Source of the DNA: Patescibacteria group bacterium
GTDB lineage: Bacteria > Patescibacteriota > Minisyncoccia > Minisyncoccales > PEYH01
Assembly (NCBI GenBank): GCA_018817645.1
Contig: JAHITK010000011.1
Location: forward strand, 1-36,207
Direction: 5' to 3'
DNA length: 36,207 bases
Part shown: one piece after another, positions 1 to 36,207 of the stretch
How the letters are laid out: each line of letters starts with the position of its first letter
Position numbering within the stretch: the first letter of the stretch is position 1
Made by a program: the position numbers and the translations under genes
The notes under the pieces: model-generated
Seen by the model: the letters and a program-made list of their open reading frames with translations, nothing else
What the model was told of the DNA's origin: nothing
The model's database searches: none

Positions 1-36
1 AGCGGCAGCGAAAGCGAGAGCGGCAGCGAAAGCGAG
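1..36. repeat. 18-nt tandem repeat inside the edge gene
   Basis: Two exact copies of an 18-nt unit beginning agcggcagcgaaagcgag, followed at 37 by a decayed partial copy. It is in frame with the edge gene and encodes an Ala/Leu/Phe-rich hexapeptide. More copies may lie beyond the window edge. Confidence 0.7.
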
Positions 37-138
37 AGCGGCAACGGCAGAGGCATCACCTGTCATAGACAGTGTGATGAAGAATGCCGCCAGAACCAGG
101 GCCGTAACAATCGCTTGCCAGAGAATCATCTTCTTCAT
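1..138 (-). CDS. Partial Ala-rich exported or membrane protein (N-terminus only)
   Basis: Only the first 46 codons are inside the window; the gene runs off the left edge. The start is MKKMILWQAIVTALVLAAFF, a typical signal peptide or signal anchor: basic N-terminus and then a hydrophobic core, with a possible small-residue cleavage region near GDASA. The part after it is a repeat of Ala/Leu/Phe codons made by an 18-nt tandem repeat at 1-36. The start at 138 is preceded by AAAGGAGG at a spacing of 4 nt. That is a full SD, unlike nearly all other genes here. A good promoter and a possible leader peptide lie upstream. No family is recognised; the reading frame and secretion signal are fairly sure, the function is unknown. 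Confidence 0.6.
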   Translation of the reverse strand, partial: MKKMILWQAIVTALVLAAFFITLSMTGDASAVAALAFAAALAFAAA

Positions 139-161
139 CCTTCCTCCTTTGTCGAGATCAT
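135..161 (-). CDS. Possible 8-residue leader peptide (uORF) coupled to the edge gene
   Basis: ATG at 161 opens a short frame reading MISTKEEG and ends in TGA at 137-135. The TGA overlaps the ATG of the edge gene (138-136) in the arrangement ATGA. Its own SD-like AAAGGAGAGG lies 5 nt upstream. The overlap is the classic layout for translational coupling, but such a short frame could be chance. Confidence 0.3.
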   Translation of the reverse strand: MISTKEEG

Positions 162-188
162 CAAGACCTCTCCTTTCCGAATATCTAT

Positions 189-217
189 ACTATATCACAC
201 TATTTTAATCTTGTCCA
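189..217 (-). promoter_or_regulatory. Vegetative-type promoter for the edge gene
   Basis: On the minus strand TGGACA (217-212) and TATAGT (194-189) are separated by 17 nt. Each matches the sigma70 consensus at 5 of 6 bases. The predicted transcript starts near 182, leaving a leader of about 45 nt. It lies just downstream of the tmk terminator, so the edge gene appears to be its own transcription unit. Confidence 0.6.
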
Positions 218-223
218 GCCCCA

Positions 224-248
224 AAACCAAAAATCGCCTTTCGGGCGA
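224..248 (-). terminator. Rho-independent terminator after tmk
   Basis: The minus strand reads TCGCC-CGAAA-GGCGA followed by TTTTTGGTTTT. The stem is at 234-248 and the U-tract on its lower-coordinate side, 45 nt past the tmk stop. Confidence 0.65.
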
Positions 249-293
249 CAAAAAACTATTGGGATGACAAATGGGGCGAAAAACTTATAAAAT

Positions 294-1013
294 CTATCTT
301 AATCTCTTGCTAACCTTTGTCCAAATAATTTTATGAATAATCTCTGGGTTCAACATTTTCTTATTTTTAACGCACTCTATCACGTTATATTCTCTCGGAA
401 AAATCCTGGCTGCCAGCAAGTATGATTCCATTGTTTCTCGCAAGTGTTTCAAATCCCTTTCGTGAATATCCCTTTTCCTATTACCTAAATACCCTAACCT
501 TTTACGCGCCTTAATTTTATCGCTGATTCTCGGGGATAATTTATAGGATAACTCCGGAGTGTTTTTTAAGATAAAAATAATATCCGGCTTTGGGATACCA
601 AATAAATCATATTCTAAGTTATAAAGCCAGTTAAAATATTCTAATCTTTTTTTCTTATCCCGGATTTTCCCTCCCTGATGCCCGATATTAGAAGAAACAT
701 AGCGGTCAGCAATGACTATTTTCCCCTGACCTAAAAACTTTCTAATTTTAAAAGAAGCGTCATATCTGTCACAGGCGTAAAAAACAGAAGCCCGGTAGGA
801 CCCCACTTGTCTTGATGAGCCGTATTTCCCATTAAGATACTCCTCTATCATTCCAGCGGATTTTTTTCCATATTGTGGAAAGTCAATTTTTGCCGCCGAA
901 AAACCGGCTTTTCTAAGTTCTTTAGCCAAAAGTTTGGTTTGAGTTGATTTCCCCGAACCATCCAAGCCCTCAAAAACGATAAATAACGACGAATTCACTT
1001 TTCCTTTTTTCAT
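294..1013 (-). CDS. tmk: Thymidylate kinase
   Basis: 239 aa. It phosphorylates dTMP to dTDP for dTTP synthesis in the cytoplasm. The P-loop GLDGSGKS is at residues 16-23, the DRY motif typical of dTMP kinases is at 103-105 (IVIADRYVSSN), and an Arg/Lys-rich lid segment lies around 165-185. The length is slightly above the usual 205-215 because of a short N-terminal lead and a longer middle. It starts with ATG at 1013; only a weak AGGG lies upstream. It sits alone between the tRNA cluster terminator and its own terminator. A related deoxynucleoside kinase is possible but less likely given the DRY motif. Confidence 0.85.
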   Translation of the reverse strand: MKKGKVNSSLFIVFEGLDGSGKSTQTKLLAKELRKAGFSAAKIDFPQYGKKSAGMIEEYLNGKYGSSRQVGSYRASVFYACDRYDASFKIRKFLGQGKIVIADRYVSSNIGHQGGKIRDKKKRLEYFNWLYNLEYDLFGIPKPDIIFILKNTPELSYKLSPRISDKIKARKRLGYLGNRKRDIHERDLKHLRETMESYLLAARIFPREYNVIECVKNKKMLNPEIIHKIIWTKVSKRLR

Positions 1014-1045
1014 ATTGCCCTATTTTAACATTTTGTTTCTGTAAA

Positions 1046-1080
1046 GCAAAAATCTGTTGGAAAACCCAACAGATTTTTGC
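1046..1080 (-). terminator. Terminator of the tRNA cluster (15-bp perfect stem)
   Basis: GCAAAAATCTGTTGG (1046-1060) pairs perfectly with CCAACAGATTTTTGC (1066-1080) around a 5-nt loop. U-rich arms on both sides make it potentially bidirectional. It lies 18 nt past tRNA-Asp and 33 nt before tmk. Confidence 0.65.
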
Positions 1081-1097
1081 GAAAATGATAATTTATG

Positions 1098-1173
1098 CGC
1101 GGGCGATGGGATTTGAACCCACGATCTCTGCCGTGACAGGGCAGCGCTTTGAACCGGACTGAGCTACGCCCGC
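1098..1173 (-). tRNA. tRNA-Asp (anticodon GTC)
   Basis: The acceptor stem is GCGGGCG/CGCCCGC. The anticodon arm CTGCC-CTGTCAC-GGCAG gives GTC, the T arm is canonical (GGGTTCAAATCCC), and discriminator G is at 1098 as expected for Asp. The D stem is slightly weak (GCTC against AAGC). CCA is not encoded: the sequence after the discriminator reads CATAAAT. It is the last gene of a minus-strand tRNA cluster with a terminator right after. Confidence 0.92.
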
Positions 1174-1188
1174 ATATTCTTTTTTTTA

Positions 1189-1262
1189 TGCCGGTGGAGG
1201 GATTTGAACCCCCGACACAAGGATTATGATTCCTCTGCTCTTGACCACTGAGCTACACCGGC
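1189..1262 (-). tRNA. tRNA with CAT anticodon (elongator Met, or Ile read after lysidine modification)
   Basis: The acceptor is GCCGGTG/CACCGGC with discriminator A. The D arm is GCTC-AGTGGTCAA-GAGC, the anticodon arm GAGGA-ATCATAA-TCCTT gives CAT, and the T loop is normal (TTCAAAT). It is not the initiator: the 1-72 pair is Watson-Crick and the anticodon stem lacks the run of G-C pairs. Elongator Met and tRNA-Ile2 share this anticodon and cannot be told apart safely by eye. CCA is not encoded. Confidence 0.88.
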
Positions 1263-1362
1263 CGGCTACAACAATACAAAACATGTCGCGGGGCCTGGAA
1301 TTGCACCAGGGTCTGGGGCTTCTGTTATACTTCTTGTTTCCAAGAAGAATGGACTATACCAT

Positions 1363-1467
1363 CCCCGCCCTCTATGCCTGCTGAATATTTAATTCGGTAA
1401 TTCAATCCTATTAAGAATTGAGAATTGAAAACTAAATTAATTTATTCCGCGAGCTTAGAGGGCGGGG
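1363..1467. repeat. GC-clamped palindromic element, copy 1 (forms intron P8)
   Basis: CCCCGCCCTCTA (1363-1374) is the exact reverse complement of TAGAGGGCGGGG (1456-1467). The interior of about 80 nt is AT-rich. It forms the P8 helix of the group I intron. Copies 2 and 3 have the same arms and a similar length. Confidence 0.6.
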
Positions 1468-1491
1468 TTCCCATTATAGTCTCTGAACCTT

Positions 1492-1589
1492 CCCCGCCCC
1501 CTATACACACAGAATTTTACAGAAGCGCGCTCCAAAATCCACAGAGAATTGAAGCACTAATTGTTTTTCTATGTGCTTAGGGGGCGGGG
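1492..1589. repeat. GC-clamped palindromic element, copy 2 (forms intron P6 extension)
   Basis: CCCCGCCCCCTA (1492-1503) pairs perfectly with TAGGGGGCGGGG (1578-1589), with inner CACA/TGTG pairing. It forms the P6 extension of the intron and differs from copy 1 by one arm base. Confidence 0.6.
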
Positions 1590-1877
1590 CTTGGCTGCTG
1601 ATTGCCAAATCTTCTTTTTTTTCAAACAATCGCGCCTATCCTTTCGGATTACGCTGTTGTAAAAGAAGCTCTAATGGTTTTCCAGCAGTTTAGGGAATTT
1701 TCCACAGAACATTACTGTCCTGGGTCACACTTTGGATATGAGACCCCCGAGATACTACTTCTCTACCCCGCTCTAATCAATTTAACAATTAAACAAGTAA
1801 ACAAACGCTTCGCTTAAGCAATTTAACAATTCAAGGAGCGATTGTTTATTAACCTTTGTTATGATAACTCACAAACG

Positions 1878-1952
1878 AAAAAAAATCAATCCCACCTCCG
1901 CTAACGCTACGGGGGGGCTTGCTCGCCTGCCAAAGGCAAGGAAATTGGGATT
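1878..1952 (-). terminator. Terminator after the 2.0-2.6 kb membrane protein gene
   Basis: The minus-strand stem AATCCCA (1952-1946)/TGGGATT (1894-1888) encloses a GC-rich inner hairpin. It is followed within 2 nt by eight Ts (1885-1878). It separates the gatCA operon from the tRNA cluster. Confidence 0.6.
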
Positions 1953-1956
1953 TAAT

Positions 1957-2583
1957 TTAATTTACTTCCCCCATCTCCTTGAGCGCTTTTCCATAAATGC
2001 CCACTAACTCTTTCGCTCTCTCTTGGGTCAATATCGTCTTGGGATTACCGAGCATTTTTTCCAAGACCCTTTTAACTTCCATAATTTCATCAAAATTGGA
2101 AATTGATTCCGACGACAGTTCCTTGCCGTATTTCGCCATCATTTTAAAAAATATTTTATCCGCGTCAATCAACGCCAACTTGTAATTGAGTTCTCCCTTG
2201 CTTTCCAGCCGGTCTAAAACCCTTTCCCAGTCGGTCCTCTCAACTCTGCCCTGCCTTAAATCCTCTGTCTCGGATGGTTCCGGCGCCTGCTCTTCTTTTT
2301 CTTTTTCTCCAAGGGGAAATTCCTCCTCCTGCTCCTTGCGCGCCTCTTTCAATAATTTCTTTTTTCCTTTAACTGCGCTCGGACCGTAATTTCTCCTCCA
2401 GTATTTATAATCCTTCCAATCATCCAGACATAAATGGCGAAGATAGCTCGTGGTAAATAAAAAATAGACAATCGCGCCAAAAAACAGAATGGAAAAGATA
2501 ATCACCACCACTTTAAGCGGCAAAAGCGCTCTCTGCAGTTCCGGAGAAACGATGATATTAAGAATGTCTTGGAGTAATTTCAT
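1957..2583 (-). CDS. Hypothetical single-pass membrane protein with charged coiled domain
   Basis: No family recognised. 208 aa from ATG at 2583 (MKLLQDILNI). A longer frame upstream would need a TTG start and a deeper overlap with gatA. One strong transmembrane segment lies near residues 22-45 (VVVIIFSILFFGAIVYFLF), followed by a basic stretch and then a Glu/Lys-rich linker that looks coiled or disordered. The C-terminal half (WERVLDRLESKGELNYKLAL) is a compact helical domain, probably cytoplasmic. It overlaps the end of gatA by 26 nt, so it is translated from the same transcript. No SD is visible. Confidence 0.6.
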   Translation of the reverse strand: MKLLQDILNIIVSPELQRALLPLKVVVIIFSILFFGAIVYFLFTTSYLRHLCLDDWKDYKYWRRNYGPSAVKGKKKLLKEARKEQEEEFPLGEKEKEEQAPEPSETEDLRQGRVERTDWERVLDRLESKGELNYKLALIDADKIFFKMMAKYGKELSSESISNFDEIMEVKRVLEKMLGNPKTILTQERAKELVGIYGKALKEMGEVN

Positions 2584-3994
2584 TTTCAAAATAATTAGCG
2601 GCGCTGAAAAGCAAATCTTCTTTGAAAGGCGGAGCAATGAATTGAATTCCGATTGGCAAATTGCCTGATTTGCCTGCGGGAACCGATATTGCCGGCAGCC
2701 CGGCTAAATTGGCGGGAACGGTTAACAAGTCGGCCAAATACATTGACAACGGATCATCCAATCGGTCTCCAAGCTTGAAAGGCAAAGTCGGCAAAGTGGG
2801 CGCAAGAATCAAATCCACTTTTTCAAACGCTTTCTTAAAATCTTCCACGATTTTAGTCCTCACTTTCTGGGCGCGCAAGTAATAAGCGTCGTAATAGCCG
2901 GCAGACAAAACATAGGTGCCTAACATTATTCTTCTTTTTACCTCATTCCCGAAATATTCGGCCCGGGTGTTCACATAGGTATCTAATAATTCATCTCCTG
3001 GCTCTGACATTCCGTATCTTATGCCGTCATAACGCGCTAAATTACTGGAAACCTCGGCTGGCGTGATAATATAATAACACGCCACGCCATAACCGAGATG
3101 AGGCAAGCTTAATATTTCAAACTTAATTCCGCTCTGCTTTAATTTTTGAATTGAGGCCTCCAAAACATCTCTTACTTCTTTCTGAATCCCTTGGCCGGAA
3201 CATTCTTTTGGCAAACCAATCACCAAATCCTTAATTGGCTTGTCGGTTGCTCCGTATTCCCGGCCCATTTCGCAGCTCGTTGAGTCCATTTCATCCCTTC
3301 CTTTTATTATATCAAATAAAATCCTGGCGTCCTCGGTATTTTTGGATAAAGGGCCTATCTGATCCAGAGATGAAGCCATCGCTATCAGCCCGTATCTGGA
3401 AACCGCCCCGTAGGTTGGCTTCATTCCCACTATCCCGCAAGCGGACGCGGGCTGGCGCACCGAGCCGGCCGTGTCAGAGCCAAACGCCCCAACACACATA
3501 TTCGCGGCTACAGCAGCAGCCGAGCCGGAAGAAGAGCCGCCGGGCGCGTACTCTAAATCATTGGGATTCTTGGTCGGCCCATAAGCCGAATACTCTCCGG
3601 AGGCGCCCATAGCAAATTCGTCCAAATTGGTCTTACCGACAATAATCGCTCCTGCTTCCTTGAGTTTTTTGACAACAGTCGCATCATAAGGGGCAATGTA
3701 ATTATCTAAAATCTTAGAGCCGGCAGTGGCCCGCTTCCCTTTAACTAAGATATTATCCTTAATTGCCACGGGAACTCCGGCCAAAGGCGGCAGTTTTCTT
3801 TTGGCAGAAACCATAGCGTCAATTGTTTTTGCCTGCTCTTTCGCCTCTTTTTCAAAAACCGAGATAAAAGCATTGATTTTTTTCTCTTTCTTTGAGATGT
3901 TGTCCAAAAAACCGTCAATAATTTCTTGGCCGGAAAACTTTTTGCTTTCTAGCCCCTGGACAATTTTTCCAATGGTCAGGGAAGATAAGTCCAT
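2558..3994 (-). CDS. gatA: Aspartyl/glutamyl-tRNA amidotransferase subunit A
   Basis: 478 aa, normal length. It is the amidase subunit of GatCAB, which converts Asp-tRNA(Asn) or Glu-tRNA(Gln) to the amide form using ammonia from glutamine. The amidase-signature triad is intact: Lys79 (VAIKDN), Ser154 in GGSSSGS and Ser178 in GSDTAGSVR. It follows gatC by 2 nt, so the two are cotranscribed. gatB is not in the window, which is common when the genes are split. Its presence implies that this cell makes Asn-tRNA, Gln-tRNA or both by the indirect route. Start ATG at 3994, no SD. Confidence 0.95.
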   Translation of the reverse strand: MDLSSLTIGKIVQGLESKKFSGQEIIDGFLDNISKKEKKINAFISVFEKEAKEQAKTIDAMVSAKRKLPPLAGVPVAIKDNILVKGKRATAGSKILDNYIAPYDATVVKKLKEAGAIIVGKTNLDEFAMGASGEYSAYGPTKNPNDLEYAPGGSSSGSAAAVAANMCVGAFGSDTAGSVRQPASACGIVGMKPTYGAVSRYGLIAMASSLDQIGPLSKNTEDARILFDIIKGRDEMDSTSCEMGREYGATDKPIKDLVIGLPKECSGQGIQKEVRDVLEASIQKLKQSGIKFEILSLPHLGYGVACYYIITPAEVSSNLARYDGIRYGMSEPGDELLDTYVNTRAEYFGNEVKRRIMLGTYVLSAGYYDAYYLRAQKVRTKIVEDFKKAFEKVDLILAPTLPTLPFKLGDRLDDPLSMYLADLLTVPANLAGLPAISVPAGKSGNLPIGIQFIAPPFKEDLLFSAANYFENEITPRHS

Positions 3995-3996
3995 AG

Positions 3997-4284
3997 TTAA
4001 AATATTGGCTTTACTTTTACAAACCTTCCCTTTTTGTGAGGGGCGGCCTTGATAAGCTCGTCAGCCAGTTCATCGCTCGACGATTTCGCCTCATCAAGCC
4101 GGGTAATATTTTTCAAATTAACAGAGTGGCTGGTAGGGCTGACATTTTCAATGTCAACCTCTTTGAGCTTATCGATATAATCCAAAATAGCCGAGAGGTC
4201 TTTTTGGAATCCCTCCAGCTCTTTTTCCGTGAAATTTATTCTGGCCAATCCTGCGATATGCTTAACTTGTTCGAGGTCAATCAT
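3997..4284 (-). CDS. gatC: Aspartyl/glutamyl-tRNA amidotransferase subunit C
   Basis: 95 aa, the usual size. GatC is a small helical belt that wraps GatA and stabilises the GatCAB complex. The start MIDLEQVKHIAGLARINFTE matches the family pattern (helix, then hALARL-like segment, then E-E). The middle VENVSPTSHSVNLKN corresponds to the conserved V-P-T/S region, and the end KAAPHKKGRFVKVKPIF to the A-P-x-G-F-VP motif. gatA begins 2 nt after its stop; mreB ends 8 nt before its start. Confidence 0.9.
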   Translation of the reverse strand: MIDLEQVKHIAGLARINFTEKELEGFQKDLSAILDYIDKLKEVDIENVSPTSHSVNLKNITRLDEAKSSSDELADELIKAAPHKKGRFVKVKPIF

Positions 4285-4292
4285 AATAAATT

Positions 4293-5378
4293 TTATGATT
4301 GTTCGCCCGGTTGACGCGGGGGCGCAAACTCTTCTTTTTCCGATAAAACATCTTCCAGCTGGTCAATATTTTCCAGCACCATCCCGGCGCCCCTGACCAC
4401 TGCAGTGAGGGGATCTTCAATAATTTTAGTCGGTATTTTGGTTTCTTTGGAGATTAATTCATCTAATCCTCTTAACAGCGACCCGCCTCCGGCCAGGAAA
4501 ATTCCCCGGGTCATTACATCTGCCACTAATTCCGGCGGAGTCGCTTCGATCGTATCTTTTATGGCATTAACGATTTGCCTCACTGATTTTTGAAGAGCCA
4601 TCCTGATGCTGTCTTCACTCACTATTACCTCTTCCGGCAATCCGGTAATCAAATTCCTTCCTCGAATCGGCATCTCTGCCTTGCCATTTTTGCCGGACTT
4701 GGTTCCTTTGCTGGAATAGATAGAGCCGATCTTGATTTTTACTTTTTCCGCGGTGCGCGAGCCAATCAACAAATGATATTCTTCCTGACTGAAATCAATA
4801 ATATCCTGATCAAGCTTGTCGCCCGCAATCTTCAAACTTTGGGCAAGGACTATCCCGCCCAGAGATATCACCGCGATATCGGTCGTACCACCTCCGATAT
4901 CAACAATAAAATTTCCGCCGGGCTCTTGAATCGGCAAACGCGCCCCTATGGCAGCCGCAATTGGCTGTTCGATTAAATAAACCTTTCTGGCACCGGCGTT
5001 CTTGGTAGCGTCCCGAACCGACTTTTTCTCCACCTCGGTGAGACCGCAAGGAATGCCAACGATTACTCTGGGCCTTGGAAAAACAACCCGATTTTTATAA
5101 GCGCCTTCAATAAAATATTTAAGCATTTGCTCGGCTATCTCAAAATCCGAGATTACGCCTTTAACCAGAGGCCGGCTGGCAACAATATGGGTCGGGGTTC
5201 TGCCTACCATTCTCTTGGCTTCCTGGCCGATGGCTAAAACCTGCCCTGTTTTTTGATTAATCGCCACCACCGACGGCTCGGTGATGACAATCCCCTCTCC
5301 TTTCACATAAGCAAGGGTGGTGGCTGTTCCCAAATCAATGGCAATATCTTTCTTTAATTTAGAAAAAGGATTAAACAT
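4293..5378 (-). CDS. mreB: MreB-family actin-like cell shape protein (copy B)
   Basis: 361 aa. MreB forms membrane-associated filaments that guide cell wall synthesis. Actin-fold nucleotide motifs are present: DLGTATTLAYVKGEG near residue 16 (phosphate 1), VDIGGGTTDIAVISLGG in the middle (phosphate 2) and IFLAGGGSLLRGL near the end (adenosine). The C-terminus carries about 15 extra acidic and Pro-rich residues (SEKEEFAPPRQPGEQS). A second mreB lies at 11.2-12.2 kb and is clearly different, so these are paralogues. It lies between proS and gatC with short gaps. Start ATG at 5378, no SD. Confidence 0.92.
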   Translation of the reverse strand: MFNPFSKLKKDIAIDLGTATTLAYVKGEGIVITEPSVVAINQKTGQVLAIGQEAKRMVGRTPTHIVASRPLVKGVISDFEIAEQMLKYFIEGAYKNRVVFPRPRVIVGIPCGLTEVEKKSVRDATKNAGARKVYLIEQPIAAAIGARLPIQEPGGNFIVDIGGGTTDIAVISLGGIVLAQSLKIAGDKLDQDIIDFSQEEYHLLIGSRTAEKVKIKIGSIYSSKGTKSGKNGKAEMPIRGRNLITGLPEEVIVSEDSIRMALQKSVRQIVNAIKDTIEATPPELVADVMTRGIFLAGGGSLLRGLDELISKETKIPTKIIEDPLTAVVRGAGMVLENIDQLEDVLSEKEEFAPPRQPGEQS

Positions 5379-5408
5379 AATCGGAAATTAAAAGTTAAAA
5401 GTCCAAAT

Positions 5409-6647
5409 CTAAATCTTTAAGTCCTTAATTTTAACAATCTTGACTGGCTTTTTGCCCCTCTCTTTAAGTTCAACGCTGTCTTTCTCCAGGGTTTTCTCGC
5501 TCAGCACAATCCTCAAAGGAATGCCGATCAAATCCGACTCAATTAATTTCTGCCCAGGGCCGACATCTATCCTGTCATCGTATAATACTTCAACGCCTGA
5601 TTTTTGTAAATGGCTATAAATCTTCTCTGTTTGCTCTTTTATTTTCTTATTCTTGAGGTTTAGGGGCACTAAATGAACCGCATAAGGAGCCACTTCTTTG
5701 GGCCAGATGATGCCGCTGTCATCATGATTGGCTTCAACAATAGTCGCCATAAGCCGTCCCACCCCGATGCCGTAGGAAGCCATAATAACCAATTTCTTTT
5801 TGCCGTCCTTATCGATAAACGACAAATCAAAGGGTTCAGAATATTTTGTGCCTAAGGGAAAAATATTGCCGACTTCTATTCCTCTTGATTGCTTGAGTGT
5901 TGCTTTGCATTTCGGGCATTTGTCACCTTCTTTGCTTTTCGCTATTTCCTTATTCTGGGCGAAATCGCACTTTGGACAATAAATAACCGTATCCTCTCCA
6001 ACCGGCGTCAGGGATTGAAACTCATGAGTGAAAGAGCTGGTGAATCCTTCGCCCGAGGCCTCTACCATTTTAACTGACAGCCCGCACCTCTTAAAAATCT
6101 TCAAATAACTCTTTGCCACCTTGAAATAATAATTCTGAAAATCTTTCTCATCAGGATGGAAGCTGTACAAATCCTTCATCGCGAATTCTCTGGTCCGCAA
6201 AAGCCCGCCGGCAAACCTTATCTCGTTCCGGAATTTGGTTTGAATTTGAAATAAATATAACGGCAAGTCCTTGTAGGAAGCTATTCTCTCCTTGACGATT
6301 TTTGCCATTACCTCTTCGTGGGTTGAGCCAAGGGCAAATTCTTTGTTATGGCTGTCTTTAAGCTTATATAACGGGGGCAACATCGCATCCCACCGGCCGG
6401 TCTTCTGCCAGATCGCTTTGGGATGCATCATCGGCAGAAAAACTTCCTGTCCGCCAATCTCAAGCATCTCCTCCCTGATAATCTGGGCCACCTTTTGATG
6501 AACGCGCCAGCCCAAAGGTAAGAAACTATAAATGCCTGAACCAAGCTGGTCTATAAAATCGCCTTTGTATAAAAATTTATGGGAAACCGCCTCGATATCG
6601 TTAGGAATCTCTTTTTTGCTGCGATAGAAAAGTTTTGATTGGAACAT
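5409..6647 (-). CDS. proS: Prolyl-tRNA synthetase, short form with Cys ribbon in place of the editing domain
   Basis: 412 aa against about 570 for the usual bacterial enzyme. It charges tRNA-Pro. Class II motifs are present: GSTHEE at 107-112, FRNEIR at 139-144 and motif 3 GIGVGRLM at 293-300, followed by the HGTP anticodon-binding domain. Between motifs 2 and 3, where most bacteria have an INS editing domain of about 180 residues, this protein has only about 30. These carry CPKC (224-227) and CPKC (244-247), which look like a zinc ribbon, and then the standard RGIEVGNIF. It is downstream of rseP by 5 nt. Start ATG at 6647. Confidence 0.93.
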   Translation of the reverse strand: MFQSKLFYRSKKEIPNDIEAVSHKFLYKGDFIDQLGSGIYSFLPLGWRVHQKVAQIIREEMLEIGGQEVFLPMMHPKAIWQKTGRWDAMLPPLYKLKDSHNKEFALGSTHEEVMAKIVKERIASYKDLPLYLFQIQTKFRNEIRFAGGLLRTREFAMKDLYSFHPDEKDFQNYYFKVAKSYLKIFKRCGLSVKMVEASGEGFTSSFTHEFQSLTPVGEDTVIYCPKCDFAQNKEIAKSKEGDKCPKCKATLKQSRGIEVGNIFPLGTKYSEPFDLSFIDKDGKKKLVIMASYGIGVGRLMATIVEANHDDSGIIWPKEVAPYAVHLVPLNLKNKKIKEQTEKIYSHLQKSGVEVLYDDRIDVGPGQKLIESDLIGIPLRIVLSEKTLEKDSVELKERGKKPVKIVKIKDLKI

Positions 6648-6652
6648 ATTGT

Positions 6653-7774
6653 TTAGAATAATATATCTTTAAATTGTATTATGTCTTTAACAGTAATGAC
6701 AAGGAACAGGGCCAGCAGAAGAAACATCCCAAAAGCATTGACCGCCCGCTCAACCCTCGCTGGCGCTCTCTTCTTGAAGATTGCCTCGTAAATCACGAAT
6801 ACTAACCGGCCGCCGTCAGCTGCCGGAATCGGCAAAATATTGATAACCGCCAAACCAAGAGAAATGGCGGCGATGAAATAAAATAATTGCCAAGCTCCGC
6901 CAGCCATGCTTAATTTGGTAAAGGCCAAGATTCCGACCGGACCGGAAAATGAAGCAGAGAGCGGTTGGATATTTCTTTCGACTATGGAAATCTTTATCAA
7001 ATAACCAAGCGCGCTGAAGGTGAAATGACTGAGATTCAAGGTATGTAATATGCCGGAGAGCGCCTGGTTGGGAATCCCCTCGTATGAGAGACGGCTGACA
7101 TCCCCGAGCATCACCCCGATGGCTCCGCTGTTCTCCGGAGGATTGACTCTCGGCACAAGTTTAACAACTCTTTCGCTCGGATGATGGGCGTTGGTGAGGC
7201 GAAGCGCAATCTCTTTTCCCCTGTTTTGGTCAATAAAGTTAATAAGCTCGTCTGAATTTGAAAAATACTCTCCATTACCCGCGATAACCACGTCAAATTC
7301 GTTTAGGCCCGCTTCTTGAGCCGGCGACCCGTCTAAAATTTCCGAGATCATTGGATAATCGGTCTGCTGGCCGAAAGGAAAACGGTAATCAAAAAATTGC
7401 CCCTGAAAAGTTTGAAAATTATGGAATCCTAAAAGGAAATAAAACAGGATAATCGCCGCCAGCAAGTTGGCTCCGATACCGGCCAGAAGTATCCCGGCCT
7501 TAATCCTTGGCGGCTTGGCGCCAAAACTGTCAGAGTCCTTGAGCGCTTCTTCATCGGAATTTTCTCCGTATATTTTTACAAAACCGCCAAAGGGAATCCA
7601 GTTGACAGAATATGTTACTCCTCTTATCTTTTTCCCCCAAATTCTGGGCGGATAGCCGATGCCGAATTCCTCAATTCTCACCCCAGACCTTTTGGCAACC
7701 ATAAAATGCCCAAATTCGTGAGCAAGAATGACAAAGCTGAAAATAAGAAGGAAAACAATTATGACTAAAAACAT
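6653..7774 (-). CDS. rseP: Site-2 intramembrane metalloprotease (RseP family)
   Basis: 373 aa. It is a membrane zinc protease that cuts transmembrane substrates such as anti-sigma factors or signal peptide remnants. HEFGH at 19-23 in the first membrane helix binds zinc. A PDZ domain follows near 120-210 (ISEILDGSPAQEAGLNEFDVVIAGNGE). The second zinc-ligand motif (ILPIPAADGGRL, the LDG-type region) lies near 315. At least four hydrophobic segments can be seen. No anti-sigma factor is nearby, so the substrate is unknown. It heads a likely rseP-proS-mreB-gatC-gatA run with gaps of 5-30 nt. Confidence 0.93.
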   Translation of the reverse strand: MFLVIIVFLLIFSFVILAHEFGHFMVAKRSGVRIEEFGIGYPPRIWGKKIRGVTYSVNWIPFGGFVKIYGENSDEEALKDSDSFGAKPPRIKAGILLAGIGANLLAAIILFYFLLGFHNFQTFQGQFFDYRFPFGQQTDYPMISEILDGSPAQEAGLNEFDVVIAGNGEYFSNSDELINFIDQNRGKEIALRLTNAHHPSERVVKLVPRVNPPENSGAIGVMLGDVSRLSYEGIPNQALSGILHTLNLSHFTFSALGYLIKISIVERNIQPLSASFSGPVGILAFTKLSMAGGAWQLFYFIAAISLGLAVINILPIPAADGGRLVFVIYEAIFKKRAPARVERAVNAFGMFLLLALFLVITVKDIIQFKDILF

Positions 7775-7790
7775 AGGTTAAAGTAATTTT

Positions 7791-7898
7791 CAATTTTCAA
7801 ACACCAATTTTCAATGAAACCTCAAATCCCAATTTTCAAGATATTTGGAAATTCGTAAATTGGAATTTCATTGAAAATTGTAAATTGTAAATTGTAAA
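7791..7898. repeat. AT-rich intergenic inverted repeat between frr and rseP
   Basis: CAATTTTCAATGAAA on the left is mirrored by TTTCATTGAAAATTG on the right, so the gap can fold into a long AT hairpin. It ends in three repeats of AATTGTAA. It is similar to other gaps in the window (19.86-19.98 kb and 31.57-31.65 kb). No gene is seen in it. Confidence 0.55.
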
Positions 7899-8453
7899 TT
7901 ATTCTAAAATTTCTTTCTTTTTGTGGTCTCTAATCTCTTCTATTTTTTTGTGATATTCATCTATTACCTTCTGAAGCTCGTCTTTGGCCCTGAATTTATC
8001 ATCTTCTGAAATCGCTTTTTGGTTAAATTGCTCCTGGATTTCTTTCCAAGTGTCGTCCCGCCACCTTCTTAATGTCTGATATGATTCCTCCGCTTTCTGG
8101 GAAATCTGCTGGATAAGTTTTTCGCGAAACTCGCCGGTGAGGGGCGGTAAATTAATCCTGATAGCCCGGCCGTCAACTATGGGAGGAGTGCCTAAGTCCG
8201 CCTGCATCAACGCCTTTTCAATAGCCCCGAGATACTCGTTGGTCCAGGGCTGAATTAAAATCTGCCTTGGCTCCGGACAAGAAATACTGGCTAACTGTTT
8301 TATCGGAAGTTTAGAACCAAAACAATCAACCACTATGTCCTCAACCAAAACCGGACTGGCAGTGCCGGAACGGACCTGCTGCATCTCCTTCCTAAAAAAA
8401 TCCGCCACTTTATCAAGCTCTGTTTTAAGATTCTCAATAATTTGCTTGTACAT
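7899..8453 (-). CDS. frr: Ribosome recycling factor
   Basis: 184 aa, the standard length. With EF-G it splits the post-termination ribosome. Family features: the N-terminal helix with a conserved FRKEMQQVRSGTASPVLVEDI segment, LPIKQLASISCPEPRQILIQPW for the small domain, INLPPLTGEFREKL in the middle, and a final helix RRWRDDTWKEIQEQ. Start ATG at 8453, no SD. It lies right downstream of the interrupted gene and upstream of rseP, an order (frr then rseP) that resembles many bacterial translation and envelope clusters. Confidence 0.95.
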   Translation of the reverse strand: MYKQIIENLKTELDKVADFFRKEMQQVRSGTASPVLVEDIVVDCFGSKLPIKQLASISCPEPRQILIQPWTNEYLGAIEKALMQADLGTPPIVDGRAIRINLPPLTGEFREKLIQQISQKAEESYQTLRRWRDDTWKEIQEQFNQKAISEDDKFRAKDELQKVIDEYHKKIEEIRDHKKKEILE

Positions 8454-8457
8454 ATTT

Positions 8458-9342
8458 TTAATCTAATAATTTAAGGATTTCGCTTTCGGCATCATACTCA
8501 TAATCTCTAACGTTTTCAATAGTATCGTATTGTCCAGTCTCAAGATTCCAATCTCTTTCTGATACTACAGAAAAAAATAATTTACGATCTTCAAAATGAA
8601 CCTTGCCAATTATGCGCCCATCCAACGATTCGTTGTTATCCAGTTCTAAAACTAACCTGAGATTCTCTGGCTTACCATATTCGCTTACAAAAATACCGTT
8701 AGTGCCTCCTCCCCCAAACCAATCTGGCTCGCTAACTATGGCCAAAAGTTTATTATCAGAAGACCACAATATATTATAATATATACCGATATCTCCGTAA
8801 TAAATATAATGTCCTTCGGTAATATTGATCCCGCTATCAATATCTATGATCCCACTCTTAATCTCGTCATATCCCGATTCACTGTAATAAACAAAATTTC
8901 CATCAGGCGAAATATTAATAAACTCAATCTTTCCTCCTATGGATGCAAAAATTTCAGAAGTAGAATAAAGAGTCTTGTCTTACCCTTGTTTGATTATCCC
9001 TAAAGTTTCTACATTAGTCTCCCCTTCAACATATGCCAAATCAACCCTAATTCCTTTTCCTATATAAACAATAATGTCAGTTGGCCCGTGATACCAAACT
9101 TCTTTTATTTTATCGCTTGATGCTTCGAAAATATCAAAGCCTTGTTTTTTTGCAGATTCAAGGCCATCCAACCTCTGTAAAAATTTTTCATCAGATAAAT
9201 CAAGTTCTTTTAAGTCGCCCCATTCGCCCGGGTAATCAAACTCTGCCATAGACACTGCTGGCGGCCAAAACTGCCAAACCAGAACCCCTGCCGCGACCAC
9301 CACGACTGCCGAAAAGATGAGAAAAATTAGTTTGTTGGTCAT
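8458..9342 (-). pseudogene. TolB-like propeller membrane-anchored protein, broken by one in-frame TAA
   Basis: One frame runs from ATG 9342 to the stop at 8458 (295 codons), interrupted only by TAA at 8982-8980. Upstream part: an N-terminal membrane anchor (LIFLIFSAVVVVAAGVLVWQ) and then about 95 residues. After the stop the same frame goes on with no shift: DKTLYSTSEIFASIGG, INISPDGNFVYYSES, ILWSSDNKLLAIVSE. The SPDG and WSSDNK repeats are typical of TolB/WD-like beta-propeller blades. A single change, for example CAA, AAA or GAA to TAA, would explain it. It may be a true pseudogene, a sequencing error or a strain variant. The function of the intact form is unknown. Confidence 0.7.
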
Positions 9343-9390
9343 AATTCTGGAGTTAATTGTTTAAACTTCTATTTTCCACACTTTTTTCTA

Positions 9391-9418
9391 TTGACAAAAA
9401 ATCCTGTCCTGCTATACT
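9391..9418 (+). promoter_or_regulatory. Plus-strand promoter for a very short transcript
   Basis: TTGACA (9391-9396) and TATACT (9413-9418) are spaced 16 nt apart, a near-consensus sigma70 promoter. It lies between two minus-strand genes and points at the terminator that starts 19 nt downstream. Confidence 0.5.
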
Positions 9419-9436
9419 AATAATAGTTTAACAGAA

Positions 9437-9465
9437 CCGTCTCGGCTTGCCGAGACGGGTTTTTT
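9437..9465 (+). terminator. Strong terminator 19 nt after the plus-strand promoter
   Basis: CCGTCTCGG-CTTG-CCGAGACGG (9437-9458) is a 9-10 bp stem followed by GTTTTTT. The U-run exists only on the plus strand, so it does not serve the minus-strand NYN gene, whose stop codon overlaps it. Together with the promoter it predicts a plus RNA of about 40 nt. Confidence 0.65.
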
Positions 9466-9994
9466 ATTCTCGCCGCGCCACGTGTTCCTTAATGTCCTCT
9501 AAATAAATAACGTCTGATGCTTCTAACTTCAACTCCCAAGAAATAGTTTTCTTAGAAGAGAATATCACCACTTTTTCGCCAACGTCTTTAAGTTTCTTGA
9601 CAAGATAGCGGAAATCGCTGTCGCCAGTAAAAATTATAATTTCGCCTATCCTCGCTTTATCTAAAAGAATATCAGTGGTTATTTCGACATCCACATTGGA
9701 TTTATAAATAAAATTTGTTTTATAAGTTTTAAAAAGAATTTCGTTATCATAAATTCTAATCTTTTTTAGGGCTTTGGTAAACAGATTAAACCCTATCGCA
9801 TCCAAATATCTCAAATATTTCTGCATCTTTTCGTCTCCCTCCTTAACCCCTACATAATATCTCCATTCAACAACTTCTCTGCTTGGCTCAATATAACCTT
9901 TCATCTTTTTCCAATCAATAGACCATCCTAACTTTTTTTGGGTGTAAAAAACATTCGCCCCGTCAATATAAATTTTGGTTTTTAATTTATTCAT
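9464..9994 (-). CDS. NYN-domain (LabA/DUF88) PIN-like nuclease
   Basis: 176 aa. It fits the NYN family of putative Mg-dependent ribonucleases (PIN-like fold). The acidic residues expected for metal binding are present: Asp11 in IYIDGANVF, Asp102 and Asp108 in VDVEITTDILLDK, and Asp125/Asp127 in FTGDSDFRYLVKKL. The chosen start is ATG 9994 (MNKLKTK), which has AAGGG about 7 nt upstream; ATG 10000 gives two more residues. The substrate is unknown, RNA processing or defence being possible. It is flanked by the holB terminator hairpin and the short plus-strand transcript. Confidence 0.8.
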   Translation of the reverse strand: MNKLKTKIYIDGANVFYTQKKLGWSIDWKKMKGYIEPSREVVEWRYYVGVKEGDEKMQKYLRYLDAIGFNLFTKALKKIRIYDNEILFKTYKTNFIYKSNVDVEITTDILLDKARIGEIIIFTGDSDFRYLVKKLKDVGEKVVIFSSKKTISWELKLEASDVIYLEDIKEHVARRE

Positions 9995-10036
9995 TGACAT
10001 CCCTTATATTAAAAAACTCTTTCATTCATAAACCAA

Positions 10037-10077
10037 ACCCCCCGAGATCAAAAGATGTCGGAGGGGGGGTTAATGTA
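10037..10077 (-). terminator. GC hairpin after the holB-like gene, probable terminator
   Basis: AACCCCCCGA is mirrored by TCGGAGGGGGGGTT across a 12-nt loop. On the minus strand the stem is followed by TTTGGTTT, a weak U-tract. It lies about 70 nt past the holB stop and before the NYN gene. Confidence 0.45.
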
Positions 10078-10147
10078 TTAAGTTTACCAAATCCAAAATC
10101 CTTGTCAAGTTCTTTTATTTTTTCGATGCTTTGTATATGCATAATTA

Positions 10148-11116
10148 TTAAATTTTCATCAGGAGGACTTCGAGGGCTAATCTGGGATTGGTATTGGTGG
10201 TTTTAATGACAAATCCTATTTTTTCAATAAGCCCAATAATGCTTCTTATTTTAGTCTTGGAATAATTGCCTTTCGCAGGCATAAAATTGTTCTTTTCTTT
10301 CCCCAGTCCCTCTAACAAAAGCTCCCGGAAATAACTCAGCCAGACATCCAGCGCGCAATGCATTTCTCTGGTATCTTTGGAAAGCGCCTCGGCATACCGG
10401 AAACGAGAACTTAACGGCGCTTTTGAAAGCTTCACAATTTCCATTATCCGCCTTTTTTGTCGCTCGGCTGTCTCCGGATTTCTATAATATTCCATCGCCA
10501 ATCCGGGTCTGCCGAAAGAAAGCCAAGAAACTTCTTCCGCTAACTTTACCGGAACCTTATTCTTTATGAGCGATTCCTCTATGTGTTTCGGTTGAAGCAA
10601 ATCAAATCTTATTAGTTGGCACCGGGAAACGATTGTTGGTAAAAGCTGATTTGCCTGTTCGGCAATCAGAATTATCACTGCCTTGCCTCTCGGCTCTTCC
10701 AATATTTTCAAAAGAGCGCCTTGCGCATCATAAGTCATTGCTTCTGCGCCGTCTATAATCGCTGCCTTATAGCCCGAATCCGAAGTAGAAAGCGAGAGTC
10801 CTGATTTTAGCTCCGTTATCTTATCGATGCGGACTGCCAAATTTCCCGCTGCATCGTCCTCTTTTCCCTCCGGCGGTTCTGGTTTCAAAATAAATAAATT
10901 CGGATGGACGCCGCTCTCAAACCCGTGACAACTCTGGCATTTTCCGCATGACTCTGTATCAGAATGATGGCAATTCAGCAATTTTATAAACTCCATGGCA
11001 ACCGTTCTTTTCCCGATGTTAAGCGGTCCGTAAAACAGATAAGCATGAGCTACCCTATCATTCTTAATGCATCTCTTGAGAAATTCCCATTGTTTATTGT
11101 GGCCAACCAACCTCAT
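10148..11116 (-). CDS. holB: DNA polymerase III delta-prime-like clamp loader subunit
   Basis: 322 aa from ATG 11116 (MRLVGHNKQWEFLK). The longer frame upstream is AT-rich intergenic sequence and is not part of the gene. AAA+ clamp loader traits: a degenerate P-loop GPLNIGKRT at 30-38, a four-Cys zinc site (Cys49, 57, 60, 63), the DGAEAMTYDAQGALLKILEEP segment of sensor/SRC-type helices, and TIVSRCQLIRF. It would load the sliding clamp with DnaX. DnaX and delta-prime are relatives; the short length and modified P-loop favour delta-prime. No SD. Confidence 0.82.
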   Translation of the reverse strand: MRLVGHNKQWEFLKRCIKNDRVAHAYLFYGPLNIGKRTVAMEFIKLLNCHHSDTESCGKCQSCHGFESGVHPNLFILKPEPPEGKEDDAAGNLAVRIDKITELKSGLSLSTSDSGYKAAIIDGAEAMTYDAQGALLKILEEPRGKAVIILIAEQANQLLPTIVSRCQLIRFDLLQPKHIEESLIKNKVPVKLAEEVSWLSFGRPGLAMEYYRNPETAERQKRRIMEIVKLSKAPLSSRFRYAEALSKDTREMHCALDVWLSYFRELLLEGLGKEKNNFMPAKGNYSKTKIRSIIGLIEKIGFVIKTTNTNPRLALEVLLMKI

Positions 11117-11240
11117 AAAAACGTAAAATTTAAAATGTAAAATGTAAAACAACAATGTAAAGCGTAAAACAAAAAGTGAAATTTGATTTTGAATTTTAAG
11201 TTGTTATTTTGCGCTTTACGCTTTACATTTTGCGCTTTTA
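11117..11240. repeat. AT-rich repeat-filled gap between mreB and holB
   Basis: The gap is made of short units such as GTAAAATGTAAAAC and GCGCTTTACGCTTTACATTTTGCGC. The left TGTAAAGCGTAAAAC is mirrored by the right GCGCTTTACGCTTTACA, so a hairpin can form. No gene is seen. Confidence 0.4.
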
Positions 11241-12248
11241 TTATTTCTTGCTCATTATGCTCCGCTTATAAACATCCAGATTCTCCAAGACCGCTCCTGT
11301 TCCCTTGGCGACGCAGAAAAACGCCTCATCTGCCAAGAAGCAAGGCACCCCGGTCGTCTTGGCTATTAATTGGTCAAGGTTTCTTAATAATCCTCCTCCG
11401 CCGGAAAGCACCATCCCTTTATCCATAATGTCAGAGGCCAGCTCAGGCGGAGTATCCCGCAGAACCAGTTTAATGGCTAAAATAATCTCTTCCAAAACAT
11501 CTTGAATCGCCTCGCATACTTCATTGGAAGAAACTTTAATGCTTCTGGGCAGGCCGGAAACCAAATCCCGGCCCCTGATTTCTATGAATCTCTCTTTCTC
11601 TTCGGGAACGGCTGTCCCTACTTTTATTTTTACCTCTTCCGCGGTCTGCTCTCCGACTGCCAGATTGTGCTTCTTTTTAATATACTCGCTTACCGCAACA
11701 TTCATTTTATCTCCGGCCACTCTGATAGAATTGAAGGTGACAATTCCGCCTAAAGATATCACCGCCACCTCGGTGGTTCCCCCGCCTACGTCAACAATCA
11801 TATGGCCGGAGCAGGTGTGAATCGGGATGCCCGCTCCGATGGCTGCCAGAATCGGCTCTTTGGCAATATAGGCGTTTTTGGCTCCGGCCAGAATAGCTGC
11901 CTCGATAACCGCTCTTTTCTCAGTGGAGGTGATTCCCGCCGGCACGGATATTATCAAATCCGGCTTCACAAATTGGTATTTTGGCTTAACTTTCGTGATA
12001 AAATATTTCAACATTGCTTCGGTTATCCGGAAATCAGCAATCACTCCGTCTTTAAGGGGCCGAAAAACCGTTATAGTTTCCGGAGTTCGGCCGGTCATTT
12101 CCTTTGCTGCCTGACCAACCGCTAAAATCCTGTTCTCGCTCACCTCAACCGCCACCACAGAGGGCTCGGTCAAAACCACCCCTTTCTTGGGGATAAACAC
12201 AAGAGAATTACATGTTCCAAGGTCTATGCCAATTTTGCGGATAAACAT
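11241..12248 (-). CDS. mreB: MreB-family actin-like cell shape protein (copy A)
   Basis: 335 aa from ATG 12248 (MFIRKIGIDLGTCNSLVF), which drops a 7-residue upstream stretch. Actin-fold motifs: DLGTCNSLVFIPKKG (phosphate 1), VDVGGGTTEVAVISLGG (phosphate 2), MVLSGGGGLLRNLDQL (adenosine). The length is typical of MreB. It differs from copy B in many positions, and the conserved hydrophobic start MFIRKIG could be a membrane contact. It follows murA across an AT-rich repeat gap and may be cotranscribed with it, which fits joint work on cell wall growth. No mreC/mreD in the window. Confidence 0.92.
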   Translation of the reverse strand: MFIRKIGIDLGTCNSLVFIPKKGVVLTEPSVVAVEVSENRILAVGQAAKEMTGRTPETITVFRPLKDGVIADFRITEAMLKYFITKVKPKYQFVKPDLIISVPAGITSTEKRAVIEAAILAGAKNAYIAKEPILAAIGAGIPIHTCSGHMIVDVGGGTTEVAVISLGGIVTFNSIRVAGDKMNVAVSEYIKKKHNLAVGEQTAEEVKIKVGTAVPEEKERFIEIRGRDLVSGLPRSIKVSSNEVCEAIQDVLEEIILAIKLVLRDTPPELASDIMDKGMVLSGGGGLLRNLDQLIAKTTGVPCFLADEAFFCVAKGTGAVLENLDVYKRSIMSKK

Positions 12249-12259
12249 ATTTATAAATC

Positions 12260-12376
12260 CAAATGACAAAATTCAAATGACAAATCAAGCCCAAAGCTCA
12301 AAATCCAAAAATATTATTATTTTGACATTTGGATTTTGACATTGATTTGACATTTGAGCTTTGGATTTTGGATTTT
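12260..12376. repeat. Dispersed AT-rich hairpin element, copy A
   Basis: The segment between murA and mreB holds AAATGACAAATCAAGCCCAA in its left half and TTTGACATTTGAGCTTTGG in its right half, largely complementary. The right half closely matches the right halves of the copies at 30.1 kb and 35.6 kb. No gene is present. Confidence 0.55.
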
Positions 12377-12408
12377 AACTTATTGTTTTGCGTTTTTCGT
12401 TTTACGCT

Positions 12409-13689
12409 TTACGCTTTCACTCGTTTGATGTCTGCCCCGAGTTTCTGCAATCTCTCCTCAATTCTCTCATACCCTCTGTCTATCTGATAGATATTATTTA
12501 TAACTGTTTCTCCTTTGGCAATCAATGCCCCGACCAACAAAGACGCTCCCCCTCTCAAGTCCGGCGAATCAACAGTCACTCCCCGAAGGACCGTAGGCCC
12601 ATTAATAATCGCCCGATGCGGGTCGGCAAAAATTATCTGCGCCCCCATTTTATTCAGTTCGCTTAAATATCTTAGCCGGCCGTCATATAGAGGGTCGTGC
12701 AATAAGGTTGTTCCCTCGGTCTGGGTTGCCAAAACCCCGAATAACGGCAAAAGGTCGGTCGGTATGCCGGGATAAGGCATTGCCTGGATCTTTCCCATTT
12801 TAAAACTTGCCCAGGGCTTTACCCTGACCTTATCTTTTCCGATTATCTCTACGGGCAAGCCAAAATCCTTCAATCGCTTTAAAGGAAATTCCAAGTATGA
12901 AATCTCCACATTTTTGACAATGATATCGCTTCTGGTGGCTGCAGCCATCAAAATAAAGGTTCCGGCCTCTATCGGGTCATTGAGAATCTTATGCTTTGCC
13001 CCGGAAAGCTTCTTTCTGCCGACAACAGAAAAATTATGAGAGCCGAATGCCTTAATCTCAGCCCCCATCTTATTTAAAAATTTGACTAATTCCTGGGTGC
13101 TGTAATCGCAATCTGCCGCTTTGATTATCGTTTTCTTGGGGAGGGCGCTGGCAAAAATAAGGGCATTTTCAGTGGCGGTTACGCTGAACTCGTTCAGGAT
13201 TATCTCGTCTGCCGGCTTATTTTTAAACTCTAAGCGGAAATATTCCGCCTGTTCCGTCACTTCTTCCCCGATTTTGACTCCCAACTGGGAAAAGGCGTCC
13301 AAGTGGGTTGAAATCGGCCTGGCGCCGATAACGCAACCTCCAGGCTGGGCAAATCTTATTGTCTTGCACCGGGTCAGTAAAGGCCCTAAGAGCAAAACAG
13401 AACCTCTTAATTTAGAAACCAACTTTTGATTGATTTTTTTGGCGTCTATGGGGGACTTCTGCCTGAGGCGCAAGGTCCTCTTTTTAATCCATTCTACTTC
13501 TTTGCCCAGTCCCTCAAGTATTTCTATTAAACAAAAAACATCCTCAATTAGAGGAACATTGTCTATAACGCATTCTTCATCAGTAAGCAGGGTGGCAGTC
13601 AAAATAGGAAAACAGGCGTTTTTGGCGCCCCTCGCTTCTATCGTTCCCCTTAAACGTTTTCCCCCATTGATTATGAATTGCTCTGCCAT
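12409..13689 (-). CDS. murA: UDP-N-acetylglucosamine 1-carboxyvinyltransferase
   Basis: 426 aa, usual length. It carries out the first committed step of peptidoglycan synthesis, moving enolpyruvate from PEP to UDP-GlcNAc. The EPSP-synthase-like fold is seen in its repeats. The Lys-Asn pair is at 23-24 (GAKNA). The catalytic loop Cys119 is present (QPGGCVIGARPIS), so the enzyme would be expected to be fosfomycin-sensitive rather than carrying the Cys-to-Asp change. The PYPGIPTDLLPLF motif and the late DPHRAIINGP are also there. It has its own divergent promoter at 13.7 kb. Start ATG 13689. Confidence 0.95.
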   Translation of the reverse strand: MAEQFIINGGKRLRGTIEARGAKNACFPILTATLLTDEECVIDNVPLIEDVFCLIEILEGLGKEVEWIKKRTLRLRQKSPIDAKKINQKLVSKLRGSVLLLGPLLTRCKTIRFAQPGGCVIGARPISTHLDAFSQLGVKIGEEVTEQAEYFRLEFKNKPADEIILNEFSVTATENALIFASALPKKTIIKAADCDYSTQELVKFLNKMGAEIKAFGSHNFSVVGRKKLSGAKHKILNDPIEAGTFILMAAATRSDIIVKNVEISYLEFPLKRLKDFGLPVEIIGKDKVRVKPWASFKMGKIQAMPYPGIPTDLLPLFGVLATQTEGTTLLHDPLYDGRLRYLSELNKMGAQIIFADPHRAIINGPTVLRGVTVDSPDLRGGASLLVGALIAKGETVINNIYQIDRGYERIEERLQKLGADIKRVKA

Positions 13690-13704
13690 AACATAACTAT
13701 TTTT

Positions 13705-13733
13705 ATCCTACCCTGAAACCAAAAAATTAGCAA
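13705..13733 (-). promoter_or_regulatory. Probable murA promoter
   Basis: On the minus strand TTGCTA (13733-13728) and TAGGAT (13710-13705) are 17 nt apart, each 4 of 6 to consensus. The start of transcription would be about 10 nt before murA, leaving almost no leader. Confidence 0.4.
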
Positions 13734-13756
13734 GTTCAGCAAGGTTGTGTTAGAAT
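13727..13756 (+). promoter_or_regulatory. Probable promoter of the PEGA protein gene
   Basis: TTAGCA (13727-13732) and TAGAAT (13751-13756) have an 18-nt spacer. The -35 box overlaps that of the divergent murA promoter, so the two genes may compete for polymerase. Confidence 0.35.
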
Positions 13757-13795
13757 AAAAATTAATCGATCTCCTTAGTACTTGGACTTGGAAAA

Positions 13796-15289
13796 ATGAC
13801 TAAGCGCTTTAAGAAAATCCTATTTTTCTCAATCTGCGGCCTGTTTATTATAGTCACGCCGATTGTTATTTTATACGCTTCCGGGTATCGTTTTGATTTT
13901 GATAATATGAGGATTGTCCAAACCGGCGGACTTTTCTTTAAAATTTCCCCTCCCGGCGTTATGGTATATATGAATGATGAACCCTATAAAAAAACAAGCT
14001 TCTTTTTTGACACTGCTCTGATAAGCGGTCTTCTGCCAAAGAGCTATCAAATCTCAATCCAAAAGAACGATTACCATTCTTGGGAAAAAGAGCTTGCGGT
14101 GGAGGAAAAAATGGTCACAGAAGCGAAAAGTATCGTTCTCTTTCCGAAAAATCCCCTGTTTAATCTTGCTTTTAAAAATATTGAAGCCCTTTTCCCGGCG
14201 CCAGACGAAAAGAAAGCGGTGGTGGAAATCGCCGCTGACAAAGGGTGGTCATTCGCTTCTTTTGATTGCCAAAACCAAAAACAGGAGCAGATATTGGCTG
14301 AAAGCGACTTGCAAATCCTTGAATCAGACAATGCCCCGGCAATAACCCAAAAAATCTCCGGCACAGAACCCACCAACATTATCTGGTCCAGCGATTCCAA
14401 GAGAATCCTAATTGAGCTTGATAAAAAAGGAGAAAAACAATATTTGGCGACAGAGCCCTCTCCCAACAAAGGTCTTTTCGTGATTGATCGGGACAATAAA
14501 ATCAAAAAGATCAGCTTCAATCCCAATAATTCCGAGGAGATATTTTTCCTTTCCTCTGCCCCGACAGCCAGCGCCGCAAAAACCAACAGCGCCTCCAAAA
14601 CAGCCGAATCCCTGTCCGCAATTTTTATTATCAGAGGCAATGGCGAGGAAACTGCCCTTGATTTCTCAGACCCTTCATTAAAGCAAAATGTTTTGGCTTA
14701 CGCAATTATTGACAATTATCTTGTCTGGCTAAGCGAGTCGGGCCTGATTTATAAAGGAACTATCAATGGAGACAAAATATCCCTCACCGAGATATTAAAT
14801 GTAAGGCCGATGACTATAAAGGCCTCTGCCAATTACCAGATTTTGTCCAAGGGCCTGTCAAATATTTTACTGAAAGAAGACGAGGGGCTTTATCGCCTTA
14901 ATCCTGAAAAACGCCTCTTGGAAAAAATCTTTGATTCGGCAAAAGAAATCATCTTTGCCAAAGATATGAAAAAAATCGCGGTTAATGCCGGAAACCAAAT
15001 CTGGCTCTATTATCTTGAGGAAGAAAAAAACCAGCCCCAAAGAAACAAAGAAGAAAAACTGCTGCTTTACAGCTCTCCCCAAGAAATTACAAACCTGTAT
15101 TGGCTGAATAACCACTATTTGATATTCCGGGTCAATGAATCAATCAAAATCACGGAAATTGACAACCGCTGCAAGCCGAATTTGCTTGAGCTGACCACTT
15201 TCCCCAACCTCGCCATATTCTGGCTCTCCAACAAACTCTTTGTTTTAAGCAATAATAATCTCTTTTTTAGCGAGGATGTCGTGAAATAA
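13796..15289 (+). CDS. Membrane-anchored PEGA-domain protein
   Basis: 497 aa, the only plus-strand protein gene here. An N-terminal anchor lies at about residues 7-28 (ILFFSICGLFIIVTPIVILY). A PEGA-type beta domain follows near 40-115 (GGLFFKISPPGVMVYMNDEP and LPKSYQISIQKNDYHSWEKEL). The remaining 380 residues carry repeated strands such as NIIWSSDSKRILIELD, LYWLNNHYLIFRV and LPNLAIFWLSNKLFVL, resembling a TolB-like propeller. It probably faces outside the membrane. PEGA proteins with propellers are frequent in Patescibacteria; the function is unknown. It is divergent from murA and ends in its own terminator, so it is a single-gene unit. Confidence 0.75.
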   Translation: MTKRFKKILFFSICGLFIIVTPIVILYASGYRFDFDNMRIVQTGGLFFKISPPGVMVYMNDEPYKKTSFFFDTALISGLLPKSYQISIQKNDYHSWEKELAVEEKMVTEAKSIVLFPKNPLFNLAFKNIEALFPAPDEKKAVVEIAADKGWSFASFDCQNQKQEQILAESDLQILESDNAPAITQKISGTEPTNIIWSSDSKRILIELDKKGEKQYLATEPSPNKGLFVIDRDNKIKKISFNPNNSEEIFFLSSAPTASAAKTNSASKTAESLSAIFIIRGNGEETALDFSDPSLKQNVLAYAIIDNYLVWLSESGLIYKGTINGDKISLTEILNVRPMTIKASANYQILSKGLSNILLKEDEGLYRLNPEKRLLEKIFDSAKEIIFAKDMKKIAVNAGNQIWLYYLEEEKNQPQRNKEEKLLLYSSPQEITNLYWLNNHYLIFRVNESIKITEIDNRCKPNLLELTTFPNLAIFWLSNKLFVLSNNNLFFSEDVVK

Positions 15290-15319
15290 TCTTTCTGAAT
15301 ATAAATTTTTCCAGAACAC

Positions 15320-15346
15320 AAAACGCGCCTAAGGCGGGTTTTATTG
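15320..15346 (+). terminator. Terminator of the PEGA protein gene
   Basis: AAAAC-G-CGCC-TAA-GGCG-G-GTTTTATT: a stem with one G-G mismatch followed by TTTTATT, about 30 nt past the stop on the plus strand. Confidence 0.55.
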
Positions 15347-15361
15347 TTGAAATTAACAGTT

Positions 15362-15397
15362 GAAAAAATAAAGCCCCGACAATGGTGTTGTCTGGGG
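15362..15397 (-). terminator. Terminator of the candidate ncRNA
   Basis: The minus strand reads CCCC-A-GACAA-CACCA-TTG TC-GGGG followed by CTTTATTTTTTC: a 9-bp stem with one bulged base and a good U-tract. Confidence 0.65.
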
Positions 15398-15636
15398 TGG
15401 AACGAAGGAGGGGCTGAAGCGACCACCAGCTCCCGAGCGACAAACAAGAGCTCGCAGAGCGATGCAGTTCGCAACAACTACCGCAGCGCCCCTCCTCGTT
15501 CCCGGCGGACCGAACCCCCTTTCGTGAGTATCTCGCTCACGACGAGGCCCTGGTACAACCTGGCGTCCGCAGAACAGAGAGGATGCCAGAATAAAATTAC
15601 TCTTAATAAGAATAACCTTATTCTGGAATCCTTCTA
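15362..15636 (-). ncRNA. Candidate structured non-coding RNA of unknown family (about 275 nt)
   Basis: This GC-rich gap between two converging genes holds a complete minus-strand transcription unit: a promoter at 15670-15643 and a terminator at 15397-15362. Strong helices in between: GGATTCCAGAATAA with TTATTCTGGCATCC at the 5' end (one mismatch); GCGGAC with GTCCGC around a TCGTGAG/CTCACGA hairpin; and a long helix GGAACGAGGAGGGGC with GCCCCTCCTTCGTTCC (one bulge) that closes a multi-hairpin domain. No frame is a convincing protein. I compared it by eye with tmRNA, SRP RNA, RNase P RNA and 6S RNA and found none of their conserved core strings. Position just after rpsI is noted; the role is unknown. 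Confidence 0.6.
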
Positions 15637-15642
15637 TTTTGT

Positions 15643-15670
15643 ATTTTAATCAAATATCAAATCTTGTCAA
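15643..15670 (-). promoter_or_regulatory. Near-consensus promoter of the candidate ncRNA
   Basis: TTGACA (15670-15665, 6 of 6) and TAAAAT (15648-15643, 5 of 6) with a 16-nt spacer. Transcription would begin near 15636. It starts 8 nt after the rpsI stop codon, so the RNA can be made independently of the ribosomal operon. Confidence 0.65.
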
Positions 15671-15677
15671 GGGGATT

Positions 15678-16214
15678 TTACCTCTTTGACCATTGCGGAC
15701 CGCGCCTGGCTCTTTTTAAGCCAAACTTCTTTCTTTCCCGCATTCTCGGGTCGCGCGTCAAAAATCCCGCTTTTTTAAGGCGCTTCCTGAAATCAGGATT
15801 AAATTTTATGAGCGCCCGGGAAAGGCCGTGCCTCACGGCCTCTGCCTGCGCATTTTTCCCTCCTCCTCTGACTTTGATGGAAATATTGAATTTATCCAAG
15901 CAGTTCATCATCTCAAGGGCTGATAAAACGGTTCTTTGCAGACCCGGGCTTGGAAAATATCCTTTAAAATCTTTACTATTAACCAAAATTTCTGCCTTGT
16001 CTTTCGCGAGAAAAAGGCGCACTCTGGCAATGGCGGTTTTTCTTCGGCCAACCGCTGGGATGTATTTTTCTCCGGCTGCTTTCTTTTTGGCCGGCGGGGC
16101 TAAAACCGCTGTCTTGCTTTCTTTTTTCGGCGCTCTCTTCTTTACCGGCGCCTTGGCGGCCGGCGCTGGTTTTTTTGCTGTCTTCTTGACTGTTGTTTCT
16201 TTTTTCTTAGGCAT
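15678..16214 (-). CDS. rpsI: 30S ribosomal protein S9 (uS9) with basic N-terminal extension
   Basis: 178 aa from ATG 16214 (MPKKKETTVKKTAKK); a longer frame would need a TTG start. The first 45 residues are Lys/Ala/Pro-rich, much like a histone-tail linker, and are extra compared with the usual 130 aa. The S9 core begins at YIPAVGRRKTAIARVRLF. The C-terminus RKFGLKRARRGPQWSKR is the tail that reaches the P-site tRNA, ending in the expected K-R. It follows rplM by 19 nt, the universal L13-S9 pair. Confidence 0.95.
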   Translation of the reverse strand: MPKKKETTVKKTAKKPAPAAKAPVKKRAPKKESKTAVLAPPAKKKAAGEKYIPAVGRRKTAIARVRLFLAKDKAEILVNSKDFKGYFPSPGLQRTVLSALEMMNCLDKFNISIKVRGGGKNAQAEAVRHGLSRALIKFNPDFRKRLKKAGFLTRDPRMRERKKFGLKRARRGPQWSKR

Positions 16215-16233
16215 AATATTTACCAGGATTGTA

Positions 16234-16584
16234 TTAAAGCTCAACTTTTAACCGCTTTATCTGCTGGGCCCTTAATTTATTTTTCGGCAGCATTCCCAGC
16301 ACCGCCCTTTTCATTACTTGAACCGGGTCTTCCGCGTAGACCTTAGATAAAGGAATCTCTTTCAATCCGCTCGGATAACCGGAGTACCGGTAATAATCCT
16401 TTTTCTCTAATTTCTTGCCGGTGAACTTCACCTTTCCAAAATTAGTGATGACGACAAAATCGCCAATATCTTTATTAGGGGCAAAATCTTCCTTATTCTT
16501 CCCGCGCAGAAGAGCGATTGCCTCGCTCGCCACTCTCCCTAAGGATTTTCCAGCCGCATCAATTGTATGTGTCTGCCTTTCCAT
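16234..16584 (-). CDS. rplM: 50S ribosomal protein L13 (uL13)
   Basis: 116 aa from ATG 16584 (MERQTHTIDAAGKSLGRVAS). Family marks: IDAAGKSLGRVASEAIALLRGKN at the start and the YYRYSGYPSGLKEIPLSKV region. MKRAVLGMLPKNKLRAQQIKRLKV is the conserved end. It is about 25 residues shorter than the E. coli protein, mainly at the C-terminus, as usual in reduced genomes. The gap to rplQ is 117 nt. Confidence 0.95.
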   Translation of the reverse strand: MERQTHTIDAAGKSLGRVASEAIALLRGKNKEDFAPNKDIGDFVVITNFGKVKFTGKKLEKKDYYRYSGYPSGLKEIPLSKVYAEDPVQVMKRAVLGMLPKNKLRAQQIKRLKVEL

Positions 16585-16701
16585 AAAATGAATAAGCAAT
16601 TAAACAAACGCTTCGCTTAAACCATTTAACAATTAAACAACTAACTATTATCAATTCCCGACGTGGGCCTGCCCGCCTTTGGGGGGATAATTGCCGATTA
16701 C
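16585..16701. repeat. Repeat-containing gap between rplQ and rplM
   Basis: It holds AAACAAACGCTTCGCTTAA (16602-16620), which also occurs exactly at 1799-1817 upstream of tRNA-fMet. TTTAACAATT tracts follow, and then a small GCCCGCC hairpin-like stretch near 16670. No gene is seen. Confidence 0.5.
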
Positions 16702-17094
16702 TTATTTATTTTTCCGTTTTGCGTTTTGTGTTTTTAATTTTGCGCTTTCTGTCAGTTCTATTATCGCCATTTTTGCGCCATCGCTTCCTCTTGGTCCGGT
16801 CTTAATAATCCTTGTATAACCCCCTGGCTGATTTTTGTAAAGAGGCGCTATTTCATCCATCAATTTCTTCACTATTTGCGGGGCGAATAATTTTGCCAAA
16901 TCCCTTCTCGCTGCCAAATCTCTTTTTATGGCTTTGGTTATTTTTTTCTCAATGAAAGAGGACAGTTCTTTTGCCTTTGCTTCGGTTGTTTCAATTTTCC
17001 CTTTCAAAATCAAAGACGAAGCCAGCGCCTTCAAAAGCGCCTTTCTTGGACCGGCCTTCCTATGGAATTTTCTGCCTCGGATTCTTTTCTGCAT
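16702..17094 (-). CDS. rplQ: 50S ribosomal protein L17 (bL17)
   Basis: 130 aa. The N-terminus MQKRIRGRKFHRKAGPRKALLKALASSLI matches the R-x-L-x-R-x-x-x-HR-x-A-x-L-x-N-L signature in a slightly changed form, and the end GGYTRIIKTGPRGSDGAKMAIIELTE is the classic L17 C-terminal block. It follows rpoA by 5 nt, the usual alpha-operon order. Confidence 0.94.
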   Translation of the reverse strand: MQKRIRGRKFHRKAGPRKALLKALASSLILKGKIETTEAKAKELSSFIEKKITKAIKRDLAARRDLAKLFAPQIVKKLMDEIAPLYKNQPGGYTRIIKTGPRGSDGAKMAIIELTESAKLKTQNAKRKNK

Positions 17095-17099
17095 ATATT

Positions 17100-18050
17100 T
17101 TACTGCTTCATTTCTATTCCTAATTTCTTAAAGGCCTTCTTGATTTCCCGCAGTCCCTTGGGACCAAGGCCTTCTATCTTTAAAATGTCTTCTTCTTTTT
17201 TACGCGCTAAACCGGAAATGCTTTTAATATGCGCATTGGCTAAGGCATCGATGGTGCGGGCCGAAAGCTTCAATTTTTCAAAACCCTTGGCTTCTTCAAT
17301 TTCTCTGCCCTTCTTGCTTTCGCTCTTTGCGGCCGGCTTTTTTGCCGCTGGTTTCTCTTTTATAAAATTGCTTTTCTCGTTAAAAATCAAAGTAAAATGG
17401 CTGATTAAAATCTCGGTCGCTTTCATCAGGGCCTCTTCCGGGCTTATCGTCCCGTCGGTTTCTATCTCCAAGCTCAAACGCTCAAAATCAGTTCTGTCTC
17501 CCACCCTCATATTATCAACTTTGTAGCTCACTCTTTGAATCGGAGTATAAATAGCATCCAAGCTTATCTGCCCTATTTCTAATTTTTCTTTGTCCCGAAG
17601 CTCCCTTGGCTCATAACCAATCCCCTTCTGAACCAGAATATCCATCTCCAAAACGGCTTTCTTGTCTGTAAGGGTGGCAATATGCAAATCCTTATTAATC
17701 AATTCCAATTGGGACGGCAGTTTTAAATCCTTGCCAAGAACCTCTTTCTCGCCCTGTAATTTCAAGGTTGCCTGTTGGGGCTCATCGGAAAAAAGCTGAA
17801 AGCGCAGCTTCTTTAAATTAAGGCAAATCGTGATAACATCTTCCAAAACCCCCGGCAGGGTCATAAATTCATGCTGAGCTCCCTTGATTTTTACCTGGGT
17901 GACTGCTGCGCCTTCCAAAGAAGACAATAAAACCCGGCGCAAAGCATTGCCTATGGTAATGCCGTATCCGGGATATAATCCTTCGATTATAAAGACGGCG
18001 CGGTTATTGTCTTTTTCAGAAATGATTGGGGCCTTGAGTAAAGAAATCAT
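17100..18050 (-). CDS. rpoA: RNA polymerase alpha subunit
   Basis: 316 aa, normal length. The N-terminal dimerisation domain contains the family motif GYGITIGNALRRVLLSSLEGAAVTQVKI and the VLEDVITICLNLKKL block. A charged Ala/Lys linker (about 230-255) leads to the alpha-CTD with paired helix-hairpin-helix motifs (SISGLARKKEEDILKIEGLGPKGLREIKKAF). It binds UP elements and activators at promoters. It lies between rpsD and rplQ as in most bacteria. The weak GAGGG upstream of ATG 18050 is one of the few SD-like strings in this operon. Confidence 0.97.
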   Translation of the reverse strand: MISLLKAPIISEKDNNRAVFIIEGLYPGYGITIGNALRRVLLSSLEGAAVTQVKIKGAQHEFMTLPGVLEDVITICLNLKKLRFQLFSDEPQQATLKLQGEKEVLGKDLKLPSQLELINKDLHIATLTDKKAVLEMDILVQKGIGYEPRELRDKEKLEIGQISLDAIYTPIQRVSYKVDNMRVGDRTDFERLSLEIETDGTISPEEALMKATEILISHFTLIFNEKSNFIKEKPAAKKPAAKSESKKGREIEEAKGFEKLKLSARTIDALANAHIKSISGLARKKEEDILKIEGLGPKGLREIKKAFKKLGIEMKQ

Positions 18051-18111
18051 ATTTATCTGCCCTCGGCTCCCCGCCCTGGGCGGGTTCGCTGGGGCTTAAT
18101 GAGAGATTAAA

Positions 18112-18753
18112 TTATCTTGAATAAAATTCAAATATTGAAGATATTTCCGCTGGCGGAGCGACTTCTTCAAGATTAGGCACTCCGATGAATTCGCCTTCCA
18201 TTTTTTCTTTATCCAATTTAAGCCAGCTCGGGGTCTGATATTTCTTAAGATTTGCCGGCAATTTTTCAAATACCGGCTTCTTTAAAGAATTGGGTCTGAT
18301 ACTTATCTTGTCCCCTTTCCTTAAAGAGAAGCTGGGAATATCAACCGGCTTCCCATTGACCAAAAAATGCCCATGGCTGACTAATTGTCTCGCTTGAGCC
18401 CGGTTTGGGGCAAGACCTAAGCGAAAAACAGTATTATCCAATCGGCTTTCCAGCTCTTTTACTAAAAGCTCGGCCGGATTCGCCGCTCCCTTAGCTCTAT
18501 GCGCCTTTTCCAGGACCTCTTTAACATACTTGCTAAACTGCCTTTCTCTAAGGCCATACCATCCTTTTAATTTCTGTTTTTCTTTCAATTCTTTCCCGTA
18601 TTCTGACAGCGCCCGGCCCCTTCTCTTTCCGGTATTGCCGGGAGGGTACGCTTTCTTAATCATCGGGCATTTAGGCGAAAAACATTTCTCTCCTTTAAGA
18701 AATAGTTTTCGGCCAGTCCGGCGGCAAATTTTACATTTTGCGTCTTGCGCCAT
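18112..18753 (-). CDS. rpsD: 30S ribosomal protein S4 (uS4), zinc-type
   Basis: 213 aa. It is a primary 16S-binding protein. The four Cys for zinc are present near the N-terminus: CKICRRTGRKLF and CFSPKCPMI. The S4 RNA-binding domain is seen at LDNTVFRLGLAPNRAQARQLVSHGHFLVNGKPVDIPS. The C-terminus has a divergent tail after SWLKLDKEKMEGEFIGVPN. The rpsM-rpsK-rpsD-rpoA-rplQ order is standard. S4 often represses its own operon; no such leader is proved here. Confidence 0.96.
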   Translation of the reverse strand: MAQDAKCKICRRTGRKLFLKGEKCFSPKCPMIKKAYPPGNTGKRRGRALSEYGKELKEKQKLKGWYGLRERQFSKYVKEVLEKAHRAKGAANPAELLVKELESRLDNTVFRLGLAPNRAQARQLVSHGHFLVNGKPVDIPSFSLRKGDKISIRPNSLKKPVFEKLPANLKKYQTPSWLKLDKEKMEGEFIGVPNLEEVAPPAEISSIFEFYSR

Positions 18754-18781
18754 AATTAAAAATTATAAATTATAAATTAAC

Positions 18782-19240
18782 TTATACTTTTCTTGCTTTG
18801 GGAGGTCGGCAGCCATTATGCGGAATCGCGGTCTGGTCTTCAATTGAAACAATATTAACCCCATGCGCCGCCAATGCCCTGATCGCTGATTCGCGGCCGC
18901 TCCCAATGCCCTTAACCCTTACCTGAATTTTGTCTAATTTAAATTTCTGAATATTCTGAGCCATCAATTCCGCTACCCGATTGGCGGCATAAGGGGTTCC
19001 CTTTTTCGTGCCCTTAAAACCGATTTTGCCGGCGCTAATCCAGCATAAAACGCTGCCCCGCTCGTCAGTAAGGGTTAAAATAGTATTGTTATAGGAAGAA
19101 GAAATGTAAAGAAATCCGTCTTGAATACCAGCTTTGCCCGGCTCCGGACCGGCCGCTCCTTTTTGCATTTTGCTTTCGATGTCCTCGCGCTCTTTAAGCA
19201 GTTCTTCCGTGCTCTTTTTAATGATTTTTTTCTTTCCCAT
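18782..19240 (-). CDS. rpsK: 30S ribosomal protein S11 (uS11)
   Basis: 152 aa, about 22 residues longer than usual at the N-terminus (MGKKKIIKKSTEELLKERED), a charged extension. The core is clear: GFLYISSSYNNTILTLTDERGSVLCWISAGKIGFKGTKKGTPYAANRVAEL, and the end IEDQTAIPHNGCRPPKARKV is the family signature. The 220-nt gap before it is long for this operon and holds a palindromic element. Confidence 0.95.
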   Translation of the reverse strand: MGKKKIIKKSTEELLKEREDIESKMQKGAAGPEPGKAGIQDGFLYISSSYNNTILTLTDERGSVLCWISAGKIGFKGTKKGTPYAANRVAELMAQNIQKFKLDKIQVRVKGIGSGRESAIRALAAHGVNIVSIEDQTAIPHNGCRPPKARKV

Positions 19241-19460
19241 GTGTCAATGCTGCCCAAGAGGGCAAATGAATGATAATGAGTGCGGCTCCGATTGGCTGCA
19301 GGATTGAACACCCCGCCCCTTCTATATCTCGAAGATTATCGCGCATCTATCTTTATTAAAAATATTGTTGATACTGGAGATGCCCGAGACCTAGAAGGGG
19401 CGGGGTAAAAATCCAGTAAGCTTAAGCTTCGCTAAAACTTGCTTTCGCTAACTGGCTCTT
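19241..19460 (-). other. Structured intergenic region between rpsM and rpsK
   Basis: 220 nt where bacteria usually have a few bases. It has the palindromic element at 19311-19405. Flanking it is sequence with weaker pairing (GGGCA/TGCCC at 19252-19262). No ORF is convincing. As it is transcribed with the operon it could be a processing site, an attenuator or simply an inserted element. Confidence 0.4.
19311..19405. repeat. GC-clamped palindromic element, copy 3
   Basis: CCCCGCCCCTTCTA (19311-19324) is the exact reverse complement of TAGAAGGGGCGGGG (19392-19405). Inner TCTCG/CGAGA and GCATCT/AGATGC pairs extend the hairpin. The arms and the length of 95 nt match the two copies inside the tRNA-fMet intron. 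Confidence 0.6.
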
Positions 19461-19850
19461 TTATTTCGGTGCCGGCGCGGCTTTCCTGCCGGAACCAACC
19501 GTCTTCCTTACGTTGCCCCTTACGGTCCTTGAATTTACTCTGGTGGTCTGTCCTCTTACCGGTAAATTCTTCTTGTGCCGATGGCCTCTCCAAGAATTAA
19601 TGTCTTTCAGGCGCTTGATTGCCATCATCTGAATCTTCCTGGCATCGCCTTCCACTTTACATCCGGCATTAATCGCGTCTTGGATAAACCGAACCTCATC
19701 ATTATTTAATTCTTCCGCTTTTTTATTTAAATCAATCTTCAGTCCCTGCAAAATCTTTTTACTTGAAGAGCGGCCCATGCCGTAGATATAGGTCAATGCT
19801 ACTTCTATTCTTTTTTTAGGGGGTAAATTTACCCCGGATATTCTTGCCAT
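19461..19850 (-). CDS. rpsM: 30S ribosomal protein S13 (uS13)
   Basis: 129 aa, usual size. ARISGVNLPPKKRIEVALTYIYGMGRSSSKKIL is the canonical N-terminal H2TH region. GHRHKKNLPVRGQTTRVNSRTVRG holds the basic C-terminal tail that contacts tRNA in the P site. It follows rpmJ by 133 nt of AT-rich repeat. Confidence 0.96.
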   Translation of the reverse strand: MARISGVNLPPKKRIEVALTYIYGMGRSSSKKILQGLKIDLNKKAEELNNDEVRFIQDAINAGCKVEGDARKIQMMAIKRLKDINSWRGHRHKKNLPVRGQTTRVNSRTVRGNVRKTVGSGRKAAPAPK

Positions 19851-19854
19851 CTCA

Positions 19855-19980
19855 TTAAATTAAAAGTTAAAAGTTAAAAGTTATAATTAAAAATCTAAAA
19901 TCCAAATTAAAGAATATATTATTTTGGGATTTGGAAATTCATTGTAAATTGTAAATTGAAAATTGAAAATTGAAAATTGA
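19855..19980. repeat. AT-rich repeat gap between rpmJ and rpsM
   Basis: Made of AAAAGTTAAAAGTT units and then four copies of a 7-8 nt AATTGAAA unit. The segment looks like the AT-rich gaps near 7.8 kb and 31.6 kb. No gene is seen. Confidence 0.45.
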
Positions 19981-19983
19981 AAA

Positions 19984-20100
19984 TTACTTGCCTTGTCTTT
20001 GTTTGTGTTTCGGGTTTGGACAAATAACATAAACCTGTCCTTTTCGACGAACAATCTTACATTTATTACAAATTTTTTTGACTGAGGCCCGAACCTTCAT
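19984..20100 (-). CDS. rpmJ: 50S ribosomal protein L36 (bL36)
   Basis: 38 aa, too short for most ORF scans. Translation: [20 protein letters not shown], followed by [18 protein letters not shown]. The Cys-x-x-Cys pair (CNKC) together with a later Cys and His (CPNPKH) is the zinc-binding form of L36. It lies between infA and rpsM as in nearly all bacteria. ATG at 20100, TAA at 19986-19984. Confidence 0.95.
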
Positions 20101-20160
20101 ATGTTAAAATGTGTTAATGAGCAAGCCCGATTACAGGCTTGCGAATATTACAAACTTTTA

Positions 20161-20183
20161 CGCCCCGCCCGGCGGGCGGGGCG
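20161..20183. repeat. Short GC palindrome with CCCCGCCC arms (infA-rpmJ gap)
   Basis: CGCCCCGCCC-GGC-GGGCGGGGCG. The arms match those of the 95-105 nt palindromic elements but without the AT-rich interior. A weak variant with CCCCGCC/GGCGGGG arms is also found at 31534-31564. Confidence 0.5.
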
Positions 20184-20201
20184 CAAGAAACTTTATTATT
20201 C

Positions 20202-20423
20202 TTACTTCTTCCTATAAACTATCCGGCCCCGATCATCGTCCAATGAAGCCAACTCAACCACCACATTGTCTCCCGGCAAAATCTTTATCCTATGAATTCT
20301 TAATCGGCCAGCCAAATGGGCAAGCACTTCTTTGCCGCCCTCAAGCTTTACCCTGAAAGTAGTGCTTGGCAGAGCTTCTTCAACCACTCCCTCTATTCGG
20401 TGTGTTTGTTTCTTTTCGCTCAT
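20202..20423 (-). CDS. infA: Translation initiation factor IF-1
   Basis: 73 aa, the exact family size. It is a single S1-like OB fold that binds the ribosomal A site during initiation. HRIEGVVEEALPSTTFRVKLEGGKEVLAHLAGRLRIHRIKILPGDNV matches the family nearly throughout; the end VELASLDDDRGRIVYRKK is also typical (usually YDLTKGRIVYR). It heads the alpha block and is placed after the inserted metabolic genes, not directly after map. Confidence 0.95.
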   Translation of the reverse strand: MSEKKQTHRIEGVVEEALPSTTFRVKLEGGKEVLAHLAGRLRIHRIKILPGDNVVVELASLDDDRGRIVYRKK

Positions 20424-20475
20424 TTCAAAATAGTGATAAATAGCATAACATTATTTAAAAAACAGGTCAATAGAT

Positions 20476-21825
20476 TTACTTAAAAATTACGGATATCTCT
20501 ACCTGATTCGCGTTTAAATTTAAAGAGGCCTTGCGCGCCCAGAAGGGATTAAAGATTACTTTCGGCTGCTTAACTAATTCCGGGCAAATTCCCATTGTAT
20601 AACGGGCAATCTCGCTCCGGTTCCGGCCCTTGACTATTTCTCTTAGCGATTCTTCGTCTATGATGGAATAAATCTGGGCGGAAACTTTTAATTTGGCCTC
20701 AAGCCCGGTCAGGATGCCTCCGGATTCTGAAAGAAAAACAGGGTCAAGGGATTTGTCAACAAGCTCTTTATTGCCGGGCATATTGGCGCTAAGATACGCT
20801 CTCCCGAATTCCAATAAATTGTCTTTCTTTGCCATAAGGGCCTTCGCTTTCACCGCAATATGATAGACAAATTTATCAATCTCCTGCCCTTCTTGAACAT
20901 TGAGCGGATTTCCTTCAATCAATTCAAGCTCTATGCTGTCGCCAAGAATTTTATAGTCATCCCCCGCTTCTTTTTGCAAAATTGATTCTATTTCCCGGCG
21001 GGCAACAGCTAAAAGCTCTTTTTGGGCATTATCTAAAGATTCCTTTGTGACTTTAAAAATTGTTTCTTTTCTCCCTCCTTCCATCTTAGAAAATGATTTC
21101 CCGTAAATGTCATAATACAATTGGGGCGGAGAAAAATTTCTTAATCCCGGCACCGAAAAAACGCAGGGCTCAATGTTGTAGTCCTCGCCCGCCTCGCTGG
21201 CAATTACCGGAATATCCACATAACCGCCCATCGGAACGACTATTTTTGTTTCCGCGTGGAATTGGCGGGTCGGTTCGCTGGAAGACAAAAATCTGGTGTT
21301 TTCAACCAAACTGATATTTCGGATATGTTTGTTATACACTCTTATAATCCCTCGCGCTTTTTCTTCCACTGACACAGGGTTGGCGGGAAATTCCTTGTTA
21401 AATTCCTTTTCTATCTCTATTAACTCAACCGGAATAACGGTTTGGGATAACTCCGCAGGAAGCATAAATTCGCTCGTGGAAGTAGCTAAAGCAACGGACG
21501 CTTCTAAAGAAAATAATTCCGCGGCCGGGGCAAGTTCAATTGTTATCGCGCTGGCGCTGGAAAAAAACCAATAAACGCCAACACCGATTAAAACCAGAAT
21601 AAGAAATGCCGCGATTCTCCTTCCTAAGGGTTTTTTCGCTTTGGGGAAATTCTCCCCTTTAACTTTAGTAGTTTCTTTTCTTTCTGTTTCGGCGATAACA
21701 ACCCCCTTCTTTGATTCCATCTCCGCCTTCTCCTCTTTCTCCTCTTTAACGGAGATAACCCTTTCGGGAATGAATCTTTGGGGCTGTTTTTGCGGCGGAA
21801 TAATATCGTAAATTTTCTTTTTCAT
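20476..21825 (-). CDS. Membrane-anchored baseplate-J-like extracytoplasmic protein
   Basis: 449 aa. The first 70 residues are a charged cytoplasmic tail, followed by one membrane helix at about 72-90 (IAAFLILVLIGVGVYWFF). The outside part contains KARGIIRVYNKH, LVENTRFLSSSEPTRQFHAE, VVPMGGYVDIPVIASEAGEDYNI and FSVPGLRNFSPP, then a GG motif. This pattern resembles proteins often named baseplate J-like in Patescibacteria. Its role, perhaps in a surface structure, is not known. No other phage or tailocin genes occur in the window. It lies 72 nt downstream of alaS and 52 nt upstream of infA. Confidence 0.6.
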   Translation of the reverse strand: MKKKIYDIIPPQKQPQRFIPERVISVKEEKEEKAEMESKKGVVIAETERKETTKVKGENFPKAKKPLGRRIAAFLILVLIGVGVYWFFSSASAITIELAPAAELFSLEASVALATSTSEFMLPAELSQTVIPVELIEIEKEFNKEFPANPVSVEEKARGIIRVYNKHIRNISLVENTRFLSSSEPTRQFHAETKIVVPMGGYVDIPVIASEAGEDYNIEPCVFSVPGLRNFSPPQLYYDIYGKSFSKMEGGRKETIFKVTKESLDNAQKELLAVARREIESILQKEAGDDYKILGDSIELELIEGNPLNVQEGQEIDKFVYHIAVKAKALMAKKDNLLEFGRAYLSANMPGNKELVDKSLDPVFLSESGGILTGLEAKLKVSAQIYSIIDEESLREIVKGRNRSEIARYTMGICPELVKQPKVIFNPFWARKASLNLNANQVEISVIFK

Positions 21826-21897
21826 TATCTTAATTTAAGATTATATGATTATTCCTTAGCGAATCAAGGTTCTGCCGAGCGTTAGCGAGGCGGGTTC

Positions 21898-23688
21898 TTA
21901 ATGCAAGGCGGCCTTAATTCTTCTTATTCCGGAGCCGACCGACTCTTGTTTTATTATCTTAAAATTGCCCAATGCGCCTGTTGATTCGCTATGAGGCCCG
22001 GCGCAGATTTCTTTTGAAAATTCCCCGATTGAATAAACGCTTACGATGTCAGGGTATTTTTCCTTAAAAAACGCCAATGCTCCGCTCTCCAGCGCTTCTT
22101 TTAACGGCCTCTCTTCTTTCTTGACAAACAAATTTTCTCTGATCTTCTCATTAACCGTTTCCTCTATTTTTCTTAATTCCTCATCGCTTAATTTCCGGTC
22201 AAAAGAAAAGTCAAATCTCAATCTTTGCGGCGTAATATCAGACCCCATCTGTTTGACGCTGTCCCCCAACACTTTTCTTAAAGAGGCGTGCAAAAGATGC
22301 GTGGCAGTGTGGAGCTTGATTGCCTCGGGCGAAATGGCCTCTTGGCCGAGTCCTCCAAACTTTTTCTCTGCTCCGGCCCGGGAAATCTCCTGATGCTGTT
22401 TTTGAAGCTTAAAAAAATCATCCCTCTCCTTGATTTCCATATTGTCGCGCCTGACCCACTCCTCGGTAATCTCCAAAGGTATGCTGTGGGTGGAATAAAG
22501 GTCAAAAGCGTTTGCTCCGGTGATTCTTCCTTCCGGCGCCGATTGTTTTATTTTATCATATATTTTCCGGCCTGCCTCTTTTGCTCTTTCAAATTTCTCC
22601 GACTCTTGCTGGACAACGGTGATTATCCCCTCTTCGTTGCGCCCCAATTCCGGATAAACATCCTGATAATTTTCTATAACCGCCTTGACTAATTCGTAAA
22701 TTTTCTTCTGCTCCAATCCTAAAATCTCAATATTAGTAAAAATTTTTCTCAATAACCGCCTTAATACATATCCCCTTTCCACGTTCAAGGGCATTATGTC
22801 TTCGCTAATCAAAAATACGGCGCTCCTGATGTGGTCTGCTATCACCCGCTGTTTTTCAGGATTATCGCCTTTATTGACAATCTTCATAATCGGCGCAAAC
22901 AAATCGGTTTCAAAAACAGAATTTTTTTTCTGGCAAGCGGCAGCCAATCTTTCAAGGCCCATTCCGGTATCAACGCCTTTTTGCTCAAGCGCTGACAATT
23001 CTCCTGCTTGATTCTGGTAATATTCGTTAAAAACAAGGTTCCATATTTCAATAAATCTTCCGCATCGGCAGTTCGGCAGGCATTTCTCTCCCGAATCGCA
23101 GGGCTTGCCGAGCAAATCAAAATGAATTTCCACGGTCGGGCCGCAAGGTCCCTCGTTCCCGGTCGGACCCCACCAGTTGGTTTCCTTGTTAAAAGATAAA
23201 ATTCTTTCTGGGGCGATCCCCGACTCCAATAAAAGATTCTTGCTGTCTGCATCAGCGGGCAGACCCGCCTGACCGCTGAAAAAAGTGAACCAAAGTTTCT
23301 TTTTCGACAACTTGCATTTCTTCGTCAGAAATTCAATCGCCATTTCTATGGCTTCCTTTTTGAAATAACCGGCTTCGTCCTTCGCGTTTCGGCTCAGGGC
23401 TTCGGCGGATACGCCGAAGCTGAAATTGCCGAGCATTTCAAAAAAAGTAAGATGGCTTTCGTCCCCTACCTCGTCAATATCAGAAGTTCGGAGGCATTTT
23501 TGGACGCTTACCGCTCTGTTCCCATAGGGCGATTTTTCGCCTAAAAAATACGGTTTGAATTGCTGCATTCCGGCCGTAGTAAAAAGCACAGACGGGTCAC
23601 TCGGAATCAATGAAGAAGACGGGACAATCTTGTGTCCTTTTTTCTCAAAAAATTCCAAAAATATTTTTCGTAATTGAGCGGAATTCAT
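21898..23688 (-). CDS. alaS: Alanyl-tRNA synthetase, short form without C-Ala domain
   Basis: 596 aa against about 870 in E. coli. The class II catalytic core is intact (SSSLIPSDPSVLFTTAGMQQF; GNFSFG at 87-92; VDTGMGLERLA at 239-249). A Cys cluster (197, 203, 207, 209) sits in the motif 2-3 insertion and may bind zinc. The editing domain is present with H460-x3-H464 and C562/H566, so mischarged Ser or Gly should still be hydrolysed. The protein stops directly after the editing domain (VGSGIRRIKAALH), lacking the C-terminal oligomerisation domain. ATG 23688, no SD. Confidence 0.95.
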   Translation of the reverse strand: MNSAQLRKIFLEFFEKKGHKIVPSSSLIPSDPSVLFTTAGMQQFKPYFLGEKSPYGNRAVSVQKCLRTSDIDEVGDESHLTFFEMLGNFSFGVSAEALSRNAKDEAGYFKKEAIEMAIEFLTKKCKLSKKKLWFTFFSGQAGLPADADSKNLLLESGIAPERILSFNKETNWWGPTGNEGPCGPTVEIHFDLLGKPCDSGEKCLPNCRCGRFIEIWNLVFNEYYQNQAGELSALEQKGVDTGMGLERLAAACQKKNSVFETDLFAPIMKIVNKGDNPEKQRVIADHIRSAVFLISEDIMPLNVERGYVLRRLLRKIFTNIEILGLEQKKIYELVKAVIENYQDVYPELGRNEEGIITVVQQESEKFERAKEAGRKIYDKIKQSAPEGRITGANAFDLYSTHSIPLEITEEWVRRDNMEIKERDDFFKLQKQHQEISRAGAEKKFGGLGQEAISPEAIKLHTATHLLHASLRKVLGDSVKQMGSDITPQRLRFDFSFDRKLSDEELRKIEETVNEKIRENLFVKKEERPLKEALESGALAFFKEKYPDIVSVYSIGEFSKEICAGPHSESTGALGNFKIIKQESVGSGIRRIKAALH

Positions 23689-23698
23689 TAATAAAATT

Positions 23699-24208
23699 TT
23701 AACTGAATCGGTCGGCGATAACCGAGGCGGCGAATGACTCCGGTTTTATTTTCGCCTCAAAGCCATTGCCTTTGATAAGACCGACCACCTCTTTAATCAT
23801 ATCCTTGGTGGCGCCGTTAGCCCCTACATCAGCGTGAATGTAGCGGAATTCATAAGCCAAGGACTGGGGCAATTTCAGGGCCTCTTGCTCGACCCTATCT
23901 CTTAGAACCAGCGCTAATTTGCAGGACAACAGCACTTCTTCCAAAATTCTTTCGTGGAGATTGTAAAATTTGCGATTATGGTATTTGATTCTTTTCAAAA
24001 AGAATCTTCCGCCCGCTCCCTTTCTTAAAATGACTATGGCGATAGGAAAAAATGGCTCTTGCCCGGAAGAGGAATCGCATCCCACAACTATCTCATAATT
24101 ATATTTCGGCCGCTCTCTTATATATGAGAATATCTCTTCTATTGCTTCGTCAAAATCAATTCTTCCTTTAGTGGGGTTATAAAATTTTCCGGCAGTGATG
24201 TCTTGCAT
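23699..24208 (-). CDS. YkuK-like RNase H-fold protein (DUF458)
   Basis: 169 aa. It resembles Bacillus YkuK: NPTKGRIDFDEAIEEIFSYI at the start, a YNYEIVVGCDSSSGQE strand with the first acidic residue (Asp45), IAIVILRKGAGGRFF, and HADVGANG further on. The final segment ESFAASVIADRFS supplies a last Asp. These are the acidic sites expected in an RNase H-like nuclease fold. The substrate is unknown. It ends 10 nt before alaS and begins 14 nt after the tpiA stop, and is likely cotranscribed. Confidence 0.75.
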   Translation of the reverse strand: MQDITAGKFYNPTKGRIDFDEAIEEIFSYIRERPKYNYEIVVGCDSSSGQEPFFPIAIVILRKGAGGRFFLKRIKYHNRKFYNLHERILEEVLLSCKLALVLRDRVEQEALKLPQSLAYEFRYIHADVGANGATKDMIKEVVGLIKGNGFEAKIKPESFAASVIADRFS

Positions 24209-24222
24209 GCTGTCTCATCCTA

Positions 24223-24969
24223 TCAAAATTTGCTCAAAATAGCAATAAATTTTTTGGCGTCCAGAGAGGCTCCGCCGGAAAGCAACCCATTCATTCCCGC
24301 TTCTTTGACAAATCCCAAAGCATTATCAGGATTAGTGCTTCCGCCGTAAATAATTTTTACTTTGTTCGCCGCTGATTTTCCATAAATCCGAGTCATTGTT
24401 TTTCTGATTATAATATTCGCTTCTTTTGCCCTATCTGTATCGCAGGCGTTTCCGGTGCCAATCGCCCAAATCGGCTCATAGGCGATGGTTAATTTTGAAT
24501 CTTGAATCTTGAATCTTGAAATATCTTTTAAGCCAAGCCCTAATTGCCTTTCCAAAACTTCTTTTGTCTTCCCTTCTTCTCTTTCTTGCCCGCTCTCTCC
24601 GATACACAAAATTGGACAAAGCCCAGCCGAAACAACGGCTTTTATTTTTTTATTAACTATCTCATCGCTCTCACCGAGCGCTCTTCGTTCGCTATGCCCG
24701 ATAATGGCATATTCGCAACCAAATTGTTTCAACATTTTAGCCGAAATCTGGCTGGTGAAGGGGCCTTCTTGGAAAAATGCGTCTTGCGCCCCTAATTTAA
24801 TGTTTTTCTTTTTGAGGGCGCTAAGCCCGGGGATAAAAACAAAAGGCGGACAGATTACCGCTGTTGCTCTCTTTCCTTTTGCTCCCCTGTCCACTGCTGT
24901 AAAAAGTTTTTTTGCGTCGGCAAAGGTGGAAGGGTTACACTTCCAATTTGCCACAATCAACGGTCTCAT
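24223..24969 (-). CDS. tpiA: Triosephosphate isomerase
   Basis: 248 aa, the standard TIM-barrel length. It converts dihydroxyacetone phosphate and glyceraldehyde-3-phosphate. The catalytic residues are all present: Lys10 (ANWKCN), His92 (IIGHSERR) and Glu165 (YEPIWAIGTG). The phosphate-binding GGS near the end is also seen (IIYGGSTNPDN). It is the only clear glycolytic gene here, placed between galT-like and ykuK-like. ATG 24969 follows an AATTGTTTAATTG repeat tract. Confidence 0.96.
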   Translation of the reverse strand: MRPLIVANWKCNPSTFADAKKLFTAVDRGAKGKRATAVICPPFVFIPGLSALKKKNIKLGAQDAFFQEGPFTSQISAKMLKQFGCEYAIIGHSERRALGESDEIVNKKIKAVVSAGLCPILCIGESGQEREEGKTKEVLERQLGLGLKDISRFKIQDSKLTIAYEPIWAIGTGNACDTDRAKEANIIIRKTMTRIYGKSAANKVKIIYGGSTNPDNALGFVKEAGMNGLLSGGASLDAKKFIAILSKF

Positions 24970-25003
24970 TGTTTAATTGTTTAATTGCTTAATTGTTTAA
25001 TTG
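24970..25003. repeat. TTTAATTG simple repeat between galT and tpiA
   Basis: Four or five tandem copies of TTGTTTAA/TTGCTTAA-type units. The same units recur at 33655-33705 and near 1775-1830. Confidence 0.5.
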
Positions 25004-26083
25004 TTAAATTGTTTGCTTCTTGATGTATTCCGCTGCCTTTTCCGGCTCTATGGTGGAAATCTCTATGCCGGTTGACATTTCAAAGCCGGCCCAGGTTCCT
25101 GTCTTGGGAGCGATAATCCAATGCCAGTGGTAATAATCGTGGTTCCTGCCGTCGCAGGGAGCGGTTTGGAGAAAGAAATTATACGGGGGGTCTGCCAGTC
25201 CTTTGTTCAGCTTCCTCATTGCCACAAAAAACGCCTCGGCCAGATAGTGTTTCTGTTTGTCGCTGATGCGCTCGAAATAAGGGAGATGTTCTTTCGGGGT
25301 AATGGACATTTCAAATGCGGTCTTGGCAGCAAAGGGGCAAACAACCAAAAATTCTTTGTTTTCAAATATGAGCCGCTCCTTGTTTTTTCTATCCCAGACA
25401 TTCATCTCGCAATGCCCGCATTTCTTATAGGTATCGAAATAATTCTTGGCGCCCGACAAACTTCTCTTTATTTTCGGGTCAATGACCGGCGCGGCAATAA
25501 TCTGGGAATGAGGATGCGCCACCGAAGCTCCCGCTTCTTTGCCATGATTGTGGAAAACAGCGATATAATTTATATGGGGCTCTTTCATTAACTCCACATA
25601 TCTCTCTTGATAAACATCTAAGAGTTCCTTAATATCCTCTAAATTAAATTCCGCGATTTGCCTGGTGTGATGGCGCGTAATTACTATTTCCGCCACCCCG
25701 TAAGCGTTCATATACGAATGGAGGCCTCTTTTCCTAATACCCAATCCGTCATATCGGCTGAAGGCCGGATATTTATTCGGAACAACGACGATTGTCCAGT
25801 TCTTCGGTATCGCAATTTTCTTTTTGTAATCATAAGGAAAAATCTCCATTTTGCCCTTGCGGGAGATTAACACCGGCGGCAGTTGCGTTTCAATATTGCA
25901 GAAAAAACAATCTTTTTGCGGTATTGTTTCTATAATTCTTTGTTCTTTTTTAAAGGATTCCGGCTTCCTGGCCCGGCCGGTGGCAATAACCACCCAATCG
26001 CCTGAAATCAGGGCAAAGCGCAATTCTGAAGGAAATTTTTCCTCCTTTTTATTTTTCACTTTAAAATTAGCGTCTTTCGGCAT
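25004..26083 (-). CDS. galT: Galactose-1-phosphate uridylyltransferase-like protein (HIT superfamily)
   Basis: 359 aa. The active site HPHSQ is at 190-194, with the upstream FHNHGKEAGASVAHP that GalT enzymes share. Metal-site candidates Cys59/Cys62 (CFFC) and Cys222/Cys225 (CGHC) are present. The enzyme moves UMP between UDP-sugar and sugar-1-phosphate. In this context, next to a GT2 enzyme and with no Leloir neighbours, the natural sugar might not be galactose, and ADP-sugar relatives exist. It overlaps the glycosyltransferase end by 17 nt. Family assignment good, substrate uncertain. Confidence 0.82.
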   Translation of the reverse strand: MPKDANFKVKNKKEEKFPSELRFALISGDWVVIATGRARKPESFKKEQRIIETIPQKDCFFCNIETQLPPVLISRKGKMEIFPYDYKKKIAIPKNWTIVVVPNKYPAFSRYDGLGIRKRGLHSYMNAYGVAEIVITRHHTRQIAEFNLEDIKELLDVYQERYVELMKEPHINYIAVFHNHGKEAGASVAHPHSQIIAAPVIDPKIKRSLSGAKNYFDTYKKCGHCEMNVWDRKNKERLIFENKEFLVVCPFAAKTAFEMSITPKEHLPYFERISDKQKHYLAEAFFVAMRKLNKGLADPPYNFFLQTAPCDGRNHDYYHWHWIIAPKTGTWAGFEMSTGIEISTIEPEKAAEYIKKQTI

Positions 26084-26798
26084 ATTTCCCTAAAATTAAA
26101 TCTTTTCTTAATTTTATCATACCCGTAAACATTTTTATTATATGCTTAAATTTCACTTTGCTTTCCAAATCATTTACCCATATAACAGGCATTTCCTTAA
26201 TCTTATACCCCAATCTTTTTGCCAGCGCCAAACACTCAACATCAAAAACAAAACCTTCAATTTTTGCCTTTGAAAAAATATCCTCCGCTGCCTTGGCGCT
26301 AAATCCTTTAAAACCGCATTGGGTGTCCTGAAGGTTCCAAAGCCCGATGATAAATTTCCTGATAAGTTTGAAGCTGCTTCCGAAAATCACCTTTCTAATC
26401 CATGGCTGGGGCGGATTTAAGACCGCGCCCTTAATGTCTCTGGAGCCGATTACCACCTCAAACCCTTGCTCAAAAAATGGCCACATCTTTTCCACCTGCT
26501 CAATTGAAGTGGAATTATCGGAATCAGAGAACAACCGATATTCACCCCTGGCCGCAAGCATCCCCTGTTTAACCACTCCCCCCTTGCCCTTATTTTTCTC
26601 ATTGTCAATTAACCGCAGATTGGGAATTTCTGTTTCTAACTTTCTGACAACTTCCGCGGTCCTGTCTTTTGAGCCGTCGTTGACGACCAAAATCTCATAA
26701 TCATAAGGTTGTTGCCTTAGATATTCGCTGGTAAGGCGAAGGGTTTTAGGTATCCTGTTTTCTTCGTTATAAGCGGGAAAAATAACTGATAGTTTCAT
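26067..26798 (-). CDS. Glycosyltransferase family 2 (dolichyl-phosphate-glucose/mannose synthase-like)
   Basis: 243 aa. The GT-A fold begins at MKLSVIFPAYNEENRIPKTL. The NDGS motif is at 40-43. The metal motif, usually D-x-D, is DSDN at 92-95, and the CGFKGFSA block near 170 is typical of the polyprenol-phosphate sugar synthases. It likely loads a sugar on a lipid carrier for surface glycan. No transmembrane segment is evident. The end overlaps galT, so the two are cotranscribed and may share a sugar pathway. Confidence 0.85.
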   Translation of the reverse strand: MKLSVIFPAYNEENRIPKTLRLTSEYLRQQPYDYEILVVNDGSKDRTAEVVRKLETEIPNLRLIDNEKNKGKGGVVKQGMLAARGEYRLFSDSDNSTSIEQVEKMWPFFEQGFEVVIGSRDIKGAVLNPPQPWIRKVIFGSSFKLIRKFIIGLWNLQDTQCGFKGFSAKAAEDIFSKAKIEGFVFDVECLALAKRLGYKIKEMPVIWVNDLESKVKFKHIIKMFTGMIKLRKDLILGKYAERR

Positions 26799-26847
26799 AA
26801 TAGGTTATTAATTATTTATCATTATATCAGTTATTTTACCATTTTGA

Positions 26848-26898
26848 AAATAAAAAACAAAGAGGCCCGCCTGCAACGTTTTGCGTAGCAAGGCGGGC
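26848..26898 (-). terminator. Terminator closing the accessory block
   Basis: GCCCGCCT (26865-26872) pairs with AGGCGGGC (26891-26898). On the minus strand the hairpin is followed by CTCTTTGTTTTTTATTTTC. It lies just past the 122-residue membrane protein gene and separates it from the glycosyltransferase. Confidence 0.65.
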
Positions 26899-26900
26899 AG

Positions 26901-26945
26901 GGGTGTCTGCGAACGTCCCCTCAACGAGAGAGCCAGCAGACACCC
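26901..26945. repeat. 10-bp inverted repeat abutting the accessory gene stop
   Basis: GGGTGTCTGC (26901-26910) pairs perfectly with GCAGACACCC (26936-26945). It directly touches the TGA of the membrane protein gene at 26948-26946 and sits before the terminator. Confidence 0.5.
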
Positions 26946-27314
26946 TCAATACTCAATATCCGAGCCAATCCCCCACAGCATGTACGAGATGCAGTCCGCT
27001 ATCTCTTCTCTTATCACCTCCATCACATACGACAGAAGGACTACTGCGGCCAAGGCAATCCAAAGCCACATTTCAAGAATCAAGTGATGGATGTGAAGGG
27101 CCCAAGCAAACGACGCCGCTGTGAAGCAAAAGCTCGCCATAAGTCTTGCCGGTAAAAATCTCAACTTATACCCCCGTAGAAACAGGAAGGGCAGGTCAAT
27201 CCATGGCGAGCAATTACACAAGAACAGCGCAACTGGCCCAACAAGATTGTGATGGATGAAGAAAGAGCTTACCAGAGATTCCGCCAACGCTCCTAATAAT
27301 AAAATGCGAAACAT
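26946..27314 (-). CDS. Small hydrophobic membrane protein (accessory, SD-led)
   Basis: 122 aa, no family recognised. Three or four hydrophobic segments: residues 2-20, about 28-48, 55-75 and 83-105 (LWIALAAVVLLSYVMEVI). A final acidic stretch follows (REEIADCISYMLWG). It may be a membrane-embedded transporter-like or accessory protein; nothing more can be said. AAAAGGAGGG lies 4 nt upstream of ATG 27314, a strong SD unlike the housekeeping genes. It has its own promoter (27382-27409) and terminator, so it is a separate unit in the accessory block. Confidence 0.6.
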   Translation of the reverse strand: MFRILLLGALAESLVSSFFIHHNLVGPVALFLCNCSPWIDLPFLFLRGYKLRFLPARLMASFCFTAASFAWALHIHHLILEMWLWIALAAVVLLSYVMEVIREEIADCISYMLWGIGSDIEY

Positions 27315-27381
27315 TTTCCCTCCTTTTTTCTGGCTTTTTTCTGGTTTTTTTCTGGCTAATTCTGGCTAATTAGGTAATCCC

Positions 27382-27409
27382 ATCCTACCACACCCCTCCA
27401 ATCTGTCAA
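27382..27409 (-). promoter_or_regulatory. Promoter of the small membrane protein
   Basis: TTGACA (27409-27404) and TAGGAT (27387-27382) with a 16-nt spacer. The leader of about 65 nt contains tandem GCCAGAAAAAA-type repeats just before the SD. Confidence 0.55.
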
Positions 27410-27416
27410 AACAAGT

Positions 27417-27476
27417 TGTTAGGGTGCGACCCTAACAATGGCGTCCCGACAACGATGTTAGGGTCGCACCCTAACA
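27417..27476. repeat. Pair of 21-bp inverted palindromes
   Basis: GTTAGGGTGCGACCCTAAC (27418-27436) and its reverse complement (27457-27475) face each other across about 20 nt; with flanking T/A the match is 21 bp. Each half is itself nearly palindromic (GTTAGGGT/ACCCTAAC). They sit between the promoter of one accessory gene and the terminator of the next. Confidence 0.7.
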
Positions 27477-27479
27477 GTC

Positions 27480-27539
27480 CTCAAAACAAAGAGGGGGTTG
27501 GCTCTTAGATGCTTGAATCGCATATAGCCAACTCCCTCT
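27480..27539 (-). terminator. Terminator of the DUF218-like gene
   Basis: AGAGGGGGTTGGCT (27490-27503) and AGCCAACTCCCTCT (27526-27539) form a 14-bp stem with one G-U pair. On the minus strand TTTGTTTTGA follows. Confidence 0.65.
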
Positions 27540-27567
27540 GCCCCGCCCGAGAAACCCGGGCAAGGCG

Positions 27568-28179
27568 TTATGTCCAGCGGAGGATTTTGAAAAGAACAGT
27601 CCATACCAACTCCCAGGGCAGGAACTTCCATTCCGCTGACAATCGTCTCTGAGTACAGAAAGAGTCGTAATGGCAGGTCGCTTTCAGCCGGAAGATGGCC
27701 CAATTTTTCGGCGCCACCTTCTTTAGGCAGGCATAACATCGACGGGCATGAAGAGATTGCCCTACCGTAGCGATGCTAATGCAAGCCGGGGTATCCCGTT
27801 GTTGCGAAGCAATTCCTTTGACCATTCGTACCACATTGAGAGCGTTGCTGTGAGTATTGCGAGAATACTCCTCAACGAGCGCGTCTTCATCGCGAACCCC
27901 CATCGCCAGGGCGACCGATTTCATGGCTGATGCTTCTGTTACGCCCCCTCCCTCTGAACCGCCAGAGAAAAGGATTTTCTTTGCCATCCCTGCTTTGTAG
28001 AGCATGACGCAATGCCGCGCTACTCCCTGGGAAAGCAAACTGGGGCTCCCATCTTTTCTCATCCCAATTCCGAAACCAACCGCCAGATTAACTCCGCCAT
28101 CGGGCAGGACATGCTCTCTCGGCTCCAGTAACTTTGCTATTGGTAAAACCAACGCGTCCAACACTCTGCCGATTTTCAT
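27568..28179 (-). CDS. DUF218 (YdcF/SanA/ElyC-like) family protein
   Basis: 203 aa from ATG 28179 (MKIGRVLDAL), placed 6 nt after AAGGAGG; the next ATG upstream touches the SD. The DUF218 pattern is seen: LAVGFGIGM with a following ARHCVMLYKAGMAKKILFSGG (SGG at 72-74), TEASAM near 81, acidic pair at 103-104 and SRNTHSNA at 106-113. LHARRCYACLKK near 143 fits the later conserved helix. Family members act in envelope or cell wall biology in other bacteria, but their chemistry is not settled. Unlike many relatives it has no N-terminal membrane anchor. Base composition is more GC-rich than neighbours; part of the accessory block. Confidence 0.75.
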   Translation of the reverse strand: MKIGRVLDALVLPIAKLLEPREHVLPDGGVNLAVGFGIGMRKDGSPSLLSQGVARHCVMLYKAGMAKKILFSGGSEGGGVTEASAMKSVALAMGVRDEDALVEEYSRNTHSNALNVVRMVKGIASQQRDTPACISIATVGQSLHARRCYACLKKVAPKNWAIFRLKATCHYDSFCTQRRLSAEWKFLPWELVWTVLFKILRWT

Positions 28180-28245
28180 CTCCATCCTCCTTGCGAGGCG
28201 ACAACTCAAGTGATTGTAGATATTGCCCGGAAACGCCTGCTATAC

Positions 28246-28560
28246 TCACAGATATGAAGAAGTAAAACCCTGTAAGTAGGGGGTGTCTTCATCTCCACAA
28301 CACGGACAGACGAAAAGCAAGTAGCTGGCCGCCTCTTCAGCAATCACCGTCTCCTGTCGCCCACACTTCCGACACTTTCGCTCCGCCACCTTTTTGACTC
28401 GTTGCATCGGCCGTCCACAATGCCAACGAAAAACAGAAAAGGTCCGACGGAAAAGCAACGAAGGATAAGGTAAATACCTCGGTTCTCCAACCTGCTCCCA
28501 CTCGGGCTCGTGCCCGATACAATGTCCGTGCTTACAACTCTTCTCTGGATCCTCGCTCAT
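28246..28560 (-). CDS. Small Cys-rich zinc-ribbon-like protein (accessory, SD-led)
   Basis: 104 aa, no family recognised. Nine or so Cys and several His in pairs: CKHGHC near 9-14, Cys48 (WHCGR), CRKC at 63-66 and CPCC at 85-88. This suggests one or two zinc ribbons. It could bind nucleic acid or protein, but no specific role is supported. AGGAGG lies about 7 nt before ATG 28560. It is the first gene after map, 61 nt away, in the more GC-rich accessory block. Confidence 0.55.
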   Translation of the reverse strand: MSEDPEKSCKHGHCIGHEPEWEQVGEPRYLPYPSLLFRRTFSVFRWHCGRPMQRVKKVAERKCRKCGRQETVIAEEAASYLLFVCPCCGDEDTPYLQGFTSSYL

Positions 28561-28604
28561 AATCCGCCTCCTATCTCTATTTTTTTGTTTACGAACAATG
28601 ATTT

Positions 28605-28633
28605 ACCTTACTACCATTCTCTTATTCTGTCAA
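28605..28633 (-). promoter_or_regulatory. Possible promoter of the zinc-ribbon gene, inside the end of map
   Basis: A perfect TTGACA (28633-28628) lies in the last codons of map, with a poor TAAGGT at 28610-28605 after 17 nt. The weak -10 keeps confidence low. Confidence 0.3.
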
Positions 28634-29365
28634 GACTCGGCGGCCGTTGCTGGTGATGGCGATGGTGTGCTCAAAATGCGCGGAAAGAGAATTGTCCGCA
28701 GTTTCAAACCCGTATCTGTCCGACGCTTTTTTGATTTTGCCCGTGCCGATGCCGGCCATTGGCTCAAGGCACAAAACCATCCCCTCTTTGAGTTTCTCTC
28801 CTTTTTTTCTTTTCCCATAATTCAAAATCTCCGGCTCCTCGTGGAGTCCCCTGCCAATGCCGTGCCCGCAAAGTTCTTTAACCACGCAAAGCCCTCGTTT
28901 CTCCAGATACCGCTCAATGGTATTCCCCAAATCCCCGAGAGTATTGCCCGGTCTGGCTTTTTTAATGGCAATGCTCAAGCATTTTTTGACCGCCCTAATC
29001 AATTGCCGCGCCTCCATGCTTATCTCGCCGACCGGCACGGTGATTGCCATATCGGAAAAATAGCCATTATGTGTTATTCCCAAGTCAAGGGACAATATGT
29101 CTCCTTCTTTCAAGGCGTATTCCGATGGGATGCCGTGCACTATCGCTTCGTTAACTGAAGTGCAGAGAACGGCCGGAAAATTATCATATCCTAAAAACGC
29201 GGGCTTCACTTTGGATTTAAAAACAAGCTCTTGGGCGAGCTTATTTAATTCATCGGTGGTAATCCCTGGCTTAACTGCTGATTTAATCTGTCTCATAATC
29301 TCTGCCAGGATCTTCCCTGCCTCTGCCATTATTTTTATTTCCTCTTTTGTTTTGAGCGGAATCAT
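28622..29365 (-). CDS. map: Methionine aminopeptidase, type I
   Basis: 247 aa. It removes the initiator Met from new proteins. Pita-bread fold motifs are intact: HGIPSEYALKEGDILSLDLGITHNGYFSD (first metal Asp pair), KELCGHGIGRGLHEEPEI (His), MVLCLEPMAGIG (Glu) and FEHTIAITSNG (last Glu). It overlaps adk by 4 nt, the usual secY-adk-map order. After it the conserved operon is interrupted. Confidence 0.96.
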   Translation of the reverse strand: MIPLKTKEEIKIMAEAGKILAEIMRQIKSAVKPGITTDELNKLAQELVFKSKVKPAFLGYDNFPAVLCTSVNEAIVHGIPSEYALKEGDILSLDLGITHNGYFSDMAITVPVGEISMEARQLIRAVKKCLSIAIKKARPGNTLGDLGNTIERYLEKRGLCVVKELCGHGIGRGLHEEPEILNYGKRKKGEKLKEGMVLCLEPMAGIGTGKIKKASDRYGFETADNSLSAHFEHTIAITSNGRRVLTE

Positions 29366-30066
29366 TTTATTGCTTTCAAAACATTATCGAAAACCACTGC
29401 CGGCGCCGGCGAGGCGTCAATCTCCGCCACCCTGTATCCCTGCTCCTTTAAATAATCAACTATGGGAAAAGTCCTCTCTTTATACTCTTTCAACCTGACT
29501 TTTATAACTTCCGGATTGTCTAATTTTTCTCTTTTAATCAATCGAGACCCGTCCAGCGGACACATTGTCAGATTTTCCGTCTCTTTGTTAAAAAGAACCG
29601 GGTGTCTCATCAGTTGACAAATCCGCCTATGGGAATTACGCCGAATACTGTCCTCTGTTTCAAGCTTAAAGAGAATAACCTTGATATTCTCTCTTCCGTA
29701 AAGCTCTGTCATCACCGGCATTATTTCTTTTGTTTCCGGCAGGGTTCTGGGACTGCCGGCAAAAATAATTGATTCTCCTCGTTCTGCCAATTTCCTGATT
29801 TTTTGATTGACCCAAAAAGCGACTAAAGGCGGAGAGCAAAGTATTCCTTCTTCCCACCGCTTCTTTTCCGCCAATAAATTATATTCTTTATCGCCCACTT
29901 TTTCAGCTTCGCCTTCTTTGGCGTTCATTACTTTTTGTTCAATAATTTTGCTTGTTTCAAAATAAAAAAGGCCTAATTTATCAGCTAAAAGCGTGGCTTG
30001 CGTGCCTTTCCCTGCCCCCGGAGGACCCAATATTATTATTATCTGCTGATTATTGGCTTTTGCCAT
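29362..30066 (-). CDS. adk: Adenylate kinase
   Basis: 234 aa. It interconverts AMP, ADP and ATP. The P-loop GPPGAGKGTQATLLADKLG is near 14-32, and the AMP-binding region follows (FETSKIIEQKV; AGSPRTLPETKE). The lid region is unusual: RRICQLMRHPVLFNKETENLTMCPLDGSRLIKRE has a Cys pair spaced differently from the classic zinc lid. The family motif R-x-D-N is seen as REKLDNPEVIKVRLKEY. It is slightly longer than E. coli Adk. A related NMP kinase is less likely given the operon position. Confidence 0.9.
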   Translation of the reverse strand: MAKANNQQIIIILGPPGAGKGTQATLLADKLGLFYFETSKIIEQKVMNAKEGEAEKVGDKEYNLLAEKKRWEEGILCSPPLVAFWVNQKIRKLAERGESIIFAGSPRTLPETKEIMPVMTELYGRENIKVILFKLETEDSIRRNSHRRICQLMRHPVLFNKETENLTMCPLDGSRLIKREKLDNPEVIKVRLKEYKERTFPIVDYLKEQGYRVAEIDASPAPAVVFDNVLKAIK

Positions 30067-30102
30067 AGTTTGCTCTAATCATATTAAAACTCTTTTTCTT
30101 TT

Positions 30103-30230
30103 GTTCTAAATCCCAATGTCAAAATCCCAATATCAAATCAAATCCAAATGTCAAAAGAATGCATTTCTTCAATTTGGATCTTGGATTTTGAGCTTGACTT
30201 GACATTTGAGCTTTGGATTTGGGATTTACC
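30103..30230. repeat. Dispersed AT-rich hairpin element, copy B
   Basis: Left part TCCCAATGTCAAAATCCC and right part TTTGACATTTGAGC-type sequence are complementary in long stretches. Its segment from TCAAAAGAAT to GAGCTTGA is nearly identical to that in copy C at 35.6 kb. It sits between secY and adk. No gene is present. Confidence 0.6.
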
Positions 30231-31526
30231 TTAGAGGGTCTCATACTCCCTCATCTGCAATTGAGCGTTTATCTGCTTGACCGTATCAAGCACCACTGCC
30301 ACCACGATTAAGAGAGAGGTTCCTCCAACCAAGAAACTAAACGAAGTAACACCGGTGGCTCCTTTGATGAGATAAGGCATAATTGCGATAACGCTCAAGA
30401 ATATTGCGCCAATAAACAGCACTCGGTTGAGAATATATGTCAGGAATGAGGCCGTAGATTCCCCGGGCCTTATGCCGGGGACGAATCCTCCCATCTTTTT
30501 CAAATTATTGGAAATCGCTTTCGGGTCAAAAGTGACCATTGTATAAAAATAAGTAAATGCAAAAACCAAGATAAAATAAGTGGTCCCCCAAGCAATCTGG
30601 TGGTTCTGAAAGTTTGCCACTGCCTTGGCGATTGAACCAATCACGCCCCCTATATTGGACAAGAAACTGCCTATCATCTGGGGGAAAAGCAAAATTGAAA
30701 GAGCGAAGATAATCGGAATTACGCCGGCCGGATTAACGTTCAACGGAAGATAAGTGGAAGCGCCTCCGTAAATCTTATTGCCCCTCACTCTCTTGGCGTA
30801 TGAAACCGGAATGTTCCGCCTTGCCTCGGTGACCAAAACGACTCCTATAATAATCAAAAACGCGGCGCCGAAGAACAAAAGATAACCCGGCAATTGAGAT
30901 GGGTCCCAGTTAAAAGCGAATTGATAGATATTTCCCGGAATGCTTGCCACGATGCCGGCAAAAATCAACAAAGAAACGCCGTTCCCAATTCCTCTTTCAG
31001 TAATCATTTCTCCCAGCCAAACCAAAAACATAGTGCCGGCAGTGACGGTAATCAACGCGCTTATCATCATAATCGAAGATAATGCGCCAATGGCCGGCTC
31101 TCCGCCGCCAGTCGAAGTCCTTTGGAGAAGATTAAGCATCGCGTATCCTTGCATTATCGCCAGAGGCACGGTTAAAATTCTGCCGTATTGATTGAATCTC
31201 TGCCGGCCAGCTGCCCCTTCTTCCTTGTAAATCTTCTCCAAAGCGGGAAAAATCATTGTTAAAAGTTGAAGAATAATGGTGGCGGTAATATACGGGCCGA
31301 TTCCAAGCATCACTATGGAAAGCTTGGACAAGGTCCCGCCGGTAAAAACATTGAGAAGGCCAAACATCTGATACCGCTCAAAAAAACCCGCGAGATTCTG
31401 GGCATTAACGCCCGGCACCGGTATGTTCGCCATCAACCGGAATAACAAAAACATTGCCAAGACAAATAAGATTTTCTTGCGCAAATCCTTTATCTTAAAA
31501 ATTTGGATTATCTTATTAAAATTCAT
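30231..31526 (-). CDS. secY: Protein translocase subunit SecY
   Basis: 431 aa, normal length with ten hydrophobic segments. It is the channel of the Sec translocon in the inner membrane. Marker motifs: IPVPGVNAQNLAGFF near 31, GIGPYITATIILQLLTMIFP (signature in TM2), GIGNGVSLLIFAGIVAS, and the cytoplasmic loop RRNIPVSYAKRVRG. PLNVNPAGVIPIIFALSILLFP follows. ATG 31526 is preceded by GGGGAAGGAAT, one of the best SD-like sequences among the housekeeping genes. It lies after rplO, as expected. Confidence 0.97.
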   Translation of the reverse strand: MNFNKIIQIFKIKDLRKKILFVLAMFLLFRLMANIPVPGVNAQNLAGFFERYQMFGLLNVFTGGTLSKLSIVMLGIGPYITATIILQLLTMIFPALEKIYKEEGAAGRQRFNQYGRILTVPLAIMQGYAMLNLLQRTSTGGGEPAIGALSSIMMISALITVTAGTMFLVWLGEMITERGIGNGVSLLIFAGIVASIPGNIYQFAFNWDPSQLPGYLLFFGAAFLIIIGVVLVTEARRNIPVSYAKRVRGNKIYGGASTYLPLNVNPAGVIPIIFALSILLFPQMIGSFLSNIGGVIGSIAKAVANFQNHQIAWGTTYFILVFAFTYFYTMVTFDPKAISNNLKKMGGFVPGIRPGESTASFLTYILNRVLFIGAIFLSVIAIMPYLIKGATGVTSFSFLVGGTSLLIVVAVVLDTVKQINAQLQMREYETL

Positions 31527-31564
31527 ATTCCTTCCCCGCCTTCGCCCTTCGGGCTACGGCGGGG

Positions 31565-31644
31565 TCAGCCAAATTAAAAGTTAAAAATAATTTACAATTT
31601 TCAATTTCTAATTTTCAATGAAATCTCAAATTCCAATTTTCAAA
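31565..31644. repeat. AT-rich repeat gap between rplO and secY
   Basis: CAATTTTCAATTTCTAATTTTCAATGAAATCTCAAATT-type repeats, similar to the gap at 7.8 kb. A CCCCGCC/GGCGGGG hairpin lies at 31534-31564. Confidence 0.45.
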
Positions 31645-32178
31645 CTATGATTTCGGTTTTTGATTCTTGAATTTTTTGGGATTTGCCTGCCCGCCTTGGG
31701 CGGGGGATTTGGGATTTATTTGGGATTTGGAAATTGGAAATTGGGATTTTTCCACGCTCCCTCCTGCCTTCTTTATTTTCTCTTCCGCTTGTTTGGAAAT
31801 CTTACACCCCTTGATAATAAATTTCTTGGTCACTTCCCCCTCGCCCAAAATCTTGACTAATGGCATCTGTCCTTTTATTTTATGAATTAATTTCTTATCA
31901 AGCAAGGCCAGCGGACTTATCGCCGCGCTGTCATCAAATTTTTCCTGAAGAGTTTTAAGATTAATGACAAATATCGGTTCGCCCTTTGAACTAAACCTAT
32001 ACCCTCTTAATTTAGGATATCTTTTAATCAGGCCCCTGATAATCGGTTCAAGCTTGCGGCTGGCCCTGGATTTCTGCCCTTTCATTCCCCGGCCGGAATA
32101 AGTGCCACGCTTCCCGCCTCGCCCGATCCGCTTCCGGTCTTTATTTTTATGTCTTGGTTTGACTTGGTGTAGCTGCAT
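31645..32178 (-). CDS. rplO: 50S ribosomal protein L15 (uL15) with extended C-terminus
   Basis: 177 aa, about 30 residues longer than usual. The core is clear: KPRHKNKDRKRIGRGGKRGTYSGRGMKGQKSR, then the GEVTKKFIIKGCKISKQAEEKIKKAGG end block. The extra tail (QFPISKSQINPKSPAQGGQANPKKFKNQK) is encoded by DNA that looks like the AT-rich repeats and GCCCGCC hairpins found between genes here. The tail may come from a repeat that took over the old stop codon. It follows rpsE by 15 nt with no rpmD between. Confidence 0.94.
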   Translation of the reverse strand: MQLHQVKPRHKNKDRKRIGRGGKRGTYSGRGMKGQKSRASRKLEPIIRGLIKRYPKLRGYRFSSKGEPIFVINLKTLQEKFDDSAAISPLALLDKKLIHKIKGQMPLVKILGEGEVTKKFIIKGCKISKQAEEKIKKAGGSVEKSQFPISKSQINPKSPAQGGQANPKKFKNQKPKS

Positions 32179-32193
32179 TTTTTTATTTCTCTT

Positions 32194-32661
32194 TTACGAC
32201 TTTAATCTGCTTAAAGCCAACATTGTCGCCTGCGCATTATTCAACTTATTTCTGGTGCCGCCTAAAATCTTGGATGAAACATTTTTAATACCGGCCAAAT
32301 TGCAAATAACCCGCACTGTGCCTCCGGCGACCAATCCCCGGCCGGCTCTTTGGGGCCTCAATAAAACTACCGCTGCCCCGAATTTTGCCCTAACTTCGTG
32401 GGGAATAGTGCCTTCTTTAATGGGCACGGTAAGCAATTTTTTCTTGGCTGCTTTGGTGGCTTTTTCTACTGATTGCGCAACATCCAAGCCCTTGGCCACC
32501 CCCACTCCTACTCTGCCGTTTTTGTCCCCTGCCACGATAACCGCCCTAAACCTCATCTGCTTGCCTCCGGCAGTTACTCTCACCACTCTGTCCAAGCTTA
32601 AAAGCTTGGACTCAAACTCGTCCTTTTCAACTTCTTTTTGTCGGTTAGTTCTTCTAAACAT
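32194..32661 (-). CDS. rpsE: 30S ribosomal protein S5 (uS5)
   Basis: 155 aa. It helps decoding accuracy and mRNA unwinding. FESKLLSLDRVVRVTAGGKQMRFRAVIVAGDKNGRVGVGVAKGLDVAQSVEKA is the S5 double-stranded RNA domain. TIPHEVRAKFGAAVVLLRPQRAGRGLVAGGTVRVICNLAGIKNVSSKILG is the conserved C-terminal domain. Uninterrupted placement between rplR and rplO. Confidence 0.96.
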   Translation of the reverse strand: MFRRTNRQKEVEKDEFESKLLSLDRVVRVTAGGKQMRFRAVIVAGDKNGRVGVGVAKGLDVAQSVEKATKAAKKKLLTVPIKEGTIPHEVRAKFGAAVVLLRPQRAGRGLVAGGTVRVICNLAGIKNVSSKILGGTRNKLNNAQATMLALSRLKS

Positions 32662-32706
32662 ATAATTGATTAAACTATATTTCTCGGGCGAGGGTTTCCC
32701 GAAAGA

Positions 32707-33060
32707 TTAAAACTTTAAACCGCCTTTCCTGGCTCCCTCGGCCAATGCCTTTACTCTTCCGTGATATTTATAGCCCCCTCGGTCAAAAACAACCTTGGTG
32801 ATTTTTTTCTCTTGGGCTTTCTTGGCTACTAACTCGCCTGTTTTAAAAGCAATCCCTGTTTTCCCTTTTTCCTCTTTGTCTTTTTTAACTTCTGTATCTT
32901 TCGCCGACACTAATGTCTTTTGAGTGTCGTCATTTATTAATTGAGCGTATATATGGTTTGCTGACCTAAAAACACAAAGCCGGGGGCGATCCTTTTCCCC
33001 GCTGATTCTTCCTCTTACCCTATTATGCCTTTGGATTCTTTTAATTCTTCTTTCAATCAT
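32707..33060 (-). CDS. rplR: 50S ribosomal protein L18 (uL18)
   Basis: 117 aa, usual size. It binds 5S r[41 protein letters not shown] fits the family, and the end [28 protein letters not shown] is the signature block. It follows rplF by 25 nt. Confidence 0.95.
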
Positions 33061-33085
33061 ATTATTTTGCCCGCTTATTTAAAGA

Positions 33086-33634
33086 TTACGCTTTTACCAC
33101 TCCTTCCGCTCTTTTGCCCGCCTTTCTTAAAACCGTTTCCCCGACATAACGGATTCCTTTGCCCTTATACGGCTCCGGAGGTCTTATCGCCCTTATTTTC
33201 GCAGCCATCTCGCCCACTGCCTGCTTGTCAAAGCCGGAAATTATGATAATATTCTTCTCAATCGCAAACTCTATTCCTTCCGGTTTTTTAAGATTCACTG
33301 GGTGGGAAAAACCCATTTCCAACACCAAATCATCCCCTTCAACCCTCGCTCGATAGCCCACTCCCTGAATCTCCAATTCTTTCTTGTATCCTTCGGTTAC
33401 GCCCTTGACCGCATTTGCCGCTAATGCCCTTGCCAGACCCCAGTAAGCGCTGGCGTTTTTGCCCTGCTCTTTAAGATTAAATGATATTTGGTTATCCTGA
33501 ATACTTGCTTCTATTTCGGGACGAATCTGAATCTTAAGCTCTCCTTTGGGGCCCTTGATGGTTATATCGTTCCCGTCTATCTTCACCTCCACTCCGCTCG
33601 GAATTTTGATTAATTTTTTACCTATCCGACTCAT
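33086..33634 (-). CDS. rplF: 50S ribosomal protein L6 (uL6)
   Basis: 182 aa, two L6 domains. MSRIGKKLIKIPSGVEVKIDGNDITIKGPKGEL opens the first; GYKKELEIQGVGYRARVEGDDLVLEMGFSHPV the second. The family signature PPEPYKGKGIRYVGE lies near the end. It sits after rpsH across a TTTAATTG repeat gap. Confidence 0.96.
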   Translation of the reverse strand: MSRIGKKLIKIPSGVEVKIDGNDITIKGPKGELKIQIRPEIEASIQDNQISFNLKEQGKNASAYWGLARALAANAVKGVTEGYKKELEIQGVGYRARVEGDDLVLEMGFSHPVNLKKPEGIEFAIEKNIIIISGFDKQAVGEMAAKIRAIRPPEPYKGKGIRYVGETVLRKAGKRAEGVVKA

Positions 33635-33649
33635 ATTTCAATTTAGCGT

Positions 33650-33708
33650 TTTAGCAATTAAACATGTTAAATTGTTTAATTGTTTAATTGTTTAATTGTT
33701 TATTTGTT
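33650..33708. repeat. TTTAATTG simple repeat between rpsH and rplF
   Basis: Four tandem TTGTTTAA units follow a TTAGCAATTAAACATG start. The unit is the same as in the galT-tpiA gap. Confidence 0.5.
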
Positions 33709-34098
33709 TTACCAAATTTCTGCTATTATCTCGCCTCCCAAATTTTGTTTTCTTGCCTCCCGACCAATCATCAAGCCCTTAGGAGTCGAAATAATAATGA
33801 AACCACCGCCGCCTTTAGATAATCTAATTTTCTTGCTCGGAGCATAAACTCTTTTTCCGGGCTTTGAAATTCTCACCAAATGGCTTATGACCGGCTGATT
33901 GTCTTTGTACTTCAAAGCAATTTTGATGGTTCTTTTAGTTTTGTTATGCTTTTTCTCTATCTTTTTAATCATTTCCTGTTTTAGAAGAATTTCCGCTATC
34001 TCGTATTTCAAATTTGAATACGGCACATCCACGAATGGCTGAAGCACTGCCTGGGCATTCCTTATTCTGTTTAACATATCTGCGATTGGGTCGGTCAT
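33709..34098 (-). CDS. rpsH: 30S ribosomal protein S8 (uS8)
   Basis: 129 aa. MTDPIADMLNRIRNAQAVLQPFVDVPYSNLKYEIAEILLKQ is typical, and the end block GGGGFIIISTPKGLMIGREARKQNLGGEIIAEIW includes the S-T-x-x-G signature. It binds the central domain of 16S rRNA. It comes right after rpsN, 43 nt away. Confidence 0.96.
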   Translation of the reverse strand: MTDPIADMLNRIRNAQAVLQPFVDVPYSNLKYEIAEILLKQEMIKKIEKKHNKTKRTIKIALKYKDNQPVISHLVRISKPGKRVYAPSKKIRLSKGGGGFIIISTPKGLMIGREARKQNLGGEIIAEIW

Positions 34099-34141
34099 AA
34101 CGCTTCGCTAAGTTAAAAATTAAAAACTAAAAATGAAAAAT

Positions 34142-34327
34142 CTACCATGAAGATTTTCTTACTCCCGGAATCAATCCCTGATTTGCCATTTCGCGGAAAC
34201 ATATTCTGCAAAGCCCAAATTTTCTCATAAAAGCCCTTTTTCTTCCGCACCTAAAACAACGCCTTACAATTCTGGTGCTAAATTTCGGTTTTTTCTTTGA
34301 TTTTATAATCTGTGATTTCTTAGGCAT
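34142..34327 (-). CDS. rpsN: 30S ribosomal protein S14 type Z (uS14)
   Basis: 61 aa, the short zinc-binding form. The two Cys pairs are CFRC and CRIC ([25 protein letters not shown]). The C-terminus [14 protein letters not shown]-like ending ([14 protein letters not shown]) is characteristic. The rplE stop overlaps its start by 8 nt (34320-34327), so the two are translationally linked. Confidence 0.96.
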
Positions 34328-34883
34328 TATTCTTTATTGGAAAACCTAATGATTTGAATAATTCCAGTCCTTCTTCTCTGTTCTTGGCGCTGGTCACTAC
34401 GGTAATCTCAAGGCCAAACATCTTTTTGGCTCTTTCAGCGCTTATTTCCGGAAAAACAATCTGTTCCTTTATTCCTATCGTCAAATTACCCTCTCTGTCA
34501 ACTGAATCCGGCTTCAATCCGGCAAAATCCCTGGTGCGGGGCAGAACAATATGGACTAACCGCCCTAACATATCATACATCTTTTGCTTTCTTAATGTTA
34601 CCATAGCGCCTACGGGCGCGCCGGCTCTGATTTTAAATGCGGAAACTGATTTCTTCGCCTCTGTCAAAATCGGTTTTTGGCCGGTAATCAAAGCCAAATC
34701 CTCTAAGATGTCCTTATACTCATTAGTCGCTTCCGGCTTGCTTTTTCCGCCCACCAACCGCCCAAAACTGGTGTTAATAACAACTTTCTTAATGCGGGGC
34801 GCGGCCGCAATACTCTTATAGCCGAATTTCTCTTTTAATTTCGGCGCCACTTCCTTATTATATTTTTCTTTTAATCCCATCAT
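34320..34883 (-). CDS. rplE: 50S ribosomal protein L5 (uL5)
   Basis: 187 aa (186 if the second Met is used; ATGATG at 34883-34878). [34 protein letters not shown] is the usual start. The [32 protein letters not shown] block carries the P-site loop. It binds 5S rRNA together with L18. Confidence 0.96.
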
Positions 34884-34896
34884 CTATTTTCAATGC

Positions 34897-35208
34897 TTAA
34901 ATTACTGCTTGGCATTTTTTACAAACCCTTTTCTTGCGCTTGCCTTCTGTCCGCGTATGGCTTGCCTTAGTCGGCTTTCCGCATTTAGGGCAAATCAACT
35001 TAACATTGGAAACGGAAATAAAGCCGGGCTTCTCAATCACTTGGCCCTTCTCGCCTTCTTTTTTCGGACGATGATGTTTCTTCTGGATATTAATTCCTTC
35101 AATCTGAACCCTTGCCCCTGAAGGCGAAACCTTAATCACTTTTCCGGTTCTTCCTCGGTCGTCGCCCGCGATAACCAAAATTGTATCTCCTTGTTTTATC
35201 GTTAACAT
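34897..35208 (-). CDS. rplX: 50S ribosomal protein L24 (uL24)
   Basis: 103 aa. The KOW motif is at the start: IKQGDTILVIAGDDRGRTGKVIKVSPSGARVQIEGINI. The second half carries a zinc-ribbon-like ending CPKCGKPTKASHT...VCKKCQAVI with two CxxC pairs, common in non-proteobacterial L24. An early assembly protein of the large subunit. Confidence 0.95.
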   Translation of the reverse strand: MLTIKQGDTILVIAGDDRGRTGKVIKVSPSGARVQIEGINIQKKHHRPKKEGEKGQVIEKPGFISVSNVKLICPKCGKPTKASHTRTEGKRKKRVCKKCQAVI

Positions 35209-35216
35209 ATTATCTA

Positions 35217-35588
35217 TTAAATAATTTCATTTGCTAAGGCGGCAATCTTCTCAAATCCCTTCTCTTTTATTTCTCTCGGCATCGGGCCGAACAATCTCCC
35301 CCCTTTGGGGTCTTTTGTTTTGCCTTCCAGAATCACTACCGCATTCTCGTCAAAACTGATATATGAACCGTCTGAACGCCTTAACGGCCTTTTTTGCCTG
35401 ACAATAACCGCCCTTACTTTATCGTGTTTCTTGACAATTTTCCTTGGTTCTGCTTTCTTCACGGCCACCACGATAATATCCCCGATTTGCGCATATCTTC
35501 TCCGGCTGCCGCCCAAAACCTTAAAACACTGGACCACTTTTGCTCCGCTGTTGTCAGCGACATTTAACATTGTTTGGGCTTGAATCAT
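35217..35588 (-). CDS. rplN: 50S ribosomal protein L14 (uL14)
   Basis: 123 aa from ATG 35588 (MIQAQTMLNVADNSGAKVVQ), exactly the family size. The longer upstream frame is non-coding AT repeat. The L14 signature GDIIVVAVKKAEPRK and the end GGRLFGPMPREIKEKGFEKIAALANEII are clear. rplX starts 8 nt after its stop. Confidence 0.97.
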   Translation of the reverse strand: MIQAQTMLNVADNSGAKVVQCFKVLGGSRRRYAQIGDIIVVAVKKAEPRKIVKKHDKVRAVIVRQKRPLRRSDGSYISFDENAVVILEGKTKDPKGGRLFGPMPREIKEKGFEKIAALANEII

Positions 35589-35599
35589 GAAAATTAAAA

Positions 35600-35738
35600 T
35601 AATGATTAAAAAATCCAAATGTCAAAATCCAAATGTCAAATCAAACCCAAAAGACTCAATATCAAAAGAATACATTTCTTTAATTTGGATTTTAGATTTT
35701 GAGCTTGATTTGACATTTGACATTTGGGTTTGGGATTT
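35600..35738. repeat. Dispersed AT-rich hairpin element, copy C
   Basis: The left part has CCAAATGTCAAAATCCAAAT and the right part TTTGACATTTGACATTTGGG, largely complementary. The centre from TCAAAAGAAT to GAGCTTGA differs from copy B (30.1 kb) by only a few bases. It lies between rpsQ and rplN. No gene is present. Confidence 0.6.
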
Positions 35739-35996
35739 TTACTTTTGCGTCTCGGACTTTGGGTTTTGGAATATCACTACGCGCCATCTCTTGTCCTTAC
35801 TCAACGGTCTGGTCTCTTCTATCACCACCGCCTCTCCCGTCTTACAGCTGTTCATCTCATCATGCGCTTTGTACTTCTTGTGGGATTTATACTTTCTTCG
35901 GTACAAAGGATGAGTTTTCAGCGTTTCAACCTTAACGACAACGGTTTTGTCCATTTTATCAGAAACCACTATGCCTTTTAAACGCTTTTTACTCAT
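35739..35996 (-). CDS. rpsQ: 30S ribosomal protein S17 (uS17)
   Basis: 85 aa, normal. [44 protein letters not shown] is the OB-fold body and [21 protein letters not shown] the signature block. It binds the 5' domain of 16S rRNA. It is the first gene of the spc-like block inside the window; rpmC would be expected upstream but the window ends first. Confidence 0.96.
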
Positions 35997-36040
35997 AATT
36001 GAATTACATTAATTTAAATATACGACAAATTCAATTTCAA

Positions 36041-36207
36041 GATTCTGCCGAAGGCAGGTTCTTACTGCCGAAGGCGGCAAGGTTCTGCCGAAGGCGGCAA
36101 GGTTCTGCCGAAGGCAGGTTCTTACTGCCGAAGGCGGCAAGGTTCTGCCGAAGGCAGGTTCTTACTGCCGAAGGCGGCAAGGTTCTGCCGAAGGCAGGTT
36201 CTTACTG
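36041..36207. repeat. Tandem GCCGAAGGC hairpin repeats at the right edge
   Basis: Two related short units alternate: TTCTGCCGAAGGCAGG and TTACTGCCGAAGGCGGCAAGG. Together they give a period of 40 nt, with one 20-nt slip near 36080. Each unit is a small hairpin (CTGCC-GAA-GGCAG). At least four 40-nt periods are visible, and the array runs off the window. No coding sense is apparent. Confidence 0.75.

Follow-up and report, generated by a model that had tools for sequence, protein, structure and literature searches.

The only initiator tRNA gene found in a patescibacterial genome is interrupted by a group I intron with repeat-family hairpins as P6 and P8

Results

Interrupted initiator tRNA gene

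The only initiator tRNA gene that was found in the draft genome of a Patescibacterium contains a complete group I intron, inserted after U36 and thus between positions 36 and 37. We hold it to be highly probable that this sole initiator gene is matured by group I splicing, with the P6 and P8 helices of the intron probably rebuilt by genomic repeats. The gene lies in the window, which is the whole stretch of 36,207 nucleotides that was analyzed, and belongs to a small tRNA cluster with the following members.

1738..1772, minus strand: 5' exon of the initiator tRNA (positions 1-36, ending in ...CUCAU), identical to the 5' half of the intact tRNA-fMet gene of G009
1322..1737, minus strand: group I intron of 416 nt with its terminal G at 1322, matched by RF00028, with boundaries from the empty site
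1286..1321, minus strand: 3' exon of the initiator tRNA (AAGCCCC... to A73), from the tRNA call on the joined exons and the empty site
1189..1262, minus strand: elongator tRNA-Met(CAU), next in the cluster, a neighbor kept in relatives
1097..1173, minus strand: tRNA-Asp(GUC), next after the elongator tRNA-Met

The first-pass annotation had recognized two tRNA halves 416 nt apart at 1286-1772, and the intron delimited here has exactly that length. The Rfam group I intron model (RF00028, score cut-off of 50) matched 1330-1750 on the minus strand with 78.2 bits and E=2e-18, covering model positions 1-253 of 253. When the exons 1738-1772 and 1286-1321 were joined, the resulting 71 nt were called tRNA-Met(cat) by ARAGORN, with A1 unpaired opposite G72. 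Without intron search, ARAGORN reported tRNA-Asp and tRNA-Met alone at the cluster and missed the split initiator. With introns allowed, it found a split tRNA at 1285-1772 with a 416-nt intron, which was labelled Leu(cag) because the intron was placed about two bases off.

The splice joint could be fixed because relatives carry the uninterrupted gene, which was present in six species of the same family (G009, G006, and G001-G004). In G009, a member of the same genus, the intact initiator gene stands beside the same tRNA-Met. The comparison with the empty site placed the 3' splice boundary at ...AACAG^AAGCCCC, with the terminal G preceding the site. The longest ORFs overlapping the intron had at most 71 aa, and no homing endonuclease gene was seen in the intron in the ORF list of the window.

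The spliced product combines a CAU anticodon with an A1.G72 mismatch, which identifies it as an initiator and agrees with the missing 1-72 pair noticed at first reading. A review states that the triple G-C of the anticodon stem is present in all initiator tRNAs (PMC4611024). The window initiator has no such triple at 29-41, 30-40, and 31-39, and its 31-39 pair is U.G. Among the 147 intact initiators of the order, the full G29-C41, G30-C40, G31-C39 triplet occurred in one and was missing in 146; pair 29-41 was A-U in 123, pair 31-39 was U.G in 84, and base 33 was C in 53. Therefore, the missing triplet is a trait of the lineage and no argument against initiator identity. An influence of the intron that imposes U31.G39 or C33 on the tRNA was rejected, since both are common in the intronless initiators of the order.

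Structure of the intron

The intron was read helix by helix, and its elements were assigned as follows.

1738..1741, minus strand: exon strand of P1 (U33-C34-A35-U36), with the U36.G wobble at the splice site, pairing in 12/12 orthologues
1725..1729, minus strand: internal guide sequence 5'-UGUGA-3', the 3' strand of P1
1702..1724, minus strand: P2, with covariation in 7/9 pairs
1693..1697 (5' strand) and 1468-1472 (3' strand), minus strand: P3, with covariation in 4/5 pairs
1682..1688 (5' strand) and 1595-1601 (3' strand), minus strand: P4, nearly invariant, with 98.8% of cells paired
1605..1677, minus strand: P5 with a long extension, from alignments; the P5 pairs covary
1492..1589, minus strand: P6, a 98-nt hairpin of the CCCCGCCC repeat family, where G008 has a short P6
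1476..1481 (5' strand) and 1352-1357 (3' strand), minus strand: P7, invariant in 12/12
1363..1467, minus strand: P8, a 105-nt hairpin of the CCCCGCCC repeat family, short in G008 and all others
1330..1347, minus strand: P9 hairpin, with covariation in 5/7 pairs

P2 to P9 followed each other in the canonical group I order and were succeeded by the terminal G. In the window sequence, every one of the 72 pairs that make up the drawn structure is of a standard type. The order of P3, P4, P7, P9, and terminal G agrees with that given by the first-pass annotation. The P1 with an exon strand and a U-G pair at the splice site, also read there, recurred in 12/12 orthologues. In all of them, Y33-C34-A35-U36 pairs with 5'-GUGR-3', and the first intron base additionally pairs with U. 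A nine-base-pair register of P1 reaching into the anticodon stem was rejected because it is conserved in the family of the window only.

The P5 extension was long in most orthologues and short or absent in five. Two GC-armed hairpins of about 100 nt as P6 and P8 were found in the window copy alone among the orthologues. The early impression of unusual peripheral helices thus holds in the sense of a long P5 in most orthologues and of hairpin P6 and P8 here alone.

P6 and P8 hairpins and their repeat family

Compared to the intron of G008, the window intron differed mainly by two long inserts, located exactly at P6 (1492-1589) and P8 (1363-1467). Both inserts are near-perfect hairpins with the arms CCCCGCCCYCTA/TAGRGGGCGGGG, and their predicted folds reached -55.2 kcal/mol (z=-8.9) for P6 and -48.2 kcal/mol (z=-9.4) for P8. 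The genome of the window (G000) contains seven copies of the CCCCGCCC hairpin, each 75-105 nt long, at the following sites.

Window 1363-1467: hairpin copy that forms P8
Window 1492-1589: hairpin copy that forms P6
Window 19310-19406: hairpin copy between ribosomal protein genes
C15:6165, C20:13279, C27:44085, and C27:63939: the remaining hairpin copies

The seven hairpins compare with none in each of eight second-order Markov genomes, and 54 hairpin arms were counted in the genome versus 9-28 in the second-order Markov genomes. No CCCCGCCC hairpin was found in G008. The copy between the ribosomal protein genes ends nearly as the one at C15:6165-6262 does, and one of the seven copies encloses an entire tRNA gene that lies within a second one.

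Five Y1 transposase genes were identified in the genome of the window, one of which (C12:2708-3073) is bracketed by the same arms as the P6 and P8 hairpins. From this proximity, the hairpins probably represent a REP-like element that a Y1 transposase of the IS200/RAYT type would mobilize. The resemblance to REP/RAYT systems lies in dispersed GC-rich palindromes and in the transposase between matching arms. In contrast to these systems, the hairpins of this genome are 75-105 nt long and have a variable interior; classical REPs are shorter.

Palindromic repeats of two other families, AGGGTGCGACC (about 52 nt) and TACGAGGCCSG (about 84 nt), flank the Y1 transposase genes at C4:24097 and C16:20692 on both sides in a REP/RAYT-like arrangement. 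Their sites are listed below.

C4:23797-24773 of G000: AGGGTGCGACC / TACGAGGCCSG repeats
C16:20248-22139 of G000: AGGGTGCGACC / TACGAGGCCSG repeats
Window 27421-27472: AGGGTGCGACC / TACGAGGCCSG repeat site

The hairpins could instead have grown in place, by local duplication or by selection for stability. Both occupy stems that already existed, they differ in their interiors, and no clear target-site duplications were seen at them, all of which fits growth in place. However, near-identical arms occur at five other sites of the genome, including intergenic ones, and none in G008, so that we regard local origin as somewhat unlikely. On the preferred reading, P6 and P8 would have been rebuilt, in the species of the window only, by two copies of the GC-armed palindromic repeat. 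The catalytic core would have stayed intact because each hairpin, being self-complementary, landed at a peripheral loop and lengthened its stem. The wider proposal, that one mobile palindrome family settled twice in the ribozyme of the sole initiator with the core unbroken and also brackets nested tRNA genes, is quite possible, and we advance it tentatively.

The same enlarged domains bear on whether the ribozyme acts alone. Some group I introns require proteins such as tyrosyl-tRNA synthetase or an RNA chaperone (PMC3984707), and with its enlarged P5, P6, and P8 and their unusual peripheral domains the window intron might need such a host protein for excision. However, orthologues with a minimal P5 and short P6 and P8 have the same core, and the core pairs are complete in the window copy. 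We regard dependence on a protein as rather unlikely.

Nested tRNA genes

In several places, a complete tRNA gene bracketed by inverted GC-rich arms was observed within the D loop or the anticodon region of an outer, split tRNA.

C27:63910-64067 of G000 (L004 2411-2568): nested tRNA site
C1:57323-57502 of G000 (L100): nested tRNA site
C27:52807-53079 of G000 (L003): nested tRNA site
L068 1573-1735 of G002: nested tRNA site in a relative
L186 ~1445-1630 of G005: nested tRNA site in a relative

The inner tRNAs were Thr GGU, Arg CCG, Val CAC, Met CAU, and Gly CCC. In the Arg case, the outer tRNA was likewise Arg(CCG) once rejoined. Two nested cases have the CCCCGCCC arms of the P6 and P8 hairpins. 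A literature search found no published account of tRNA genes nested inside tRNA genes. Elsewhere in the window, the translations of 4293-5378 and 11241-12269 were recognized by eye as two MreB-like proteins.

Covariation across orthologous genes

The alignment comprised 12 orthologous interrupted genes (the window, G005, G008, G011, G014, G026, G065, G088, G111, G161, G245, and G318), eleven of which come from the order of the window and one (G318) from elsewhere in the class. Across these orthologues, 98.4% of the cells of the 72-pair structure were paired, and 42/72 pairs had changed on both sides. None of 500 shuffles matched the real alignment on any measure. Slid registers paired in 36-45% of cells, compared to 98.4% for the true register.

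Exon base 33 covaried with the guide, as U-A in nine sequences and C-G in three. Each exon contributes one strand of the anticodon stem, which was 100% paired and showed covariation in 4/5 pairs. Since this stem belongs to the mature tRNA, its covariation indicates that selection kept the spliced product. P4 is nearly invariant and P7 fully so; therefore, these two helices are backed by conservation only and the remaining helices by covariation.

Search for a second initiator

The assembly of the window is a draft of 665,325 bases in 28 contigs and was rated 100% complete. A tRNA covariance search, BLAST with the spliced exons, and ARAGORN found no second initiator in these 665,325 bases. The one other CAU tRNA of the assembly is an elongator with G1-C72. 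Other hits were set aside: a tRNA-Gly(acc) on C4, which lies within a coding-like stretch, a T-arm match at C1:67685, which is tmRNA, and a match to the joined exons at G008:C14, which is unrelated sequence with no tRNA.

A pattern scan of 247 genomes of the order detected the interrupted initiator gene in 11. A twelfth match (G227) was discarded as an accidental hit to an actually intact tRNA. By the same pattern approach, an intact initiator was found in 0/11 interrupted genomes and in 145/247 overall. The mutual exclusion of intact and interrupted genes is limited by the sensitivity of the patterns, because about 90 genomes matched neither.

According to the first-pass annotation, either the intron is active or another fMet gene exists. 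The assembly yielded no second initiator, which favors the former branch: since no intact initiator is detectable in the interrupted genomes of the order, the intron would have to splice, and we infer from conservation and necessity that it does so in the cell. The covariance-model search and the tRNA call that the annotation had proposed were both positive, and neither of the refuting outcomes named there, a missing group I hit or an intact tRNA-fMet together with decay of this copy, was observed. A further initiator in an assembly gap of the 28-contig draft retains a slight probability.

Such a gap would also be needed if the intron were dead and the gene a relic. The draft state of the assembly leaves room for this, and ARAGORN on the whole assembly likewise did not find tRNA-Phe, Gly(GCC), Val(GAC), Ile(GAU), and Ala(UGC/GGC), which may be interrupted in unmodelled ways or lie in gaps. 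However, the 72/72 structural pairs are intact in the window copy, compensatory changes across the 12 genes preserve both the intron core and the mature tRNA, and gaps would hardly remove the intact gene from 11/11 interrupted genomes by chance. A relic gene is thus very improbable. An assembly chimera, conceivable for a metagenome assembly, deserves practically no credence, as the same interrupted gene occurs in eleven other species on independent contigs and the tRNA-fMet/Met/Asp order is repeated in several species.

In the same genome, tRNA-Ile(UAU) was observed at C5:6510-6582 and Ile2(CAU) was not seen, which suggests that AUA may be decoded without lysidine.

Distribution of the introns

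Group I introns were detected in 114/247 genomes of the order. Of the best-scoring loci whose flanks were read, eight lie in tRNA-fMet, three have rRNA-like surroundings, and the majority of the others have flanks that read as tRNA-Asn(GUU). The latter include the second group I intron of the window genome at C26:9387-9650 (L002 1478-1741), with the exon loop CUGU^UAA. Its splice site follows U35, inside the anticodon GUU, and the contig ends right past the gene.

Outside the order but within the class, one sampled genome (G318) matched the interrupted-initiator pattern. The pattern scan of GTDB r220 returned 23 records, of which 20 proved on inspection to be chance matches in other phyla; the true hosts of the fMet intron were 'Candidatus Parcubacteria', 'Candidatus Nealsonbacteria', and an unclassified Patescibacterium. 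The host of the window intron is itself a Patescibacterium (Parcubacteria/Nealsonbacteria-like).

The fMet intron is patchy, with one or few species per family and empty sister species. Intron-bearing and empty species stand side by side within single genera: G000 and G008 versus G009, G014 versus G013 and G015, G026 versus G027, and G065 versus G064. This pattern suggests that the intron may have been gained or lost repeatedly.

Discussion

The proposed maturation pathway takes its mechanism, guanosine attack followed by exon ligation, from known group I introns. The precursor would presumably be transcribed together with the downstream tRNA-Met and tRNA-Asp. Once the intron has folded, guanosine would attack in P1 behind U36. 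Exon 1, thereby released, would attack behind the terminal G, and the joined exons would be processed to tRNA-fMet.

Known self-splicing introns of other tRNAs likewise reside in the anticodon loop, and their splice site is preceded by a U that pairs with G in P1. Their periphery is compact and has none of the extensions seen in the window intron. Group I introns in cyanobacterial tRNA-fMet are cited for Synechocystis PCC 6803 and Gloeobacter violaceus (Biniszkiewicz 1994 and Paquin 1997, as cited in PMC8450103). These introns, too, interrupt the initiator tRNA in its anticodon loop. In contrast to them, the window intron has no endonuclease ORF and belongs to another phylum, the difference in host type that the first reading had anticipated. 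Furthermore, the GUGR guide is conserved in the patescibacterial lineage, the P5 extension is present in most orthologues, and repeat hairpins occupy P6 and P8 of the window copy.

A preprint from 2025 (Nakagawa et al., bioRxiv 2025.07.03.662931, title as cited in PMC12641178) concerns, by its title, introns of the same kind in the tRNA genes of Patescibacteria. The combination of host and site, tRNA-fMet in Patescibacteria, may already be listed in it. The kind of intron is already known; what is new is the formation of P6 and P8 by GC-armed hairpins of about 100 nt from a seven-copy genomic repeat family.

Because tRNA finders without intron search miss interrupted genes, initiator tRNAs look absent in such genomes. 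The patchy intron beside intact sister loci offers a natural system for gain and loss in an essential gene, and the P6 and P8 inserts are a natural experiment on the extent of peripheral rebuilding that a group I intron can undergo. If mobile palindromes did settle in the ribozyme, a hairpin transposon of Patescibacteria would have preferred and tolerated insertion sites in the loops of structured RNA genes. As the searches revealed no backup gene, translation initiation in this minimal bacterium would depend on ribozyme splicing, and such dependence would extend to at least eleven species within a single order and to one species elsewhere in the class.

Follow-up and report, generated by a model that had tools for sequence, protein, structure and literature searches.

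Introduction

Small RNAs that derive from 3' UTRs and have an internal promoter start immediately downstream of an operon's final ORF, and transcription reading through from the operon can also produce them. 6S RNA (RF00013) is a stand-alone, highly structured RNA that forms one rod with a central bubble and keeps its shape more than its sequence; it is a ligand of sigma-70 RNA polymerase and the template of pRNA. The stand-alone bacterial sRNA genes of GC-rich intergenic regions have their own promoter, an intrinsic terminator and a strong fold, and occupy a GC-rich gap in an AT-rich genome with no ORF (PMC8632094). Our search of the open literature gave little on the regulatory RNAs of Parcubacteria and no paper that describes such RNAs in this group.

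Here, we analyzed a window of 36,207 nucleotides (the whole stretch of DNA examined) from a Parcubacteria genome, G000. A region behind rpsI had been described, in a sequence-only reading, as a stand-alone structured RNA of unknown family. Our results agree with this description: the region has no Rfam match, a syntenic ortholog in a second species (G002) and compensatory changes in its helices, and we consider it very probably a real RNA gene. With the sRNA genes of GC-rich gaps it shares the promoter, the intrinsic terminator, the strong fold, the GC-rich gap in an AT-rich genome and the lack of an ORF; unlike them, it belongs to no Rfam family, has two members in one Parcubacteria genus, and changes in sequence much faster than the RNase P RNA and tmRNA of the same genomes. 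It resembles 6S RNA in standing alone, in being highly structured and in keeping shape more than sequence, but it has several hairpins instead of a single rod with a central bubble, is not matched by Rfam and is missing in sister species. Like the 3' UTR-derived sRNAs, it starts directly behind rpsI and may share operon read-through; unlike them, it has long helices beyond the terminator, is absent from the orthologous operons of the sisters and has no known target. As an intergenic structured non-coding RNA gene, the RNA is of a known kind, and its family is new and unclassified. The earlier suggestion of a new RNA class goes too far for what is so far a two-member, genus-restricted family.

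Results

The unit carries its own promoter and terminator

The features of the locus are collected in Table 1. We confirmed the near-perfect promoter claimed for the unit: TTGACA and TAAAAT, spaced by 16 nt, match the consensus at 11 of 12 positions. It is the sole promoter-like site detected between positions 15200 and 15900, where 0.6 such sites are expected in shuffled sequences, and the TTGACAAG -35 region and 16 nt spacing are kept in the G002 ortholog. Inspection of the sequence between rpsI and this promoter revealed no terminator. At the other end, the clean terminator proposed earlier is present as the P4 stem with one bulged A (CCCC-A-GACAA-CACCA-TTGTC-GGGG), followed by CTTTATTTTTTC. 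P4 is missing from the automatic terminator listing of the region, probably because the bulged A interrupts the stem. The second hairpin further downstream is, from comparison of the sites, apparently an ancestral terminator common to both converging genes; its counterpart lies directly 3' of rpsI in sisters without the RNA.

Table 1 Coordinates of the RNA unit and its neighbours in the window.
Feature	Position	Strand	Basis or remark
rpsI (ribosomal protein S9), upstream neighbour	15678..16244	-	Pfam Ribosomal_S9, E 1e-42
Promoter TTGACA (15670-15665), 16 nt, TAAAAT (15648-15643)	15643..15670	-	7 nt 3' of rpsI stop
P1, AU-rich long 5' hairpin, ~30 bp, ~5 nt past -10 box	15573..15638	-	MFE fold
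P2, GC-rich hairpin, outer stem GCGGAC/GUCCGC; least conserved part	15505..15570	-	Fold
P3, long hairpin, 15 bp base	15399..15502	-	Fold; compensatory changes versus G002
P4 + U-run, intrinsic terminator (15397-15374), tail (15373-15362)	15362..15397	-	Sequence; same position and form in G002
Second hairpin AACCCGCCUUAGGCGCGUUUU	15318..15347		Site comparison with G001, G003 and G004
Converging neighbour gene, 497 aa, no Pfam match	13796..15289	+	Ortholog borders empty site in G001

This arrangement also bears on the main rival explanation, which is that the unit is an elaborate 3' UTR or terminator of the rplM-rpsI operon that protects the 3' end of the mRNA or blocks read-through into the converging gene. 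Such a role would suit a unit that lies between converging genes and starts only 7 nt (G000) or 4 nt (G002) after the rpsI stop, with no terminator between. We nevertheless regard it as unlikely: it leaves a strong promoter with an identical -35 region and spacing in both species without explanation, P1-P3 are unnecessary for termination, and a simple, short terminator hairpin suffices at this site in the sisters.

The predicted transcript is strongly folded

The body of the RNA is about 275 nt long on the minus strand and is predicted to fold into four hairpins (P1-P4), the last of which is the terminator. For positions 15362-15645 (minus strand), we obtained an MFE of -129.8 kcal/mol, while shuffled sequences averaged -90.8 (z = -8.07); none of the 200 shuffles matched it. 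The AU-rich 5' hairpin P1 contributes much of this value, which drops to about -2.9 when P1 is left out. Among the 37 promoter-started transcripts outside long ORFs in the window, the fold is the strongest at -0.46 kcal/mol per nt (runner-up, -0.35). Long helices of 13-15 bp had been claimed for the unit; the 15 bp base of P3 agrees with this, whereas P1 exceeds it at ~30 bp. The P3 base pairs a purine-rich 5' arm, GGAACGAGGAGGGGC, with a pyrimidine-rich 3' arm, GCCCCUCCUUCGUUCC. Mimicry of an SD/anti-SD pairing by these arms (CCUCCUU) was considered and dropped, since the motif is not kept in G002.

One sister species has an ortholog, and others have an empty site

A good fold of a single sequence is not by itself evidence of function (PMC8250186), and we therefore sought homologs. 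Relatives were searched by way of rpsI, and three of them share the genus with G000 (G001, G002 and G003). One of the three, the Lake Pavin Candidatus Parcubacteria MAG G002, has an ortholog at the same site. This copy starts with CCTTGACAAG, followed by a 16 nt spacer and TAAGAT, and its P1 carries TTCCAGAATA...TATTCCGG. P2 and P3, the latter rich in purines, come next, then a terminator built like that of G000 and, behind it, the ancestral terminator hairpin; the fold has a z of -7.3.

In G001 and G003, rpsI is followed ~30-40 nt on by a plain hairpin and then by the same converging gene, so that the site of the RNA is empty. The site is likewise empty in G004, of a neighbouring genus, and in further relatives, and a search of 659 kb of G001 and 448 kb of G003 gave no convincing copy elsewhere. 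Since the RNA is absent from two sisters, it is dispensable. In a tree of G000-G004, built from rpsI, tmRNA and RNase P, support values are low (36-43); the RNA was either lost in some species or gained in others.

Empty sites in G001, G003, G004 and further relatives are the presence/absence behaviour of an insertion, and the unit contains long inverted repeats. One could thus read the region as inserted DNA that does nothing as RNA, for example a small palindromic mobile element or what is left of one. We find this improbable, because the unit is single, with no second copy in the G000 genome, and comparison with the empty sites by eye discerned neither a target-site duplication nor terminal repeats. 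Compensatory changes and a kept promoter and terminator are also not expected of a decaying insert.

Base-pair changes follow the predicted helices

Between G000 and G002, RNase P RNA is 86% identical and tmRNA 76%; whole-genome BLASTN in both directions (E<=0.001) did not link the two copies of the RNA. Part-wise alignment against shuffles gave z values of 4.4-5.0 for the promoter, P1, P3 (4.8) and P4 (4.4). The sequence similarity of P2 was not above that of shuffles (z -0.5), although a hairpin is still predicted there in G002. Since a MAFFT alignment of the full RNA misaligned P3, we aligned P1 and the P3 base by structure and fitted them by hand, as a pairwise comparison of two sequences only. 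The P1 alignment has almost no gaps, and a conserved inner stem anchors it.

In the 45 pairs of P1 and the P3 base, we counted ten two-sided changes that are still paired, eight one-sided changes and two pairs broken in one species. P1 accounts for six of the two-sided and seven of the one-sided changes and for both broken pairs (28 pairs comparable with G002), and the P3 base for four two-sided compensatory changes and no broken pair. When one arm was slid by 1-3 columns, 0 or 1 two-sided changes were left, compared to ten in the right register, and the fraction of paired cells fell from 97.7% to 47-57%. Random placement of the same substitutions gave P < 1e-5 for the 27 of 28 pairs retained in P1 and P ~1e-4 for the 14 of 14 in P3. 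Ten two-sided changes, against at most one after sliding, argue that the fold is kept by selection. Judging from the aligned copies, the loop sequences appear to be free of the selection that keeps P1, P3, the promoter and the terminator.

A comparison of the regions after rpsI had been advised in the sequence-only reading, and it thus yielded a syntenic ortholog with paired-base changes in P1 and P3, seen pairwise. Two properties of structured RNA genes are found at this locus, namely compensatory changes (in two sequences) and an own promoter and terminator that are conserved in G002.

The RNA is not recognized as a known family or as coding

The advised cmscan of the whole window against Rfam gave no match in the RNA region at gathering level, and at E<=10 we observed chance matches only, to miRNA and plastid models. 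This is in line with the earlier statement that the region lacks the cores of tmRNA, SRP RNA, RNase P RNA and 6S RNA. ARAGORN found neither a tRNA nor a tmRNA in the region, and the covariance models of tmRNA (RF00023) and RNase P RNA (RF00010) did not match it. Both genes sit elsewhere in G000: tmRNA at G000:C1:67674-68052 (E 1e-40) and RNase P RNA at G000:C10:21582-21906 (E 2e-39). The 6S RNA model and the SRP RNA models (RF00169, RF01854) had no match in the region or in ten genomes of the family. We also looked for the SRP domain IV motif, a GGAA-type tetraloop with an AGCA asymmetric loop, and found none in the window; direct reading of G000 sequence covered ~328 kb, window included. The 6S architecture is a single rod with pairing of the 5' and 3' ends and a large central bubble, compared to the four separate hairpins predicted here in both species.

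The idea of a very divergent tmRNA, RNase P, 6S or SRP RNA, raised earlier, was not upheld, as the first two are located elsewhere and the RNA is missing from sister species. As Rfam finds neither 6S nor SRP RNA in ten genomes of the family, a divergent version of either might have escaped recognition; that it should be this RNA is very improbable. The RNA is absent from the searched parts of G001 (659 kb) and G003 (448 kb), whose RNase P RNA is ~90% identical to that of G000, and the lack of any Rfam trace, the lack of the SRP motif and the separate hairpins point the same way. The copies in G000 and G002 instead appear to represent a genuine lineage-restricted, fast-evolving family of two non-coding RNAs, not a divergent housekeeping RNA.

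In the same ten genomes, the window's own included, tmRNA was found in 10/10, and 6S RNA and the small and large bacterial SRP RNAs in 0/10, by Rfam models. The 6S and SRP RNAs of the family are either divergent and hidden somewhere or missing. A group I intron (RF00028, 78 bits) lies at positions 1330-1750 of the window (minus strand), adjoining tRNA-Met and tRNA-Asp genes.

The opposite strand of the RNA region has a 101 aa frame with a TTG start; the other ORFs are few and short. No ORF of at least 20 aa has a similar translation and position in the G000 and G002 copies, which supports the earlier view that the region has no sensible ORF. The unit could in principle be the mRNA of a small, fast-evolving protein, and several short GC-rich transcripts in the same genus do look coding. 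With no such ORF held in common and with changes that track base pairing instead of codons, we give this reading hardly any credence.

Clear matches are confined to one genus

We next ran a covariance model of the promoter and P1 over 247 genomes of the order. The only clear matches were G000 (E 1e-21) and G002 (4e-19), and none of the rest was better than 3e-6. These weaker matches (3e-6 and higher E-values) are promoter-plus-hairpin look-alikes: L084 is an L10 leader, L082 and L083 resemble mRNA leaders by eye, and L085 is by eye an unrelated or coding stretch. BLASTN found no full-length homolog of the RNA in phages, plasmids or 60 relatives, and a search with the G002 copy across 246 genomes of the order likewise gave none; weak matches were short (15-39 nt) and for the most part AT-rich segments of hairpins or promoters. 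DNA patterns of the RNA occurred in no viral contig, and among genome contigs matched only the G002 genome itself. As far as tested, the RNA thus appears confined to one Parcubacteria genus.

Similar units occur elsewhere in Parcubacteria

We observed a few units of similar build at other places. In G080 (contig C49), the unit L081 at 1020-1340 (minus strand), itself a weak match of the promoter and P1 model, has a promoter with TTGACAAG and TAAGAT, three hairpins, a purine-rich last stem and a U-run. It is flanked by what we take to be mnmA and a 2-oxoacid oxidoreductase-like gene, and had no BLASTN match in 23 other genomes of its family. By sequence it looks like an RNA gene and is a candidate homolog only. 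Another candidate homolog is L038 in G005, of a neighbouring genus, at 1211-1470 (minus strand) behind rpsI, which has a fold z of -5.9 and a promoter-like start; a small ORF of helix-turn-helix type (Pfam HTH_17) lies after it. Further promoter-hairpins-terminator units lie upstream of priA on the minus strand in G001 (L088, 15361-15660), G003 (L164, 2951-3219) and G002 (L209, ~1501-1534). Their promoter region is conserved and their hairpins differ strongly between the three species; L088 and L164 have no Rfam match.

Discussion

The explanation that we favour, with some reserve, is a genus-restricted non-coding RNA gene of ~275 nt that has its own sigma-70-type promoter and terminator and acts via its shape. 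Our best guess is a stable, structure-dependent RNA that is coupled to the rplM-rpsI operon. The predicted transcript would be made alone from its own promoter, and read-through from rplM-rpsI would probably yield it as well, because no terminator separates rpsI from the RNA. The 5' hairpin P1 near +1 and the 3' terminator hairpin would stabilize it. Since the helices are kept and neither the loops nor P2 are conserved, the RNA most likely would act by shape and not by a conserved antisense stretch, as a double-strand-rich molecule that a protein or the ribosome binds and that is linked to the expression of ribosomal proteins. The shape-dependent binding of a partner, taken as a specific mode of action, is a tentative and somewhat doubtful part of this explanation.

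On a broader and rather unlikely reading, the RNA is one member of a larger group of fast-evolving Parcubacteria orphan RNAs, constrained in shape and almost free in sequence. Each of these would combine a strong, conserved promoter with a terminator and a few long hairpins, would lie behind housekeeping genes, and would be gained or lost between close species; the units near mnmA in G080, behind rpsI in G005 and upstream of priA in G001, G002 and G003 are possible further cases. If true, such orphan RNAs would act as double-strand-rich molecules on a common protein or ribosome partner.

Parcubacteria genomes are very small. At the locus described here, shape, promoter and position are kept while the sequence passes beyond BLASTN detection within one genus, and surveys based on sequence would miss such genes. 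With the empty sites in the sister species, gain, loss and function can be tested cleanly.
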